Source of the DNA: Flavipsychrobacter stenotrophus
GTDB lineage: Bacteria > Bacteroidota > Bacteroidia > Chitinophagales > Chitinophagaceae
Assembly (NCBI RefSeq): GCF_002954265.1
Contig: NZ_PPSL01000001.1
Coordinates: forward strand, 1,054,001-1,118,000
Reading direction: 5' to 3'
DNA: 64,000 bases
Position numbers and translations under genes: made by a program. A model generated the notes under the pieces. The model worked only from the letters and a program-made list of their open reading frames with translations. It did not search any database and was not told the DNA's origin. Shown one piece after another: positions 1 to 64,000 of this stretch. Every line of letters begins with the position of its first letter. Within the stretch, counting starts at the first letter, position 1.

Positions 1-1
1 T

Positions 2-892
2 GGTTCATGGTCTTCCAGTAACCCGGCTATAGTTGCTGTAAATAGCACTGGTGTAATAACAGGGCTTGCGCTTGGCTCTGCTACTATTACCTATACCATT
101 ACCAACAGCTGTAGTGCAGACTACGTTACCAAAGTCATTAATGTAGTTACGGTACCTGTTAGTGGTGTAATAACGGGAGCATCTTCTCTATGTGCAAATC
201 AGTCTGTTACTTTATCGGCTTCCACTACAGGTGGAGTATGGACAAGCAGCGCGCCAACAATAGCATCAGTAAATACCACCGGTGTAGTACATGGCAATAC
301 GGCCGGCATAGCAATCATCAGCTATACAGTTACCAATACATGTGGCATTAGCATTACCACAGATACCATAACAATAAACCCGATGCCACTGGCAGGAATG
401 ATATCAGGACCTCATACAGTTTGTACCGACTCTATTATCGCATTATCTGAAACTGTGACCGGCGGTGGCTGGAGCTCGACTAACATAAGTATTGCCACCG
501 TAAATAGTGCAGGAAATGTGAGAGGTATGAGTGCAGGGACAACTACTATCAACTATAGCGTGTCAAATGCATTTTGTTCATCATTTACAAACTATACCAT
601 AATTGTAAGCGACTGCAGTCATACAAATGTGGCATCAACGTCGGCAGTTACTGCAGCCATGACAATAACACCGAACCCCAACAATGGCCTGTTTATATTC
701 AATTTAACTTCTTCCTCGCAAGAAACAGTAAGCGTTACTATTACCGACATTACAGGAAGAAAAATCGCAACATACAACCTGGCCACCAACACGCCCTCAG
801 AAATTATCCTTAACGAGTCTCCGGGCATCTACTTCCTCACGGCCATCACAAACAGTAATTCATTTTCAGCTAAGATCGTAGTGACCAGATAA
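2..892 (+). CDS. T9SS-secreted Ig-like repeat protein, 3' part
   Basis: The frame is open from the window edge, so the N-terminus is missing. What is visible is three and a half Ig-like (BIG2-type) repeats of about 80 residues, each with the signature GxWSS near the start of a strand, an IATV/IVAV strand, GVITG/GNVRG turns and a closing TNxC. The last 75 residues form a type A sorting domain (PNPNNG, ITDITGRKI, PGIYFL, ending KIVVTR), the signal that sends a protein through the outer membrane by the type IX secretion system. The role is probably surface or secreted adhesion; the ligand is unknown. The repeats resemble those of the giant adhesin at 26-33 kb and the single Ig unit of the right-edge NHL gene. 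A strong hairpin terminator follows directly. Confidence 0.85.
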   Translation, partial: GSWSSSNPAIVAVNSTGVITGLALGSATITYTITNSCSADYVTKVINVVTVPVSGVITGASSLCANQSVTLSASTTGGVWTSSAPTIASVNTTGVVHGNTAGIAIISYTVTNTCGISITTDTITINPMPLAGMISGPHTVCTDSIIALSETVTGGGWSSTNISIATVNSAGNVRGMSAGTTTINYSVSNAFCSSFTNYTIIVSDCSHTNVASTSAVTAAMTITPNPNNGLFIFNLTSSSQETVSVTITDITGRKIATYNLATNTPSEIILNESPGIYFLTAITNSNSFSAKIVVTR

Positions 893-914
893 AGACACTT
901 TCAGTCCACTACCT

Positions 915-952
915 AATAGCAATGCCCCGCCTTCCGGCAGGGCATTGCTATT
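915..952. terminator. Bidirectional Rho-independent terminator
   Basis: Perfect 13-bp inverted repeat (915-927 with 940-952) around a 12-base loop that can itself pair GCC/GGC. It lies between convergent genes: the T9SS protein ending at 892 and the FAD oxidoreductase ending at 1005. It probably serves both strands. Confidence 0.8.
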
Positions 953-1004
953 AAATATTTATCGTAGAAAAACACCGCACTCCGCTCTCTTTCTCGCTCT
1001 CACC

Positions 1005-2399
1005 TTACTTACCCCACATTGCATTAGCAGTAGCCGGGAATGGGAAAGTGATCTCATTAATACCTAGTTCAAGTTTGTTTACTATTTCCACACCCTGCAT
1101 CAATGAATGATCCTGGTTGCTTACCTCATACTTCCAGCCACCAAAACGGCCACGGCTGTAGATGTCCAATTTATCCAACTCAGGCACAACCTTATTGATC
1201 GCCTTATCCCTATCTGTAGAAGGTGTTGGGTAACCATAATCTAGCGACTTGTACCAAACCGAGATAATGTCCTCACGGCTCTCGATCAACTTGGTGTTCA
1301 GCATACCCTGTATGGTCTCTTCAACTATCGTGTCTGCATTTACCGGCTTGCATTCGCTCTGGCTTACTTCTGCCATCAGCGACCAATGCTGGTTGATATC
1401 CGGTACGTTATTAGGACTATAATTAGAGAACACCGTAACCCTGTAGAATGGACAATTATCCTCAGGGAAATACATCCAGCACTTGGTTTCAAGATCTGGC
1501 GCTGGCTTGCCCTTCAATCCTACACCTATGATATGGGTAGTAGAATGTTTCAGCAGCTTCACTACTTCCTTATGCGCATCATTACCATGCTTCAGCTTAT
1601 GCACCAGTATGTCCATAGGCATAGTGTTGATCAGCTTATCGTAAGTATGTGTACTGCCATCTGCACAGTAGATGGTCTTTGTCTTTTCGTCGATCGTTTC
1701 TACATGACTACCGAAGCGGAATTTATCATGGCCGATCATCTTAGCCACGCTCAACCATATAGCACCGGTACCACCATATTTAGGGAACTGGAATGTACTG
1801 TTAGGCCCCCATGACACATCCTCGATATCGAACAGTATATTCTTTGAAACTTTTTCAAGGTCAGCTATTGCTACGCGCTCACCTATCCACGTATAACTCA
1901 TCATTTCCGGAGGAAATGCCCATACCTTAAAGTTGTAGGGAATCATGAACACATCGGCTATACCCTGCCCCAGGGTAGCTATGATCCATTCACGAAAGTT
2001 AGCGGGCTTTGGGTAACTAGCACTCTTATATTCCTTGATCAATCCCTGCAGGCACTGCCACATTTCTTCTTTAGGTAGACAGCGAATATTGTTCTGGAAC
2101 GGATAGGGTACAAAACGATCGCGGATCCATACCCACGATTCACGCTGGTGATTCAACCAACCGTCTTCGCCAAGCGCCTTCATCATCAGGTCATCAAAGT
2201 ACTTGTAATGCGAGAACTGCACATGGCCACCAATATCCCAGGTAAAGCCCATATCATCCACAAAACTGGTGGACAATCCACCGGCTGTCGGTTCTTTTTC
2301 CAGCACTGTAAAATCTTCCACGCCCAATTCCTTAAGCCTGTAAGCTGCACCCAGACCCGTAGGGCCTGCTCCAATAATGATGTATTTATGATGAGACAT
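1005..2399 (-). CDS. FAD-dependent protoporphyrinogen oxidase / UDP-galactopyranose mutase-like protein
   Basis: 464 residues. The N-terminal Rossmann motif GAGPTGLGAAYRL (residues 10-22) is followed about 20 residues later by an acidic dinucleotide-binding strand end (VLEKEPTAGG) and a GGLSTSF motif, as in the flavin amine oxidase / HemY / UGM-like superfamily. HemG/HemY haem synthesis is not the likely role. The gene lies 39 bp after a family 2 glycosyltransferase on the same strand, which suggests a flavin-dependent sugar or lipid-sugar modification for surface glycans. The substrate cannot be read from sequence. The ATG start is followed directly by the FAD-binding strand. It is the last gene before the bidirectional terminator. 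Confidence 0.75.
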   Translation of the reverse strand: MSHHKYIIIGAGPTGLGAAYRLKELGVEDFTVLEKEPTAGGLSTSFVDDMGFTWDIGGHVQFSHYKYFDDLMMKALGEDGWLNHQRESWVWIRDRFVPYPFQNNIRCLPKEEMWQCLQGLIKEYKSASYPKPANFREWIIATLGQGIADVFMIPYNFKVWAFPPEMMSYTWIGERVAIADLEKVSKNILFDIEDVSWGPNSTFQFPKYGGTGAIWLSVAKMIGHDKFRFGSHVETIDEKTKTIYCADGSTHTYDKLINTMPMDILVHKLKHGNDAHKEVVKLLKHSTTHIIGVGLKGKPAPDLETKCWMYFPEDNCPFYRVTVFSNYSPNNVPDINQHWSLMAEVSQSECKPVNADTIVEETIQGMLNTKLIESREDIISVWYKSLDYGYPTPSTDRDKAINKVVPELDKLDIYSRGRFGGWKYEVSNQDHSLMQGVEIVNKLELGINEITFPFPATANAMWGK

Positions 2400-2438
2400 T
2401 CGGTAAAATGTAATTTTTTAATAGTAAAATGCCGGACC

Positions 2439-3185
2439 CTATAGACCGGACATATTGCGCTTCTTAACAGTAAATGCAAAGCTGAATAATTCCCTCGCAG
2501 AGCGTACACATACTTTCAACAGTTTCAGCTTAATGATAGACACCTGCCCTGTCTCGCGCTCTTTGTGGGTAACAGGTATGAACATAAGATCATTACCATC
2601 TTTCTTAGCCATTACAGTAAGAAAGATATTTGGTGCAAACGGACGTCCCGGAAGGTCATTGATCAGCATCTTCAGGTATTTACCTTTTATCAACCTGTAT
2701 GGAATGTTAGAATCGGTAACTAATACCCTGTAGAGCATAAAGATAATGACACGTACTATTCGGGTAATGATCAACCTGTTGAACTCATCATATCTCTTCT
2801 TGCGGTAACCCAGCAGGAAGTTAGATTTGGTGCGGTTCTCCCACAATTTCGGGAAATCTTCGGGAAGGAACTGGTTATCGCTATCTACTTGGAATACCCA
2901 GTCAGGGTCAAATTTAAGTGCTATTGAATAACCATTAAGCACTGCTTCACCATGACCACCATTTTGTTGATGTACTATATGCAGATAGGGGTATTTAGTA
3001 GCTATTTCATCCAGTATCTTAGGCGTATTATCCCTCGATCCATCATTAACAACCACTATTTTAAATGAAACATTTTTGAGATACCCGTTCAGGAAATTAC
3101 CCCACGACGTAAGCACTTCTTCAATACATTCCTGCTCATTATATACCGGTATAACGACTATTAGCCCGGTTTGCTGATATTGCAT
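2439..3185 (-). CDS. Family 2 glycosyltransferase (dolichol-phosphate-mannose synthase-like)
   Basis: 248 residues with the GT-A fold signatures of family GT2: PVYNEQE near residue 13, VVVNDGSRDNT around 45, the NGGHGEAVLNGY acceptor-loop motif, and a DSDNQ metal-binding DxD near 100. No C-terminal membrane anchor is obvious, so it resembles the soluble DPM1/WcaA-like group that moves a sugar from a nucleotide donor to a polyprenyl phosphate or glycan. It is the first gene of a two-gene minus-strand unit with the FAD oxidoreductase. Donor and acceptor are unknown. Confidence 0.85.
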   Translation of the reverse strand: MQYQQTGLIVVIPVYNEQECIEEVLTSWGNFLNGYLKNVSFKIVVVNDGSRDNTPKILDEIATKYPYLHIVHQQNGGHGEAVLNGYSIALKFDPDWVFQVDSDNQFLPEDFPKLWENRTKSNFLLGYRKKRYDEFNRLIITRIVRVIIFMLYRVLVTDSNIPYRLIKGKYLKMLINDLPGRPFAPNIFLTVMAKKDGNDLMFIPVTHKERETGQVSIIKLKLLKVCVRSARELFSFAFTVKKRNMSGL

Positions 3186-3296
3186 GTTTTCTTTGTTTTA
3201 TAGGTATATCTATCCACCCCCACAAACAGCAGGAAGTCGATCGCGGGGCTAAAATATAAAAAATGGATGGATTATTTGTAAAATAATATCCACAAT

Positions 3297-4202
3297 TTAC
3301 TTTTTTATCCAGTTATTTATAGACTGTGCATTCATATCCCGGTAACTCACCTTCGTTTCCACATTACCATTATTAACCCAAAGTATAACAGGAAATACGC
3401 CTCCGGTATATTTCATAAAAAGATCCTTATCCATGCGCACATACGGGAGGTCCTGTGCATTAGATGCCTTCCAGAAATCCGTCAGGTCGCTGGTAGTACC
3501 TCCGATGATCATAAAAAACGGCAGGTCCGGGTATTTTTGCTTCATCTGGTGCATCTTCAAAGCAGCATTTCTGCAATGAGAGCATGACGGACTAACAAAC
3601 GCAATAACATACTTACCTTTTCTAAGTTCTACAGCGGGTATTGGTGTTTTCCCTCCCACATACATGGGTGTCAGGTCAAGCTTAGTTGGTGTATCAATAG
3701 AAATAACGAACAATATAAATGGCAGAATGAGCATTGTGAGAGATATAGACCCTATGGCTATACCAGCCCAAAGCCCTTTGATACCTTTATTAAATTTCAA
3801 TAAGATACCAATCGCCCCCAGTATCAACACATTTTTTATAAGAGACGTTGATGGGTTCATCCATATAGCATCGCCAAAACACCCGCAGTTTACGTTATTC
3901 CCAAAGGCTACCCATAGGTAAATAAGGTACAAGTTAAATACCATCAGCAACCAGAATGCGCATTGTAATACCCATTTACGCATTCCATAGATATTGGCAG
4001 CAATCAGCAAACCCATACCTGCCTCCAGCCCCACAAACAAACGGGCAGCAATGGCAGATAATAACCACGGAAAATGCAGGTATTCCACCATGGTCGCCTC
4101 AAATGTGTAGATGGGAAATGCCTTGCTATAGGCAGAATACACAAACAACCCTCCGGTGGCAACAGACAGCAAGATCAATAAGGCCCTTCGTGTAGCGTTC
4201 AT
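3297..4202 (-). CDS. MauE/DoxX-type membrane protein fused to a thioredoxin-like domain
   Basis: 301 residues. The first ~165 residues hold four or five hydrophobic helices in the MauE/DoxX style (first helix LLILLSVATGGLFVYSAYSK), with a conserved NVNCGCFG loop. After the last helix comes a periplasmic thioredoxin-fold domain: YVIAFVSPSCSHCRNAALKM contains the redox CSHC pair. This arrangement suggests a membrane redox protein that passes electrons to or from periplasmic thiols, by analogy with MauE, which supports disulfide formation in methylamine dehydrogenase. The partner protein is unknown. The gene stands alone between the glycosyltransferase and a small lipoprotein. Confidence 0.8.
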   Translation of the reverse strand: MNATRRALLILLSVATGGLFVYSAYSKAFPIYTFEATMVEYLHFPWLLSAIAARLFVGLEAGMGLLIAANIYGMRKWVLQCAFWLLMVFNLYLIYLWVAFGNNVNCGCFGDAIWMNPSTSLIKNVLILGAIGILLKFNKGIKGLWAGIAIGSISLTMLILPFILFVISIDTPTKLDLTPMYVGGKTPIPAVELRKGKYVIAFVSPSCSHCRNAALKMHQMKQKYPDLPFFMIIGGTTSDLTDFWKASNAQDLPYVRMDKDLFMKYTGGVFPVILWVNNGNVETKVSYRDMNAQSINNWIKK

Positions 4203-4260
4203 TATTCGTTATGTACCGGCAAAAATAGTGTTTTATAGAACTAGCCTGCAATTATCATAA

Positions 4261-4296
4261 TAAAGCCGCTTTCTGTCTGGCAGAAAAGCGGCTTTA
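4261..4296 (-). terminator. Hairpin terminator after the small lipoprotein gene
   Basis: Arms TAAAGCCGCTTTCTG and CAGAAAAGCGGCTTTA pair with one bulged base. The hairpin sits 22 bp past the lipoprotein stop codon. The U-tract on the minus strand is short (TTATTAT), so termination may be moderate. Confidence 0.6.
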
Positions 4297-4317
4297 CACT
4301 ATACCTGTGGCTCTAAA

Positions 4318-4542
4318 TTACAGATGGCAGGTAGTTCCTCCCGGGTATGAATTGTTGGCCTGAGTTTCATAATTGTCGCAGGTATTCTTAGCATCAGGTA
4401 ATGTCACATCATTGATCTGGTGTGCATCGGTAGTAGAAGCAGAACCTATTACAGTTGTACATGTACATGTATAATCTTTTTTGCAAGACCCAAAGGCCAT
4501 AACGCCTATCAAGGCTGCGATCATTATCAATTTCGTTTTCAT
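4318..4542 (-). CDS. Small cysteine-rich lipoprotein, unknown function
   Basis: 74 residues from MKTKLIMIAALIGV. An earlier in-frame ATG would add 17 residues with no signal-peptide character, so the later ATG is chosen. The lipobox AFGSC predicts cleavage and lipidation at Cys20. The mature part (about 55 residues) has five further cysteines, including the CTCTC cluster near 26-30, and ends GGTTCHL. Such short CKKDYTCTCTT lipoproteins are common in Chitinophagaceae. No catalytic motif is seen. A hairpin terminator follows. Confidence 0.75.
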   Translation of the reverse strand: MKTKLIMIAALIGVMAFGSCKKDYTCTCTTVIGSASTTDAHQINDVTLPDAKNTCDNYETQANNSYPGGTTCHL

Positions 4543-4609
4543 GGTCGTTGTTTTTATTTTGTTATGCTTATGGTATAAACAAAACTGTGCCAACGCCCCA
4601 AGCTAAATA

Positions 4610-6310
4610 TCAAACGATAACTGAACCCATTTTCTTTTTCCGCACATTCACTAAAAACTCCTCAAATTGTGGCAGCGTAAAACTACTCAGGTTATGCTTA
4701 GCAGTAAGACCACCCTTCTGCCCGATCATAGCGCCATAATAAACATCTTTGTAACCGTTGATACTGTGCGCATCCGGGTCAATTGACAGCAATACTCCCT
4801 TCTCAATAGCATATTCTATCCAGCGCCAGTCAAGATCCAGCCTGCGCGGATGGGCATTGACCTCTAACACCACATTATATTCGGCACATGCATCAATGAT
4901 CACCTTATGATCGAGCGGATACCCCTTACGTGACAACAGCAGTCTGCCTGTAGGATGCCCCAGTATAGTAGTAAAAGGATTGGCTATGGCTTTCAATACC
5001 CTGGTCATGGCCTTCTCTTCGTTCATCTTCAGGTTGCTATGCACACTGGCTATTACCAGGTCAAAAGTGTTGAGTACAGATGATGAATAATCGAGGCTGC
5101 CATCATTCAATATATCAGCTTCGATACTCTTAAATATCTTAAATGGCGCCAGCTTTGCATTGATAGCATCTATCTCGGCATGCTGTTGGGCTATGCGTTC
5201 AGGTGTCAGTCCATTAGCATAGAAAGCAGCCTGCGAGTGGTCACTCAGCACCAGGTATTCAAAGCCATCTTTAATGGCGGCCTTGGCCATCTCCTCTATT
5301 GTATTCTGCCCGTCGCTGTAATTAGAATGCGAGTGTATGATGCTCCTGATATCTGCCTTTGTAATGAGCGTTGGCAGGGCGTTAGCAGCAGCCTTATTCA
5401 ATACCCCGGCTTCCTCCCGCATTGGCGGAGGAATGAATTGTAAGCCATTCATTGAAAAGATCTCTTCTTCTGAAGCAACATTTTCCGGCACTTTATATTT
5501 TGCATTAAAACCATCTATAAAACCATCTATAAATGCTTCACTACCGGTTGTCGTAAATAACTTGCTATAAAAAGTTTCTTTAGTCACAAAACGGAATGCC
5601 AGCTTGGGGCGCATAGTTACAGTTATGTGCAATACATCATCTGCTATCACCTCCACCAACACATCTTCGCTTTCGGCAAATTGTTTCCTCAGAATTGTTT
5701 TATCCAGGTCAGTTATGATATCCACCGCATCTAACACTTCTACCTGCCTTCTGGCGGCACCAGACACTGAGAACAGATTATTGGGGAAGTTGGTGCGCAA
5801 TGCGGCCACAATACCCTCACCTACCGCTACGGCATCAGACCACAGAAAGAAGCCTTCATTCTGCTTCAGGTAGCTGATGCTCTGCAATATACTTTCCTGC
5901 GTTTTGGCCCCAAACCCTTTTAGCGCTACCAACCTGTTCTCATTACAGGCATATTCCAGTTCACCTACCGACTCAATACCCAGCTCCTTCCATATAACCG
6001 ATATCTTCTTGGGCCCCAATCCTTTGATGGCCATTATATCCAGTATACCGGGAGGTGTATTGGCAATGATCTCTTCCAGTACCGTCATGCGGCCGGTATG
6101 TATAAGTTCCAGTATTTTCTTACCAGTCGACTCCCCTATGCCCTTCATGTTAAACAGCTCCGCTTCATCAAGTGTAGACAATTCCACACCTAGCTTATCT
6201 ATGTTATAGGCCGACACTGCATAGGTTTTGGTTTTAAAACTATTTTCGCCATGCAGGTCCATCAGCTTAGATAAAAGCTCAAATTGGTCGGCTATTTGTT
6301 TGTTGGTCAT
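4610..6310 (-). CDS. polX: PolX-family protein: HhH, degenerate polymerase domain, PHP phosphoesterase
   Basis: 566 residues, the usual PolX length. The start MTNKQIADQFELLSKLMDL is preferred over an upstream ATG that would add 33 unlike residues. Order: N-terminal 8-kDa-like and helix-hairpin-helix region (residues ~1-150; GIGESTGKKI, IKGLGPKKI), Pol beta-like domain (~160-300), and PHP domain (~322-560). PHP metal ligands look intact: HSHSNYSDG, SDHS, SVHS, GHPTGR, NAHPRRLDLDW and DPDAHS, consistent with 3'-5' exonuclease or phosphoesterase activity. The polymerase palm is not normal. The family GS-x-RR...GDxD motif reads GAARR...DAVD, and the third Asp position appears to be Ala (KLAFRFV). 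DNA synthesis activity is therefore doubtful; a role in repair end-processing is more likely. Confidence 0.88.
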   Translation of the reverse strand: MTNKQIADQFELLSKLMDLHGENSFKTKTYAVSAYNIDKLGVELSTLDEAELFNMKGIGESTGKKILELIHTGRMTVLEEIIANTPPGILDIMAIKGLGPKKISVIWKELGIESVGELEYACNENRLVALKGFGAKTQESILQSISYLKQNEGFFLWSDAVAVGEGIVAALRTNFPNNLFSVSGAARRQVEVLDAVDIITDLDKTILRKQFAESEDVLVEVIADDVLHITVTMRPKLAFRFVTKETFYSKLFTTTGSEAFIDGFIDGFNAKYKVPENVASEEEIFSMNGLQFIPPPMREEAGVLNKAAANALPTLITKADIRSIIHSHSNYSDGQNTIEEMAKAAIKDGFEYLVLSDHSQAAFYANGLTPERIAQQHAEIDAINAKLAPFKIFKSIEADILNDGSLDYSSSVLNTFDLVIASVHSNLKMNEEKAMTRVLKAIANPFTTILGHPTGRLLLSRKGYPLDHKVIIDACAEYNVVLEVNAHPRRLDLDWRWIEYAIEKGVLLSIDPDAHSINGYKDVYYGAMIGQKGGLTAKHNLSSFTLPQFEEFLVNVRKKKMGSVIV

Positions 6311-6355
6311 GAGTACAAAATTGGGAGGGTAAAGGTAGGTGTGTTGGGGCAAAAG

Positions 6356-6384
6356 TAAAAGAGTGAAACATATGCACTCTTTTA
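6356..6384. promoter_or_regulatory. Inverted repeat between divergent polX and EEP gene
   Basis: Perfect 10-bp arms TAAAAGAGTG / CACTCTTTTA around a 9-base centre, in the 98-bp gap between divergent start codons. It overlaps the expected promoter of the plus-strand gene (a TATATCTTG-like box follows). It could be an operator or a 5' hairpin; no regulator is identified. Confidence 0.4.
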
Positions 6385-6408
6385 TATCTTGCGGTAACCA
6401 ATACACCA

Positions 6409-7248
6409 ATGATGCAACGCATTACCTCCATCTTAGCTATTTTCGTTTTCCTGTCGGCCGCGGTAAGCGCCCAACACATAACCATCGGCACCTACAATCT
6501 CCGCTACGACAACCCCGCCGATGCTGGTAACCTTTGGAAAGATCGCGCACCAACAGTCGCATCGCTCATTAAGTTTTATGACTTTGATATACTCGGCACA
6601 CAGGAAGGCTTAAAGAACCAACTCGACGACATCAGCACTGCCCTACCCATATATGCTCGCTATGGTGTGGGCCGCGATGACGGTATTGATGCCGGTGAAC
6701 ACTCAGCCATTTTCTTTAAGAAAGATCGCTTTATATTGAAAGACAAAGGCGACTTTTGGCTATCTGAAACACCCGACAAACCAACCCTTGGCTGGGATGC
6801 CACATGCTGCAAGCGTATCTGTTCATGGGTACAGCTAAAAGACAAACAATCGGGCAAGATGCTGTGGGTATTTAATGCCCACTATGACCACCAGGGCCAG
6901 ATAGCCCGCGAAGAAAGCAGCAAGCTGATACTAAAAAAGATAAAGGAAATAGCCGGAGATAATATAGTCATACTCACCGGAGATCTTAATGGTGGGTACA
7001 GCACAGATTGTTACAAGATCATAGCCACCTCAGGCACACTAAAAGATACTTATGAACAGGCAGATCATCCTTATACCAATAACCCCTCATTCAATGGATT
7101 TGGCAAGCAGATAGATGGCAGCGATATCATAGACCACATCTTCACGACCAAACATTTTAAGATTAAACGTTGGGGTATTTTGTCAGACACCTATCATGGC
7201 AAGTATCCTTCCGATCATTTCCCTGTGTTGGCCGAGGTAGAGTATTGA
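6409..7248 (+). CDS. Secreted endonuclease/exonuclease/phosphatase-family protein
   Basis: 279 residues with a cleavable signal peptide (ITSILAIFVFLSAAVSAQ). The EEP (DNase I-like) fold motifs appear in order: TYNLRYDN (start of sheet), GTQEG with the metal-binding Glu, LTGDLNGG with the Asp/Asn pair, DIIDHIF, and the terminal SDHFPVLAEVEY with the catalytic Asp-His. It is likely a periplasmic or secreted metal-dependent phosphodiesterase; substrates in this family range from nucleic acid to phosphoinositides and sphingomyelin and cannot be chosen here. The start has two consecutive ATG codons; either is possible. It is divergent from polX. Confidence 0.85.
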   Translation: MMQRITSILAIFVFLSAAVSAQHITIGTYNLRYDNPADAGNLWKDRAPTVASLIKFYDFDILGTQEGLKNQLDDISTALPIYARYGVGRDDGIDAGEHSAIFFKKDRFILKDKGDFWLSETPDKPTLGWDATCCKRICSWVQLKDKQSGKMLWVFNAHYDHQGQIAREESSKLILKKIKEIAGDNIVILTGDLNGGYSTDCYKIIATSGTLKDTYEQADHPYTNNPSFNGFGKQIDGSDIIDHIFTTKHFKIKRWGILSDTYHGKYPSDHFPVLAEVEY

Positions 7249-7365
7249 AACGAGATTAAAATACTGGCTTCGTTTTACACACCTGTTAATTATTTCAGCA
7301 CGGCAGTACATATATAAGATGTTGCGGCTGCTAATTGGCTAGTTTTATCAAAAACAGTACTACTT

Positions 7366-7884
7366 ATGAGTGCCATTATAGGTTACGGCATTACCAAATT
7401 GCTGGATTATGACGCTTCTTTTAATATTAAAGCAGATTTTCTAAAAAGCTTTTTTAAGTTGGGCTATAATGATGGTTTTTATGAAATAATCGATGCCCGT
7501 AATGAAGCCGGAGATGTCATAGCAGATGCAAGATTATTTACTTTGTTCGGCAATAACATAAACGAGCGACCCATTCCGTTCAATATACCCGATACCAACA
7601 GAATAAATGCATGGCGTAATGAGCGTCAATCAATAGACTATGATATGTGGGATAAGCTGGACAGCGTGCAGGTATTTGTACCTAACGCTTACAAAGAAGA
7701 GCCATGGACAATAGACATGCAGCCAATTGGAAGAGTAAAATTTGCCCCTGCTCTTTATGGACTGGAAATTGCGCGGAATATGATGGAAATAAGAAAAGGA
7801 GTAAACAAAGACCTATGGAAAGGGGTGTACGAAATGTTTTGCGGCGCTTTCGATCATAACCTCATTCTTATTATTACTCACTAA
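7366..7884 (+). CDS. Hypothetical protein
   Basis: 172 residues, not recognised. No signal peptide or membrane segment. The sequence is mixed alpha/beta, starting MSAIIGYGITKLLDYDASF, with a central WRNERQSIDYDMWDKL stretch and a hydrophobic C-terminus ending LILIITH. Base composition and codon use match the neighbours. The gene stands alone, 117 bp after the EEP gene and 111 bp before the SPFH gene on the same strand, so it could be co-transcribed with the latter, but nothing proves that. Confidence 0.6.
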   Translation: MSAIIGYGITKLLDYDASFNIKADFLKSFFKLGYNDGFYEIIDARNEAGDVIADARLFTLFGNNINERPIPFNIPDTNRINAWRNERQSIDYDMWDKLDSVQVFVPNAYKEEPWTIDMQPIGRVKFAPALYGLEIARNMMEIRKGVNKDLWKGVYEMFCGAFDHNLILIITH

Positions 7885-7995
7885 ACATATTCACCTATGT
7901 TAACTGCTTTAAATCTGCACGAAAAATTAGCACAATCATAGCAAAAAGCTGCATTGCAAATTCCATATATTTACATCACTAAAAAACAACTAGCC

Positions 7996-9093
7996 ATGGG
8001 CATATTTGATAAACTGAGAAATGAATTTATTGATATAATTGACTGGCCCGACCAGGATGCTGAGACCCTTGTGTGGAAGTTTCCCCGTTACCAGAATGAG
8101 ATAAAGATGAATGCGAAACTCACTGTGCGGGAAGCCCAGCAGGCCGTGTTCATTAACGAAGGTAAGATTGCCGATGTATTTCAGCCGGGCATGTACACGT
8201 TGCAAACGCAGAATATGCCTATCCTGGCTACACTCAAAGGCTGGAAGTATGGCTTTGACAGTCCCTTTAAGGCCGATGTGCTGTTTGTAAGCACCCGCCA
8301 GGCTATAGACCAGAAGTGGGGAACGAAAAATGCCATTACCCTATCCGACGACCGCTTTGGCATGATAGAGCTGCGTGCATTTGGAACCTATGCGTTCCGG
8401 GTCACCGATGCCGGCAAGTTCATTAAAGAAATAGCAGGCATAGAGCAGGAATACACCACCGAAGAAATAGGCGGACAACTGAAAAGCATCATCGCTACCA
8501 GATTTACAGCCGCGGCAGCAAATGATATTCCGATTGAAAAATTCGCGTCAAACCTGGAAAGCCTCTCGGCTATCATCCTTGAAAAACTAAATGCAGACTT
8601 CGACGACTACGGACTCAAGATCACCAAATTTATGGTGGAGAACGTGTCTATGCCTGAGGAGTTGAAGAAGGAGATCTTCGAATACTCCCGCCTGAATAAG
8701 GTAGATATGCAGCAATTGGCACAGTTGAAATCTGCCAAGAGCATTGAGATAGCTGCGGCCAACGAAGGAATAGCAGGAATGGGTGCCGGCTTTGGCGCGG
8801 GGCTTAGCGTAGGTAATATGATGGCCAATTCCCTGAGTCAGGCATCTTCAGCAACACAACCACAGTCAAGCTCTACCCCTCCGCCACTGCCTACACCGGT
8901 GCAGTATTTTACAGGTATCGATGGCAAGCAGGCAGGTCCTTATGATTTCAACCAGATCATACAAATTATACAGAATGGCACCATCAGGCGCGAAACAATG
9001 ATCTGGAAAACGGGCATGGCCGCATGGGCAACAGCAGAAAGCATCAGCGATATAGGCACCCATTTCAATAATGTGCCACCGCCTTTAGGCTAG
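7996..9093 (+). CDS. SPFH-domain (YdjI-like, 'virion core') protein with C-terminal GYF_2 domain
   Basis: 365 residues from MGIFDKLRNEFIDIIDW; an ATG 42 bp upstream would add a non-conserved tail. Residues ~30-240 are an SPFH/Band-7 domain of the bacterial YdjI type: LVWKFPR, AVFINEGKIADVFQPGMYTL, and the helical part with MPEELKKEIFEYSRL. A glycine-rich spacer (GIAGMGAGFGAGLSVG) and a Pro/Ser linker lead to a GYF_2 (DUF4339) domain, YFTGIDGKQAGPYDFNQI...MIWKTGMAAWATA (~310-355). SPFH proteins scaffold membrane regions; in Bacillus subtilis, YdjI works with the YdjG/YdjH membrane proteins to anchor a PspA homologue. The next gene is a zinc-ribbon membrane protein, which fits such a module. 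No PspA gene lies nearby. Confidence 0.85.
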   Translation: MGIFDKLRNEFIDIIDWPDQDAETLVWKFPRYQNEIKMNAKLTVREAQQAVFINEGKIADVFQPGMYTLQTQNMPILATLKGWKYGFDSPFKADVLFVSTRQAIDQKWGTKNAITLSDDRFGMIELRAFGTYAFRVTDAGKFIKEIAGIEQEYTTEEIGGQLKSIIATRFTAAAANDIPIEKFASNLESLSAIILEKLNADFDDYGLKITKFMVENVSMPEELKKEIFEYSRLNKVDMQQLAQLKSAKSIEIAAANEGIAGMGAGFGAGLSVGNMMANSLSQASSATQPQSSSTPPPLPTPVQYFTGIDGKQAGPYDFNQIIQIIQNGTIRRETMIWKTGMAAWATAESISDIGTHFNNVPPPLG

Positions 9094-9122
9094 CTCTAAC
9101 CAATCGGCACCGATCACGTAAC

Positions 9123-9158
9123 GCCTCATTCTCCCTTTGGAAAGGGCCGGGGTGAGGC
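9123..9158. repeat. Nested inverted-repeat intergenic element
   Basis: Outer arms GCCTCA / TGAGGC enclose an inner hairpin CCCTTTGGAAAGGG and a GCCGGGG segment. Elements of this look (CTCCCTTTGGAAAGGGCCGG followed by GGTGAGGC) recur between genes in many Bacteroidota genomes from general knowledge; only one copy is seen in this window. It may be a REP-like sequence. Confidence 0.5.
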
Positions 9159-9235
9159 TCCACAAAAGGCCAACGCCTGTTAGCTAGTTAACAACGAGAA
9201 TACTAAATACTAACACCATCCACTATCTCCGTTTC

Positions 9236-10894
9236 ATGAAGTCCTTAACCACAAAGCTGTCTTCCCGTGTTACCAGGCTGAGTTCATTATGCATGGCCGC
9301 TCTATTCACTAACCAAGCTCTTGCTCGTGTAGGCGGGGCTGGTGGCCATGGTGGCGGAGGTGGCGGGCATAGCAGCGGAGGACATAGCGGTGGCTATTCA
9401 GGCGGTTATGGTCATTCAAGTGGCAGCTATTACGGAAATGGTGGTAGTGGCGGCGGAGGCATTGGTTTCATTATTTTGATCATTGTGGTGGTGATCATTA
9501 TTTTAATAATCAAGAATGTTAAACCAAAGGCCGCCAACGCCACCCGCGACCTGCCACCATCTAAACCATTCCCCGATGGTCTGGACACCAACAAGGTTGC
9601 CCATTCTTTTATGGCTATTCAGGACGCATGGCAACGTCAGGATCTGAAAGAGGTAAGAAAATGGCTTTCCGATGGTATGTACCAAAGGTTGACCACCCAA
9701 TTCAGAATGATGGAGTTGCTTGGCCAAAGCAATATACTCAGCAACATTCGCATCCACGGCATATCAGCAGGGAACTCCGGCTCAGATAGTCAGTATCGTA
9801 CGGCAGAAGTAGCTATCGCATTTTCCATTGACGATAGCTTTGTAAGCAATAAGTACCCTCAGTTCAATGAATCTTTCAGGGGAGATACGGCAACCGAGTA
9901 CTGGACATTCATAAAGCGCGCAGATAGTGCCGGAGAAAAGAATCTGTATGACAATAACAATTGCCCCAACTGTGGTGCAGTGTTCGAAGTAAAGATGGGC
10001 GAAATAAGTCGTTGCAGCAATTGTAACACACTTACCAACAGTGCCGCTTACGACTGGGTGCTGAGCGAGATCACGCAGTCTGATGATTATACAGGAGGCG
10101 CTGGCCTAAGCCATAGTTATGAGTTGAGGGAGCTCATGGCTGGCGATCCTTTCTTTGCTGTTCAGCGTATGGAAGATATAGCCTCAAATGTCTTTATGCA
10201 GGTGGCAGAGGTACTGGCAGGCAAGGATAAAAAACGATTGACAAGATTCTCAGAACCCGAGATGGCACAGGCTATCCTGGCAAAAAGAGAAAGCCTTGGC
10301 CTGTTTCTTTGGGACAGAATGTACCTCAATGCGGTTACACTTGCAGGGTATACAGTAGACGCTGAACTCATCCGGCTCTCATTTGATATCACTTATACGT
10401 ACAGAAGAGTAAGATTAAGTGGGAATACAATTACAATGTTAGACCCAGATTTTGTCACCGATGGATGCTCATTAGAACTGTCCCGCAACAAAAACATACA
10501 GCACAAAGCCACCACTGGCGAAACCGTGTTCAGCTACGAGTGCAGTGCTTGCGGTGCACCATTTACCGACACCACCCACGATAAATGTACCTATTGCGAT
10601 GCGCCGGTAGTCGATAAGCAGACCAACTGGGTTTTGACCAACATTACCTGGCAGGCAGGTCATGCAGACCACACCAACTACAATACCACAGGCAGCGACA
10701 ATAGCAGCGATTACGGTACCGCATCCCTCATTGCAGGTGCCGCAGCGGCAATGTTATTGTTCAACAATTCAAATGACGATAACTCCGGCTCTGGCAACGA
10801 TAATAATGATCACCCAGAAAACGACAACAACTGGGGAGACGACAATGACGACGATAGTTCTGACAGCGACGGTGATAGTAGTGATAGCGATTAG
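9236..10894 (+). CDS. TIM44-like membrane protein with two zinc ribbons
   Basis: 552 residues. A Gly/His/Ser-rich segment (~32-78) follows an N-terminal hydrophobic signal, then comes one strong membrane helix (GFIILIIVVVIIILIIK, ~80-96). Residues ~115-240 and ~310-420 match the TIM44-like fold (DAWQRQDLKEVRKWLSDGMYQR; later VMQVAEVLAGKDKKRLTRFS), each followed by a zinc ribbon: CPNCG...CSNCN and CSACG...CTYCD. The C-terminus is an Asp/Ser/Asn-rich acidic tail. The gene follows the SPFH gene by 142 bp on the same strand. Bacterial TIM44-like/zinc-ribbon proteins are thought to work in membrane quality control; the present role is inferred from this pairing. Confidence 0.8.
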   Translation: MKSLTTKLSSRVTRLSSLCMAALFTNQALARVGGAGGHGGGGGGHSSGGHSGGYSGGYGHSSGSYYGNGGSGGGGIGFIILIIVVVIIILIIKNVKPKAANATRDLPPSKPFPDGLDTNKVAHSFMAIQDAWQRQDLKEVRKWLSDGMYQRLTTQFRMMELLGQSNILSNIRIHGISAGNSGSDSQYRTAEVAIAFSIDDSFVSNKYPQFNESFRGDTATEYWTFIKRADSAGEKNLYDNNNCPNCGAVFEVKMGEISRCSNCNTLTNSAAYDWVLSEITQSDDYTGGAGLSHSYELRELMAGDPFFAVQRMEDIASNVFMQVAEVLAGKDKKRLTRFSEPEMAQAILAKRESLGLFLWDRMYLNAVTLAGYTVDAELIRLSFDITYTYRRVRLSGNTITMLDPDFVTDGCSLELSRNKNIQHKATTGETVFSYECSACGAPFTDTTHDKCTYCDAPVVDKQTNWVLTNITWQAGHADHTNYNTTGSDNSSDYGTASLIAGAAAAMLLFNNSNDDNSGSGNDNNDHPENDNNWGDDNDDDSSDSDGDSSDSD

Positions 10895-11173
10895 TTGAAC
10901 TTATTGGCCTCTGTTGTGTCTTCCGACCAACAGCCATCGGGCGGGTCGTCTTTTAGACACCCGCTCTCCGCTCTCCGCTCTTTCGCTCGCCGCCCTCCCA
11001 CCCATCGGTCACAATCGGGCATAACCCAAAACCACAACCACATGAAAAACAACACATTACACCAAACCAATGCCCGATTCAAATTTTGTTTCAATCGGGT
11101 ATCACCCAATTAATTGCCAAATTGTCAAATTGCCGAATTGTCAAATTGCAAATTCACCTAACTTTGAAACAGT
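10895..11173. repeat. Intergenic region with inverted and direct repeats
   Basis: AATCGGGCAT (11013-11022) is inverted at 11070-11079, and CAATCGGGTATCACCC (from 11092) repeats the first copy with small changes. Next to it, at 11118-11150, AAATTG units recur about every 9-10 bases (AAATTGTCAAATTGCC, GAATTGTCAAATTGC). The frame after the upstream TAG stop stays open for 72 codons, but the translation is low-complexity and unlike a protein. Confidence 0.55.
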
Positions 11174-12076
11174 ATGATTCTGGAACGCCCTATAGCCGAT
11201 AATTTAGAACTGATTGCCCGCCAGGTGGTGGAAGGCTTTATTATCGGGCTGCATAAAAGCCCATTTCATGGTTTCTCGGTAGAGTTCGCCGAACACAGGC
11301 TCTATAACCCTGGCGACCCGCTGCGCTATATCGACTGGCGTGTTTTTGGCCGGACGGATAAGCTATTCATCAAGCGTTTTGAGGAAGAGACCAACCTCCG
11401 TTGTTGCCTGGTTATTGATACCTCATCATCTATGCAGTTTCCGCAAGACGAGAAGAAGGTAAATAAACTACAATTTTCCTGCATAGCTGCCGCCAGCCTT
11501 ATACAATTATTAAAGAGACAATTGGATGCTGCTTCTCTGGTACTGTTCGATGATAAGGTCAATTACTTTTCGCAATGTCGCTCTGCTCACAGCCATTACA
11601 GGCAACTGACCACCGAGCTGCAGAATACCCTTTCTTATCAGTCAGCAGATAAGAAGACGAATACCGCGGCAGCCCTCCACCTCATAGCCGAGCAAATGCA
11701 CCGCAGATCACTGGTGGTCATTTTTAGCGATATGATTGACGAGGCCGATGATGTCGACGCACTATTTTCTGCACTTCAACACCTGCGCTACAATAAACAT
11801 GAGGTCATACTTTTCCATGTTATGGATGGCAGCCAGGAACTCGACTTTGAATTTGAGAACAGGCCCTATGAGTTTGTAGATATGGAAAGCGGAGACAGAA
11901 TAAAACTACAGCCACAGCAGATAAAGGAACAGTACGTAAACCGAATGAAAGAATTTCAGCAGGTGATAGAGAACAAGTGCCACCAGTACCAGATAGACAG
12001 GATAAAAGTGGATCTTTCTCAACCCGTAGACGAGGTTTTACATGCTTTTTTGGTCAAGAGAAATAAATTAATGTAA
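11174..12076 (+). CDS. DUF58 domain protein (vWA-like)
   Basis: 300 residues. The N-terminal half carries the DUF58 signature GFSVEFAEHRLYNPGDPLRYIDWRV (residues 36-60; only the first and last parts are diagnostic here), followed by a von Willebrand A-like domain with the MIDAS start DTSSSM (~79-84) and VIFSDMIDE. DUF58 proteins are usually paired with a MoxR AAA+ ATPase and act in protein-complex maturation or cell-envelope functions, but no MoxR gene is adjacent. It follows the SPFH/TIM44 pair on the same strand after a repeat-rich gap. Confidence 0.85.
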   Translation: MILERPIADNLELIARQVVEGFIIGLHKSPFHGFSVEFAEHRLYNPGDPLRYIDWRVFGRTDKLFIKRFEEETNLRCCLVIDTSSSMQFPQDEKKVNKLQFSCIAAASLIQLLKRQLDAASLVLFDDKVNYFSQCRSAHSHYRQLTTELQNTLSYQSADKKTNTAAALHLIAEQMHRRSLVVIFSDMIDEADDVDALFSALQHLRYNKHEVILFHVMDGSQELDFEFENRPYEFVDMESGDRIKLQPQQIKEQYVNRMKEFQQVIENKCHQYQIDRIKVDLSQPVDEVLHAFLVKRNKLM

Positions 12077-12092
12077 TTATTAGATTTTTACC

Positions 12093-12247
12093 TACCTTTG
12101 CAACCCTTTTGGGAGTTGAGAAGAAGAGTTGTGCATTGTAGTTTCATGAGGTTAGGATTGGTGTTCGATCCAATTAATTGAGAATAAAATAGTTAACTCG
12201 CCAACAACCTCCAAACCGGGAACTGTTAGCTGCCAATATTAGAGGTG
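12093..12247 (+). promoter_or_regulatory. Promoter and 147-nt leader of yceD-rpmF-plsX
   Basis: TACCTTTG at 12093-12100 matches the Bacteroidota -7 consensus TAnnTTTG; no clear TTG -33 element is seen. Transcription would begin about 12105, leaving a leader of roughly 140 bases. The leader holds ATTGG/CCAAT arms around 12157-12174 and an AGAGG ribosome-binding-like run just before the start. A structured control element is possible but not shown. Confidence 0.55.
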
Positions 12248-12820
12248 ATGAAACACAATCGGGAATTTGAAATAGCTTGGCAGGGGTTAAAACCAGGACC
12301 TCAGACTTACATATACGATATTGATGATCGTTTTATGCAGGAAAGAGAAGTTGATGATAGCTTCACCAACTGGAAAGCCCAGGTGAAATTGACTTTTGAT
12401 AAACATGAAAGTTTTTTCATGTTGCACTTTGACATAGGAGGAAAACTGACTGTTCAGTGCGACCGTTGCGGAGACGATTTTGAACTTGATCTTTGGGATG
12501 AATTTAACCTCATCATTAAGCTCACCAGCGAGGAAGCCGGCACTATCGAAGACGAAGACGATGTGGTATTTATACCCAGAAGTGAAACCGTTATCGATAT
12601 CAGTAATTGGATGTATGAATTCTTGTTGCTTAGTGTACCTTTGCAGCATATACATCCCGATCATGCAGACGGCACATCAGGTTGCAACGCACAGGCGCTC
12701 AATTTGTTAGACCAGCTTTCTGAGATCGACGAGCCAAAAGCCAATCCGTTGTGGAAAGGTCTGGAGTCGATAAAAATTGAAAAAACTTCTTCGTCAAAAA
12801 CGAAAAAAGAAAAGAAATAG
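12248..12820 (+). CDS. yceD: YceD-family protein (DUF177)
   Basis: 190 residues. The ATG at 12248 is preferred to the GTG immediately before it. The family hallmark is the CDRCGDDFELDL zinc-binding-like motif (~73-84), followed by an acidic stretch (EEAGTIEDEDDV) and ISNWMYEFLLLSVPLQHIH, which matches the DUF177 C-terminal core with P-x-x-x-x-H. YceD is linked to 23S rRNA accumulation and almost always precedes rpmF, as here. Translation ends with TAG TAG TAA in tandem, giving tight termination 68 bp before rpmF. Confidence 0.88.
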   Translation: MKHNREFEIAWQGLKPGPQTYIYDIDDRFMQEREVDDSFTNWKAQVKLTFDKHESFFMLHFDIGGKLTVQCDRCGDDFELDLWDEFNLIIKLTSEEAGTIEDEDDVVFIPRSETVIDISNWMYEFLLLSVPLQHIHPDHADGTSGCNAQALNLLDQLSEIDEPKANPLWKGLESIKIEKTSSSKTKKEKK

Positions 12821-12888
12821 TAGTAAATTTCCTGTTCTGAACAGGGTGATATAAATAGTAATAAATAACAAACAATAAATAAAGTAAG

Positions 12889-13104
12889 ATGCCTAATCCT
12901 AAAAGACGCCACTCACAACAAAGGGGTGCAAAACGCAGGACACACTACAAAGCTTTCGCAGAAACGTGGAGCACAGACGGAACAACAGGTGAAACTCACC
13001 TGCGCCACCGCGCACACTGGGTAGAAGGTAAACTTTTCTACAAAGGAAAATTGGTAATTGACAATGCACCTGCTGCTGCTGCTGAAGGTGAAGCTAATCA
13101 ATAA
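12889..13104 (+). CDS. rpmF: 50S ribosomal protein L32
   Basis: 71 residues starting MPNPKRRHSQQRGAKRRTHY, the conserved basic L32 N-terminus. The usual zinc cysteines are absent, as in the C-minus form of L32. A short Ala/Glu-rich C-terminal tail is typical of Bacteroidota. It sits between yceD and plsX, the conserved order linking translation and phospholipid synthesis. Confidence 0.97.
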   Translation: MPNPKRRHSQQRGAKRRTHYKAFAETWSTDGTTGETHLRHRAHWVEGKLFYKGKLVIDNAPAAAAEGEANQ

Positions 13105-13119
13105 ACATATTTTCGCTTG

Positions 13120-14100
13120 ATGAAAATAGGGCTGGATATCATGGGCGGAGACTACGCTCCTGCCGAAGCTATTAAGGGTGTGCGATTGTTCTTAGAACAA
13201 TCGCACGATTCTAATGTACACCTCGTGCTGATTGGCAACAAGGATGCAGCAAAACCATTTATGTCTGAGCTGGAACCTTTCCAGGGCAGATTTACTTTGG
13301 TAGATGCTCCTGAGATCATAGGCATGCATGAGCACCCCACCAAAGCTTTAAAGGAAAAACCAAACTCTAGTATATCTATGGGTTTTGGCATGCTCCTGAA
13401 GGGTAAGGTTGATGTGTTTATGAGTGCAGGCAATACCGGTGCTATGCTGGTAGGGTCTATGTATTCAGTAAAAGCGATCGAAGGCGTTTTACGTCCAACT
13501 ATTGCTTCTCCTATTCCTCGTCTCGATGGCAAATTTAATTTGCTGCTCGATGTAGGCATCAATGCCGACTGCAAACCGGAACACCTGGTACAGTTTGCCC
13601 AATTGGGTAGCCTGTATTCAAAGCACGTACTGGGTATGGAAAACCCTCGTGTGGCATTACTCAACATTGGCGAGGAAGAAGGCAAGGGCAACCTGCTGGC
13701 GCAAAGCACCTATCCTCTGTTAAAAGAGTGCCAGGGTATCAACTTCGTAGGTAATGCAGAAGGTCGTGATGTTTTCACCAACAAAGCAGAAGTAATTGTT
13801 TGCGAAGGTTTTGCTGGTAACGTTATGCTGAAGATGGCAGAGTCATTATACGACATCCTGGCTATTCAGAAAGGCTTTAAGGATCCATTCCTTGAAGACT
13901 TTAACTTCGAAAAATATGGCGGTACTCCTATTCTCGGTATCAATGCTCCGGTTATCATTGGTCATGGCATAAGCCACGCCCTTGCTTTCCAGAACATGAT
14001 AAAAGTAGCCGAAAAAATAGTTAGCTCTAACCTTACCGATTTGATCAAAGAACAGTTCAAACAGCAGGTAGATACCCCTACAGAGGCCGCAAATAACTAA
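13120..14100 (+). CDS. plsX: Phosphate acyltransferase PlsX
   Basis: 326 residues. ATG at 13120 is chosen over the TTG just before it; the gene lies 15 bp after rpmF. PlsX makes acyl-phosphate from acyl-ACP for the PlsY step of phospholipid synthesis. Signatures: IGLDIMGGDYAP, STGALVG-type AGNTGAMLVG (~105-114), RPTIASPIPR, LLDVGINADCKPEHLVQFA, LLNIGEEEGKGN, and CEGFAGNVMLKMAE. The usual next gene fabH is absent; instead a terminator follows. Confidence 0.96.
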   Translation: MKIGLDIMGGDYAPAEAIKGVRLFLEQSHDSNVHLVLIGNKDAAKPFMSELEPFQGRFTLVDAPEIIGMHEHPTKALKEKPNSSISMGFGMLLKGKVDVFMSAGNTGAMLVGSMYSVKAIEGVLRPTIASPIPRLDGKFNLLLDVGINADCKPEHLVQFAQLGSLYSKHVLGMENPRVALLNIGEEEGKGNLLAQSTYPLLKECQGINFVGNAEGRDVFTNKAEVIVCEGFAGNVMLKMAESLYDILAIQKGFKDPFLEDFNFEKYGGTPILGINAPVIIGHGISHALAFQNMIKVAEKIVSSNLTDLIKEQFKQQVDTPTEAANN

Positions 14101-14122
14101 TAAGAACACATTTTATTTTCTA

Positions 14123-14151
14123 TAAGAGATAGCTGCAAAAGCTATCTCTTA
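14123..14151. terminator. Terminator after plsX
   Basis: Perfect 12-bp stem (TAAGAGATAGCT with AGCTATCTCTTA), 5-base loop, then ATTTTTG. It separates plsX from the convergent GIY-YIG-like gene. Confidence 0.8.
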
Positions 14152-14179
14152 ATTTTTGTGTGTGCATACCGAATGAGCA

Positions 14180-14527
14180 CTACATGTTATAACCCGCTTC
14201 CCCAGAGGGTCCCAATGTATCTAGATACATACCCTCCAACACCTTTAATTCTTTCTTATAATCCATCACTTTGTCCACTTCCTCTTCTAATTCAGATAGT
14301 ATCTCAAAGACAAACTTGTCTTCCCCATATTCATTCCAATCATTTTGTAACAATTGGTTTTGATGGCTATCAAATTTCAGAGATGTGCGGTTTCTATTAA
14401 ATGCAGCCTTAATGTTCACGCTATTGCTTAACCATATTTTCCCATTTATGATATTTCTTATCTGAAACACCCCCATCTTAAACTTCAGTAGTTTGTATGA
14501 CTCTTTTAATTCCTGTTTTGTTTTCAT
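14180..14527 (-). CDS. GIY-YIG-like protein with altered active site
   Basis: 115 residues. The segment MGVFQIRNIINGKIWLSNSVNI (residues 18-39; key residues GVF, NGKIWLS) aligns with the GIY-YIG nuclease core, where GxY...NGKxYIGxS is usual. Here the two Tyr positions are Phe and Trp and the second Gly is Ser. The Arg-rich helix (NRNRTSLKF) and WNEYGEDKFVFEIL remain. The same substituted form, GVFQIRN with NGKI, is familiar in Bacteroidota, so it may be a stable non-nuclease or DNA-binding relative. No partner gene is evident. Confidence 0.7.
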   Translation of the reverse strand: MKTKQELKESYKLLKFKMGVFQIRNIINGKIWLSNSVNIKAAFNRNRTSLKFDSHQNQLLQNDWNEYGEDKFVFEILSELEEEVDKVMDYKKELKVLEGMYLDTLGPSGEAGYNM

Positions 14528-14534
14528 GCTTTGT

Positions 14535-14966
14535 TTATGAAACGGATAATATTTCTAATAGTAGCTCTTCCAGCTGAACTATCTTCTTTGTTTTAGATAC
14601 AGGCAAAACCGCATTGGCTGCATACATTGCTGCTTTCATCGATACGTTATATAGCTCCTCTCCGGCAGGGGCCAATACAACGTAGCTCACCCTTGCATCG
14701 TGCTCGTTAGCTTCCCGGCCAACCAACCCGCGTTTTTCAAGTGGTGCCAATGTACGGGTGATACCCGATGCCGTAATGCCCATTTGCTCGGCAAGGTCTA
14801 TGCGACGCAGTTTGTTGCCGGGAGCATTAGACAGGTAATGAAGAATAATAAAATCATTAAAGCTGAGGCCATGTACGCTTAGGTTAGCGTCAAACTTGCG
14901 AGTGACGACTGTCTGTAATTTGGCTAAAGCGAGTATAATACTTAATGTTCGATTTTGTGCGCTCAT
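14535..14966 (-). CDS. MarR-family transcriptional regulator
   Basis: 143 residues from MSAQNRTLSIILALAKL. An upstream ATG would lie inside the operator palindrome, so it is rejected. The winged helix-turn-helix is clear: GLSFNDFIILHYLSNA, LRRIDLAEQMGITASGITRTLAPLEKRGLV (recognition helix) and the wing HDARVSYVVLAPAGEEL (~85-103), where D-x-R is the MarR wing signature. It likely represses its own promoter through the 42-bp palindrome immediately upstream. The inducer and other targets are unknown; no efflux or oxidoreductase gene is adjacent. Confidence 0.9.
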   Translation of the reverse strand: MSAQNRTLSIILALAKLQTVVTRKFDANLSVHGLSFNDFIILHYLSNAPGNKLRRIDLAEQMGITASGITRTLAPLEKRGLVGREANEHDARVSYVVLAPAGEELYNVSMKAAMYAANAVLPVSKTKKIVQLEELLLEILSVS

Positions 14967-15008
14967 ACATTTGCAATATACTTGATTAGTCAAGTATATT
15001 GCAAATGT
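14967..15008. promoter_or_regulatory. Perfect palindromic operator of the MarR gene
   Basis: Two 19-bp arms (14967-14985 and 14990-15008) are exact inverted repeats around TTAG. The inner part, TACTTGA-TTAG-TCAAGTA, looks like known MarR half-sites. Each arm also ends in a -7 box: TACATTTG reads outward on both strands. The minus-strand copy (15009-15002) would start the marR transcript near 14996, so a bound dimer would block it directly. Confidence 0.8.
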
Positions 15009-15087
15009 AAATCAATTCTATTAACGGGCAAAAAAAATAAAGGCAACCCAAATGGATCGCCCTTATGTCTTCTAATGTTTATTAGAA

Positions 15088-15831
15088 CTACATCACTCCC
15101 TTCAGCATGTTCTTCAACTCCTTCCCACCCGACTCTGATATTGGGAAGTTGCGGTAATTGGTCCTTACTTCATCACTGGTTATTTCGTTCACAAAAGATA
15201 GTTGAACCACCTCAGCTCTGTTTACCTGCACAAACTGATTATGTATACTCTTTGGAATAATATGCTGCATAGTTTTCTGTAATGAGCTTCTAATAAGGTA
15301 TTCGGCTTTATCAGACGCATTAAACACACTTACATAATTCTTTTGAGAAGTGATATACACTACATCTTTCCATTCGATCTTTTTATACCTGCTGCCATGC
15401 TTTACAAAAAAGAAACTAAAGTTTTCTTCAGCTACCTTTTCCGGAGCGCCAGTATTATTACTGAAATTATTAATAGCGTTTTGTATGGCTACAAACAGCG
15501 AACTGGCATTGATAGGCTTAGTAAGGTAAGCCGAAGGATTGGCAACCGAAGCCTCTTTAACATCATGATAATCGCCTGATGTTACGAAAATAAATGGCTT
15601 TTTATACATCTTATGCAGCACCTTCCCAAGCTCTATACCACCGCCACGGCTATCCAGGTTAATATCCATCAATACAAGGTCATAATCGCAGGCAGAAAAT
15701 GCAGCCAAAGCATCTTTTACTGTGCTGACGGCCTTAACAACAGAGAACCCAAAATTTTCGAGCAGCAGGCTAAGGTTATGTACCCATATATCCTCATCCT
15801 CAACAATAAGAATTGAAATTACTTGTTCCAT
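15088..15831 (-). CDS. LytTR-family response regulator (orphan)
   Basis: 247 residues. The receiver domain (1-125) has the acidic pocket EDED, phosphoacceptor Asp56 in LMDINL, Ser in VTSG and Lys in TKPI. The C-terminal LytTR DNA-binding domain (~140-240) has FVKHGSRYKKIEWKDVVYI and the typical QVNRAEVV region. Unlike the pair near 44-46 kb, no histidine kinase flanks it, so the partner must be encoded elsewhere. It is probably regulated separately from the downstream marR gene, which has its own promoter. Confidence 0.9.
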   Translation of the reverse strand: MEQVISILIVEDEDIWVHNLSLLLENFGFSVVKAVSTVKDALAAFSACDYDLVLMDINLDSRGGGIELGKVLHKMYKKPFIFVTSGDYHDVKEASVANPSAYLTKPINASSLFVAIQNAINNFSNNTGAPEKVAEENFSFFFVKHGSRYKKIEWKDVVYITSQKNYVSVFNASDKAEYLIRSSLQKTMQHIIPKSIHNQFVQVNRAEVVQLSFVNEITSDEVRTNYRNFPISESGGKELKNMLKGVM

Positions 15832-16177
15832 ATAAGCGGTGATAATAGTTGTACCCAGATTTTCTTAGTTCATCCTCATTTATCAGGCATCCACACTCCG
15901 TAAAAAATATTATACGACGTGAATGGCTACATTTATTTTGATAGTTTCCGCCCGGGTACAGAAGGCGGATAACATCAAGCAAATCAAGGCGAAAGATAGA
16001 AAATTTTCGGCTACTTAACCACACAATAACAAATATCTTATTGTAAAAATGATTTATCAACCCACAAAATCAGCAATTTCTCGCTTCCCTTAAAACCGCT
16101 TTCTGACGCATCATGCATTTCAACACTTTCTCGTTTCAACATTTCCACTTTCAACATTTTCACTCTTTCACATTAGC
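15832..16177. other. Gene-free gap with pyrimidine-rich repeats
   Basis: 346 bp between the start of the LytTR gene and the stop of dprA. No ORF is supported. The left part probably holds the LytTR promoter. At 16118-16172, TTTCAACA/TTTCCACTTTC units recur (TTTCAACACTTTC, TTTCAACATTTCC, TTTCAACATTTTC), a low-complexity spacer of a type seen at several other gaps in this window. Confidence 0.6.
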
Positions 16178-17290
16178 TCACGCCATTCTGTAATTCTTAC
16201 CCGGCAGGGTTTTAATTAATCCCTGCATCTCTAAACCCAGCAATGTTGCTGCCAGCATAGAGCTTGGCAACCCTGTATGGTGAAACAATTCATCGGAATG
16301 TACCGTATCTTTTGTTTGCAAGAGGTCTACTATTTGCTGTTCTTCTGGCGTAAAATTGATAAATAGCTGCTTCTGAACAGGCTTCTTTTTCTTTTTATCC
16401 GTCCAGTTCATCAACTGTAATAAATCATCAGCTTTAGTGATCATGTGCGCCATGTTACAGCGGATAAGGTCATTACAGCCTGCACTGCGGCTATCATTCA
16501 CCCGACCAGGGTAGGCCATAACCTCTCTGTTATAGCTGGCCGCCATTTTAGCGGTTATCAATGCCCCACCGGACACGCTGCTTTCCACAACCACAGTTAC
16601 ATCACTCATGCCCCCAACTATTCGATTTCTCATCGGGAAATTTCCCCTGTCGGGTAACGTCCCGGAAGGAAACTCAGTAAGCACTCCGCCATGTTCCACC
16701 ATTTGGCGCGCCAATGCCTGGTGGCTATAGGGATATACTCTATCCAACCCATGCCCCAGTACCCCAACATTGGCTATACCCGCCGCTACAGACTTTTTAT
16801 GAGCTATGGCATCTATACCCAACGCCAGTCCGCTTACCACAAGCAAGTTATCAACGGCCCTTAGTTCGTCAATTAACTCTTCTGTTAATTGCTGCCCATA
16901 GTCGGTATTCTTCCGCGTTCCAACTATAGCTACTACCCGCTCTGCATCAAGGTTGGCATTACCTTTATAAAATAGTAGCAGTGGCGCATCACTGCAATTA
17001 GATAGTCTTTTAGGAGCGTTCTTATTCAGCAACAGTACCTGTACATTATTCTTCAACACAAATGCCAGTTCCTTTTCTGCCTGCCTTTGCACATCGGCCT
17101 CTCTTACCGCCCTGGCCTTTACCTCTCCAATTCCTTCTGCGTTCTTTAAATCTTTAAGCGGACACTTAAATATATCTTTGGCAGAGCCAAAATGATCGAG
17201 CAGGGCACGACCCATTTTTGCGCCAATACCGGGCACCATTGTTAACGCTAGTTGATAGTATAGTTCTTCATGCTCTTCTTTTGGCAGCAT
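16178..17290 (-). CDS. dprA: DNA-processing protein DprA
   Basis: 370 residues from MLPKEEHEELYYQLAL; an earlier ATG adds 11 unlike residues. An N-terminal helix-hairpin-helix (VPGIGAKMGRALLDHFG, GIGEVKARAV) precedes the Rossmann-like DprA domain (~105-295): AIVGTRKNTDYGQQL, VVSGLALGIDAIAHK, LGHGLDRVYP, EFPSGTLPDRGNFPMRNRI, VVVESSVSGGALITA, PGRVNDSRSAGCNDLI. A C-terminal winged helix (~310-370) matches the DML1-like domain. DprA loads RecA on incoming single-stranded DNA during transformation. No other competence gene is in the window. Confidence 0.95.
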   Translation of the reverse strand: MLPKEEHEELYYQLALTMVPGIGAKMGRALLDHFGSAKDIFKCPLKDLKNAEGIGEVKARAVREADVQRQAEKELAFVLKNNVQVLLLNKNAPKRLSNCSDAPLLLFYKGNANLDAERVVAIVGTRKNTDYGQQLTEELIDELRAVDNLLVVSGLALGIDAIAHKKSVAAGIANVGVLGHGLDRVYPYSHQALARQMVEHGGVLTEFPSGTLPDRGNFPMRNRIVGGMSDVTVVVESSVSGGALITAKMAASYNREVMAYPGRVNDSRSAGCNDLIRCNMAHMITKADDLLQLMNWTDKKKKKPVQKQLFINFTPEEQQIVDLLQTKDTVHSDELFHHTGLPSSMLAATLLGLEMQGLIKTLPGKNYRMA

Positions 17291-17519
17291 ATTTGCATAG
17301 TATATAACAGGGCAGGATAACAAAGCAAAACCAGCCCAATGGTGATAGTAAATGAGTAAGGAAACAAAAATAAAAGTTGAAAGGGAATTATCATGATTAC
17401 AGGCTTACTTTATTTATTCACATTGCAGACCAATACCCGAAACTCGACCAATAACACTATACTGCATTTGTTTTAAGCCATCAAATATTGCACATTTGTA
17501 GTACTTAACCTCAATAAAC

Positions 17520-18005
17520 ATGAAGAAGATCATATTAGCCATTCTGGCCACCATAACGTTAGCACCTGCATTTGCCACCGGCAAAGTAAAGAAATCGGCA
17601 AGCAACAGTTCTATTCTATCTGTAACCGTACAGCGTACAGCCTGCTATGGCAAATGCCCCGAGTACACAATAAAGATAGATGCAAACGGATATGCTACCT
17701 ACACAGGTACCAGGAATATGAAAATGTTGGGCACCTACAAGAAAAAGATAGGTACTACGAAAACCATGGCTATCATTAACCAACTAATAGCCTATAAGGT
17801 GGACACCTGCAGAAAGATCTATGACAACCGCATACCAGACCTACCCGGCATTCAGTATTTTATTCAGTACAAAGACAGCGTACAAAAGATATACAGTGCA
17901 GAATGGGGCCCTCAGTACCTTAAAGACATAGCCACCGACATGGACAACCTTGGCAGGAACCCAAACAAGACCTGGACAAAAGTAAAGAAGCAAGTAAAAA
18001 AGTAA
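17520..18005 (+). CDS. DUF6438 protein with signal peptide
   Basis: 161 residues. Signal peptide MKKIILAILATITLAPAFATG. The mature part carries the DUF6438 hallmark TACYGKCPEYTIKI (~41-54) with the CxxxC pair, then G-x-A-x-Y. The function of the family is not known; it is probably periplasmic. A -7-like box CACATTTG lies about 30 bp upstream. It is divergent from dprA. Confidence 0.8.
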   Translation: MKKIILAILATITLAPAFATGKVKKSASNSSILSVTVQRTACYGKCPEYTIKIDANGYATYTGTRNMKMLGTYKKKIGTTKTMAIINQLIAYKVDTCRKIYDNRIPDLPGIQYFIQYKDSVQKIYSAEWGPQYLKDIATDMDNLGRNPNKTWTKVKKQVKK

Positions 18006-18070
18006 TCAGTCACAAAAAACAAAAGATCAGGCTCGTCCGGATCTTTGTAGTTATAGCGGTTGCTGGTAAC

Positions 18071-18808
18071 CTATGATTTTGATATCCTGCCTACACCTGC
18101 AAAATGCCTGTGCCAGTACTCTTCTTTCAGGCTGCTGATCATTATACCCTGGGTGGTAGATGCATGAACAAAGTAGTCGTTCATAAGGTACACACCCACA
18201 TGTGAGATACGGCGCCCCCTTGTCTTAAAGAATACCAGATCTCCTTCATGCGCCTCATCCGCCTTGCGTAGGTGTTCGCAATTGCTGAACTGCTCGTAGG
18301 ATGTGCGTACCAGATCAAGGCCAAACACTTCCATATACAACTTCTGAACAAACCCCGAACAATCTATGCCATCCTTATCAGTTCCGCCCATTCGATAATC
18401 GACACCATACCACGAATCAATAAACTTGAATAGGGAATAGTTGTCAATATCCTTGTTAGATACGCCCATCATGCCCGCGTACTTTTCAGTAAGGGGACTA
18501 TTTTCACCGGCTCTATTGCCGGTCTCTGATTTAGACTTCAACTTTGTATTGCCAGCTGCGGGCGCTTTGCCTGTATTGGCAACAACAGGCTTGGCAATCT
18601 TTCTTTTCGCAGTATACTTTTGATCAGGGTACTTTACCGACTTATCAATACATTCTGTAGTTGTGCAATTCTTATTATGCCCGTCCATATAGATATCATC
18701 TATAAAGCGGGGCTGGCGCGAACGATGAGCTGTTGCCTTTTGCGTGGTGTGGCACGACGCAAAAACCAACAGTGATACAAATGAAATTAGTTGTATATAT
18801 ATCCTCAT
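18071..18808 (-). CDS. NlpC/P60 (C40) peptidase lipoprotein
   Basis: 245 residues. Lipobox LLVFASC gives lipidation at Cys19. A basic, low-complexity region (~50-115) links to a C40 domain (~125-243): GGTDKDGIDCSGFVQKLY with the catalytic Cys (~150), GDLVFFKTRGRRISHVGVYL with His (~203), and FVHASTTQGI with the third polar residue. It should cleave peptide stems of peptidoglycan at the outer or inner membrane face of the periplasm. It stands alone between DUF6438 (convergent) and a T9SS cargo. Confidence 0.9.
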   Translation of the reverse strand: MRIYIQLISFVSLLVFASCHTTQKATAHRSRQPRFIDDIYMDGHNKNCTTTECIDKSVKYPDQKYTAKRKIAKPVVANTGKAPAAGNTKLKSKSETGNRAGENSPLTEKYAGMMGVSNKDIDNYSLFKFIDSWYGVDYRMGGTDKDGIDCSGFVQKLYMEVFGLDLVRTSYEQFSNCEHLRKADEAHEGDLVFFKTRGRRISHVGVYLMNDYFVHASTTQGIMISSLKEEYWHRHFAGVGRISKS

Positions 18809-18926
18809 CTAAAAAATTTAGAGGTGCGAAGATACGAATTGCAGATTGCGTGACCAACACGAGTTACTGGCAAACAATAATAATTGATATCAACTGAAAA
18901 TCAATCAATTAAACACTAAAATCTAA

Positions 18927-20105
18927 TCAATTAATAACGAATGACTCTTTAATTATTCCCTCTCCCGCTTCATTCAATACATTCAGTATATATACTCCGG
19001 TAACCAATGTACCATTGAGATCAACGTGTAACTGCGCAGCACCTTTTACCACATTACCAGTCTTTACAGCCTTACCTGTAACATCATTGATGACATATGT
19101 CGCCATCTTCAGATCAGCGCCTACAACTTTGAGATTGATCTCATTTTTAGCCGGGTTAGGGAAAATAACTGTTGAGTAAAGTGCGCCATTCAAAGACTTG
19201 ATGCCGGAAGGGACAATATTATCAGTGTGGTAATAAGCACCGTCAAGCGTAGTAAACGAAGCATCATTAAAGTAGTCAAACTCTGCCAGATAGTTGAATG
19301 AACCTTTCCTGTAGAAGTTGTAAGAATACTGAGAATCAGTATGTTGCCCCTGTGTCATTCCGAATGAACCCAAAACTGTAGCATCGGCTGGAAGGCCATT
19401 TGCATAAAAGCTATCCACTGAGTATTGGCTGCTCTTTTCCATGAGTACATCATAATAAATGCTTGGTCCTGATATTGCATACACCCTCATTTTACCCCAT
19501 CCAACAACTGTATCATCTGAATGAGTGTAATACACATGCTGCCATGGCGAGTGATCAAACAAAGGCGACAATGTTAAAGTAAAATTATTAGCATAACGAG
19601 ATACAGAGTGCCATGCATTGCCATTTGTAAGGGGAAAGTTGATGAGCGTTGCCGGAGTTGCCAGGAAATACCTTTGTTCCGGAATCTCCATAGAATCACC
19701 CGGATTGCCGGTAGCTGCCGCCAGGTCATAGCCCTGATAAGGAATATAGATCCCTGTCTCTCTTACATTAGTAGTGGTAAAATCGATCTCGCTATTCAGG
19801 TTATAGAAGAAAGTGCCGGGCACCATCGTCTTGCCGGTCGGATAGTTAACATCTACCCCGCCATTAGTGAAAAAAGTATCTGTTTCGGGATAATAATCTT
19901 CAGTATAAGTTGCTCCGTTAAAACCGCCATAATCCCACATAATGTTAGTGCCAATGATAGGATTGGGAGGTAATGAGGGGTTTGACATATCAGATATGTT
20001 ATAGCTACCCGTGGGTATAGGCATATCGGTAGCAAGTATCGTAATCTGTCCGAAAGCGGCAGATGCAAAAGGCAGTAAAGCTAATAGAGTCAGTGTTTTT
20101 TTCAT
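18927..20105 (-). CDS. T9SS type A sorting domain protein
   Basis: 392 residues. Signal peptide MKKTLTLLALLPFASAAFGQ. The middle (20-300) is Tyr/Asn/Thr-rich beta sequence with no catalytic motif recognised. The last 80 residues form the sorting domain: VIFPNPAKNEINLKV, YVINDVTGKAVKTG, LVTGVYILNVLNEAGEGI and KESFVIN. It is predicted to pass through the T9SS and be anchored or released at the surface. It has its own likely promoter and lies between two unrelated minus-strand genes. Confidence 0.88.
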   Translation of the reverse strand: MKKTLTLLALLPFASAAFGQITILATDMPIPTGSYNISDMSNPSLPPNPIIGTNIMWDYGGFNGATYTEDYYPETDTFFTNGGVDVNYPTGKTMVPGTFFYNLNSEIDFTTTNVRETGIYIPYQGYDLAAATGNPGDSMEIPEQRYFLATPATLINFPLTNGNAWHSVSRYANNFTLTLSPLFDHSPWQHVYYTHSDDTVVGWGKMRVYAISGPSIYYDVLMEKSSQYSVDSFYANGLPADATVLGSFGMTQGQHTDSQYSYNFYRKGSFNYLAEFDYFNDASFTTLDGAYYHTDNIVPSGIKSLNGALYSTVIFPNPAKNEINLKVVGADLKMATYVINDVTGKAVKTGNVVKGAAQLHVDLNGTLVTGVYILNVLNEAGEGIIKESFVIN

Positions 20106-20201
20106 CTCAGTTCTTTGTGTCGAAGTTAAAATACATATATGAATAAACCTTAATTTCCATAGACCTCAGGCTTTTAGAGCAGGCGAGAGAGCACCGAGCC
20201 A

Positions 20202-21245
20202 TTAAAACTCCTGGTCAAAGTAAATCTTGTAAAAGCTTTTACCCGTTGCTTCATCATACCCCTTCTCTATCAGGTCTTTATCTCCATGTATGTATACATG
20301 GAAGTTCTTATCCAGCTTTAATACACTCTTAAATACACGGGCTTGTTTCTTAACTGCTTGTGTGGAAATATCAAACTGTTCGGGCATCTCCAGATTATTG
20401 CTATCGGCATAGCTCTCCCCAAAATTGCGGAAAGAATTGATAAGTCCCGGTTCTGTGAACACTTCTTCCTCGAATGACTTCTTATCGAAACTCTCATTTG
20501 CCCTGAAGTATTCAACCGATTTATTAAGCAGGTCTATCTGTTCTGTCTTAGACATCTCAAATTCCTGAGGTACCTGCTTAGCAATAAATTGCTTGGTGAG
20601 GGTGAGGAACTGATTAGTCTGAAAGTATTCATTGGCCTGTGGCAATATGCCCAAAAAGCCTTCTTTCCAGAAAACCGCTTCTTCGCCCCTATTGGCGCTG
20701 TCATAGATCAATACATCAAACCCCGATTCTGCATTCGTTGGGAAGATAAGTGCTCCCTTATCAAACTTAGATACCTCTACCCCTTCCCGCATGGTCATAG
20801 AAAACTGGTTGTTATTCATCTCCAGGTCTATAAAATTACTCTTTGTCTCTGTTTTATAGATCCCTATTGCCTCTACATATGCACCATTGATCAGGCAATT
20901 ATCATAAAGGCATACATATAGCTCTCCTGCTTTAATTTTAGGGTGCAATGTATTTTCATAAAGATGTTTGGCAATGTTGGCAGAGTTCACATGAAAAGTC
21001 TCTGTATCTGCAAATGCATTCAAACAGAAATTATACACCTCATGATAGTCAAGGGAAGTATTATGACTGAACGAGTATTTGTTTTGTTCATCGGTAAACT
21101 TTTCCAGGAATGGATTTTTCATGATCAGTTTGTCCCGATCATTTAGATCCAATGGCTTCTGTGAAACCACTATTTCGTCTCCATTGCCCTTGTTACCAAT
21201 GTAGTGCACCGATACTCTTACTAATACGCTATCGCTAAGATCCAT
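20202..21245 (-). CDS. Nucleoid-associated protein, YejK/NdpA-like
   Basis: 347 residues of the 37-kDa nucleoid-associated protein family. Visible features: VHYIGNKGNGDEIVVSQKPL near the N-terminus, HPKIKAGELYVCLYDNCLI, and the long charged C-terminal half FWKEGFLGILPQANEYFQTNQFLTLTKQF, a family pattern of acidic/aromatic helices. E. coli YejK binds the nucleoid and topoisomerase subunits; function in Bacteroidota is unproved. ATG start. It is divergent from the thioesterase gene, with a short inverted repeat between them. Confidence 0.8.
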   Translation of the reverse strand: MDLSDSVLVRVSVHYIGNKGNGDEIVVSQKPLDLNDRDKLIMKNPFLEKFTDEQNKYSFSHNTSLDYHEVYNFCLNAFADTETFHVNSANIAKHLYENTLHPKIKAGELYVCLYDNCLINGAYVEAIGIYKTETKSNFIDLEMNNNQFSMTMREGVEVSKFDKGALIFPTNAESGFDVLIYDSANRGEEAVFWKEGFLGILPQANEYFQTNQFLTLTKQFIAKQVPQEFEMSKTEQIDLLNKSVEYFRANESFDKKSFEEEVFTEPGLINSFRNFGESYADSNNLEMPEQFDISTQAVKKQARVFKSVLKLDKNFHVYIHGDKDLIEKGYDEATGKSFYKIYFDQEF

Positions 21246-21264
21246 TTACCGTTTATTTAATTAA

Positions 21265-21279
21265 CCAGATATGATCTGG
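21265..21279. promoter_or_regulatory. Short inverted repeat in divergent gap
   Basis: CCAGAT-ATG-ATCTGG, 6-bp perfect arms, 20 bp upstream of the YejK-like start codon. It could be an operator; it is short enough to be chance. Confidence 0.25.
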
Positions 21280-21386
21280 CAGAAGACTGCAAAAAACGTA
21301 AATAAACCCTATACTTACAACAAACGTTATGCACATCCCAACCATATAAAACTGCTTATCTACTCTTTTTTTCCTTAATGTAAAAA

Positions 21387-21414
21387 TTGATGTCACTACA
21401 TTCACTTATTTTTG
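21387..21414 (+). promoter_or_regulatory. Promoter of the PaaI gene; transcript may be leaderless
   Basis: TTG (-33, 21387-21389) and TATTTTTG (-7, 21407-21414) with 17-bp spacing, an excellent Bacteroidota promoter. The ATG lies only 5 bases past the -7 box, so transcription should begin at or within a few bases of the start codon. Confidence 0.65.
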
Positions 21415-21418
21415 TTTT

Positions 21419-21832
21419 ATGGATCATAGCTCACCAATACTGAAAGCGCTTATAGATCAGGACCACTACAGCCGGTGGCTGGGGCTTATCATTGATGATT
21501 ACGGACTGGGATTCTGTAAGCTACACTTTACAATAAGGCAGGAAATGCTGAATGGCTTTGGCATAGTACACGGAGGAATTGTGTTTTCCGCCGCAGACAG
21601 TGCATTTGCATTTGCCTGCAATTCGCACGGACGGCTAAGCGTGGCACTTGATGTGCAGATAAGTTTTATCAGATCGGCAAAAGAGGGAGAAACACTCTAT
21701 GTAGATTGTAAAGAGATACACTTAGGTAATAAAACCGCATTCTTTGATATTGCCATTACTAATGAGCAGAAAGAAATAGTAGCGACCTTTAAAAGCACTT
21801 CTTACCGCACAAGCCGTAATGTACTTGAATAA
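21419..21832 (+). CDS. PaaI-family hotdog thioesterase
   Basis: 137 residues of the hotdog fold. The PaaI motif GFGIVHGGIVFSAADSAFAFACN (~43-64; key residues VHGG and the Asp in AAD) carries the catalytic Asp region, and SVALDVQISFIRSAKEGETL follows. These enzymes hydrolyse phenylacetyl-CoA or other acyl-CoA thioesters; no phenylacetate genes are near, so the substrate is open. It is followed after 86 bp by the OB-fold gene, which has its own promoter. Confidence 0.88.
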   Translation: MDHSSPILKALIDQDHYSRWLGLIIDDYGLGFCKLHFTIRQEMLNGFGIVHGGIVFSAADSAFAFACNSHGRLSVALDVQISFIRSAKEGETLYVDCKEIHLGNKTAFFDIAITNEQKEIVATFKSTSYRTSRNVLE

Positions 21833-21867
21833 GGTAGAATCTTAACATTTCTAAACTGGCACGTAAC

Positions 21868-21896
21868 TTGTTATTATTTAGATAGTTGTACATTTG
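21868..21896 (+). promoter_or_regulatory. Promoter of the OB-fold/cytochrome/YceI/DUF5777 cluster
   Basis: TTG (21868-21870) and TACATTTG (21889-21896) spaced by 18 bp match the Bacteroidota -33/-7 consensus exactly. Start of transcription is expected near 21901, giving a leader of about 18 bases. Confidence 0.7.
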
Positions 21897-21918
21897 CTTT
21901 CAGACAAAACTATGACAA

Positions 21919-22335
21919 ATGAATAAGAAATTGATTATCAGAGTACTTATAGCCATTGTTGTAGTTGGCGCTATTGGCGCAGGCGTTGGTTATAAGATGT
22001 GGACGAAGCCACACCCTAAAGCCGAAGACCAGAAAGGGATTGCGATAACTACGGTGGCGCTGGCTAAGGAATATGGTGCCGACGAAAAAGCAGCTGATGC
22101 TAAGTACCTGAACAAGGTGATAGAAGTATCCGGAACTGTAGGCGAAACAGAAAAGAACCAGGATGGTGGCCTTATGGTAATACTACAAACTGAAGACCCT
22201 ACTGCAGGTGTGCAATGTACAATGAGAGAGAAAACCGCAACTGTGAACAAAGGCCAAAACCTGACCATCAAAGGATTTTGCTCTGGCAATGGCATTACAG
22301 GTGTGTCGCTGACAGACTGCGTGATTAACAAATAA
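21919..22335 (+). CDS. Membrane-anchored OB-fold (tRNA_anti-like) protein
   Basis: 138 residues. One N-terminal helix (LIIRVLIAIVVVGAIGAGVGY) anchors a periplasmic part. From residue ~60 (KYLNKVIEVSGTV...GGLMVILQTED...GVQCTM...VNKGQNLTIKGFCSG) it reads as a small OB-fold of the tRNA_anti-like/OB_aCoA type with a CxxxxxxxxxxxxxxxC pair. It is first in a run of four genes with 30-55 bp gaps, whose other products are a cytochrome-like lipoprotein, YceI and DUF5777. The ligand is unknown. Confidence 0.75.
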   Translation: MNKKLIIRVLIAIVVVGAIGAGVGYKMWTKPHPKAEDQKGIAITTVALAKEYGADEKAADAKYLNKVIEVSGTVGETEKNQDGGLMVILQTEDPTAGVQCTMREKTATVNKGQNLTIKGFCSGNGITGVSLTDCVINK

Positions 22336-22386
22336 GATAGCAACGAACTAAACACTTTTAAAGTTTTAACTTTTAATTTTTGACTT

Positions 22387-22761
22387 TTGAAAAAGATACT
22401 CCTTATTGCAGTTCTTGCCGTTTCTCTGGGTAGCTGCTACAACGACAAATACGATAAACTCTACCCTGCACCAGTAGTTACCGTAGACCCTTGCGATACT
22501 GCTACAAATGCAGCTACCTATTCAGGTAATGTGAGCGGAATTATTAGCCTGAATTGCGCAACTGCAGGTTGCCACGACGCAAATGAAATGGCTGGTGGTT
22601 ATAATCTTTCTACGTATGCGGGTGTTAAAGAAATAGCTGACAACGGCAGACTACTGATCACAACAAATAGTGGTAGCATGCCCAAGAGCCTGCCAAAACT
22701 GTCTGATTGTAAAATAAAGCAACTTACCTATTGGGTAAACCACGGAGCACAAAATAATTAA
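22387..22761 (+). CDS. Cytochrome c-like lipoprotein (CX4CH haem motif)
   Basis: 124 residues, starting at TTG (no ATG is available in frame); the translated start reads LKKILLIAVLAVSLGSC, a normal lipoprotein signal with lipobox SLGSC. The mature part has CATAGCH (~59-65), a haem-binding form with four residues between the cysteines, familiar in Bacteroidota lipoproteins, and a likely axial Met in SGSMPKSL. CKIKQLTYWVNHGAQNN closes the domain. It probably carries one haem on a periplasmic-facing lipid anchor and moves electrons, with YceI downstream. Confidence 0.78.
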   Translation: MKKILLIAVLAVSLGSCYNDKYDKLYPAPVVTVDPCDTATNAATYSGNVSGIISLNCATAGCHDANEMAGGYNLSTYAGVKEIADNGRLLITTNSGSMPKSLPKLSDCKIKQLTYWVNHGAQNN

Positions 22762-22790
22762 TCTTTAAAACCATAAAAACAACAAACCAT

Positions 22791-23342
22791 ATGAAAAAGA
22801 TAATCATCGCTACCCTTCTGCTGGCCATTGCAGGTCCATCGTTCGCGCAGAAATACATGACCCGCACAGCAAAAGTTTCGTTCAATGCTACTGCACCAAA
22901 ATCTCCTGAAAAGATAGAAGCGGTAAACAATGAAGTGGCTACGATCATCGATGCTAAAACCGGCGACATTGTATTCCAGATGCCGATAAAGAGTTTCAAA
23001 TTTGAGCGCGAGCTGATGCAGCAGCACTTTAATGAGAACTATATGGAAAGTGATAAGTTTCCGAAATCTGAATTTAAAGGTAAGATCGTCAATGCCGCAG
23101 ATATCACCTTCACAAAAGATGGTACATATAAAGCAACTGTAACAGGTACAATGACCATACATGGTGTAACACAAACGGTAACCGTACCCGGCACCATAAC
23201 TGTAAAAGGTAACACCATCACTGCAAGTGCAAAATTTGCTGTGAAACTTGCTGACTACAAGATCACAGTAGCATCAATGGTGGCAGACAAACTAGCTAAG
23301 GAAGCTTCTATTACCATAGATGCTACACTTACCCAGAAATAA
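22791..23342 (+). CDS. YceI-family periplasmic protein
   Basis: 183 residues. Signal peptide IIIATLLLAIAGPSFAQ. The YceI lipocalin-like barrel is recognised by AKVSFNATAP...VNNEVATIIDAKTGDIVFQMPIKSF, NENYMESDKFPKSEFKGKI, VTGTMTIHGVTQTVTVPGTI and a C-terminal strand of hydrophobic-alternating residues. YceI proteins bind isoprenoid quinones or similar amphiphiles. Placement next to a cytochrome c-like lipoprotein fits an electron-transfer or lipid-handling periplasmic unit. 29 bp after the cytochrome gene. Confidence 0.93.
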   Translation: MKKIIIATLLLAIAGPSFAQKYMTRTAKVSFNATAPKSPEKIEAVNNEVATIIDAKTGDIVFQMPIKSFKFERELMQQHFNENYMESDKFPKSEFKGKIVNAADITFTKDGTYKATVTGTMTIHGVTQTVTVPGTITVKGNTITASAKFAVKLADYKITVASMVADKLAKEASITIDATLTQK

Positions 23343-23396
23343 AGGATAATTTAAGAAACAGAACGGGCCTTATTGAAGGCAAAAACCGACACACAC

Positions 23397-24320
23397 ATGC
23401 GTAAAATTTTATTACTTTCTGCCCTTCTTTGTGGCAGTACATTGAGCTTTGCACAGTCTACAGACAGCCTTATGGATGAACTGAATGATGATACAACGCA
23501 GAAGAACAAAAAAGAAGATGTCAACTTTACATTCAAGGCTACCCGCATCTGCAATACCAGCAGCGTAGAAAATCTGGGCGCGGGCGTTTTGGACTTCCGT
23601 ATATGCCACCGTTTTGGCAAACTGAACCAGGGTGCAGAAAACTTTTTCGGGCTGGACAATGCTACCACCAAGTTGGCTCTTGATTACGGTATCACAAAAT
23701 GGCTGATGGTAGGTGTGGAGCATAGTACGCTGAACAAAGAGAACGATGTTTTTGCCAAAGTAAAGTTGTTGAAACAGCAGAAACATGGCATGCCTGTCAC
23801 ACTTAGCTACTATGGCTCGGTATCGGCAGTAAGAAAAAGTACATTGCCTATTCCTACAGGTACAGAATGGCACTTTTCTAACCAGCTGGCTTACATAAAC
23901 CAGGTGTTGATAGCACGCAAAATAACAGATGCATTCTCTTTGCAACTGACGCCAACCCTTGTACACTACAACCTTGTTGACAGCTCTAAATACAGCAACA
24001 ACACCGTGGCCCTGGGCATAGGTGGCCGTATTAAGCTGAGCAGGCGCGTGGCCATAACAGGCGAATACTACCTGAGGTTAACCAATCAGGACATGCCAAT
24101 AATAGGCAGTACTGCCAAAACGTATAACTCGGCTACAATAGGCGTGGACATAGAAACAGGCGGACACGTATTTCAGCTGATGTTCAGCAATTCATTTACA
24201 AACACTGAGCGTGTAATTGTGGGCCAGACCGGCGATAGCTGGAGCGATGGTGGTATACACTTCGGTTTCAATATCTCCCGTGTATTTACAGTGGTAAAGC
24301 CTAAGGAATTCCGAAATTAA
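23397..24320 (+). CDS. DUF5777 outer-membrane beta-barrel protein
   Basis: 307 residues from MRKILLLSALLCGSTLSFAQ; an upstream TTG is not used. Signal peptide, then an Asp-rich linker (STDSLMDELNDDTTQKNK), then amphipathic strands (FKATRICNTSSVENLGAGVLDFRICHRFG...GRIKLSRRVAITGEYYLRL) ending in aromatic FRN. This matches the DUF5777 family of barrel-like proteins, often encoded beside YceI/cytochrome genes in Bacteroidota. Function unknown; the conserved neighbourhood suggests an outer-membrane component of the same pathway. A terminator follows. Confidence 0.82.
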   Translation: MRKILLLSALLCGSTLSFAQSTDSLMDELNDDTTQKNKKEDVNFTFKATRICNTSSVENLGAGVLDFRICHRFGKLNQGAENFFGLDNATTKLALDYGITKWLMVGVEHSTLNKENDVFAKVKLLKQQKHGMPVTLSYYGSVSAVRKSTLPIPTGTEWHFSNQLAYINQVLIARKITDAFSLQLTPTLVHYNLVDSSKYSNNTVALGIGGRIKLSRRVAITGEYYLRLTNQDMPIIGSTAKTYNSATIGVDIETGGHVFQLMFSNSFTNTERVIVGQTGDSWSDGGIHFGFNISRVFTVVKPKEFRN

Positions 24321-24343
24321 TAACAGCTGTTAATAGACACTTA

Positions 24344-24371
24344 CAAAGCCCTCTCTTTCAGGAGGGCTTTG
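24344..24371 (+). terminator. Terminator of the cytochrome/YceI/DUF5777 cluster
   Basis: 10-bp stem CAAAGCCCTC / GAGGGCTTTG with an 8-base loop, followed by TTTATAT, 23 bp after the DUF5777 stop. Confidence 0.7.
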
Positions 24372-24685
24372 TTTATATGGCTCATTATAGCCCTATGTAA
24401 GAATTGCTGAAAATGCAGGTATAGGTCTGAGATTACCTATACAACCATACTTTCATTTCGGCAAAACAACAATAACGCAAATAAAATAACAATAATATAA
24501 TTCCACTGAGCGCCAAATAACATGATGGCAAAAAAACTTATCCACAATTTTTGCATTTTCATTAAGCACTGAATATCAAAGTACCAGGGCACTTTTTGTA
24601 CTTTAGAATGTGGATAACAATTGATTCTTAATTTGCACATGTTATTTTACCAATGTAGTTTTACACACTCAAAAACGTAATCTAT
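24372..24685. other. AT-rich gap with two DnaA-box sequences (origin-like)
   Basis: 314 bp without a gene. Contents left to right: an 8-bp inverted repeat (24419-24426 / 24435-24442, GTATAGGT/ACCTATAC); a 40-bp A/C-A/T-rich run (24463-24502); TTATCCACA at 24538-24546; and its exact inverse TGTGGATAA at 24609-24617, 71 bp on. These nonamers equal the classic DnaA box. A further TTTTACACA lies at 24660-24668. This combination is origin-like, although an operator with long spacing cannot be excluded. A promoter for the next gene (TTAATTTG-like box at ~24628) may also be here. Confidence 0.45.
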
Positions 24686-25324
24686 ATGCTATCATCATCA
24701 ATTAACCCCTCCGGTATCCCTACCATCATTGCCGACAATTTCTGCACACAATTACTGGCATTCCAGAACGCTATCTTTGCCCGCCCCGCAGGAGACCAGA
24801 TCCCAACACAACAGGAGATCAATATGCAGACAAAGCTCTTGTCAAACATCATAAAGATCAAAAAGCTCAATGCTACTGACCATGTTGCAAAATTCATGAC
24901 TACATTTTGCCGCTTTCTGGGTAAGGAAGACAAAGAACAGGCTCAAAAAATTGCAGGCAAGTTTATACAGTTTATGGGCCTCGACAGCACAGACAGTGAC
25001 ATAGCGACTCAAGAAACAGTAATTGCCGAAACTAATCCCTTTGAAGCATCACCGCTTCAAGCTGAACCTTAGCGCTCCATTTATCCGGAATTTGAAAAAA
25101 ACAAGCATCTGCTCGAAGATTACCGCTATGGCAGTAAAGACTCAGAAGTGCAGATAGGAGAAAAGATCTACAACAAACAGTGTGTGGAATACAACCTGCT
25201 CCAATATACACTGCCTGAGGAATCCCGCAGATTCATTCCGGATCCAGGCGAATATCACAAGCTCATAGATCATGAACAAACCAAAAAACAAATAATACAA
25301 TATCTGCGCGCAAGAGTGGCATAA
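24686..25324 (+). pseudogene. Hypothetical gene interrupted by one in-frame TAG
   Basis: The frame opened by ATG at 24686 runs 128 codons to TAG at 25070-25072, then stays open in the same frame for 83 more codons to TAA at 25322. The second part has normal-looking protein sequence (RSIYPEFEKNKHLLEDYRYG...DHEQTKKQIIQYLRARVA) and no ATG/GTG/TTG start of its own near its beginning. The first part is a helical, charged protein of unknown function (TDHVAKFMTTFCRFLGKEDKEQ). This looks like a ~212-codon gene cut by a nonsense change; read-through or sequence error are alternatives. Confidence 0.65.
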
Positions 25325-25390
25325 GCACACTGGCAACATATCATCGGCGGCCCCATGCCAATTCCCCGACTTTTTTGTTACTTTTCGGGT

Positions 25391-25786
25391 ATGGAAAATG
25401 AAAATGCCGCTCTTGAACCAGATCCAAAAGACAAAATGGAGAGTTATCAGTCGTACCGATGGATAGAGAACGGGCATATCCTGCTCTGGCTGATAAAAGA
25501 TACCTGCTGGTCTATGGAATTTAAGCCAGGTGCTATTTTCATGATCACACCAACGGTTGGCGTTGCCATGTACATTTTATGGCGATCTCGAAACAGCAGG
25601 GTAGATCTGTTTCATAATATTGCTGTATGTATGTGGATCACAGCCAACTCTATATGGATGTTGGGAGAGTTTTACAAACATGAATTTAGACCGATCGCAG
25701 CTGTATTATTCGGAATTGGGTTGGCAACGTTACTGGTATATTATATCTTCTTTTTCAGGAAGGACAGGAGAGAGGAGTTATCCTAA
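25391..25786 (+). CDS. Small membrane protein, unknown function
   Basis: 131 residues from MENENAALEPDPKDKMESY; an upstream ATG adds 12 residues that look like leader. Three hydrophobic segments are visible (GAIFMITPTVGVAMYILW, NIAVCMWITANSIWMLGEF, AAVLFGIGLATLLVYYIFFF), followed by a basic FRKDRREELS end. Family not recognised. It precedes, but is separated by 285 bp from, the giant adhesin gene. Confidence 0.65.
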   Translation: MENENAALEPDPKDKMESYQSYRWIENGHILLWLIKDTCWSMEFKPGAIFMITPTVGVAMYILWRSRNSRVDLFHNIAVCMWITANSIWMLGEFYKHEFRPIAAVLFGIGLATLLVYYIFFFRKDRREELS

Positions 25787-26071
25787 TATTGATCTTTTAA
25801 CTCAGATCCTAATAAATATTACGGGTGGGAGAGATAAAAATTGGATAAATACAAACCAACACGCATATTAAACATACTATTGAAACTTTTCACTTATTTG
25901 TTAACACCTATAAGAAATACCAGTATTTCTTTATATTTAATAATAAATTTATACCGATTCACATACTCTACTAAAAAATCATAATAGTTTTTTCTACCTT
26001 ACAGCACCTTATTCTAATACTACCCTCATTAGAATTAATTCTACGTGCCTAACCATTAATGAAGTTGTTTC

Positions 26072-29000
26072 ATGAAGAAAACATTTATTTTCCGAGTAAA
26101 GAATTTATTGCCTGTATTTGCGCTTACGTTGTTACTGGCTGTAGTTGGTAATATTGCCTTTGCCGCTGCGCCTACCATTACATCAATAACTCCGGTAAGT
26201 GGCTTGCCGGTTTCGGGTACAGTAGTAATTACTGGTACGGGGTTTAATGATACGGCGGCAAGGAATATTGTATGGTTTGGTAATATACAGGGCACAGTTA
26301 ATAGTGCAACTGCGACAACTCTGAATGTAACAATTCCGATTGGTGCCAGATATAGCGAAATAACTGTACTGAACCTGACTACCAGGCTATGCGCCAAATC
26401 GCAGGCAATGTTCGCACCAGACTACGATAACAGCTGCTTTATAGCCAACAGCCAGAGTTTTAAACCGAGACTAGACCTGCCAATTGCACCTTCCGGTGTT
26501 CCTAATCCAGACCCATATCACACCGCAATTGGTGATATTGACGGAGACGGAAAACCAGATTTGGTTGTGTGTATGTATGACGAAGTTATACCTGGCAGTG
26601 GATATGTATTGATATACAGAAACATCGGGCAACAGGGTACTATAGCTTACGCTCCTCCTGTACAATGTACAACAGCAAAAGGAGCCTACCAGGTAAAATT
26701 AGCGGATCTTGATGGCGATGGTCGACTTGACATCATTACAGCCAGCTCCGGATCTGGCCGTGTTGCCTACATTAGGAATACCAGTACTCCCGGTACTGTT
26801 TCGTTCGCTCTTTATACTGCTTCGACAACTAGAGCTTTTAGCTCTGGATCTGCCGACATTGCAATTGCCGACTTTGACGGAGATGGCAAATTAGACCTGG
26901 CCGGAGCGGCTGCATTCGAAAGTCTTGTGGAAATTTTTTATAACCAAATATCAAGTATACCTGCAACCGTCTTCCCTTCAAACGCTTTCAGTGCCACCCA
27001 TACTGATTTCGTAATAGGTAATACTCCAGCTAGTTTGGCAGCAGCAGATATGGATGGAGACGGCATGCCTGATATAATCACCAGTAATGCTACCGACGGA
27101 ACATTCTCAATTTTGAGAAATATTTCCACTACCGGCAACTTTATGTTTGAACCTACGGTAGATTACAGTGTTGGTTCCGGGCTACGCCAGATAAGGCTCA
27201 TAGATATTAACGGCGATAATAGACCCGAAGTTGTAGTTGCTGACCAGGGATCAGACAATGTAGCCATCTTTCCTAATAATATAAGCACTACCCCGCTTAA
27301 CGCGACATCTTTTGGGACTAGTATAAATATAAACACAGGAGCAGGCAGCGGCCCCGGAGCACTTGATTTTGGCGACTTTGACGGTGATGGCAAAACTGAT
27401 ATGGCCGTAAGCCTAGGCTTTGTAAATACTGTAGCCATATATAAAAATGCCTATACTGGTGGCGCTATATCCGCGTCGAGCTTCACACTAAACGCTACCC
27501 TTTCTACAGGCCTTGGTTCGAACCCTGCGGGGGTTACAATCGGAGATATTGATGGCGACCACAAACCTGATCTCGTAGTGGGTAACATTGGCACAGACAA
27601 TGTCTCCATCTTTAAGAACACTTCTATGCCCGACACCAATTCTATAAGGGGTATAGATACTTTGTGCGTGGCCAGTGCAATGACCTTAGCCAGCCAGCAT
27701 TGTACCAATGGCAGCGCATACTGGAGCGTGTCTAATGCCAATGCTACCATTGTAGGTGGTGTGGGTGCGCTGGATAGTAATGCCGTATTAACCGGAGTTA
27801 CCGCAGGATTTGATACCGTAACACTAGCCGTGGTATCACTCTTTGATACCAACTACGTACATTTTGTGGTAAGAATATTACCTGTTGCAGATACCGGTAT
27901 CATCTCTGGTCCATCTGCCGTATGCGTCAACGCAACGATCAGTCTTAGTGAGACTGTGATCGGCGGCACATGGAGCAGCAGCAATAATGCCATTGCAACC
28001 GTAAGCGCTACCGGTGTGGTGACGGGGGTTGCGGCGGGTAATGCCACCATCTTCTATACTACGAGTTCATTAAGTTGCGGACCATTGAGTGCATCTCATG
28101 CAATAACTGTAAATGCACTACCGGATGCTGGTGTGATAACCGGCGCTAACGGCGTATGCACAGGTTTTCAAATAACGCTGACAGCTTCATTGCCGGGTGG
28201 AACATGGGTGAATACAAACCCAGCTCTTGCTCTTGCAGTTCCTTCAGGCACAAGCAATGTATTGACGGGACTTGTAGTAGGTGCTGACACAATATTATAT
28301 GTAGCTACTACCCCACTTTGTGGTAATGACACAGCGGTGCATGCCGTTGGTGTAGTGACAACAGGTGTTTCATTACCTATTACCGGACCCGACAGTGTAT
28401 GCCGTGCGGCAACCATTACGTTATCAAACGGCGCAACCGGTGGTACATGGGTAAGCAACAATACCGCAATCGCTACTGTAGACGCCTCAACGGGTGTGGT
28501 AACTGGTGTAACGACTGGTACTACAACTATTACTTATACTGTAGCCTACGGCTGTGGACCAGTGGTAGCAACCAAAGATGTGACAGTGAAAGCTTTGCCT
28601 AATGCAGGAGCAATCGTTGGTGCGGATAGTGTTTGTTCGGGCGCGCAGATCACGCTCACAAATCCTACGGCTGCTGCAGGTGGCGTATGGAGCAGTGCAT
28701 CAAATGCAGTTGCAACCGTAACTGTAGCAGGTGTGGTAACAGGTGTTTCTACTACATTGGCGACTACCAATATTATCTACACCTCTTCTTCATTCAGTTG
28801 CGGTACATTGACTACCAACCATGCTGTGACTGTGAAGCCATTGCCATTTGCAGGAACAATAACAGGTCTTGATAGTGTGTGCTCTGGCGCGCAGATAACA
28901 CTGACAAGCTCGGGCACACCGGGTGGCACATGGAGCAGCGCTTCTAACCCGATAGCTACTGTTACAGCCGCAGGTGGTGTGGTAACCGGTGTATCGTCAA

Positions 29001-32000
29001 CTTTAGCAACTACTAATATTATATATACTGCTGCAACATTCAGCTGTGGATCGGCTACTACAACACTGTCGGTAACAGTGAAGCGTTTGCCTAATGCAGG
29101 TACTATAGTAGGCCTGGATAGTGTTTGCTCGGGGGCACAAATAACACTGACCAACCCTACGGGGATAGGCGGTACATGGAGCAGTGCTGCTAACCCAATT
29201 GCTACGGTAACAGCTGCGGGAGTGGTAACAGGTGTATCTACAACATTAGCTACTACCAATATCATCTACACCTCTGCTACTTTCAGTTGCGGTACATTGA
29301 CTACCAACCATGCTGTGACCGTGAAGCCATTGCCATTTGCAGGCACAATAACAGGTCTTGATAGTGTGTGCTCTGGCGCGCAGATAACACTGACCAGCTC
29401 GGGCACGCCGGGTGGCACATGGAGCAGCGCTTCAAACCCTGTAGCTACCGTTACCGCCACAGGCGGTGTGGTAACCGGTGTATCGACTACATTGGCCACT
29501 ACTAATATTATATACACAGCTGCAACATTCAGCTGCGGATCAGCTACCACTACATTGTCTGTAACTGTTAAGCCATTGCCTTTTGCAGGTGCTATTGTTG
29601 GCCTGGATAGTGTTTGCTCGGGTGCACAGATCACACTTACCAACCCTACCGCAACCGGTGGCGCATGGAGCAGTGCTGCTAATCCCATAGCTACTGTAAC
29701 AGCAGCAGGCGGTGTGGTAACAGGTGTATCTACAACATTAGCTACTACTAATATCATCTATACCTCTGCTACTTTCAGTTGCGGTACATTGACTACCAAC
29801 CATGCGGTGACAGTGAAGCCATTGCCATTTGCAGGAACGATAACAGGCCTGGATAGTGTTTGCTCAGGTGCGCAGATAACATTGACCAGCTCGGGCACGC
29901 CGGGTGGTACATGGAGCAGTGCTTCTAACCCGATAGCTACTGTTACAGCCGCAGGTGGTGTGGTAACGGGTGTATCTACAACATTGGCCACTACAAACAT
30001 TATATATACAGCGGCAACATTCAGCTGCGGATCGGCTACCACTACATTATCAGTAACCGTTAAACCATTGCCTTTTGCAGGTGCTATAGTTGGCCTGGAT
30101 AGTGTGTGCTCAGGTGCACAAATAACGCTTACCAACCCAACCGCAACCGGTGGTGCATGGAGCAGTGCATCTAACCTGATAGCCACGGTAACAGCAGCGG
30201 GTGTGGTAACCGGTGTGTCAACAACATTGGCAACTACCAATATTATCTATACGTCGTCTACATTCAGTTGCGGTACATTGACTACCAACCATGCTGTAAC
30301 CGTGAAGCCATTACCAAATGCCGGTACAATATCAGGATTGGATAGTGTTTGTTCGGGTGCACAGATAACACTCACCACATCGGGTACTCCGGGTGGTGCC
30401 TGGAGCAGCTCATCTAACCCTATTGCTACTGTAACGGCAGCAGGTGTAGTAACGGGTGTATCTACAACATTGCAAACCACTAACATCACCTACACATCTA
30501 ATACATTCAGCTGCGGATCTAACAATACCTCGCATGCAGTGACAGTAAAACGTCTGCCATTTGCAGGTGCTATTGTTGGTTTAGATAGCGTGTGTTCAGG
30601 TGCACAGATAACACTGACCAACCCTACAGGCATAAGCGGTTCATGGAGCAGTGCTTCGAACCCCATTGCAACTGTAACGGCTGCAGGCGGTGTGGTAACG
30701 GGTGTATCTACTACACTGGCCACTACCAACATCATTTATACATCATCTACTTTCAGTTGTGGTAATGCAACAACCACCCACGCGGTAACAGTTAAGCCGT
30801 TGCCTAATTCGGGTGTTATCGCCGGTTTGGATAGCGTGTGTTCAGGAGCGCAGATTACACTGAACACATCGGGTACACCGGGCGGTGTATGGGGAAGTGT
30901 CGCGCCCACTGTTGCTACTATCACATCGGGCGGTGTAGTAACCGGTCTGGCAACTGTGCTGACAACTACTACCATTAACTACACATCAAATACATTCAGC
31001 TGCGGATCAAACAGCAGCACCTTCCAGGTTACAGTAAAGCCACTGCCATTTGCAGGTGCAATAGTTGGGCTGGATAGTGTTTGCTCAGGCTCACAGATAA
31101 CGCTTACCAACCCTACCGCAACCGGCGGTACCTGGAGCAGCGCATCCAGCACTATAGCAACTGTTGATGTAGCAGGTGTGGTAACAGGTGTAACCACAAC
31201 ACTGGCAACTACCAATATTATTTACTCATCGTATACCTTCAGTTGCGGTACGCTTACCGCTACCCATGCGGTAACAGTTAAACCTCTGCCGTTTGCAGGT
31301 ACAATAACAGGTCCAACTGCGGTGTGCGAAGCGTCTACGATATCGCTGAGTAATGCAGCACCCGGAGGTGTATGGAGCAGCAGCAACACCACAAGGGCCA
31401 CCGTAGATGCGGCGGGCAACGTAGGTGGAGCAACCGCAGGCTCTGTGAATATCATATATACGGTAACCAACACATGCGGCACAGCTTTCGCTACGTTCCC
31501 GCTTACAGTTAATCCACTGCCACATGCCGGCACTCTATCGGGCGTACCTAACTTATGTCCTGGCACGACGACATCTCTGTCTAGCACAACAGCAGGTGGT
31601 GTATGGTCCAGCGGTAATACAGCTATAGCCACTGTAACAGCAGGTGGCGTGGTTGGAGGCGTATCACCGGGTTCAGTTACCATATCTTATTCTTATACCA
31701 ATGTCTGCGGAACAGATGTTTCCACATTCCCTGCCGTGGTAATACCTTTCCCTGTTGCGGGTACTATTTCGGGTCCTTCACTGGTATGTCCGGGTGCAAC
31801 AATATCACTAGCCAGCACAGTGTTGGGTGGTACATGGAGCAGTCTGAATACGGCTGTCGTTACGGTTACACCATCAACCGGTATAGTTGGCGGTGTGGCA
31901 GCAGGCACAGCAAGCATTAAATACACTGTTACCAACTTCTGCGGTGTTGCCTTTACCACACACCCAATGACGGTCAACCCGATAGTTGTGCCATCGGTTA

Positions 32001-32815
32001 CTATTACATTGTCGCCAAATGATACAGTTTGCGCAGGTACATTGGTGACCTTTACGCCAACGGCAGTGAACGGCGGACCTACGCCTACCTTCATCTGGAC
32101 CATTTTCGGAACACCGGTAGATACAGCCAGTACTTATACTTACGCTCCGGCCAACTTTGATAATGTGGCCTGTATCATGATCAGCAGTGCACCATGCCCT
32201 GTACCTCCATCAGATACATCTGCGGGCATCAGTATGTTGGTACGCCCGGTAGTAACACCTACCATTACTATCGTATCATCGGTAACAGGTGATATCATTT
32301 CATACCTTGGGCAGATTGTGACCTTCTTCTCTACCGTAACTTATGGCGGTAGCGCTCCTACCTACCAGTGGTACCTGAATGGTGTGCCGGTGACGGGTGC
32401 AACAAGCTCCACCTACGCTACCGAGATCTACTCTGATGACACCGTTTATTGCGTGATGACCAGCGACGTAGAATGCGCAACATCTCCGTTCGATACCAGC
32501 GATATCAGGATCATAAGATTGGGCGTACTGAGCGTGAACGACGCAATAGCTATCAACAACCTGACGATGTACCCTAATCCTAACAAGGGTAGCTTCATAG
32601 TAACAGGCAAGACCAATTCATCTACCAACAGCGACATTACTTACCAGGTGATCGATATGATGGGCAGGATCGTTTATTCTGATAACGGATCGACCAACGG
32701 AGAAGGGATACGACAGGAGATCAAATTGGGAGATAATATACCTCCTGGCAACTACTTGCTGAGGGTGGTAAGAGATAATGAATCAACCGTTATCCATTTT
32801 ACGCTGAACAACTAA
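26072..32815 (+). CDS. Giant T9SS adhesin: IPT, FG-GAP propeller, 17 Ig-like repeats
   Basis: 2,247 residues. Order: signal peptide (1-30, ending IAFAAAP); IPT/TIG fold (~32-100, TITSITPVSGLPVSG); seven FG-GAP/VCBS calcium repeats (~150-510, for example GDIDGDGKPDL, ADFDGDGKLDL) forming a likely beta-propeller; a divergent Ig domain (~520-605); 17 BIG2-like Ig units (~606-1970), many nearly identical; two PKD-like Ig units (~1975-2150); and a T9SS type A sorting domain (MYPNPNKGSFIVTG...PPGNYLLRVV, ~2170-2247). It should be exported to the surface and act in attachment, perhaps to polysaccharide. ATG start with a typical signal. The DNA of units 4-14 is a tandem repeat. A strong terminator follows. 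Confidence 0.95.
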   Translation: MKKTFIFRVKNLLPVFALTLLLAVVGNIAFAAAPTITSITPVSGLPVSGTVVITGTGFNDTAARNIVWFGNIQGTVNSATATTLNVTIPIGARYSEITVLNLTTRLCAKSQAMFAPDYDNSCFIANSQSFKPRLDLPIAPSGVPNPDPYHTAIGDIDGDGKPDLVVCMYDEVIPGSGYVLIYRNIGQQGTIAYAPPVQCTTAKGAYQVKLADLDGDGRLDIITASSGSGRVAYIRNTSTPGTVSFALYTASTTRAFSSGSADIAIADFDGDGKLDLAGAAAFESLVEIFYNQISSIPATVFPSNAFSATHTDFVIGNTPASLAAADMDGDGMPDIITSNATDGTFSILRNISTTGNFMFEPTVDYSVGSGLRQIRLIDINGDNRPEVVVADQGSDNVAIFPNNISTTPLNATSFGTSININTGAGSGPGALDFGDFDGDGKTDMAVSLGFVNTVAIYKNAYTGGAISASSFTLNATLSTGLGSNPAGVTIGDIDGDHKPDLVVGNIGTDNVSIFKNTSMPDTNSIRGIDTLCVASAMTLASQHCTNGSAYWSVSNANATIVGGVGALDSNAVLTGVTAGFDTVTLAVVSLFDTNYVHFVVRILPVADTGIISGPSAVCVNATISLSETVIGGTWSSSNNAIATVSATGVVTGVAAGNATIFYTTSSLSCGPLSASHAITVNALPDAGVITGANGVCTGFQITLTASLPGGTWVNTNPALALAVPSGTSNVLTGLVVGADTILYVATTPLCGNDTAVHAVGVVTTGVSLPITGPDSVCRAATITLSNGATGGTWVSNNTAIATVDASTGVVTGVTTGTTTITYTVAYGCGPVVATKDVTVKALPNAGAIVGADSVCSGAQITLTNPTAAAGGVWSSASNAVATVTVAGVVTGVSTTLATTNIIYTSSSFSCGTLTTNHAVTVKPLPFAGTITGLDSVCSGAQITLTSSGTPGGTWSSASNPIATVTAAGGVVTGVSSTLATTNIIYTAATFSCGSATTTLSVTVKRLPNAGTIVGLDSVCSGAQITLTNPTGIGGTWSSAANPIATVTAAGVVTGVSTTLATTNIIYTSATFSCGTLTTNHAVTVKPLPFAGTITGLDSVCSGAQITLTSSGTPGGTWSSASNPVATVTATGGVVTGVSTTLATTNIIYTAATFSCGSATTTLSVTVKPLPFAGAIVGLDSVCSGAQITLTNPTATGGAWSSAANPIATVTAAGGVVTGVSTTLATTNIIYTSATFSCGTLTTNHAVTVKPLPFAGTITGLDSVCSGAQITLTSSGTPGGTWSSASNPIATVTAAGGVVTGVSTTLATTNIIYTAATFSCGSATTTLSVTVKPLPFAGAIVGLDSVCSGAQITLTNPTATGGAWSSASNLIATVTAAGVVTGVSTTLATTNIIYTSSTFSCGTLTTNHAVTVKPLPNAGTISGLDSVCSGAQITLTTSGTPGGAWSSSSNPIATVTAAGVVTGVSTTLQTTNITYTSNTFSCGSNNTSHAVTVKRLPFAGAIVGLDSVCSGAQITLTNPTGISGSWSSASNPIATVTAAGGVVTGVSTTLATTNIIYTSSTFSCGNATTTHAVTVKPLPNSGVIAGLDSVCSGAQITLNTSGTPGGVWGSVAPTVATITSGGVVTGLATVLTTTTINYTSNTFSCGSNSSTFQVTVKPLPFAGAIVGLDSVCSGSQITLTNPTATGGTWSSASSTIATVDVAGVVTGVTTTLATTNIIYSSYTFSCGTLTATHAVTVKPLPFAGTITGPTAVCEASTISLSNAAPGGVWSSSNTTRATVDAAGNVGGATAGSVNIIYTVTNTCGTAFATFPLTVNPLPHAGTLSGVPNLCPGTTTSLSSTTAGGVWSSGNTAIATVTAGGVVGGVSPGSVTISYSYTNVCGTDVSTFPAVVIPFPVAGTISGPSLVCPGATISLASTVLGGTWSSLNTAVVTVTPSTGIVGGVAAGTASIKYTVTNFCGVAFTTHPMTVNPIVVPSVTITLSPNDTVCAGTLVTFTPTAVNGGPTPTFIWTIFGTPVDTASTYTYAPANFDNVACIMISSAPCPVPPSDTSAGISMLVRPVVTPTITIVSSVTGDIISYLGQIVTFFSTVTYGGSAPTYQWYLNGVPVTGATSSTYATEIYSDDTVYCVMTSDVECATSPFDTSDIRIIRLGVLSVNDAIAINNLTMYPNPNKGSFIVTGKTNSSTNSDITYQVIDMMGRIVYSDNGSTNGEGIRQEIKLGDNIPPGNYLLRVVRDNESTVIHFTLNN
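28595..31285 (+). repeat. Tandem Ig-domain repeat array, 243/246-bp unit
   Basis: Eleven in-frame units (Ig units 4-14), starting at 28595, 28841, 29087, 29330, 29576, 29822, 30068, 30311, 30554, 30800 and 31043. Lengths are 246 or 243 bp, so differences stay in frame. Two alternating types (SSGTPGGTW with SCGSATTTLS; NPT..GG.W with SCGTLTTNH) make a higher-order period of about 490 bp (28841, 29330, 29822, 30311). Near-identity at DNA level points to recent duplication or homogenisation. Confidence 0.9.
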
Positions 32816-32832
32816 TAAAAATAAGAATATAT

Positions 32833-32868
32833 AATAATAAGGGCTGCCCAGGGGCAGCCCTTATTATT
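32833..32868 (+). terminator. Terminator of the adhesin gene
   Basis: 16-bp perfect stem (32833-32848 with 32853-32868) around CAGG, ending in TTATTATTTTT. It lies 17 bp past the stop codon. Confidence 0.9.
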
Positions 32869-33018
32869 TTTAAGTATTTCCATAACAACCAGTCAACCAC
32901 AAAAACCAAAAACATCAAAACAACGTATAATTAAGCGTGAATTATCATTTACCCCGAATTTATTCAATACCACCACAGAGGCTATCAATTCTAACTAACT
33001 AATATTATATTTGCATAA

Positions 33019-33864
33019 GTGAAACTGGCACATCTTATCCTCGCACATTCCAACCCCGACCAACTGAAAAGATTGGTGGATAAATTGGCGCATAGTGACA
33101 GCCGTATCTATATTCATCTGGATAAGAAGACCGAAATCACTCCGTTTCTTCCTATTGCCGATAATGACCGTGTATCATTTATCAGTAACAGGATAAAAGT
33201 ATATTGGGGAGGTTACAGCATTGTGCAGGCCACGATAAATAGTTTTGAAGAGATATTGGCTACCGGCATTGCCTTTGACCATATCAACCTGCTCAGCGGG
33301 CAAGACTACCCTATTAAGAGCACAGATCACATTCACCAATTCCTCGCAGAGAATAAGGGTAAGATCTTCATGCATTCACTATCGGTAAAGAATGAATGGC
33401 AGGAAGCAATACCAAGGATAGAGCGTTATCACCTGGCCAACCTGAAACTACCCGCAGGTACATACAGAATGGAGCAGATGGTAAATGCCATACTACCCAA
33501 ACGCAAAATGCCGGAAGGCATAGTAGCCATGGGCCGATCGCAGTGGTTCACCGCATCAAAAGAGAGCATAGCCTACATAGTTGATTATGTAAAAAAGGAA
33601 CAGTGGGTGTCCAGGTTCTTTAAGATGAGCTGGGCAGCTGATGAGCTCATATTTCAGACTATCCTGTTCAATTCACCGTTTAAGGAGCATATGGTAAATG
33701 ACAATCTGCTGTATGTAGACTGGAGTGAAGGTAAGGCTAGTCCGAAGTTACTGACGATGGAAGACGCCGCTGCCCTAAAGGCATCTGATAAACTATTTGC
33801 CCGCAAATTTAATAGCGAAGCAGATAGTGCAGTATTGGATTACATTGATAACTTTACGGCCTGA
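33019..33864 (+). CDS. GT14-like beta-1,6-N-acetylglucosaminyltransferase family protein
   Basis: 281 residues. GTG start (GTG AAA CTG GCA); no ATG precedes it in frame. The N-terminus MKLAHLILAHSNPDQLKRLVDKL and IYIHLDKKTE, VYWGGYSIVQATINSFEE, NLLSGQDYPIKS and SWAADELIFQTIL match the Core-2/I-branching (Branch, GT14) family. Bacterial members add sugars to surface polysaccharide. First of a compact three-gene cluster with gaps of 14 and 3 bp. A TATATTTG box (33006-33013) lies so close that the transcript may be leaderless. Confidence 0.87.
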   Translation: MKLAHLILAHSNPDQLKRLVDKLAHSDSRIYIHLDKKTEITPFLPIADNDRVSFISNRIKVYWGGYSIVQATINSFEEILATGIAFDHINLLSGQDYPIKSTDHIHQFLAENKGKIFMHSLSVKNEWQEAIPRIERYHLANLKLPAGTYRMEQMVNAILPKRKMPEGIVAMGRSQWFTASKESIAYIVDYVKKEQWVSRFFKMSWAADELIFQTILFNSPFKEHMVNDNLLYVDWSEGKASPKLLTMEDAAALKASDKLFARKFNSEADSAVLDYIDNFTA

Positions 33865-33878
33865 GCATCGTTTTCTGC

Positions 33879-34796
33879 ATGACCAAGAAGGTTTCCATTG
33901 TTACTGTCAATTTTAATCACAGCCATGTCACCGATGCCATGCTCGATTCTGTGTTTGCCAAAAACACGTACGACCCTCTGGAGATAATAGTGGTTGACAA
34001 TGGCAGTGCAGTTGATCCCATACCAGCCTGGCAACAGAAATACCCATCGGTAAAATACATTCGTTCGGAACAGAACCTGGGTTTTGCAGGTGGTAATAAT
34101 CTGGGTATACAACAGGCAACAGGCGACTACCTGTTCTTCATTAACAACGATACGGAAATAACCGAAGGGCTGATAGAAACGCTGGTAGCCACACTGGAAG
34201 CGCACCCTGAATGCGGAATTATTTCGCCTAAGATACGCTACTACGACCAGCCCGATATGCTGCAGTATGCGGGGTTCACACCCATGAATTATTACACAGC
34301 ACGCAACAATTGTATTGGCCAGTTTGAAAAAGACTATGGCCAGTATGATAACCTTACCGGCGAAACGGGCTACATACATGGCGCAGCCATGATGCTGCCT
34401 CGTTCAGCAATGGATAAGGCCGGACTGATGCCAGAAAACTACTTCCTGTACTACGAAGAAATGGATTGGTGCGAGATGATAAAGCGGGCCGGCTATACGA
34501 TCCGTATCAACATGCAGGCGCTTATATATCATAAAGAGTCGATATCGGTGGGCAGCAAAAGCGCACTGAAGGAGTACTTTATGAACCGCAACAGGCTGCT
34601 GTTCATCAGGCGGAACTGCGGGTTTGGCGTACGTGCTTTTTTCTGGTTCTACTTTTTGGGTATTGTTACCCCAAGGAATATACTATCTTACATCAGGGAA
34701 AAACAACCCTTTGCAAAGGTGCTGCTGAAAGCTATATGGTGGAATATGACCCATAGCACAAATAGCAAAGACCTGGGTTGGGAAATTAAAAAATAG
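33879..34796 (+). CDS. Family 2 glycosyltransferase (rhamnosyltransferase-like)
   Basis: 305 residues. GT2 motifs: VSIVTVNFNHSHVTDAMLDS, IIVVDNGSAVDP, EQNLGFAGGNNLGIQ, LFFINNDTEI (DxD equivalent) and the acceptor-side EEMDWCEMIKRAGY with an HKESISVGSKS end motif. This pattern fits the GT2 group acting on rhamnan or O-antigen-like chains. C-terminal hydrophobic helix (FWFYFLGIVTPRNI). Central gene of the glycosyltransferase cluster. Confidence 0.9.
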   Translation: MTKKVSIVTVNFNHSHVTDAMLDSVFAKNTYDPLEIIVVDNGSAVDPIPAWQQKYPSVKYIRSEQNLGFAGGNNLGIQQATGDYLFFINNDTEITEGLIETLVATLEAHPECGIISPKIRYYDQPDMLQYAGFTPMNYYTARNNCIGQFEKDYGQYDNLTGETGYIHGAAMMLPRSAMDKAGLMPENYFLYYEEMDWCEMIKRAGYTIRINMQALIYHKESISVGSKSALKEYFMNRNRLLFIRRNCGFGVRAFFWFYFLGIVTPRNILSYIREKQPFAKVLLKAIWWNMTHSTNSKDLGWEIKK

Positions 34797-34799
34797 CAC

Positions 34800-35966
34800 A
34801 TGATCATTGCATTCTGGATAAGTCTCTTCCTGGTATTCTATACCTTCTTTGGATATGGTATAGTCTTGTACGTACTGGTAAAGCTGCGTGTAGCCATAAA
34901 AGGAAAGCGTAAGATACCCGACAATGGCGGCAACTGGCCTACCGTGACTCTGATTGTAGCTGCATATAATGAGCAGGACTACATCATAGACAAGATAAAT
35001 AATACGCTGCAGCTGAACTACCCAAAGGACAGAATCAGCTTCATATTTGTTACTGACGGCAGCAATGATAAAACGCCAGATCTTATTGCCACATACCCAC
35101 AGATAAAGCTGATGCACCGCCCCGAGCGCAGCGGTAAGATAGCCGCAGTGCACCGCGCCATGAAGGAGGTAACAAGCGAAGTAGCCATCTTCACCGATGC
35201 CAATACGTTTTTGAACAAAGACTCTATGCTCAATATTGCCCGCCATTATGCCGACCCTAGCGTAGGTGCGGTATCGGGAGAGAAGCGGGTGAGTATAGAA
35301 GATGTGGCAGATGCCACCGCAGGCGAGGGTTTTTACTGGAAGTATGAATCGAAACTGAAGACATGGGATAGTGAACTGTATTCTGTAGTAGGCGCTGCGG
35401 GAGAGTTGTTCAGCGTACGGACCAGCCTGTATATACCTGTAGAGCCCGACACTATTCTTGATGACTTTATGATCTCTATGCTGATAGCTGAAAAGGGCTA
35501 CCGCATAGTATATGAGCCTATGGCCTATGCTACAGAAACAGGCTCTGAAAATGTAAAAGAAGAACTGAAACGTAAGGTAAGAATAGCCGCAGGAGGTATA
35601 CAATCTATAGTGCGACTAAAAGCGCTAATGAACCCATTCAAGCAATTCACACTTACCTTTCAATACATCAGTCACCGTGTACTGAGGTGGACAGTAACAC
35701 CATTTTTGATGATACTGGCGTACATACTGAACCTGCTTATAGTTACCGAAGGCGGTGCACCAATATACCTGGCGCTCCTGGGCTGCCAGACCATGTTTTA
35801 CGGCGCATCGCTAATGGGTTGGTTGCTGGAAACACGACAGATAAAGATCAAAATTCTCTTTATACCCTACTACTTCTGCATGATGAACTATGCCGTATTG
35901 GCAGGACAGCTCCGCTATATAAAAGGCAGCCAGAGTGCCGCATGGGAGAAGAGCAAGAGAAGGTAG
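34800..35966 (+). CDS. Membrane family 2 glycosyltransferase
   Basis: 388 residues. N-terminal helix (IIAFWISLFLVFYTFFGYGIVLYVLV) and two or three C-terminal helices (FLMILAYILNLLIV, LLGCQTMFYGASLMGWLLE) flank a GT2 catalytic part: LIVAAYNEQDYI, FVTDGSNDKTPD, RSGKIAAVHRA, IFTDANTFL and the processive-type EGFYWKYESKLKTWDS...LDDFMISMLIAEKGYR (LDDF = acid/base region). It is the type used for polysaccharide chain extension (cellulose/PGA synthase-like). 3 bp after the previous GT2 gene, so probably co-translated with it. Confidence 0.9.
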   Translation: MIIAFWISLFLVFYTFFGYGIVLYVLVKLRVAIKGKRKIPDNGGNWPTVTLIVAAYNEQDYIIDKINNTLQLNYPKDRISFIFVTDGSNDKTPDLIATYPQIKLMHRPERSGKIAAVHRAMKEVTSEVAIFTDANTFLNKDSMLNIARHYADPSVGAVSGEKRVSIEDVADATAGEGFYWKYESKLKTWDSELYSVVGAAGELFSVRTSLYIPVEPDTILDDFMISMLIAEKGYRIVYEPMAYATETGSENVKEELKRKVRIAAGGIQSIVRLKALMNPFKQFTLTFQYISHRVLRWTVTPFLMILAYILNLLIVTEGGAPIYLALLGCQTMFYGASLMGWLLETRQIKIKILFIPYYFCMMNYAVLAGQLRYIKGSQSAAWEKSKRR

Positions 35967-36121
35967 TTTTGCAAGCGGGACGCCTGCATGATCGAGAACA
36001 AGCGGGTGCTTTGACAAGTGGCGAGAAATCTCAAAATCGCACTCGAAAAATGCGCTAAAACGCTACCTATCAAAGCAAAATAATTTTACCTTGTGACTGT
36101 CAAAAACAAAAGACACAACCT

Positions 36122-37726
36122 ATGCTACGAAAGAAAATAAGCTTATTGCTAGCCTTATTACTATGCCAGACACCGGCTGTTTTTTCACAACCTCATATTG
36201 AGCGTAGTGCCCCATTTGAAATAACAGATGAGGACGGATTTATGAAAGTCGTTCAGTTTAAAAACGGCAAAACCTGCTACCTCAATTTTGTAGGAGAAGG
36301 CGGCATTACGTTCAAGCTATTTGATGCAGCGCACAAACCGACCATCTCAACAAAAATAAGAAGCACCAAATGGGATGCAGATGACTATAAAAGCACTGCC
36401 ATATGTGCTACTTATGAGATACACGACGAGCTGGTAATATTCTTGCTACAGCAAAACAATAGCAAAGAGAACATCCTGCATCGCATACGTGTGAATGAGG
36501 AAACCGGCAAGATCATTAAAGAAGATGAGATCGCATCGGGCAGAAAAATGGGGCTGTTCCCGTTTTCTATATACGTAAAATCATTTATAGTACAGAAAGA
36601 TCCCAATTCTGATTGTTACGGCGTTATAAGTGCCGATGCCACATTTGGTAAAGCCACTTTCCTTGTACAGCATTTTGACGGAAACCACAACCTGATCTCG
36701 AGCGTCACTGAGAGTACAAAGGACAATGGCGGACTATGCCCAATGGCTATTGCAGTAAACGGAGACAAAGCACTGTATTTGACCAGTGGTGAATTAGGGG
36801 GCATGGGCGATGTCAACAGCACGTACATCTCTAAATTAACCAAAGAGAGCAAAACAATTGACTATAAACCACTGGAATTTGCCGTTGACTTCAAAAGCAG
36901 CACATGTCAAATGCAATTCCGCCATTCAGACAATAAAGTAGAGGTATTGTTCACTACCCGCGTGAAGTCTAAATTGTTCAGCAATAAAAGCCTTTACATG
37001 TCTTGCCTGGCACTGTTAAACTCAGACAACCTGAATGTGCTCTCGCTGAAAGAACTGACAAACAAGAAGATCAATGAATTTGGCCATACAATATTGGCGG
37101 CAGAAAAGGATTTCGATGGGGTTTGTAATGGGTTTGTGCTAACCAATAATAATGAGACATTTTTACTAAGTGAAGAAATGTCTTACGAGGTTGTGTCTAA
37201 AATGCCGGGCAAAGGGATTTCGAAAAGCTACCTGGGCAATATTGGCATTACCCAACTGAACGCCGATGCCGAAGAAAGCGCCGGATACCTGATAGAAAGT
37301 AAAAAGAAAATAGAAGGCGAAGTGCCATTCATGTTCCTGAAAGACAATGGCAAGGGCGCCTGGGTAATTTCTCCCGACCGTATGCATGATGCAACTAACA
37401 ACCAGGAGGTGAAATTTCTGTTTATTTCAGGCAAAAAAGCTAACTATATCCTTATCAACCAGCTTGATGTGTATATGCAGGCCGGCAACGCAGAAAGCCT
37501 GAAGAGAAGAGACTTTAATCAGGGAACTATTGAGGCATGCTATTATACGCTTAAGAACGGCAATATGGCCAAAGCACCTGTATTTGGCAACGTAACCCCG
37601 GGTGTAGAACATACCTGCTACATAGGATCAGCCGACGTGAACAGCGATGGCGTCGTAGCCACACTGGAACGCTCTGTGGATGGCAAAAAAACTACCGGGC
37701 ACATTGTTTGGCTGACATTTGAATAG
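36122..37726 (+). CDS. Secreted hypothetical protein
   Basis: 534 residues. Signal peptide MLRKKISLLLALLLCQTPAVFSQ. The rest is beta-rich with repeated blade-like strands (HNLISSVTES, ...NGDKALYLTSGEL) and could be a propeller, but no family is recognised and no sorting domain is present. A TACCTTG box lies ~30 bp upstream. It precedes the frame-shifted membrane gene by 40 bp. Confidence 0.7.
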   Translation: MLRKKISLLLALLLCQTPAVFSQPHIERSAPFEITDEDGFMKVVQFKNGKTCYLNFVGEGGITFKLFDAAHKPTISTKIRSTKWDADDYKSTAICATYEIHDELVIFLLQQNNSKENILHRIRVNEETGKIIKEDEIASGRKMGLFPFSIYVKSFIVQKDPNSDCYGVISADATFGKATFLVQHFDGNHNLISSVTESTKDNGGLCPMAIAVNGDKALYLTSGELGGMGDVNSTYISKLTKESKTIDYKPLEFAVDFKSSTCQMQFRHSDNKVEVLFTTRVKSKLFSNKSLYMSCLALLNSDNLNVLSLKELTNKKINEFGHTILAAEKDFDGVCNGFVLTNNNETFLLSEEMSYEVVSKMPGKGISKSYLGNIGITQLNADAEESAGYLIESKKKIEGEVPFMFLKDNGKGAWVISPDRMHDATNNQEVKFLFISGKKANYILINQLDVYMQAGNAESLKRRDFNQGTIEACYYTLKNGNMAKAPVFGNVTPGVEHTCYIGSADVNSDGVVATLERSVDGKKTTGHIVWLTFE

Positions 37727-37766
37727 TTATTGTACAGCGCTAATTGACCGACAAAAGGAATTGTCT

Positions 37767-38524
37767 ATGAAATATTACATGCCGCGACCGTACCCGCTGT
37801 ATTTCACTTTAGCAACAATTGCTTCTTTGATATTGGTCAACTTTGTGCTGGTGGGGTTTACGGCCGCAGGTGTAGATCCATCTACGCTGCAACGGTTGTA
37901 CCTTTTAATGCTGACGTTTTTTCTATCAGGCTCACCGTTCATATTCTGGGAGATACGCAGAAAAGGACGGAAAGACTCAGTAGAGTTGGGTAAAGGATAC
38001 ATAGAATGGATCTCGTATACAAAGGGGATAGTAAAAGTGCAACGGCTACCTGTTGCTGATATTGCCCTCTTTGAGTAGTCTACCGGAAAGAAGGGAAACC
38101 AGAAAAACCTGATGCTATATTGGTACATGTAGCAGGCGACGACCTGCAACGGCAACTGGAATTTTATAAAATACCATTCGCTACCATTTCACAGTACTGT
38201 GTTGATAATGGTATAACGCCACTAGTCACTACCCTGCTGCATACAGATGTAGATGAGGTGAAAGTGAACAAAAACGGGATAGCAATAAAGTACTATGCAA
38301 CATCTCAATTTAAACGTGCCAAAACTGTAAAGATCCCCTTCACTCAAATCAGGACAATAGATCTGCTATCACCCCACCCTATATCTACCGAAAACAGGTA
38401 CTACCAAATAACCACATGGGGTGATACGTTTAGCTTTCCTAAACACACGGTAGATGAGGACAAATTAAAGCAGTGTGCCGAGGGGTTTGGGATAGAGGTG
38501 GGGAGTAGAAAGTTTGGTGAGTAA
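37767..38524 (+). pseudogene. Membrane PH-like protein split by a frameshift
   Basis: Two open segments fit one gene. The first (from MKYYMPRPYPLYFTL, 103 codons) has two membrane helices and ends ...VKVQRLPVADIALFE then TAG. The second, in the -1 frame from 38075, continues as VVYRKEGKPEKPDAILVHVAGDDLQRQLEFY to TAA-type end after ~150 codons, with PH-like strands. The second has no good start of its own. Joining at GAG/GTA near 38073-38077 would give about 252 residues. No slippery heptamer is visible, so a one-base deletion (or sequencing error) is more likely than programmed slippage. Family unknown. Confidence 0.65.
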
Positions 38525-38632
38525 AGGGAGAAGTACCCCAAGCTAGTAAAAAAGTGTACTCTCGTGCACACAAACCAACTTCAACACTTAAACACTTAAT
38601 TTTACATTCACTAATCCTTCATACTATAGATA

Positions 38633-39202
38633 ATGATACATCGCCGCGTGCATATATTGTGGTTAATCTGTCTATTGCTTGTGGCATGCACGAAGGAAAG
38701 TAAATATACTACTGCCATCATTAGCGCTACATTCGAGAATGCCGAAAAGATCAGCCGTGTACCCATTACCACAAACGCAGATAGTATCAACGCAAGCAAA
38801 TACGCCATTAAGCTATCTTTTGCAGCAGTGATAACCGGTGACAATGGCGGTACTGATGTAAAGGGCGAAACGCAATACAGTTTGACCAATCGAGTTATCT
38901 CGACTGCTGTTTACTCACCTACCGACTTTAATTCAACCCACCCGGCAGGAACTTCACTTGCCGATTGCTTTAATTTGCTGAGCGATACACTGACTGTTCA
39001 ACTGAACGCTTTTACCGGTTATAACATCAACGCTTCCTTTAAATTTGCTGATAAGAGATCTAACCAGGATACATTTCGCTATGCGGCGTTTCTTATTTTG
39101 TCGAGCACACAATACGTTGCCGGTCCCAGAGACTTTGTGATCTCCATGACGCTCGCCGACAGCACACATTTCTCAGACACTCTGCATGTGTACCTGAAAT
39201 AA
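38633..39202 (+). CDS. Hypothetical lipoprotein
   Basis: 189 residues. N-terminus MIHRRVHILWLICLLLVAC ends in a lipobox, so the protein is a lipoprotein at Cys19. Mature sequence is Thr/Ser/Asp-rich beta with no motif recognised (SLADCFNLLSDTLTVQLNAF; DTLHVYLK end). Stands alone between the split gene and the dipeptidase. Confidence 0.72.
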   Translation: MIHRRVHILWLICLLLVACTKESKYTTAIISATFENAEKISRVPITTNADSINASKYAIKLSFAAVITGDNGGTDVKGETQYSLTNRVISTAVYSPTDFNSTHPAGTSLADCFNLLSDTLTVQLNAFTGYNINASFKFADKRSNQDTFRYAAFLILSSTQYVAGPRDFVISMTLADSTHFSDTLHVYLK

Positions 39203-39305
39203 CCCAACTATAACCGGGTCTCAGAATAATACCCAGCTTGCGCCCTCTGCTAAACGTCAGCAAACCACTTTTACGTTTTCACTTTTAACTTTTGACTTAA
39301 TACGC

Positions 39306-39313
39306 TACATTTG
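39306..39313 (+). promoter_or_regulatory. -7 box of the dipeptidase gene
   Basis: TACATTTG matches TAnnTTTG, 23 bp before the ATG. No well-placed TTG -33 element is seen; TTTGAC at 39291 is too close. Confidence 0.45.
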
Positions 39314-39336
39314 AGTTCTAAATCAGAAACACGAAC

Positions 39337-40704
39337 ATGCAAGCCTGGAAAGAATATCAAGACCAAAATAAAGACCGTTTTTTAGATGAATTGCTGGATC
39401 TGTTGCGCATACCATCGGTAAGTGCAGATAGTAAGTACAAAGGTGATGTAGCGCGCTGTGCCGATGCTGTAAAAGAGCATTTGATGAAGGCGGGTTGTGA
39501 TAGTGCTGAGGTATGCCCTACTGCCGGCCACCCTATTGTATTTGGTCAGAAGATAGTTGACCCAAGCCTGCCTACTGTATTGGTTTATGGCCACTACGAT
39601 GTGCAGCCTGCAGATCCCATCAACTTGTGGACAAGCGGTCCGTTTGAGCCGGTGATAAGGGATGGTAAGATATTTGCCCGTGGTGCATGTGATGACAAGG
39701 GACAGATGTTCATGCACATAAAGGCCCTGGAAGTAATGGCTAAGACCAATACCTTGCCTTGCAATGTGAAGATAATGATAGAAGGTGAAGAGGAAGTAGG
39801 CAGCAGCAACCTGGGCAAATTCCTGGAAGACAATAAAGAAAAGCTGAAGTCGGATATAGTATTGGTATCTGATACTTCTATGATCAGCATGGAGCACCCG
39901 TCGATAGAAAGCGGCCTGCGTGGACTGGCTTACATGGAAGTGGAAGTAACAGGCCCTAACCGCGACCTGCACAGTGGTGTATATGGTGGCGCGGTGGCTA
40001 ACCCCATCAACATACTGTGCAAGATGATCGCATCTATGCACGACGAGAATAACCATATCACAATCCCTGGCTTCTACGAAAAAGTACAGGAACTGACCGA
40101 TGCGGAAAAGAAGGCACTCAACAATGCACCGTTCGACCTGAAGGAATATGCCGATGAGTTGGGCGTAAAAGAAACATGGGGCGAAAAGGGTTACAGCACC
40201 CTGGAGCGCACAGGCACACGTCCTACGCTTGATGTGAATGGTATATGGGGCGGCTATACAGGCGAAGGAGCTAAGACGGTATTGCCATCAAAGGCATTTG
40301 CCAAGATATCTATGCGCCTGGTACCTAACCAGACATCTGACGAGATCTCTAACCTCTTCAAAGCACATTTTGAGAAAATAGCACCGGCTAATGTGCAGGT
40401 AAAAGTAACAGCTCACCACGGTGGCGAACCTGTTGTAACACCTACCAACAGCCATGCATACAAGGCAGCTGAAAAGGCGATACAGACTACATTTGGTAAA
40501 GACCCAATCCCTACACGCGGTGGTGGCAGCATTCCTATCATAGCATTGTTTGAAAAAACATTAGGTCTTAAAACTGTTCTCCTCGGCTTCGGACTGGACA
40601 ACGACAACATCCACTCCCCTAACGAGAAGTATGATGTAGCCAACTATTTCAAAGGCATAGAAACCATACCTTACTTCCATAAGTTCTTTGCGGAGAAGGA
40701 GTAA
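39337..40704 (+). CDS. M20-family dipeptidase
   Basis: 455 residues. Zinc peptidase of the M20 family: LVYGHYDVQPAD (metal His/Asp), RGACDDKGQMFMH, IEGEEEVGSSN (catalytic Glu pair), SDTSM, DLHSGVYGGAVANP (dimerisation/His) and HSPNEKYDV (terminal His). Cytosolic (no signal); cleaves dipeptides, possibly with broad specificity. ATG start. A perfect-stem terminator follows, so it is monocistronic. Confidence 0.94.
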   Translation: MQAWKEYQDQNKDRFLDELLDLLRIPSVSADSKYKGDVARCADAVKEHLMKAGCDSAEVCPTAGHPIVFGQKIVDPSLPTVLVYGHYDVQPADPINLWTSGPFEPVIRDGKIFARGACDDKGQMFMHIKALEVMAKTNTLPCNVKIMIEGEEEVGSSNLGKFLEDNKEKLKSDIVLVSDTSMISMEHPSIESGLRGLAYMEVEVTGPNRDLHSGVYGGAVANPINILCKMIASMHDENNHITIPGFYEKVQELTDAEKKALNNAPFDLKEYADELGVKETWGEKGYSTLERTGTRPTLDVNGIWGGYTGEGAKTVLPSKAFAKISMRLVPNQTSDEISNLFKAHFEKIAPANVQVKVTAHHGGEPVVTPTNSHAYKAAEKAIQTTFGKDPIPTRGGGSIPIIALFEKTLGLKTVLLGFGLDNDNIHSPNEKYDVANYFKGIETIPYFHKFFAEKE

Positions 40705-40725
40705 ATAAAACTATTCAACTATTAT

Positions 40726-40756
40726 AAAGGGATTGCGGCATAGCCGCAATCCCTTT
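40726..40756 (+). terminator. Terminator of the dipeptidase gene
   Basis: 14-bp perfect stem AAAGGGATTGCGGC / GCCGCAATCCCTTT with loop ATA, then TTCT. Confidence 0.85.
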
Positions 40757-40772
40757 TCTAAACCTAACATCT

Positions 40773-41477
40773 ATGTTTGTCACCCCCGATGGCCATTCGA
40801 TCATGAAAATGATTGAGCTCCATTTCCCCTACCACATTCTTAACGGCCGTTATAGCGAAGAACAATACAAAAGATATGGAGGCATTGCACCTAAGCTGGT
40901 AATACCTTTCTGGCTATGCTCCATTCTTTCCATGCTGATCTGCGTCTTTATAGCTTGCCTCCTCATAAATAAGGTGGGCGAATACATTGTCGGCCACCAT
41001 TATAGTGAGGCCCATATAGTAAAAGATCTAAACGTCTTTATGGTTGTATACTGTTTCATGTTTTCAATTGGAATAAACCTTGTAATTGCTCCCCTATTGG
41101 TTCTAAGAGCTAGATATGGCAACGAATACACCGCAGTAATAGATTTCTTTAGTTTTGAGAGTAAAATAGATTTCAGGAAAGCATACCACCGTTTCAGTTT
41201 ACCGCTTGTAGGTATATCGCTCCTATTTTTCGTCTATGATCTAACCAATTATGTATTGATCAGCAAAGAAAAGGTGTATGTCAAGCAATACTATACCCTA
41301 CCAAAAACTATATTGCACCGAGATATAATCAATATGATGAGAGATTATGAAACAAGTAATGGACAGACTGATACATCATATTATGTGATTTCCAAATCAG
41401 GAGATACGCTTCTGCTGCCGGGGTGTGGCATTAAGGAGTATAAACTGATTGTAAATTACGCAGATACAACAAAGTAG
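40773..41477 (+). CDS. Membrane protein, unknown function
   Basis: 234 residues, three hydrophobic helices (FWLCSILSMLICVFIACLL; FMVVYCFMFSIGINLVIAPLL; LPLVGISLLFFVYDLTNYVL) and a C-terminal soluble part rich in Tyr/Lys (VYVKQYYTLP...). No family recognised. The ATG at 40773 (MFVTPDGHS) is used; a second ATG is 30 bp on. Convergent with TspO, 11 bp apart. Confidence 0.6.
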   Translation: MFVTPDGHSIMKMIELHFPYHILNGRYSEEQYKRYGGIAPKLVIPFWLCSILSMLICVFIACLLINKVGEYIVGHHYSEAHIVKDLNVFMVVYCFMFSIGINLVIAPLLVLRARYGNEYTAVIDFFSFESKIDFRKAYHRFSLPLVGISLLFFVYDLTNYVLISKEKVYVKQYYTLPKTILHRDIINMMRDYETSNGQTDTSYYVISKSGDTLLLPGCGIKEYKLIVNYADTTK

Positions 41478-41488
41478 GGTCAGTGCTA

Positions 41489-42028
41489 TCAATTCAACAA
41501 CGCCTTCACACCCAATGCCTGATCCTTGTTCTTTAATGCCTGATATATCGCTATACTGCTTGCAAAGCCGGTCCATGCGGTAAGGGGCGCATAAGTACCT
41601 GCAGTCTTTTTGTCTTTGCGGGCCAGCCAAAGGCTACTTACTGCAAGAGTGGCATCTAGTACAGTCCATACTGCTGCAAGAATGGTACTCTTCTTCCTGA
41701 AATATACATAGTTGAAGGAGAAGAAGATAGCCCATATCATTCCCTGCATTGCCAATAGTTTGTTCTTTTCAGAACTAGCTTCATCTTTCAGCATGCGCTG
41801 CAGGCCCATCAGCAGAAAAAAGTTATTTATGGTCCATGCGGGGGCGAATACCCATCCTGGTGGTGCCCATGGTGCTTGCTTTAGTTCTTTTGTGTAGACC
41901 TTCTGGTCATCATCCATTTTCCCGCCAGACAGTTTCCCAAGGAAAGATACCCCAACAGCTATAATACCTATCTGCCACCATTTCAGTTTTTGCAGCATTG
42001 CTTTTAGTCCTCTTGTGTTCTCGTTCAT
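41489..42028 (-). CDS. tspO: TspO/MBR-family membrane protein
   Basis: 179 residues. The family signature KQAPWAPPGWVFAPAWTINNF (residues 51-71; conserved PxWAPPGWxFxxxW) and further helices (AMQGMIWAIFFSFNYVYF; LAAVWTVLDATLAVSSLWLA) give a five-helix TspO. TspO binds porphyrins and cholesterol-like ligands and may act in tetrapyrrole or stress handling. No haem or photosynthesis gene is adjacent. ATG start. Confidence 0.88.
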   Translation of the reverse strand: MNENTRGLKAMLQKLKWWQIGIIAVGVSFLGKLSGGKMDDDQKVYTKELKQAPWAPPGWVFAPAWTINNFFLLMGLQRMLKDEASSEKNKLLAMQGMIWAIFFSFNYVYFRKKSTILAAVWTVLDATLAVSSLWLARKDKKTAGTYAPLTAWTGFASSIAIYQALKNKDQALGVKALLN

Positions 42029-42097
42029 GATCGATTGCTTTATACAGAGTATGGTATAAAATCAATGCCATAAGCATGTGCTGAAATCACAAAAATG

Positions 42098-44062
42098 CTA
42101 CAGCACCCCCACCCTAAACCCCGCCAAAAAATTCACGCCCGGCATTGGCCGTGAGAAGACCACGTTATACCGCTCGCTCCAAATATTATTGCACTGGGCA
42201 GTCAGCTGTATCTGGTGACGCCTGATAGACGTGTTATACATCAGTTGTACGTTACCGGTCCGGAACGGTGGTAAGTAAACAGATTCATCAGCAACTGTAA
42301 ACCTGTAGCCGGTATAGGTATGGTTATAATTAAAGTACAGTTGCTTGTAAGTAAACCCAACATTCAGTTGGCCATTGTAACGGGGTGCATAAGGTATTTG
42401 CTTACCTACACTACCATCGTTATAGATGTAGCTGCTTACGGTGGTAGATAGTACATAGGCTGTATTCACCTTCAGGTGTAGTTTCCACTTGCCGGTAGTA
42501 TACTCCACCCTGTTCTCCGTTTCCACTCCCCTGCTATGCACCTCGGCTATATTGTGTGGGGTCCATATAGCGCCGCCCAACCATATTATCCAGTCATGTA
42601 TGTTCCTGTTGAACACAGACAGATCATGATATACTTTAAAGTTCTTGTAGGTAAATGCCGCAGTATAGCCCGCATCTTCATTCCAGCCATATTCCGGTTT
42701 CAGCGCAGCATTGCCACCAGGGTAATAGTAGAGTTCATTCAGCGTTGGCAGTCTGTAGGTACGTTGCACATTCGCTCTTAGCGACAGCCACTGGGTTAAC
42801 TTGTAAGATGCGCTTGCCCCCGGCAACAAAAAGCGCTGTGCTTTGCCCAACGAGAATCCTGTTGAATCAACCGACTCTAACCGCACATTGACGGCTGCAT
42901 TCAGTTTGTTGTCGAGCAGCTTTAAATCATAAGCTCCTGCCAGCGCAATCTTGTTCTGTTGCTTTGCACCGGTGGTTTGCGCGCCCGTGAGCCACGATAT
43001 CTGCAGAGGAGTGAATAGCAATAATCTACCGTGCTTGCCCAACAGCCACTCACATCCTACCTCATGAAAGTACTGGTAAGTAACCGCATTACTGTTCAAT
43101 AGCAATGCCTGATCGCTGTAGTCAATATTGTCCCTTATAAAAGAAGTACGTGCATACAACCGGTTGCGATTGGTAAAAGTTGTAGCCCAGTTGGCTAGCA
43201 GCTTCAACGAGCCATCTATCTGCTTTTTATAAGAATGCTGCTCAAACAGTGCAGGTGGTATTTCCCTGTTATACTGTTGCCACCAGGCCATAAAATTGAT
43301 ATTGCCCACCTTCTTTACCAGATGCGATACCCGCACGGTTACTGCCGATCCCTGCAAATGGCTATTGTCTGCAGTTACTTTTTTGCCATTCTCATCTTTG
43401 TAACCAAAATTGTTGCTGGCAGACTGCAGTAAAATTTTAGCAGATACATTCCATTTTTTCCATGATGCCACTATATCGCCGCCAGTAGCCAACTGGCCGA
43501 AACTGCCTGTACTGCCGCTTAATGAGAGAACGCAATAAGGTTTCTTAGCGTACGAAAAACTTTCATCACCCAGCAGCAGCGCCCCTCCCACATTGCCACT
43601 ACCTGTAAGTGCCGATGATCCACCATAAATGATATCTACAGTATTCATAAACATAACAGGCAATGTAGATACATCTGCAATGCCCAATGCGGCATTCTGT
43701 ATCGGCACCCCATTCCACAACACCTGACTTTGTGCAGCCGATGCCCCACGGAAACTCAATGTGGCCAAACCATTAAACCCATACGACTTTACAAATACAG
43801 GCACCTGCTGTGTCAGCAGGCTACCAATGCTTTGCATACGGTATTGCTGCAATGTAACCGTGTCAATAGCTGTTAGCTTCTGGCCCGGCGAAAAGTCTTT
43901 TATTTTGAGATCTTTATTGCCGGTTTGCTCGCCATTTACTGTCGCTTCTTTCAACGTTCGCTTATCTTTTATTGTATCGGTGTTAGGCTGACCATAAGTG
44001 CCAACAGCGCCACCCAGCAAAGCAACACAAAAACAGAAAATAGTATAAAAACGGGCAAACAT
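42098..44062 (-). CDS. TonB-dependent outer-membrane receptor
   Basis: 654 residues. Signal peptide (IFCFCVALLGGAVGTYGQ), a plug domain (~50-150; QYRMQSIGSLLTQQVPVFVKSYG, RGASAAQSQVLWNGVPI, IYGGSSALTGSGNVGG) and a 22-strand barrel ending in aromatic FRVGVL. No carboxypeptidase-like N-domain, so it is not SusC-like. It resembles BtuB/siderophore-type receptors, but no riboswitch or binding-protein gene is adjacent, so the ligand is unknown. Divergent from the LytS-like kinase across a 166-bp gap with an inverted repeat. Confidence 0.9.
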   Translation of the reverse strand: MFARFYTIFCFCVALLGGAVGTYGQPNTDTIKDKRTLKEATVNGEQTGNKDLKIKDFSPGQKLTAIDTVTLQQYRMQSIGSLLTQQVPVFVKSYGFNGLATLSFRGASAAQSQVLWNGVPIQNAALGIADVSTLPVMFMNTVDIIYGGSSALTGSGNVGGALLLGDESFSYAKKPYCVLSLSGSTGSFGQLATGGDIVASWKKWNVSAKILLQSASNNFGYKDENGKKVTADNSHLQGSAVTVRVSHLVKKVGNINFMAWWQQYNREIPPALFEQHSYKKQIDGSLKLLANWATTFTNRNRLYARTSFIRDNIDYSDQALLLNSNAVTYQYFHEVGCEWLLGKHGRLLLFTPLQISWLTGAQTTGAKQQNKIALAGAYDLKLLDNKLNAAVNVRLESVDSTGFSLGKAQRFLLPGASASYKLTQWLSLRANVQRTYRLPTLNELYYYPGGNAALKPEYGWNEDAGYTAAFTYKNFKVYHDLSVFNRNIHDWIIWLGGAIWTPHNIAEVHSRGVETENRVEYTTGKWKLHLKVNTAYVLSTTVSSYIYNDGSVGKQIPYAPRYNGQLNVGFTYKQLYFNYNHTYTGYRFTVADESVYLPPFRTGNVQLMYNTSIRRHQIQLTAQCNNIWSERYNVVFSRPMPGVNFLAGFRVGVL

Positions 44063-44164
44063 GAGGCGAAGATACCATCTTCCTCATTCTTTATTCGCCC
44101 CAGTTATTTACCGCTACACGTCAATTAGTTGTATTAAAGGTTCATAATAAGAAGATTTGTAGTA

Positions 44165-44190
44165 CTTATACGTCTAATCTGACGTATGAG
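44165..44190. promoter_or_regulatory. Inverted repeat upstream of the histidine kinase
   Basis: Arms CTTATACGTC (44165-44174) and GACGTATGAG (44181-44190), 10 bp with one mismatch, separated by TAATCT, in the divergent gap between the TonB receptor and the kinase. It could be an operator for either direction. A TATAGTTG (-7-like) box follows at 44211-44218. Confidence 0.45.
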
Positions 44191-44228
44191 TAACTGCTCT
44201 CACAATTTAATATAGTTGTAAGTAAACA

Positions 44229-45245
44229 TTGACCAACAATAACGACATAACGCAAATCTTAAAAAACGTTGGAATACATACGATCTGCTGGGTTGCTTTT
44301 TTGTTTTTACCTGAACTGTTTAACGAGCATCTTTCGGAGTTTGGCTTAGTTGGTGTAGCTGAAGACTTCATTTACCCTCCTCGTGTTGCTAACAATACTT
44401 TTTTTATAGCGCTGTTTTACTTCAGCTATTTTAAGGCGGTACCTTCCTACTATGTTTACCGGAAATTCATTTTTCTGGCTGTGTATGTCTTTACCGCATT
44501 CACCGTCTTTTTGATGATCAATTATCTGTTCAAGCCATTTAGTCACTCACACCATCACCAGAGTTCTATACTTGGCCCATCGTACAATCTGTTCATGTTC
44601 ATCATCTGCCTTATTTCCTCTTTTGCTATGCGTACCTATACCAATTGGCGCAGTGTTTATGAGGAAAAACTGAATGCGGAGATCTCCTTCCTTAAGGCGC
44701 AGATCAATCCGCACTTCCTGTTCAATACGCTAAACAGCATTTACTCACTTACCATAACAAAGTCTGATGATGCTCCCGAGGCGGTTTTGAAACTATCTGG
44801 TATGATGCGCTACGCTGTAAGTGATACCGGCAACAGATATGTTTCTCTTGAAAAAGAGTTGGATTACATACTCAACTATATAGAATTACAAAAACTAAGA
44901 CTGGACAAAAACATTATTTTTAATTACAGTATTACGGGCAGTGCCTTTGGCAAAAAGCTGGCACCATTTGTATTGATCCCTTTTATAGAAAATGCATTTA
45001 AACATGGGGTAAATGCGGAACAAGAATCAAATATCAATATAAATATCGAAATTGCTGAGGCGAGCATGCAAATGCAGGTGTGGAACAGAAAGGTGACAAT
45101 ATACAAAAGTGAGGAAAACAGCACCGGTACAGGAATTATTAATACCCGCACCAGGCTGCAAATGCTTTACCCCGGCAAACATGTACTTACCATACACGAC
45201 CGGGAAACCGACTTTAGTGTTTTACTTAAAATAGATCTCGTATGA
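44229..45245 (+). CDS. LytS/YesM-type sensor histidine kinase
   Basis: 338 residues, TTG start (in-frame TAA lies 2 codons upstream; no ATG). Four membrane helices in the first ~130 residues (for example TICWVAFLFLPELF; FIFLAVYVFTAFTVFLMINYLF). The His_kinase domain follows: AEISFLKAQINPHFLFNTLNSIYSLTI (phosphoacceptor His162 in NPHFLFN) and the ATP-binding LIPFIENAFKHGV and GTGIINTRTRL. It should phosphorylate the LytTR regulator whose ATG overlaps its stop by 4 bp (ATGA). Signal unknown. Confidence 0.93.
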   Translation: MTNNNDITQILKNVGIHTICWVAFLFLPELFNEHLSEFGLVGVAEDFIYPPRVANNTFFIALFYFSYFKAVPSYYVYRKFIFLAVYVFTAFTVFLMINYLFKPFSHSHHHQSSILGPSYNLFMFIICLISSFAMRTYTNWRSVYEEKLNAEISFLKAQINPHFLFNTLNSIYSLTITKSDDAPEAVLKLSGMMRYAVSDTGNRYVSLEKELDYILNYIELQKLRLDKNIIFNYSITGSAFGKKLAPFVLIPFIENAFKHGVNAEQESNININIEIAEASMQMQVWNRKVTIYKSEENSTGTGIINTRTRLQMLYPGKHVLTIHDRETDFSVLLKIDLV

Positions 45246-45931
45246 TCACAGCATTAGCACTGGATGACGAACCACTGGCTTTAGAAATAATGAAAGCCTA
45301 TTGCGGACGAATAGACTTCCTGGACCTGAAGTACGCGACAACATCGCCTACCGAAGCAATGAATTACCTTAAGGATAACCCCATAGACCTGCTTTTCCTG
45401 GACATAAATATGCCAGGCATAACCGGTATAGACTTCTTTAAAGCAGCAGGCGGTAATGCCCTTGTCATATTCACTACCGCCCACAGCGAGTATGCGGTGG
45501 AAGGGTTTAATATAAGTGCAACCGATTACCTTTTAAAGCCATTCAAATTCAGCAGGTTCATGCAGGCAGTAGATAAAGCAAGAGAACAGGTAAATTATAT
45601 AAATACTGTAGACCCTGCCTCTCAATACCTTTACATAAGAGCAGACTATAGCACTCAGAAAATATTGATAGACGATATTATCTATATAGAGGGTATGGAT
45701 AATTATATAAAACTACACATAGCAGGTAAGAAACCTATACTGGCAAGAATGAGCATGAAAGGCATAGTTGAAAAATTGCCTGAAAAGGATTTTATAAGAG
45801 TACACAGGTCTTATATTGTGTCGGTAAAAAAGATAACCAGTGCTAAAAACAAGGCTGTTTATATAGATGCTACCGAAATACCTATCGGCATCAACTACGC
45901 CGAAAAGGTGCTACCTCTTTTCAACGCCTAG
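45242..45931 (+). CDS. LytTR-family response regulator
   Basis: 229 residues. Receiver domain with acidic DDE, Asp54 in FLDINMPG, Thr in IFTTAH and Lys in LLKPF. C-terminal LytTR domain: YIRADYSTQKILIDDIIYIEGMDNYIKL, ...MKGIVEKLPEKDFIRVHRSYIVSVKKI. Start ATG overlaps the kinase stop, so kinase and regulator are translationally coupled. Targets are unknown; LytTR proteins bind direct repeats of GTT-type half-sites, one candidate of which lies at 50341-50380. Confidence 0.94.
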   Translation: MITALALDDEPLALEIMKAYCGRIDFLDLKYATTSPTEAMNYLKDNPIDLLFLDINMPGITGIDFFKAAGGNALVIFTTAHSEYAVEGFNISATDYLLKPFKFSRFMQAVDKAREQVNYINTVDPASQYLYIRADYSTQKILIDDIIYIEGMDNYIKLHIAGKKPILARMSMKGIVEKLPEKDFIRVHRSYIVSVKKITSAKNKAVYIDATEIPIGINYAEKVLPLFNA

Positions 45932-46032
45932 GCCCTGACACACTGTAAGTGATACATATAAAATAAATATCGAAATACATTAGCGATTGTAGTTCTTTTT
46001 ATTATTTTCGTGTTTCTAAAAAACCGAAACCT

Positions 46033-46902
46033 ATGTATAAAAAGATCCTTTTGCTATGCCTCGCTATGTATTTTGTGTCAGCAGACAGCTACGGTCAATC
46101 TATGTTCAGAGCATACAACCGCTATATGCGTGCCAGCTCTAAAGGCAAAAAACTCTACCAACGCGATTACCTGGGTTATGGCAAAGCGTTCATGGCCATT
46201 GATGTAAAGCAACATTATACCGATATCCGTTATGTAGATCCTGATCCGAATACTAATTATAGCACCAACGGTAAATCTACCGATACATTTATCCACACTA
46301 AATATTCTGCTGCCAGTGCTATCAGTTATACCGAAGGCACCTTCTTTCCTCTGCAAAAAGTAGGCAGAGAGGGATTGATTGCTCTCGATGTATCTGCAAC
46401 AGTAAACCTTATACAATACAACATAGGTGCTATAGATTATTCGTCAACAACAGGTATAGTAGAAGAAGGTATTACAGAGCAATTCTACTTCCCTATTGGC
46501 CTGGTGTACAAATATGGCGGCGAGGTGAACCTGAACAAGAAAAGCAAGTTCCTCTTTACCATGGGTTGTGGTTTTGCACCCTATGTTTCGGGTTCAAAGA
46601 TCATCGCCTTCAGTTCTTTAATGGCGGGTTCACGCAAATATGTAATGGCAGAGTTTGGCGTGTTTGGCGGTATTGCCTGGAAACTACGCACCACCGTATA
46701 CTTCGGTAACATAGTGCTGGTCGACAACCGCTATGCCGATATCTTTGATGCTACAAGCGGCCACAGCGATGGTTATGGCAACCTGGACATAAAAGTAACA
46801 GGCGGCACCACAGCCACAGTATCATTGCTCATCAATCCTTTCTCATGGGACTGGAAGGGTAAAGGAGATAACTACAGCTCATTCAATAAGTCAAAATACT
46901 AG
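46033..46902 (+). CDS. Secreted hypothetical protein, possibly outer-membrane barrel
   Basis: 289 residues. Signal peptide YKKILLLCLAMYFVSADSYGQ. A basic run (RYMRASSKGKKLYQRDYLGYG) is followed by alternating polar/hydrophobic strands and ends with NPFSWDWKGKGDNYSSFNKSKY. No sorting domain. Its Tyr/Gly-rich strands fit an outer-membrane barrel, but no family is recognised. A terminator follows. Confidence 0.65.
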   Translation: MYKKILLLCLAMYFVSADSYGQSMFRAYNRYMRASSKGKKLYQRDYLGYGKAFMAIDVKQHYTDIRYVDPDPNTNYSTNGKSTDTFIHTKYSAASAISYTEGTFFPLQKVGREGLIALDVSATVNLIQYNIGAIDYSSTTGIVEEGITEQFYFPIGLVYKYGGEVNLNKKSKFLFTMGCGFAPYVSGSKIIAFSSLMAGSRKYVMAEFGVFGGIAWKLRTTVYFGNIVLVDNRYADIFDATSGHSDGYGNLDIKVTGGTTATVSLLINPFSWDWKGKGDNYSSFNKSKY

Positions 46903-46920
46903 TCTGTATCGGTCAAATAT

Positions 46921-46961
46921 AAAATAGGTGCATCATGTTTTATCATAGATGCACCTATTTT
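46921..46961 (+). terminator. Terminator
   Basis: 13-bp perfect stem AAAATAGGTGCAT / ATGCACCTATTTT, 15-base loop, then a T-run (TTTTTG). Confidence 0.8.
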
Positions 46962-47055
46962 TTGTCTCCGGAACGCAGACCATATCGCCGCTAAGAGATT
47001 TGACAACTTTTGAGAAAGATCGTCAAATCTAATTGTTGTTACGGAAGTAAGACCC

Positions 47056-47508
47056 TTACAACACCTTTTCTATCTTCAGATTTTTACCATTCAATGTAAA
47101 CTCATCGCCGGCGGCCTTGCCCATCATCTGTATGGCAATGGGCGCTTCTGGAGAAATAGCATAGTAGGTTGTACCATCCAATGGTATTTTACCCGCACCG
47201 ATTGCTATATAATAGCTGCCACCATTTGTCAGCACTAATGAACCGGGTGCAACAGTATCGCTTTTCACGGATGGACTAACATTTTCGAGGGCCACCTTTA
47301 GTTTGTACATATCACCAAGTCGAGCAAGGTTTAGCTCTACTTCCTGCTGCATCATTTCGCGTCCCACTTCAAACTTGTCTCCGGCACTACTCTTGGTATC
47401 ATCATTAGCAGCTTCCTGCGCTTCTGCTGCATTTTGTTTTATAATGGCCACTCTGCTGGCAATATAGTCGTGGCAAAGAAGATATAATTTTTCTTTTATA
47501 GCACTCAT
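47056..47508 (-). CDS. GreA/GreB-type transcription elongation factor-like protein
   Basis: 150 residues. An N-terminal coiled-coil-like helical hairpin (IASRVAIIKQNAAEAQEAANDDTKSSAGDKFEVG) with acidic residues at the tip is followed by an FKBP-like C-terminal domain (GSLVLTNGGSYYIAIGAGKI...YYAISPEAPIAIQMMGKAAGDEFTL). The order matches GreA/Rnk relatives. The N-terminal half has only a short coil, so it may act on RNA polymerase differently from GreA. It is a different protein from the 3-oxoacyl-ACP synthase name sometimes attached to the family. Confidence 0.7.
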   Translation of the reverse strand: MSAIKEKLYLLCHDYIASRVAIIKQNAAEAQEAANDDTKSSAGDKFEVGREMMQQEVELNLARLGDMYKLKVALENVSPSVKSDTVAPGSLVLTNGGSYYIAIGAGKIPLDGTTYYAISPEAPIAIQMMGKAAGDEFTLNGKNLKIEKVL

Positions 47509-47622
47509 ACGGTATACTTGGGGTTAATAAACTTCGATGGGTATTAAAAATTATGCCATCAAAAGGACGGGCAAGATAAAGATTTTTTTGAGGAACAATA
47601 ATAGTGAAGCAATTGATTTATA

Positions 47623-48900
47623 CTATAGTTCCCACTCTATAATACTATTTACCCACTCGGGGCGGTAAGGTGTCTGCACCTTTACGTAGTTATCGGTATA
47701 GCCTTCCATTATTCCATTTTTAGGTGCAATCTCAAAAAGTACATTCCTTTTGGCGCCGCGTTGCTGTTCAGTGAAGTAACTCATCTTCTGGTAAGACAAG
47801 TTGCGCAATGCTTTGTTTCGTTCGTTACGAATATGCACCGGCACGACAGGTTTCATATCAGCAGCCAATGTGTTATCCCTTTCAGAGTAGGTGAATACAT
47901 GCAGGTACGATACATCTATATCATGCAGAAAATCGAAGGTCTCTTTAAAATGCTCATCTGTCTCGCCTGGGAAGCCCACTATTACATCGGCACCTATACA
48001 GCAATGCGGCATCAACTTCTTTATCGTAGCTACCCTATCGGCATACAGATCGCGGCGATAGCGCCTGCGCATGGCTGCCAGTATAGTATCACTACCACTC
48101 TGCAGCGGCACATGAAAATGCGGCATGAACTTCTTAGACTGCGCCACAAACTCAATTACTTCATTGGTAAGCAGATTCGGTTCTATGCTGGATATGCGGA
48201 TCCTGTCTATCCCATCATGGGCATCCATTTCCTGTATCAGGTCGTAGAAGTTGGTTTCTTTTTTCTTGCCACCGTCATAGCCCTTGCCAAAGTCGCCCAG
48301 GTTAATGCCCGTCAAAACTATTTCTTTTGTACCACCTGCTGCCAGCTCGGTCATGTTGGCCAGCACCCCTTCGATACTATCGCTGCGGCTATGACCGCGC
48401 GCCAGTGGTATGGTGCAGAAACTACAGTTATAATCGCAACCATCCTGCACCTTAAGAAAGGCACGAGTGCGATCGCTTTGTGAATAGGAACTGTGAAAAC
48501 CTTCTACATCTTCAATATCACATGATCGTATTTGCGCTCCGCTATTGGCAGTACTCTTAGTCAATTCGCTGAGATGATGCACCAGGTTGAACTTTTCAGC
48601 CGCGCCCAACACAAGATCTACCCCTTCTATCTGCGCTATTTCTTTGGGCTTCAATTGTGCGTAGCAACCGGTTATGACCACAAAGGCCTCAGGCGCACGA
48701 CGCTGAATACCGCGAACAATATAGCGACACTCTTTATCGGCATTGTCGGTAACAGAGCAAGTATTGATCACATACACATCTGCCTGATCATTAAAATCTT
48801 TCTTCACAAACCCATCCGCCTCCAAAGACCTACTTAATGTAGAGGTCTCTGAATAGTTGAGTTTACAACCCAGTGTATGAAATGCTACCGATCTGCTCAT
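47623..48900 (-). CDS. mtaB: tRNA t6A37 methylthiotransferase MtaB
   Basis: 425 residues from MSRSVAFHTLGCKLNYSE; an earlier start would add 30 residues of unlike sequence. The N-terminal UPF0004 domain (~5-115; GCKLNYSET, INTCSVTDNADKECR, VITGCYAQLKP) carries one iron-sulfur cluster. The radical SAM motif CDYNCSFCTIP (~150) binds another, followed by the GINLGDFG, PHFHVPLQSG and IGADVIVGFPGETDE motifs; a TRAM-like end is present. It converts t6A to ms2t6A at position 37 of tRNAs reading ANN codons. Transcription precedes the GreA-like gene. Confidence 0.95.
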   Translation of the reverse strand: MSRSVAFHTLGCKLNYSETSTLSRSLEADGFVKKDFNDQADVYVINTCSVTDNADKECRYIVRGIQRRAPEAFVVITGCYAQLKPKEIAQIEGVDLVLGAAEKFNLVHHLSELTKSTANSGAQIRSCDIEDVEGFHSSYSQSDRTRAFLKVQDGCDYNCSFCTIPLARGHSRSDSIEGVLANMTELAAGGTKEIVLTGINLGDFGKGYDGGKKKETNFYDLIQEMDAHDGIDRIRISSIEPNLLTNEVIEFVAQSKKFMPHFHVPLQSGSDTILAAMRRRYRRDLYADRVATIKKLMPHCCIGADVIVGFPGETDEHFKETFDFLHDIDVSYLHVFTYSERDNTLAADMKPVVPVHIRNERNKALRNLSYQKMSYFTEQQRGAKRNVLFEIAPKNGIMEGYTDNYVKVQTPYRPEWVNSIIEWEL

Positions 48901-49034
48901 GTAAATATTTAAAAAGAAGGCAAAATTAACGAAATATCCCCGACCATGGCACAGTTTTACCTCTATGTAGGTTGTGACAGTGTAAAACAAGTGTTCAGCA
49001 AAACAAACTTAGAACACTTATAAAATGTAGCGAT

Positions 49035-49601
49035 ATGAAAAAGATAATATTAATGTGCTCAGTAGCAATGGTTGCCCTAACCGCTGGTTGTAAGAAAGTA
49101 AAAGACCTCGCAGATATAAGTGTGGATATTCCGTATACACAACAAGTAACTGTACCACCGGTAGATGGATATACATTCGGCTTTCCCCTACCTGCAGGTG
49201 GTGTGAACCTGCCTTTCCCGGCATTTGCTGTACCTACCAATTCAAAAAGCTACCTGGATCAATATCATACTACCAGTGCCAAAGTGCGCAAGGTAGACCT
49301 GAAAGGACTCACCATTCAGCTGACAGCTCCGGCAAGTCAGAATTTCGACTTTTTGGATACGGTTCAATTATTCATTGCAGCTCCCTCTCAGCCTGAGGTG
49401 TTGGTGGCTTATGGCTATAACATACCCAAGAGCCAAACCATTTTTGTGATGACTACGAATAGTGATGTAAACCTTAAAGATTACTTCTTACAAGACACCA
49501 TGTACTTCAGGACCAACATGCACGTAAATGCCGTTCCCGCTCCCGGAGCACAGATGAATATCAAGTCGGTGTTTAATCTGGTGGCGAACCCGTTGTATTA
49601 G
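49035..49601 (+). CDS. Hypothetical lipoprotein
   Basis: 188 residues. MKKIILMCSVAMVALTAGC has lipobox LTAGC (Cys19). Mature part Val/Pro/Thr-rich with a beta-sandwich look (VRKVDLKGLTIQLTAPASQNFDFL) and no recognised motif. Divergent from mtaB, with which it shares a 134-bp gap. A bidirectional terminator overlaps the next gene's stop. Confidence 0.75.
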   Translation: MKKIILMCSVAMVALTAGCKKVKDLADISVDIPYTQQVTVPPVDGYTFGFPLPAGGVNLPFPAFAVPTNSKSYLDQYHTTSAKVRKVDLKGLTIQLTAPASQNFDFLDTVQLFIAAPSQPEVLVAYGYNIPKSQTIFVMTTNSDVNLKDYFLQDTMYFRTNMHVNAVPAPGAQMNIKSVFNLVANPLY

Positions 49602-49641
49602 AGATAAGGCAAAACTCAAAAGTGAAAATCTAAAAGTTGAC

Positions 49642-49677
49642 ATAGCCGTTGTTGGTCTTAGGATCAACAACGGCTAT
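49642..49677. terminator. Bidirectional terminator between convergent genes
   Basis: 13-bp perfect stem (49642-49654 with 49665-49677), possibly extended by three pairs, between the lipoprotein gene and the convergent minus-strand gene. The right arm includes the stop codon (49674-49676) of the minus-strand gene. Confidence 0.75.
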
Positions 49678-50057
49678 TCACTTGGAAGCCACATAGAAAA
49701 CGTTCTTACATACCCGGTTAGATCGTATAAATGCCCCTCCTCGTCTGCATATGGCTCTATGCAAGATGGATTAGAAAAACCTGTCACACAGCTCTCTATC
49801 TCCAACAAAGTAGTATCAAAATTTTCATAGCTATCACGATGGTGCTCCAGCAGGTCACGTAGCAGGTAAAAGACATGTTTCCTTTTCCATAAAGGCCTTA
49901 GCTGTTCAATTCTGTCATATACATAGTTATCTAGTAGCAATTGATCATCCGTTGAATTGCTGATATGCGCAACAATTTCGTTTTTCACATTGTTATATTC
50001 CCCGGGGAGGTCAAGTATATTGTTTTCAAGAAAATGCCAGTCTCTGATGTTTATCAT
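49674..50057 (-). CDS. Hypothetical protein
   Basis: 127 residues, MINIRDWHFLENNILDLPGEY... The middle is charged and helical (LWKRKHVFYLLRDLLEHHRDSYENF), the end is YLDLTGYVRTFSMWLPSE-like. No signal or membrane segment. Not recognised. The 504-bp gap upstream holds its promoter and several repeats. Confidence 0.55.
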   Translation of the reverse strand: MINIRDWHFLENNILDLPGEYNNVKNEIVAHISNSTDDQLLLDNYVYDRIEQLRPLWKRKHVFYLLRDLLEHHRDSYENFDTTLLEIESCVTGFSNPSCIEPYADEEGHLYDLTGYVRTFSMWLPSE

Positions 50058-50140
50058 CTTCTTTCAAAATTATTAAGGTAAAATACTCAGCACTCTTCAT
50101 TAACCAAAAATTAAGATGAAAAATAAAGCTAAAAACGAAA

Positions 50141-50165
50141 AATGCTCCGGGCGAACCGGAGCATT
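50141..50165 (-). terminator. Minus-strand Rho-independent terminator without a parent gene
   Basis: 10-bp stem AATGCTCCGG / CCGGAGCATT, loop GCGAA. On the minus strand it is followed by TTTTTCGTTTTT, a strong U-tract; on the plus strand the flanks are not U-rich. No minus-strand gene lies between it and 50562. Confidence 0.6.
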
Positions 50166-50340
50166 AAGGTGGGTATTATTTTTCGTCATAGGCATAAATA
50201 AGAGTTTAATCTATTTACAAGGGCCAAAAACGAAACTTACACTTGACACCTAAATAAAATCACCCTTGTATTTTTATTCAGCATTCGTTTAGGTATCAAA
50301 CTGAGTGCAATCTATCCACATGCTACCACTCCTGCCAAAT

Positions 50341-50380
50341 AAAGTTCACGAACGGTCGAAAAAGTTCATGAACGGTAGAA
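50341..50380 (+). repeat. 20-bp tandem direct repeat (possible LytTR or other operator)
   Basis: AAAGTTCACGAACGGTCGAA and AAAGTTCATGAACGGTAGAA are adjacent, with two differences. Each holds GTTC-AY-GAAC, a palindrome. The first nine bases, AAAGTTCAY, fit the LytTR half-site pattern [TA][AC][CA]GTTN[AG][TG] fully in the second copy and with one mismatch in the first, 20 bp apart. Confidence 0.45.
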
Positions 50381-50533
50381 CAACCAGTCCTAGTAGGCTT
50401 TTCATTCGTTAATAAGATGTTATTCATACAAACAAATGCATCATTAACTAATCGTCGGATAAGTACTTTCTCCCTGGCGCAGAACAGATTTTCATGTGAG
50501 TATGATCAGACAAAATTCCAAGAGATAAAACTC

Positions 50534-50541
50534 TAAATTTG
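50534..50541 (+). promoter_or_regulatory. -7 box of the lipoprotein gene
   Basis: TAAATTTG equals the consensus TAnnTTTG and lies 20 bp before the ATG. A TTG -33 element is not evident. Confidence 0.5.
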
Positions 50542-50561
50542 CACATCAAGAATCAATAAAA

Positions 50562-51104
50562 ATGAAACTATCCGCCTTTCTATTACTTATGGTTATCGCT
50601 TTCAGTTCCTGTAGTGAAGATGATATATCAGGCACTCAAAAGAAGTGCAAAGAAATATTGGCAAACCTGCCCACCACCGAACATAAAACACTTGGCATGT
50701 CGGCGCATAGCGCTGAAAGTAGTGGCGTTAACTTTTATTACAGGGATAAAAAAATTGTGCTGGCAACAGTGGCTACTTATGACGAAAGCAACAGAAGTAA
50801 TACTCAATATTTTTTCGACGACAATGAACTGATCTGCGTAGTTCAGGATGATTATGTTTACAACAGGCCTACCTATATGACCGAAGAAAGAGCACTAAAA
50901 GACGGAGACAGCGTATGGTATGATGACTCAAAGACTAAAATGACCACTACCCGATATTACTTCTATGATGGACGAATGGTAAAATGGATCAATAAAGACA
51001 ATAAGGTAATTCCTGAAACGAATAAGAAGTATGATTTTCAGGCGGCAATTTTACTACGGGATGCGGAAAAGATAAAAAAAATGAGTGGAGTCAACGTTGA
51101 GTAG
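50562..51104 (+). CDS. Hypothetical lipoprotein
   Basis: 180 residues. MKLSAFLLLMVIAFSSC with lipobox FSSC. Tyr/Asp-rich mature part with a repeated-looking YYFYDGRMVKW region, no known motif. A tandem 20-bp repeat lies ~180 bp upstream, so control by a repeat-binding regulator is possible. Convergent with birA. Confidence 0.7.
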   Translation: MKLSAFLLLMVIAFSSCSEDDISGTQKKCKEILANLPTTEHKTLGMSAHSAESSGVNFYYRDKKIVLATVATYDESNRSNTQYFFDDNELICVVQDDYVYNRPTYMTEERALKDGDSVWYDDSKTKMTTTRYYFYDGRMVKWINKDNKVIPETNKKYDFQAAILLRDAEKIKKMSGVNVE

Positions 51105-51132
51105 AACGCGCACTCAAATTAGTTTCTAAGGT

Positions 51133-51885
51133 CTATCTGCTGCTCCCATAATCCCATATCACCTGCCCGTGCTGGTAGTTAACAATACTGCCGTCTTCAA
51201 GCTGCACTGCGAGTGTGCCATCAATATTTGCATGGAGTATATTGGCTTTCCATGATGCATCGGCATTCATAAATCCCTGCGGCATACCTTGTCTATACAA
51301 CAACTGATTGTATGCCTCCATTTGCATTGCTGCCGGCACGGGAAATTTTGTAGCCTTAAAAATCGCATCTCGTAGTTCTGTAAGGAGAAGTGATTTATCT
51401 ATATCTCTGCCTGAAGCAACTTTTAAAGAAATCGCATGTGGCAGGTCGTCAGCAAAACGAGCTTGGTTTACATTCAGCCCCAGTCCTATGACACTATGTG
51501 TCCAGTTACTGCCACGCAGTACATTTTCGATCAAAATACCCCCTGCCTTTTTGTCATTGACAATAATGTCATTAGGCCATTTCACAGCTACGCGCCAATG
51601 ATCATCAAGCTTTTGCAAAACTTTGGCTATTGCCACAGTAACTGCTGTATTAAAGACAAATTGTTCGGCTAAAGAATGTCTGGGAGTAACAATTATGCTC
51701 ATTAGCAGGCTGTTGCCCGGCACATCAACCCATGTCTTACCCCGCTGCCCCTTACCATCGGTTTGCCCGTTGGCAACAATTGTCAGGCCGTCCTGTGCCT
51801 TATTGCCATCTATCAATCGCATGGCATAGTTATTGGTGCTATCAGTAAAATCAAGTTCTATTATCGGAGCTTCTGGTAATGACAT
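51133..51885 (-). CDS. birA: Biotin-[acetyl-CoA-carboxylase] ligase
   Basis: 250 residues, the short BirA form without an N-terminal DNA-binding domain. Motifs: TNNYAMRL, TDGKGQRGKTW (GRGRxGR-type biotin/ATP loop), VKWPNDI, KKAGGILIE, and a C-terminal SH3-like part ending VIWDYGSSR. It attaches biotin to acetyl-CoA carboxylase and other biotin proteins. Divergent from rsfS-ftsH, whose promoter is within the short gap. Confidence 0.93.
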   Translation of the reverse strand: MSLPEAPIIELDFTDSTNNYAMRLIDGNKAQDGLTIVANGQTDGKGQRGKTWVDVPGNSLLMSIIVTPRHSLAEQFVFNTAVTVAIAKVLQKLDDHWRVAVKWPNDIIVNDKKAGGILIENVLRGSNWTHSVIGLGLNVNQARFADDLPHAISLKVASGRDIDKSLLLTELRDAIFKATKFPVPAAMQMEAYNQLLYRQGMPQGFMNADASWKANILHANIDGTLAVQLEDGSIVNYQHGQVIWDYGSSR

Positions 51886-51908
51886 ATGGTTTAGTGCAAA
51901 AAGATTTA

Positions 51909-51916
51909 TAATTTTG
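51909..51916 (+). promoter_or_regulatory. -7 box of rsfS-ftsH
   Basis: TAATTTTG, a match to TAnnTTTG, about 49 bp before the TTG start of rsfS. GAGGA (51951-51955) is a good ribosome-binding site for that start. Confidence 0.5.
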
Positions 51917-51964
51917 GTAAGACGATAAAGATATTATCAATCATTAAAACGAGGAAATTTAAGT

Positions 51965-52357
51965 TTGGAGAATATACTGAATACATTACAGGAAAGAAAG
52001 AAACCAGTGGCAAAACTTGCGAAGAACAGCAAGTTATTCAAAACGATCATCAGCAGCATACAAGATAAGAAGGCAGAAAATATTGTGGTACTTGATCTTA
52101 GAAAGATCGAAGAGGCCGTAGCCGATTTTTTTGTGTTGTGCGATGGCCGTTCTCACATACAGGTGAAAGCAATTGCAGACAATGTAAAAGATGAAGTGGA
52201 AAAAGAGTGTGAAGAAAGACCATATCATATTGAACATGGTGAAAAATGGACACTTGTAGACTATGTGAACATTGTAGTTCATGTTTTCCAACGCGAACAC
52301 AGAGAATTTTATAGCCTGGAGAGTTTGTGGGCAGATGCTGAACGTACTGAATACTAA
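51965..52357 (+). CDS. rsfS: Ribosome silencing factor RsfS
   Basis: 130 residues, TTG start with GAGGA 9 bases upstream; no ATG is in frame nearby. RsfS motifs: SSIQDKKAENIVVLDLRKIE, ADFFVLCDGRSHIQVKAIADNV, and WTLVDYVNIVVHVFQREHREFYSLESLW. It binds L14 on the 50S subunit and blocks joining when energy is low. It lies 30 bp before ftsH, so both are probably one transcript. Confidence 0.95.
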   Translation: MENILNTLQERKKPVAKLAKNSKLFKTIISSIQDKKAENIVVLDLRKIEEAVADFFVLCDGRSHIQVKAIADNVKDEVEKECEERPYHIEHGEKWTLVDYVNIVVHVFQREHREFYSLESLWADAERTEY

Positions 52358-52387
52358 GTTTAACAATACAAGTAGCAACTAGATATA

Positions 52388-54367
52388 ATGGAAGATAATA
52401 AGCAAATACCGGGTATGAAACCTGGTAATAACGACCCTAACCAAAAGAAAGGCCCGAAGTTCAATATATATTGGATCTATGGTATCATCATCATGGTGAT
52501 CATCGGTGTGCAGTTCTTTGGTGGTAGCCTCAATACATTGAGCAACGAATACGGCTTTCAGGACTTCAAAACGTACAACGATAAAGATCAGGTAGCGAAA
52601 CTTAAGCTCATCAACAACGATCACGTAGAGGTTTATCTGAAAAAAGGTGTTCCATTGCCTCCAGTTACAAGCCAGGGCAAAACAGTGTCTCCCGGCGTAA
52701 GCACCGAAAAAACACCGGCCTTCGAGTTTAAGATAGGTAGCGTTGAGCAATTCGGTCTCGATATGGCTGAGGCAGAGAAAGCCCGCCCTAATCATGTAAA
52801 CATCATTTACGAAACACAACAAGATTATTCTAAGATATTCCAGTTTGTGCTGCCTATCATTTTTGTAGTAGCACTATGGTTTCTTTTGTTTCGCAAGATG
52901 GGACAAGGTGGTGGTGCGGGTGGTGCAGGCGGTATCTTCAACATCGGCAAGTCTAAAGCTCAGTTGTTTGAAAAAGGTACACGTGTCAACATTACATTTA
53001 ATGATGTAGCCGGCCTTGATGAAGCTAAAGTAGAAGTAATGGAGATCGTAGATTTCCTTAAAAATCCTAAAAAGTATACTGCACTTGGCGGTAAGATTCC
53101 GAAAGGAGCCCTACTCGTAGGTCCTCCGGGAACAGGTAAAACTTTGCTGGCAAAAGCCATGGCAGGTGAGGCTCAGGTTCCGTTCTTCTCTATGTCCGGT
53201 TCAGATTTCGTAGAACTTTTTGTAGGTGTGGGCGCAAGCCGCGTACGTGACTTGTTTAAGCAGGCTCGTGAAAAATCTCCTTGTATTGTATTTATAGATG
53301 AAATTGATGCTATAGGTCGTGCAAGAGGTAAGAATGCTGTAATGAGCAACGATGAGCGTGAAAACACATTGAACCAGTTACTGGTAGAGATGGATGGTTT
53401 CAGCGGCGATAGCGGTATTATCGTTCTGGCAGCAACTAACCGTCCTGATGTATTGGATACAGCTTTGCTCCGCCCGGGTCGTTTCGACAGGCAGATATCT
53501 ATAGATATTCCGGATGTGAAAGGCCGTGAGAAAATATTTGATGTTCACCTGAAGCCAATCAAGCGCAGCAAGGATCTGAACATCCGTAAGCTGGCAGTGC
53601 AGACCCCAGGTTTTGCAGGTGCAGATATCGCCAACATTTGTAACGAAGCTGCTTTGATAGCTGCCCGTAAAGGCAAGAGCGAAGTAGACATGAGCGACTT
53701 TAACGATGCCATTGATCGTGTGATAGGCGGATTGGAAAAGAAGAACAAGATCATCCTTCCTGAAGAGAAACGCATCATTGCCTACCACGAAGCTGGTCAC
53801 GCAGTATCGGGTTGGTTCCTGGAACATGCACATCCGTTGGTTAAGGTAACAATCGTACCACGTGGTGTTGCGGCATTAGGTTACGCACAATACCTGCCTA
53901 AGGAAATGTACATCCGCACCACCGATCACCTGATGGATGATATGTGTATGTCACTTGGTGGCCGTGCGGTAGAAGAGTTGGTATTTGGTAAAATATCTAC
54001 CGGTGCATTGAGCGATCTGCAGCACGTAACCCGTGCGGCGTATGCTATGGTATCTATGTATGGTATGAGTGAGAAAGTAGGTAATGTATCATTCTACGAT
54101 CCACAAAGTGAAGGCAGCTTCTCTAAACCTTACTCTGAAGAAACAGGTAAGATGATAGATGAAGAAGTACGCATACTGGTGCAGAAGGCTTACGATAAAG
54201 TAAAGGCATTGCTTACCGAAAAGATGGAGTACGTGACAGTTATCTCTGAAGAACTTTTGAAGAAAGAAGTACTCTTTAAAGATGATCTGGAACGCCTGAT
54301 AGGTAAACGTACATATGAAGACGCTATCGCAGCAGAAGATATGCCAGTAGATCCTCCATTGATCTAA
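52388..54367 (+). CDS. ftsH: ATP-dependent zinc metalloprotease FtsH
   Basis: 659 residues. Two N-terminal membrane helices (~25-47 and ~138-157) enclose a periplasmic part. AAA+ domain (~195-330): Walker A GPPGTGKT (~245), Walker [40 protein letters not shown]. Protease domain with zinc motif HEAGH (~466) and a third ligand Asp in [11 protein letters not shown]. It degrades misfolded and regulatory membrane proteins. Strong hairpin terminator follows. Partner: RsfS upstream in one operon. Confidence 0.98.
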
Positions 54368-54382
54368 AAAATTGAAAATCAT

Positions 54383-54418
54383 AAAAAAGCCTTCTGATAG
54401 TCATCAGAAGGCTTTTTT
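54383..54418 (+). terminator. Terminator of rsfS-ftsH
   Basis: 16-bp perfect stem (54383-54398 with 54403-54418) around AGTC, with an inbuilt A/T flank giving TTTTTT. Confidence 0.9.
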
Positions 54419-54455
54419 ATGATAAATCATTATCTTTATCATATAGACCCTTGTT

Positions 54456-55943
54456 ATGAAAAAACTATTGCTACTTATTTTTCTATTCGGCTCATTAGTT
54501 AGTAGTGCACAAAACTATCAATGCCTGCAAAACGGTGTTTTACACTACTTCATAAATGGCAATGGTTATTTAAGGGCTATTAAGATAGATTCTGTAACTA
54601 CCCTCCCAGACACTACCATCTTTTATCCGTTTCATACACCCAGAGGACCATACATAAGCAGCATACCTTATGTAGCACAAGATACTCTCGGAGGCAGTTG
54701 GGTTGGTGGCAAAGTGCTGGGGCTGACCGATGGGACTTTTATATTCGACAGCTATTGGGGCAATAGTGTCACCATAAAATCTCGGGGTTCAACTGGCGCC
54801 ACCTGGCTGTTCTTTAGCGATTCCAGCACGCGATATTATCAGGCCCAGATGTTGAATACCGATACTATGTCTGTATTAGGAGCCTTGGATTCAGTGAAAA
54901 GAATATTGATCACTGCGCATGATCCATCGGGATTAGTGGTGTCTGATCCATTAGATAGTTTCCAGATCATTCTCAGCAAAAACCACGGTTTTGTACAGGT
55001 ATTTGATCTGTATACTTTTCCATATCATAAACCAGATTCAGTATATCGGTCCGGGCTCGACTTCTTTTTAGACAGATCAACGCATACTTATTATGACGTT
55101 AATGCTTTTGGAGGAAACGCACCCAACAAAAACATCTCCATTTTTAACCTTACAGACTTTACGAACCCAAATGATCAACAATTACATAGCTGGAATATTG
55201 GTGATGTTTTTGAAGTAGAAAATGAAACGGGTACGATGTCCCCCTACCCCCCTTATATTATCGATTACACATTAGATACCGTTGTCAATAAGGTAGTTCT
55301 ACCACACAGCACAATTTACTCCATTCGTGGATCTTCATTTAATTATACAATACCTGTTTACGAAACTTTCCATGCAGGCAACATCACGTGTACAGATGGG
55401 AATTTCATTATCGCAGATAGCAATGTGATACCAGAATCGAAGATCAGTTTTTATAACAATAATTATGTTTTCTATTTCCCAAAAGATACAAGCTGGTGCA
55501 GGCAAGGACCATTATATAAAGTCGTTGGTCCGGCATAGCAATGGGAAGGTCTTGGCGGTCACTTTGGATTTAATATTTATAAATTGGGAATCGGCCTTAT
55601 AATTCATTATTACACTGATGGCAACCCAACGCATGAAGATGATTGGCTAATATACTGCAAAACGGTAGGCGAAGAATGCGGTCATAACGTTTGGCCCGTT
55701 GGCATTAATCAAGTAACAAATGATCAGACCATACATCTCTTTCCGAACCCGGTCTTGAACTCGTTAACAATAGTTACACCGTTTGATACACTGAGCGTTA
55801 TCATATCAGATGCTGTGGGTAAAGTGATCAAATCCGAAAAATGCAACGGCGGCAACCTAGTATTTGATCTTTCCAATATCCCACCTGGCCTCTATTTTGC
55901 GAGGATCAACGGGATAGAAGTAAGGAAGTTCGTAAAAGAATAA
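54456..55943 (+). pseudogene. T9SS secreted protein interrupted by one in-frame TAG
   Basis: One frame of 495 codons (ATG 54456 to TAA 55943) carries a single TAG at 55536-55538. Before it: signal peptide MKKLLLLIFLFGSLVSSAQ and ~340 residues of Tyr/Asp/Pro-rich secreted sequence. After it: QWEGLGGHFGFNIYKLGIGL and a complete T9SS sorting domain (LFPNPVLNSLTIV...PPGLYFARINGIEVRKFVKE). The second part has only a weak TTG start 15 codons in, so it is not a separate gene by design. Without read-through the protein would lack its secretion signal. The tail nearly equals that of the gene at 60.5-61.4 kb. Sequencing error is an alternative. Confidence 0.85.
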
Positions 55944-55971
55944 CCAAAGGCATTATTCTATCAAGCGTTTT

Positions 55972-55998
55972 TTGGCACACCTATTGCTTTTATCTTTG
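55972..55998 (+). promoter_or_regulatory. Promoter of the hybrid kinase gene
   Basis: TTG (55972-55974) and TATCTTTG (55991-55998) with 16-bp spacing match the Bacteroidota consensus, 18 bp before the ATG. Confidence 0.65.
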
Positions 55999-56016
55999 CG
56001 CCACTAACCGCTGCTG

Positions 56017-58602
56017 ATGAAGTATTTCTGTTATTTATTGCTGTCTTTTCTTTTATTATCTGCTCTTGACACATCTGCACAAAGACCTGACATAAAACCC
56101 ATGCTCAAAAGAGGATGGCGACAGATAAATGCAAAAGAACCCGATAGTGCAATGCAGCTTGCCGATTCCATCTTACAGTTAGTTGGTACAGAATATAGCG
56201 ATGACAGGGTAAGAGCTATGAACATAAAGGCGAAAGCCTTATATCAAAAAGGGAAGAACACAGAGTCTGTAACTATCTTGTTCGACGCACTGCGGCTGTG
56301 TAAAGCTCCGCGAGACAATAAGAATATAGCCTACCTATACGGTGAAATTGGTTATGCCTATTATGCCCAGAAACACTACCCGGAATCAAAACTGTATTAC
56401 CACAAGCAGATAGATATATTAAAATCACTATACGGATCAGATAGCCTGGCCGACCCTTATATCAACCTGGCCACCATGCAGCAGGGCATTGGCGAATTTG
56501 ATAGTGCTGCTTTATCATTAAATGTAGTCGCCGGCATTGTAGCACACAACAACAACTTACAGCAGCACGGCTATTACTACCTGAACCGAGGAACATTATA
56601 CCTGTACACCAACAAACTAGATAGTGCCGCTATTTACTATAACAAAGCCTATGATGCATGGTATGCCATTGGATACGAGTCGCAGATATACAAGACAACC
56701 TTTAATCTGGGATATATTGCGGAGCAACAAAAAGACTATAGAAAGGCTATTGAATACTACCATCGCACCGAACAGTCTGTAAAGAAATTCGGGTTAAAAA
56801 GTGAAATAGCGCATGTTGCGGGAACAATAGCCGAAGCATATGCAGCTATTGGCAAGTATGATAGCGCTTATAAATATCTGTTTGACTATGTGATGGTCAA
56901 CGACTCTGTAACCCACGATGAGTTTAACTCGTACCTGGCAAAATTGGATAAGCAGTACCAGTCTGAGAAAAACAAAGAGACCATTCATAAACAACAGCTG
57001 GAGCTACAGCGCCAGAATAACAGGATCCTGATCTTTATTATCATACTTACTGTAGTTGTGCTGGGTAGTATTGTATTGTTCGGGTATTTCACCTTTAGCC
57101 GCAGGTTACAACAACAGGTAGATGAAGCCAAAGGAAAGTTCTTTGCGAACGTTGTACATGAGATCCGTACGCCGCTCAGTATGATACAGGGCCCTATAAA
57201 AGTGCTGCAGGAAAAGACGACTGATCCTGAAGTGCGCTACCAACTGGATATGGCCGACAGGAACACTACCCGACTCAATGACTTGGTAAACCAGATGCTG
57301 GCCATATCCAAAATTGATGCTACACAATACACCCTCTCCGAAAGTCTCGGCACGCCCACAGTATTTGTAGCAAGTATTGTTGACAGTTTCAAATTACAGG
57401 CAAAAGAAAAGGGCATCACTATTCATTTTGAAATTGGACCTGACGAAAACGCACTGTTTGACAAAGACGCCGTTGAAAAGATCATCACCAACTTACTAAG
57501 CAATGCCATAAAGTACACACCCAAAGGCGGCAATGTGGGTGTTGAGATAGAAAAAAGCAACACCGAATGGACGTTTACCATCTGGGACACCGGCCCAGGA
57601 ATTAGCCAATTGGACCAGGAAAAAGTATTCAGTCGCTTTTATCGTACAGAGCAACATCAACATGATGGCAGCAAGGGTATTGGTATAGGACTAGCACTGG
57701 TAAAGGAACTGGTTTTATTGATGAACGGCTACATAAAGCTGGATAGTGAACCTGGAAAAGGCGCCGTTTTTACTGTTACCCTTCCACTTAGAACACCGGA
57801 AAATGTGATTGCTACACCATCAAATGAAGATAGTGCAACTATTCTCCTGGTAGAAGATGATGCCGACATCCTCGATTTCAACAAAACGTTATTGCTCAAT
57901 AGCGGATATAGGGTACTGACAGCCCGCAATGGTATTGAAGCAAGTACATTATTACTGGAAGAACTACCTGATCTCATTATTTCTGATGTGATGATGCCTG
58001 AAAAAGATGGATTGACACTACTCAAAGAGCTTAGGAACAATATTGCTACCGACCATATACCTGTAATCCTGCTTAGTGCCAAATCTTCTACACAGGCAAA
58101 AATGGATGGGATAACAGAAGGTGCACAGGCTTATCTGGCTAAACCATTTATTCCGACTGAGCTGACCACTATGGTAAAAAATCAGCTGGAGTTGTTACAA
58201 CGACAGAAACTTAGACTACATGTCCCCGATACATCAACTGCACCTGTAGCAGATATTTCTATTGAGGAGCGTTTTGCGGATGCTGACCCTTTCACCAGGC
58301 GTTGTTTCGAAATCATAGTAGAACATTTGGATGATGCACAACTATCTGTAGAAATGCTGGCCGGGTTGATGAATATCAACCGAAGCCATTTCCAGCGTAA
58401 GATAAAAACGCTGTCGGGGTACTCCCCTTCTGAACTTATCAAAACAGTAAGGCTGGAAAAGGCATTGAAAATGCTGCTGAAAAAAGAAGGCAACATTACA
58501 GAAATAGCCTATGCTACCGGCTTCACTTCCCAGTCTTATTTCACCAAGTGTTTCTCCGACCATTTTGGCTATCCGCCTAGCCAGGCCGGCAGCATAAACT
58601 AA
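56017..58602 (+). CDS. TPR hybrid histidine kinase-response regulator with AraC output
   Basis: 861 residues in one chain. Signal/TM (1-20), periplasmic TPR repeats (~25-325; YLYGEIGYAYYAQKHYPESK, LNRGTLYLYTNKLDSAAIYY, FNLGYIAEQQKDYRKAIEYY), a membrane helix (~337-356, IFIIILTVVVLGSIVLFGYF), HisKA with His381 (FANVVHEIRTPLSMI), HATPase (NLLSNAIKYTPKGG, DTGPGI, GIGIGLAL; ~480-600), receiver (~610-725; Asp657 in ISDVMMP) and AraC-type HTH (~770-861; RSHFQRKIKTLSGYSPSEL, YATGFTSQSYFTKCF). The form is like HTCS regulators of polysaccharide use, but with TPR sensing. The next gene downstream is a BIG2 lipoprotein. Confidence 0.93.
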   Translation: MKYFCYLLLSFLLLSALDTSAQRPDIKPMLKRGWRQINAKEPDSAMQLADSILQLVGTEYSDDRVRAMNIKAKALYQKGKNTESVTILFDALRLCKAPRDNKNIAYLYGEIGYAYYAQKHYPESKLYYHKQIDILKSLYGSDSLADPYINLATMQQGIGEFDSAALSLNVVAGIVAHNNNLQQHGYYYLNRGTLYLYTNKLDSAAIYYNKAYDAWYAIGYESQIYKTTFNLGYIAEQQKDYRKAIEYYHRTEQSVKKFGLKSEIAHVAGTIAEAYAAIGKYDSAYKYLFDYVMVNDSVTHDEFNSYLAKLDKQYQSEKNKETIHKQQLELQRQNNRILIFIIILTVVVLGSIVLFGYFTFSRRLQQQVDEAKGKFFANVVHEIRTPLSMIQGPIKVLQEKTTDPEVRYQLDMADRNTTRLNDLVNQMLAISKIDATQYTLSESLGTPTVFVASIVDSFKLQAKEKGITIHFEIGPDENALFDKDAVEKIITNLLSNAIKYTPKGGNVGVEIEKSNTEWTFTIWDTGPGISQLDQEKVFSRFYRTEQHQHDGSKGIGIGLALVKELVLLMNGYIKLDSEPGKGAVFTVTLPLRTPENVIATPSNEDSATILLVEDDADILDFNKTLLLNSGYRVLTARNGIEASTLLLEELPDLIISDVMMPEKDGLTLLKELRNNIATDHIPVILLSAKSSTQAKMDGITEGAQAYLAKPFIPTELTTMVKNQLELLQRQKLRLHVPDTSTAPVADISIEERFADADPFTRRCFEIIVEHLDDAQLSVEMLAGLMNINRSHFQRKIKTLSGYSPSELIKTVRLEKALKMLLKKEGNITEIAYATGFTSQSYFTKCFSDHFGYPPSQAGSIN

Positions 58603-58831
58603 AAATAAAATCACATATGACGCAGGTATATAACGTTGGGGCAATCCCTTGCGTTTCCCATACGTATGCAAATTACGTTTAGGCCGCTAGTCAAAAGCAC
58701 TTTTACGAATCTTCCAGAAACCAAACATATAAACGTTTAATATTATTTATAACTAATTGATTATATATACCACGCAACAAAATTACCTGTTTACGCAACA
58801 TCTTTTAATGGGCTCCGGGGCAGTCTGGAGG

Positions 58832-58839
58832 TAAATTTG
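58832..58839 (+). promoter_or_regulatory. -7 box of the BIG2 lipoprotein gene
   Basis: TAAATTTG, consensus match, 58 bp before the ATG. The leader is about 54 bases. The 295-bp gap is otherwise AT-rich with no gene. Confidence 0.5.
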
Positions 58840-58897
58840 CAACAGAATCTACAGGTACCTAACACATTAATCAACAAATTTAAAAAAAACAACAAAC

Positions 58898-60367
58898 ATG
58901 AAAAAACTGATCGTCGCGGCACTCATGCTGCTCACTGCATCTTCTACCCTGCTGTGGCAGAGTTGCAAAAAAGAAAACAAAAATTCCAACGGATCTTCAG
59001 ACATGGTGCTGTCTATCCAAACAGGTGCACGTACAATAGAGCCGGGAAGCACCCAAACTTACGAGGCTGTTATTGTAGACACAAAGGGCAATGTAACACC
59101 TGCCACAGGTGTTAGCTGGAGCGTTACCAATTCGCTCGGTAGTTTTAGTGGAAGTACCTTCACCCCATCAGGTAGTGGTAGCGGTACCATCACCGCATCG
59201 GTTACCAAAGATGGTAAGACGCTTACTGCTAAAGTGGCTGTAGGTGTTTACTTACCTGCGGTATTCACTGTTCTCCCATCTGCTATAGTATGGACTACCA
59301 ATGCCGGCGCTATTCCATTGTTGCCAGTATACCTGGGTACAGGAACAGTTAGCGGATACAGCTATTCTTCAAGCAACTCCGGTATCGCATCGGTAGACGC
59401 AAGCGGAAACGTAACTTGCGTGGCCAATGGCGAATGTGTGATCACTGTAACCGCTAACGGACTGTCTGACAACAATAAGGTTTATGTACCTGTATTGGTT
59501 GTTGGCCTGCCTACAGTATCATTGCCTGTAGCCCGTGTAGCAGTAAACCCATCGGGTAAAGAACTGTTCCGTGGAGAAACTGCCAATTTCACCGCAAAAG
59601 CATTCAATACTGCCAACACAGAAGTAAGCGGCCAGACATTTACATGGACATCACAGGACGCTACTGTAGCTACTGTTGATGCAACCGGTAGAGTTACGGC
59701 CGTTAGCCTGGGTAAAACTTTTGTTACTGCTACCGCCAGCGGCATCAGCGGAACTGCAGAAGTAGATGTATTGCCGGACTCCCTGATAATTGTTACACCA
59801 ATCATGGCCAGTATAGCACCGGGTGGAACCAAGCAGTTTACCGCCCAGGCGTACACAGTTAACCACAGTAGCCATGCCCTCAGTACGATAAGCATGCCAG
59901 CCGGACTTACATGGGAAGTACCAACAACCGGTGTAGCCATTTTTGATATTGCAACCGTTAACAGTACCGGCTTGGTTAACATGAATACGTCTGCAACTAT
60001 CGGACTGTCATCTGTAGTAGTAGCGCATGTAAGCTCACCAACAATAGATCCGGGTGCGGCATTGATAATGGTGAGTGACTGTGACTGCGGTACAACTACA
60101 TCGGGCGTAGACCACATTAATGTTACCGGTGGCAGCACGCTGAGCGTATCACTTATTGGCGGACCTGTAACAATAAATGCAACAGCGGTAGATGCCAGCA
60201 ACAACCCGGTTTCAGGTGCTACTATTCACCTTTGCAGTGATAATATTGCTGTATGTACAGTAGATAGTGGTAACGGCCAGATCATTCCAGTTGGTCCGGG
60301 CACAGCTATTGTTACTGTATGTAATGGTGGTGTGTCTACAACAATCACGGTTACGGTTACACTGTAA
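58898..60367 (+). CDS. BIG2 Ig-like repeat lipoprotein
   Basis: 489 residues. MKKLIVAALMLLTASSTLLWQSC, lipobox LWQSC (Cys23). Four to five BIG2-type repeats follow, recognised by the ATVDATGRVTAVSLGKTFVTA and IASVDASGNVTCVANGECVITV type strands, each with an ExxxF/YxAxxxD strand start and a closing VDVLPD-like end. No T9SS sorting domain, so it is lipid-anchored, likely at the cell surface. It follows the AraC-output kinase, which could regulate it. Terminator follows. Confidence 0.85.
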   Translation: MKKLIVAALMLLTASSTLLWQSCKKENKNSNGSSDMVLSIQTGARTIEPGSTQTYEAVIVDTKGNVTPATGVSWSVTNSLGSFSGSTFTPSGSGSGTITASVTKDGKTLTAKVAVGVYLPAVFTVLPSAIVWTTNAGAIPLLPVYLGTGTVSGYSYSSSNSGIASVDASGNVTCVANGECVITVTANGLSDNNKVYVPVLVVGLPTVSLPVARVAVNPSGKELFRGETANFTAKAFNTANTEVSGQTFTWTSQDATVATVDATGRVTAVSLGKTFVTATASGISGTAEVDVLPDSLIIVTPIMASIAPGGTKQFTAQAYTVNHSSHALSTISMPAGLTWEVPTTGVAIFDIATVNSTGLVNMNTSATIGLSSVVVAHVSSPTIDPGAALIMVSDCDCGTTTSGVDHINVTGGSTLSVSLIGGPVTINATAVDASNNPVSGATIHLCSDNIAVCTVDSGNGQIIPVGPGTAIVTVCNGGVSTTITVTVTL

Positions 60368-60386
60368 TTACAATATATTTTATCTC

Positions 60387-60418
60387 AAAGCCTTCAAACA
60401 TTTGTGTTTGAAGGCTTT
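60387..60418 (+). terminator. Terminator of the BIG2 lipoprotein gene
   Basis: 14-bp perfect stem AAAGCCTTCAAACA / TGTTTGAAGGCTTT, loop TTTG, then TTTT. Confidence 0.85.
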
Positions 60419-60540
60419 TTACATTTAACGATAAATATAAACGTTAACATTTCAAAATACCTAAGATAAGAGTAATATTATACGTCTATATTAGTACGAG
60501 AATATCAGAAATATCAGTTAACCTTTCAACATAGAAAACT

Positions 60541-61431
60541 ATGAAAAAGCTCATTATTGCCATAGTCCTCATTTGCGGCACATTGGGTGCGCAGGCCCAA
60601 AAGATCTATTTTACAGACACGTCAAATACGTGGAAAGTTATCCGCGATTCACTTATTGGTGGTACTCTAGTACATAATTATGCCGACTATCATGTAGTCA
60701 AAGATTCTGTTGTTGGCGGCCATACTTATCATTGGTATAATTTCGATGGTGGTGATTGTTCCCATTGCGGCAGCCTGGTAAGGGAAGACACTGCTCAAAA
60801 GAAGGTGTTTTTGAGGTATGTGCCTCACGATTCGGAGATCGTATTGTTCAACTACAACCTGCATTTGGGCGACACATTTATAATTCATCCATTCTATGAT
60901 GCCAGTTATGTGGTTACAGATACCATCATAACCATGATAAACGGCATAGGACATAAAGCCTGGGAGTTTGCGAGGTTCATACCCGGCACCACATTTGCGC
61001 ATTGGTGCAAGGTGGTGGAAGGTATTGGAAATGTAGACCACCCTACCGCTATGTTCAGGCCAATAGGTATGCCGACATATACCGACATGATATATTGTTT
61101 CCATAACAATGGTACTACACCTCCGCTTTCACCCAACATTGGCAACCTGAATAACACTACCAGCTGCACTTACTACCCGTCACTTGATGTTGCCTCTGTA
61201 AGCAGCGGAAATAACGATCTAGAATTATACCCCAACCCGGTTACCGGAGTACTTACCATAACATCTCCTTTTAGCCTGGAGCAGGTAGTAATCATCAATT
61301 TTATCGGCAAAATCATGGTCTCTGTAATTCCGGCTAAAAACAAGGCCACTATAGATGTGTCTTCACTGCCAGCCGGCATTTACTTTGCCCGTATCAATGG
61401 TATGGTAGTAAGGAAATTTGTGAAGGAGTGA
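60541..61431 (+). CDS. T9SS type A sorting domain protein
   Basis: 296 residues. Signal peptide MKKLIIAIVLICGTLGAQAQ, a Thr/Tyr/His/Gly-rich mature region of unknown fold with a CSHC pair (~76-79), and a C-terminal sorting domain (LYPNPVTGVLTITSPF...SLPAGIYFARINGMVVRKFVKE). The last ~15 residues are nearly the same as the interrupted gene at 54.5-55.9 kb, so the two probably are paralogues. It lies upstream of the sigma factor. Confidence 0.85.
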   Translation: MKKLIIAIVLICGTLGAQAQKIYFTDTSNTWKVIRDSLIGGTLVHNYADYHVVKDSVVGGHTYHWYNFDGGDCSHCGSLVREDTAQKKVFLRYVPHDSEIVLFNYNLHLGDTFIIHPFYDASYVVTDTIITMINGIGHKAWEFARFIPGTTFAHWCKVVEGIGNVDHPTAMFRPIGMPTYTDMIYCFHNNGTTPPLSPNIGNLNNTTSCTYYPSLDVASVSSGNNDLELYPNPVTGVLTITSPFSLEQVVIINFIGKIMVSVIPAKNKATIDVSSLPAGIYFARINGMVVRKFVKE

Positions 61432-61591
61432 TCAATGATATCCCTATGATTCAGTAGTTCAAGTTATAATAAATAGCCCGATCTCAACCCCATTAATACA
61501 ACTTAGACGGACTATTTAACTATAACCTGTTGACGCCCAAGTAATATACTTTTTGTTTAGTTTATGGCATGATTATTTTAACAAAATATGT

Positions 61592-62134
61592 ATGCCAAGG
61601 ACTGAATATTCAAGATATACCGAATCCGAGCTTGTTACCTTTTTGAAGCAAAAAGACAGGGCTGTATTTGATTATCTCTACAACAATTACTCAGCTGCAA
61701 TATTTTCTGTCATATACAAAATGGTGAAAGATCACCATACTTCTGAAGATACATTGCAAGATGTTTTTGTAAAAATCTGGAATAAAATAGACCAGTACGA
61801 AGCGTCAAAAGGCACTTTGTATACCTGGATGATGAATATAGCAGTAAATGCAGCCATAGACACATTACGATCTAAGGGCGATACGATGAAACGCAAATGC
61901 AAGTCGAATGAACATCTTTCTGCATTACCCTCGCAACAGTCAAAACCAGCAGAAACTATAGGTCTATCAGGCCTGCTGCTGAAGCTAAAACCGGAACACC
62001 AGACGGTTATGAAAATGGTATACTTCCAGGGATACACTACGCTGGAAGTAGCCAATATCCTAAATATACCTTGCAGCACTATAAAGTCACGTGTAAAGCG
62101 ATCTCTTTCGTTGCTCAGGCTTTGTTATGCGTGA
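61592..62134 (+). CDS. ECF-type RNA polymerase sigma factor
   Basis: 180 residues from MPRTEYSRYTESELVTFL; an earlier TTG is not favoured. Sigma region 2 (~20-95: DYLYNNYSAAIFSVIYKMVKDHHTSEDTLQDVFVKIWNKIDQYE) and region 4 (~120-175: LKPEHQTVMKMVYFQGYTTLEVANILNIPCSTIKSRVKRSL). No anti-sigma gene follows within the window, and the next gene is on the other strand, so control must be unusual or distant. It is next to T9SS cargo genes. Confidence 0.92.
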   Translation: MPRTEYSRYTESELVTFLKQKDRAVFDYLYNNYSAAIFSVIYKMVKDHHTSEDTLQDVFVKIWNKIDQYEASKGTLYTWMMNIAVNAAIDTLRSKGDTMKRKCKSNEHLSALPSQQSKPAETIGLSGLLLKLKPEHQTVMKMVYFQGYTTLEVANILNIPCSTIKSRVKRSLSLLRLCYA

Positions 62135-62320
62135 ATTTATTTAACTCCCTTTACCGACGCATTTATCGGAACCATGATTCATATGATTAAAACATTCTCA
62201 TGATGCCTGTTGGCAAAAGTGGAAGTTTTTTATTTTTTACGGAAGTTTTCTTTGAGGGGTGTCGGTTGAAATGCGGTGTGGGTAAGGGTTTGGGGCTGTT
62301 TTAACAAATTTCCAAAAACT

Positions 62321-62360
62321 TCCACTTTCTTCCACTTTTTTCCGGTTTCTTCCACTTTTT
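62321..62360 (+). repeat. 10-bp tandem repeat, four copies
   Basis: TCCACTTTCT, TCCACTTTTT, TCCGGTTTCT and TCCACTTTTT follow without gaps. An inverted version (AAAAGTGGAAGTTTT) lies about 100 bp upstream, so the two could pair. Confidence 0.6.
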
Positions 62361-62363
62361 GCA

Positions 62364-62431
62364 GGGCTGAAGATTTTCAGCCCCTACAGCCTCGTTTACC
62401 GGGGTTCTTTAGGGCTGAAAATGTTCAGCCC
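62364..62431. repeat. Pair of GGGCTGAA/TTCAGCCC hairpin elements
   Basis: Two copies (62364-62383 and 62412-62431) with 8-bp perfect arms, 4-base loops GATT/AATG, and shared flanks (AGGG... ...CCCCTA). The 48-bp period and palindrome are REP/BIME-like. Confidence 0.6.
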
Positions 62432-62540
62432 CTATGATGTCTGTAGGTGGTTGTGATAAGGGTTCATAATGTCAAAGAGCAAACAAGTTTACACCAGAAT
62501 TTGGGTGTAAATTAATACGGGAAAATGAGTTTTGAAAATA

Positions 62541-62568
62541 AAGATATCCACAAAAATGTGGATATCTT
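62541..62568. repeat. Perfect 12-bp hairpin with DnaA-like halves
   Basis: AAGATATCCACA - AAAA - TGTGGATATCTT. Each arm has ATATCCACA, one change from the DnaA box TTATCCACA. It lacks a T-run on either side. Confidence 0.5.
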
Positions 62569-62777
62569 ATTGTAATAAATGGACAATCAATTAGTTGTGT
62601 GAGGGTAATTGAAGTGAGCTATAAGAACATTTATTTTTGCAGGTTTGGACTGTGGTCAGAGACAGCTCACCGTGTGGAGCGTAGTCGGGAAGATTATGCC
62701 AGCAGCCGGAATTCATCCGAAAACGAATACGTCTGGTGGTTGTTTCTGAGCACACCAATAACGGCGAGAAATAAAAA

Positions 62778-62807
62778 GAGGATGTCTAAGACTTTTTAGA
62801 CACCCTC
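62778..62807 (-). terminator. Terminator of the NHL-repeat gene
   Basis: 11-bp stem with one mismatch, GAGGATGTCTAA / TTAGACACCCTC (6-base loop). On the minus strand it ends CTC then TTTTTATTT, 64 bp after the NHL gene stop at 62871. Confidence 0.75.
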
Positions 62808-62870
62808 CATGATTGAAATGTTTTGCCTGACATTCAGGAACAATTACTATCAGTATAATTCTATTTCATA

Positions 62871-64000
62871 CTATTCCTTTACAATCCTTACCTGACTTAC
62901 CTGGCCATTGGTATGCAACACCCTGAATATATAGACACCGGCGGCATAGTTGCTAATATCAACTTGTAAATTATTGCCTGACGCACTTACCTGCTGCATC
63001 ATTTTGCCTGAGAGGTCGAATACCAGTACATTGCTAATAGCATCATCCTGGTCTGTTTCAATATTGAGCACCCCGGTTGAAGGGTTAGGATAGACCCTGA
63101 TCGTAGTTGGTGTAGTTGTGGCAGCAACGGTGTTTTCCGCAGGTTTAGATGATGTTATGCTTACTACATATACAGAGCTGGTAGTACCGCAGGTATTGGT
63201 AACAGTGTACTTAATTGTATCAATACCAGACGCTATGGCATGTACCATACCCGACGCGGCAACTGTAGCTTTGGCAGTGAATACGCTGGACCATGTACCA
63301 CCTGTGCCAGTAGTTGCAAGAGTTATATTATTACCTATAATGACTGTAGAAGGGCCGGATATAATACCTGAAACAGGCAAAATACAAGCAGCAAACTTAC
63401 GGATGCGCTGATTGTTAATATCAGCCTCATAAACGTTGCCTGAAGCATCAACAGCAATGCCTGTAGGTCTGTTGAGCATTGCAGCAGTAGCCAAACCGCC
63501 ATCTCCGCTAAAACCTACCGAACCATTGCCTGCAAATGTGCTCATAATGCCTGTTGTGCTTACTTTGCGGACACGATAATTACCATAATCGCAAATATAA
63601 ATGTTGCCAAAACCATCTATTGTCATACCGTAAGGTGTATTGATGGCTGCTGCGGTAGCAAGGCCACCATCTCCACTGAAACCTAAAGCACCCGTACCTG
63701 CCACTGTGGTGATAATGCCAGAAGCATTTACTTTACGTATACGGTGATTACCCATATCGGCTATACATATGTTGCCGTAAGCATCTGTACAGACACCTAC
63801 AGGACTTGATAATTTGGCCAATGTAGCCGCGGCACCGTCTCCGCTGAAGCCTGAGACACCATTACCCGCTACTGAACTGATGATACCCGATGTGTTTACC
63901 TTGCGGATACGATTATTACCTGTTTCCGCAATATATACATTACCAGAAGGATCGACTGCCACACCTGATGGATGATAAAGATCAGCAGCGGTTGCGGCTC
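62871..64000 (-). CDS. NHL-repeat T9SS protein, 3' part
   Basis: The frame is open to the window edge, so the N-terminus is missing. About 376 codons are visible. Five NHL repeats (GVAVDPSGNVYIAETGNNRIRKV and relatives, ~45 residues each) form part of a propeller, followed by one Ig-like unit (SGIISGPSTVIIGNNITL...GTWSS) like those of the other adhesins, and a T9SS type A sorting domain (VYPNPSTGVLNIET...AGVYIFRV...VRIVKE). Probably a secreted surface protein. A U-rich hairpin terminator follows the stop. Confidence 0.88.
   Translation of the reverse strand, partial: AATAADLYHPSGVAVDPSGNVYIAETGNNRIRKVNTSGIISSVAGNGVSGFSGDGAAATLAKLSSPVGVCTDAYGNICIADMGNHRIRKVNASGIITTVAGTGALGFSGDGGLATAAAINTPYGMTIDGFGNIYICDYGNYRVRKVSTTGIMSTFAGNGSVGFSGDGGLATAAMLNRPTGIAVDASGNVYEADINNQRIRKFAACILPVSGIISGPSTVIIGNNITLATTGTGGTWSSVFTAKATVAASGMVHAIASGIDTIKYTVTNTCGTTSSVYVVSITSSKPAENTVAATTTPTTIRVYPNPSTGVLNIETDQDDAISNVLVFDLSGKMMQQVSASGNNLQVDISNYAAGVYIFRVLHTNGQVSQVRIVKE

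What the first reader, a model, noticed from the sequence alone, without database searches (positions are those of the whole stretch)
54456..55943. T9SS gene cut by a single in-frame TAG
One open frame of 495 codons has exactly one stop inside, TAG at 55536-55538. Everything after it, including a complete sorting domain, is in the same frame and has no good start. If read as a stop, the product is missing its secretion signal. Together with the TAG at 25070, two unrelated genes in 64 kb carry one amber each and no frameshift. This could be recent nonsense mutation, read-through or an assembly error. TAG is still an ordinary stop elsewhere here (SPFH, TIM44, yceD, GIY-YIG-like), so code reassignment is unlikely.
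Basis: partly seen in the sequence, partly recalled or inferred. Interest (0 to 1): 0.7.

Follow-up and report, generated by a model that had tools for sequence, protein, structure and literature searches.

The report
Secreted-protein gene broken by one stop
A gene for a secreted bacterial protein has one stop codon in its middle that cuts off its export tag; relatives suggest this is most likely ordinary recent gene decay (or a wrong base in the assembly), not a new way of reading the genetic code.

Summary
The frame 54456-55943 is open except for one TAG at 55536-55538, and a type IX (T9SS) sorting domain lies in frame behind it. Thirteen aligned homologues, one of them a second copy in the same genome, are single proteins of 477-531 residues. 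The family is multi-copy and often broken: of 104 near-full-length copies in 47 genomes, 6 are disrupted, 2 by a single in-frame stop (this TAG; a TAA seven alignment columns upstream in L061/G417) and 4 by frameshift. No test supports programmed decoding: RF1 is intact, none of 44 tRNAs found reads a stop codon, PylS stays far below its cut-off, TAG ends many ordinary ORFs, no RNA structure stands out behind the stop, and no other copy was seen with a stop at this column. The second TAG (25070) is real too, but in an 864 kb sample of the genome a third gene is cut by TAA, so the pattern is not only amber. Best reading: a young nonsense-interrupted gene, or a base error that reads would reveal.

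The parts
54456..55535 (+). Upstream part of the interrupted gene: apparent signal peptide plus most of an unnamed T9SS cargo domain (360 codons)
   Evidence: clear homologues 38-46% identical and 48-53%
55536..55538 (+). In-frame TAG, in a poorly conserved loop between an invariant Cys (C350 of L055) and the next conserved strand
55539..55943 (+). Rest of the frame (134 codons and TAA): end of the main domain, second invariant Cys, sorting domain
55737..55940 (+). T9SS type A sorting domain (TIGR04183 / PF18962)
25070..25072 (+).

Best explanation
A member of a multi-copy family of T9SS-exported proteins carries one recent nonsense codon (or a wrong base call at that place; the confidence given covers both branches, the error branch being rival 1). 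Translation ends at the TAG with release factor 1. The product has an apparent signal peptide and so may reach the periplasm, but it lacks the last strands of its main domain and the C-terminal sorting domain, so it should not be exported by T9SS and is probably degraded. The gene is a young pseudogene in a family whose copies are often broken. Shown: the frame, the stop, intact relatives, other broken copies, intact RF1, no suppressor tRNA found. Inferred: recency, fate of the product, loss of function.
For: Intact relatives read through the site. An intact paralogue is in the same genome (39% identical, 550-codon frame). In G005 an intact relative lies behind an ftsH-like gene as in the window (ftsH named by eye). 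6 of 104 near-full-length copies in 47 genomes are disrupted, 2 by a stop and 4 by frameshift. No tRNA with anticodon CTA, TTA or TCA among the 44 found; RF1 and RF2 intact; PylS below its cut-off. The frame behind the TAG is otherwise undamaged and the whole gene matches the full-length profile with one stop (619.9 bits), as expected for a young lesion. No unusual RNA structure follows the stop (z = 0.55).
Against: No strain of the same species and no reads were available, so age of the lesion and base-calling error cannot be told apart. The nearest relatives found are about 53% identical, so selection behind the stop cannot be measured. A second, independent in-frame stop lies only seven alignment columns away in L061, a mild coincidence that plain decay does not predict. 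Among the 42 coding-like junctions of the own-genome sample TAG is 16 (38%), against 78 of 287 (27%) of the stops of long ORFs, a slight excess in the amber direction that I did not test.
Confidence: 0.87

Rival explanations
1. Assembly or base-calling error: the organism has an intact gene and the TAG exists only in the assembly. (This is one branch of the best explanation, priced on its own here.)
For: A single lesion in an otherwise undamaged frame; the assembly is in 21 contigs with 1.23% estimated contamination. Two other supported single-stop interruptions (25070, L179) and one unresolved (L205) in an 864 kb sample would fit a low error rate too.
Against: No direct evidence either way. 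Broken copies also occur in other genomes, which favours real decay unless those are errors as well.
Confidence: 0.3
2. Leaky stop: most ribosomes stop and leave an unexported form; a few read through and make the exported form, so the TAG sets the secreted dose.
For: Both halves are intact. A copy in another genus (L061/G417) has a TAA seven columns upstream with an intact sorting domain behind it. The base after the TAG is C, seen after 19 of 93 TAG stops of long ORFs here, so it is neither the favoured nor a rare context. In-frame stops with dN/dS below 1 have been reported across bacterial genomes (PMC7918605: abstract, and the first part each of its Results and Discussion, read).
Against: Different stop codon, position and flanks in the two genes. 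No downstream RNA structure beyond shuffles in either. Only 2 of 104 copies are cut by a single in-frame nonsense codon. Intact RF1, no suppressor tRNA found. The truncated form ends inside the main domain.
Confidence: 0.06
3. Two separate genes: the downstream part is translated on its own.
For: An open frame of 119 aa from TTG 55584 exists.
Against: It would start inside the conserved YKLGIG strand, shows no signal peptide by eye and no in-frame ATG; the 13 aligned intact homologues are single proteins.
Confidence: 0.01
4. TAG reassigned to an amino acid or pyrrolysine in this organism.
For: Two TAG-interrupted genes in the window.
Against: 78 of 287 ORFs of at least 300 codons in the sample end in TAG; RF1 present; no matching tRNA found; PylS hits only 21.3 and 13.7 bits against a cut-off of 178.15.
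Confidence: 0.005

Closest known systems
Nonsense-interrupted bacterial genes / young pseudogenes (e.g. the survey of in-frame stops in bacterial genes, PMC7918605)
   Same: One in-frame stop, both halves homologous to one intact protein, frame otherwise undamaged; the survey says that such stops tend to persist only for short evolutionary times
   Different: Here no close strain is available, so persistence and selection could not be measured
T9SS cargo proteins with a type A C-terminal sorting domain (TIGR04183 / PF18962)
   Same: Apparent signal peptide, an unnamed secreted domain and the sorting domain behind it
   Different: The stop separates the cargo from its sorting domain; the cargo domain has no Pfam or NCBIfam match
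Programmed stop readthrough, selenocysteine or pyrrolysine decoding (recalled as kinds)
   Same: A single in-frame stop with homologous sequence behind it
   Different: No conserved stop position, no decoding tRNA found, no downstream structure, stop inside a domain

Membership tests
T9SS type A cargo | C-terminal sorting domain above the curated cut-off | tested here: met
   35.5 bits (cut-off 27) and 35 bits (cut-off 23) for the piece behind the TAG; only met if the gene is taken across the stop
T9SS type A cargo | N-terminal signal peptide | tested here: inconclusive
   Read by eye; no predictor run
Nonsense-interrupted gene | Both sides of the stop are one protein in relatives | tested here: met
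Nonsense-interrupted gene | Loss of selection behind the stop | not testable with these tools
   nearest relatives found about 53% identical; no conspecific genome
Programmed readthrough / recoding | Same stop conserved in relatives | tested here: not met
   no stop in this column among the other 103 copies, judged from stops counted and frame lengths (G424:C310 ends before the site, at a contig end); one copy has a TAA seven columns upstream
Programmed readthrough / recoding | Stimulating RNA structure 3' of the stop | tested here: not met
   z 0.55 for the 100 bases from the stop, (pseudoknots not considered)
Amber suppression or pyrrolysine | tRNA reading UAG, or PylS | tested here: not met
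   44 tRNAs found by RF00005 (150 of 233 first-look candidates scored), none with CTA; PylS below cut-off; a very divergent tRNA could be missed

The most novel reading that the evidence does not exclude
The stretch just behind the first invariant cysteine of this T9SS cargo family is a place where stop codons arise repeatedly and are kept as leaky dose controls on secretion; the window gene (TAG) and the L061 gene (TAA, seven columns upstream, intact sorting domain behind it) would be two independent cases.
Probability: 0.04. Interest if true: 0.55.

Novelty: new member of a known kind. Interest (0 to 1): 0.12.

Why it matters
Little by itself: it is one broken copy in a gene family that breaks often. 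It matters for annotation (two short ORFs belong to one interrupted gene) and as a caution: a single amber with an intact domain behind it is not evidence of recoding when relatives, tRNAs and release factors say otherwise.

Tried and rejected
Code reassignment and pyrrolysine: not supported by RF1, the tRNA list, PylS scores and TAG usage. Separate downstream gene: rejected on start codon and relatives. Special 3' context: the three bases after the TAG recall (from memory) the start of a plant-virus readthrough context, but the rest does not match, and TAG followed by C is not rare at ends of long ORFs here (19 of 93); dropped. RNA structure behind the stops at 55536, 25070 and in L061: z 0.55, 1.04 and 0.71, none better than shuffles. 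Relatives in viral contigs: 40 stretches matched a pattern, none was confirmed. Fold comparison of an intact relative (L055; model mean pLDDT 61.3): 767 PDB matches at E <= 10 but none at E <= 0.001; among the best 50 shown, short alignments of high probability include T9SS entries (8qb1, 8gl8), which I take (inferred) to be the sorting domain; no function for the main domain follows. Selection at the second TAG: dN/dS behind it is not higher than before it (0.072 against 0.138 versus G010), so that lesion too is young or not real, but synonymous sites are near or at saturation. The TAA candidate at L205:13544 has no relative in 38 other genomes and stays unresolved. Papers: a search for type IX secretion, premature stop codon and C-terminal domain gave 0 papers, and one for T9SS, C-terminal domain, sorting and readthrough gave 0; two further searches were seen as listings only, except that of PMC7918605 I read the abstract and outline and the first of two parts each of Results and Discussion.

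In the own-genome survey 42 of 928 in-frame junctions passed the coding filter. I read 17 of these as translations besides the two TAGs of the finding; of the other 23, 22 have an in-frame ATG within 11 codons (taken as ordinary neighbours, not read one by one) and one is the gene's own final TAA. The filter would miss weakly coding or short pieces. The sample was 40 stretches of 20 kb (37 at steps along two contigs, one each from three others) plus the window, not the whole genome.

Full report
The frame. Bases 54456-55943 on the plus strand read as 360 codons, TAG at 55536-55538, 134 codons and TAA. The upstream piece begins with what looks like a signal peptide and has no Pfam or NCBIfam match; the downstream piece carries a T9SS type A sorting domain above the curated cut-offs of both libraries. 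The first start codon for the downstream piece on its own is TTG at 55584, inside a conserved strand, with no signal peptide by eye.

Relatives. A search of the upstream piece in 39 genomes (the window's and 38 relatives) found matches in 9, the window's own included, and a second copy in the own genome; a search of the genus (11 held genomes) gave the same places. A scan of named species genomes gave 10 more loci at 48-53% identity, all MAGs titled Bacteroidetes, Chitinophagaceae or Flavipsychrobacter. That the window comes from this group is inferred from these titles. In G005 the relative lies directly behind an ftsH-like gene, as in the window, and is intact. Thirteen intact proteins (one is the own paralogue, one the first copy of L061) were aligned over their full length (477-531 residues); they share two invariant cysteines that flank the site (C350 and C410 of L055).

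How often the family breaks. With the part before the sorting domain as a profile I then searched 39 genomes picked from earlier hits and their kin (34 matched) and the 35 held genomes of the genus of G121 (30 matched); 8 genomes are in both, so 66 are distinct. Matches that cover at least 300 of 414 positions give 104 copies in 47 genomes (shorter matches were left out). Two are interrupted by a single in-frame stop: the window gene, and the middle of three neighbouring copies in L061, which is G417 by its coordinates (TAA at L061 6015-6017, sorting domain intact behind it). The TAA reported in G180:C4 comes with a frame change near the N-terminus. G415:C32, G419:C68 and G346:C95 change frame; G346:C95 also lies near a contig start. 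Three more short frames lie at contig ends by their coordinates (G010:C142, G244:C8, G424:C310). So 6 of 104 copies are broken, by more than one kind of lesion. Some of these could themselves be assembly errors, and the genomes were chosen for having the family, so 6 of 104 is a description of this set and not a rate.

The near-coincidence. In an alignment of the window gene, the L061 copy and the 13 intact proteins, the TAA of L061 falls seven columns before the TAG of the window. The TAA stands in a column that holds Y or F in nearly all intact rows, the TAG in a variable one. Stop codons, exact places and flanks differ. I treat it as chance, but it is the one observation that keeps the leaky-stop reading alive.

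Decoding. The genome has 44 tRNA matches (150 of 233 first-look candidates scored); ARAGORN on all 44 places gives no anticodon that pairs with a stop codon. ARAGORN on the 864 kb sample shows six tRNAs, none of them such. RF1 and RF2 genes are intact (which is which by motifs recalled from memory). PylS scores 21.3 and 13.7 bits against a cut-off of 178.15; at that loose E-value all 14 control genomes also ring, one over the cut-off. In the sample, 78 of 287 ORFs of at least 300 codons end in TAG. The 100 bases from each stop fold no better than shuffles.

Is it amber-specific? Of 928 in-frame stops with long open stretches on both sides in 864 kb of this genome, 42 look coding on both sides; 16 are TAG, 21 TAA, 5 TGA. 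Most have a start codon close behind and look like ordinary neighbouring genes. Interruptions supported by relatives are 55536 (TAG), 25070 (TAG; closest relatives of 222-236 codons run across it) and L179:17418 (TAA; the four relatives aligned have frames of 562-592 codons; the upstream piece aligns with them in a multiple alignment only, not by tblastn; other matches in that search had frames of 220-584 codons, and one, G007:C8, of 443 matched in two pieces). A fourth, L205:13544 (TAA), has no relatives and is unresolved. Two of the three lie within one 64 kb window, which is somewhat clustered, but the window was brought to me because of them. TAG is 38% of the 42 junctions against 27% of long-ORF stops, a slight excess that I did not test.

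What the stop removes. The model of an intact relative is of modest quality (mean pLDDT 61.3, pTM 0.45). The TAG corresponds to its residue 363, in a low-confidence loop (363-370) between strands 353-360 and 374-377. The truncated product would lose the last strands of the main domain (up to about residue 410), the second invariant cysteine and the sorting domain. No solved structure matches at E <= 0.001.

Verdict. A young nonsense-interrupted copy in a multi-copy T9SS cargo family, or a base error; readthrough is possible in principle but has no positive support beyond the near-coincidence. This is an ordinary kind of finding.

Noticed in passing
window 54456-55943; L010, L011, L018, L052-L061: The cargo domain belongs to an unnamed family (start QNYQCLQ..., two invariant Cys flanking the stop site) with up to six matches per genome, often in tandem; no Pfam or NCBIfam model was hit by the upstream piece.
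   Followed up: partly
L061 4962-6437: Middle one of three neighbouring copies in a Flavipsychrobacter MAG is cut by an in-frame TAA, with an intact sorting domain behind it.
   Followed up: yes
window 24686-25324: Second TAG-interrupted gene; its C-terminal part has five matches in the own genome, itself included, and the linker between its two conserved parts is variable, Q-rich in G004; no Pfam match.
   Followed up: partly
L179 15997-17835 (G000:C11), minus strand: Another gene of the same genome cut by a single in-frame TAA; four aligned relatives are single frames of 562-592 codons.
   Followed up: partly
L205 12161-13867 (G000:C14): 461-codon and 107-codon frames separated by one TAA, both coding-like; the 107-codon piece has no relatives in 38 other genomes.
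   Followed up: partly
whole genome G000: 150 places over the cut-off for the T9SS sorting domain among 150 scored of 266 candidates, so the true number is at least that.
   Followed up: no
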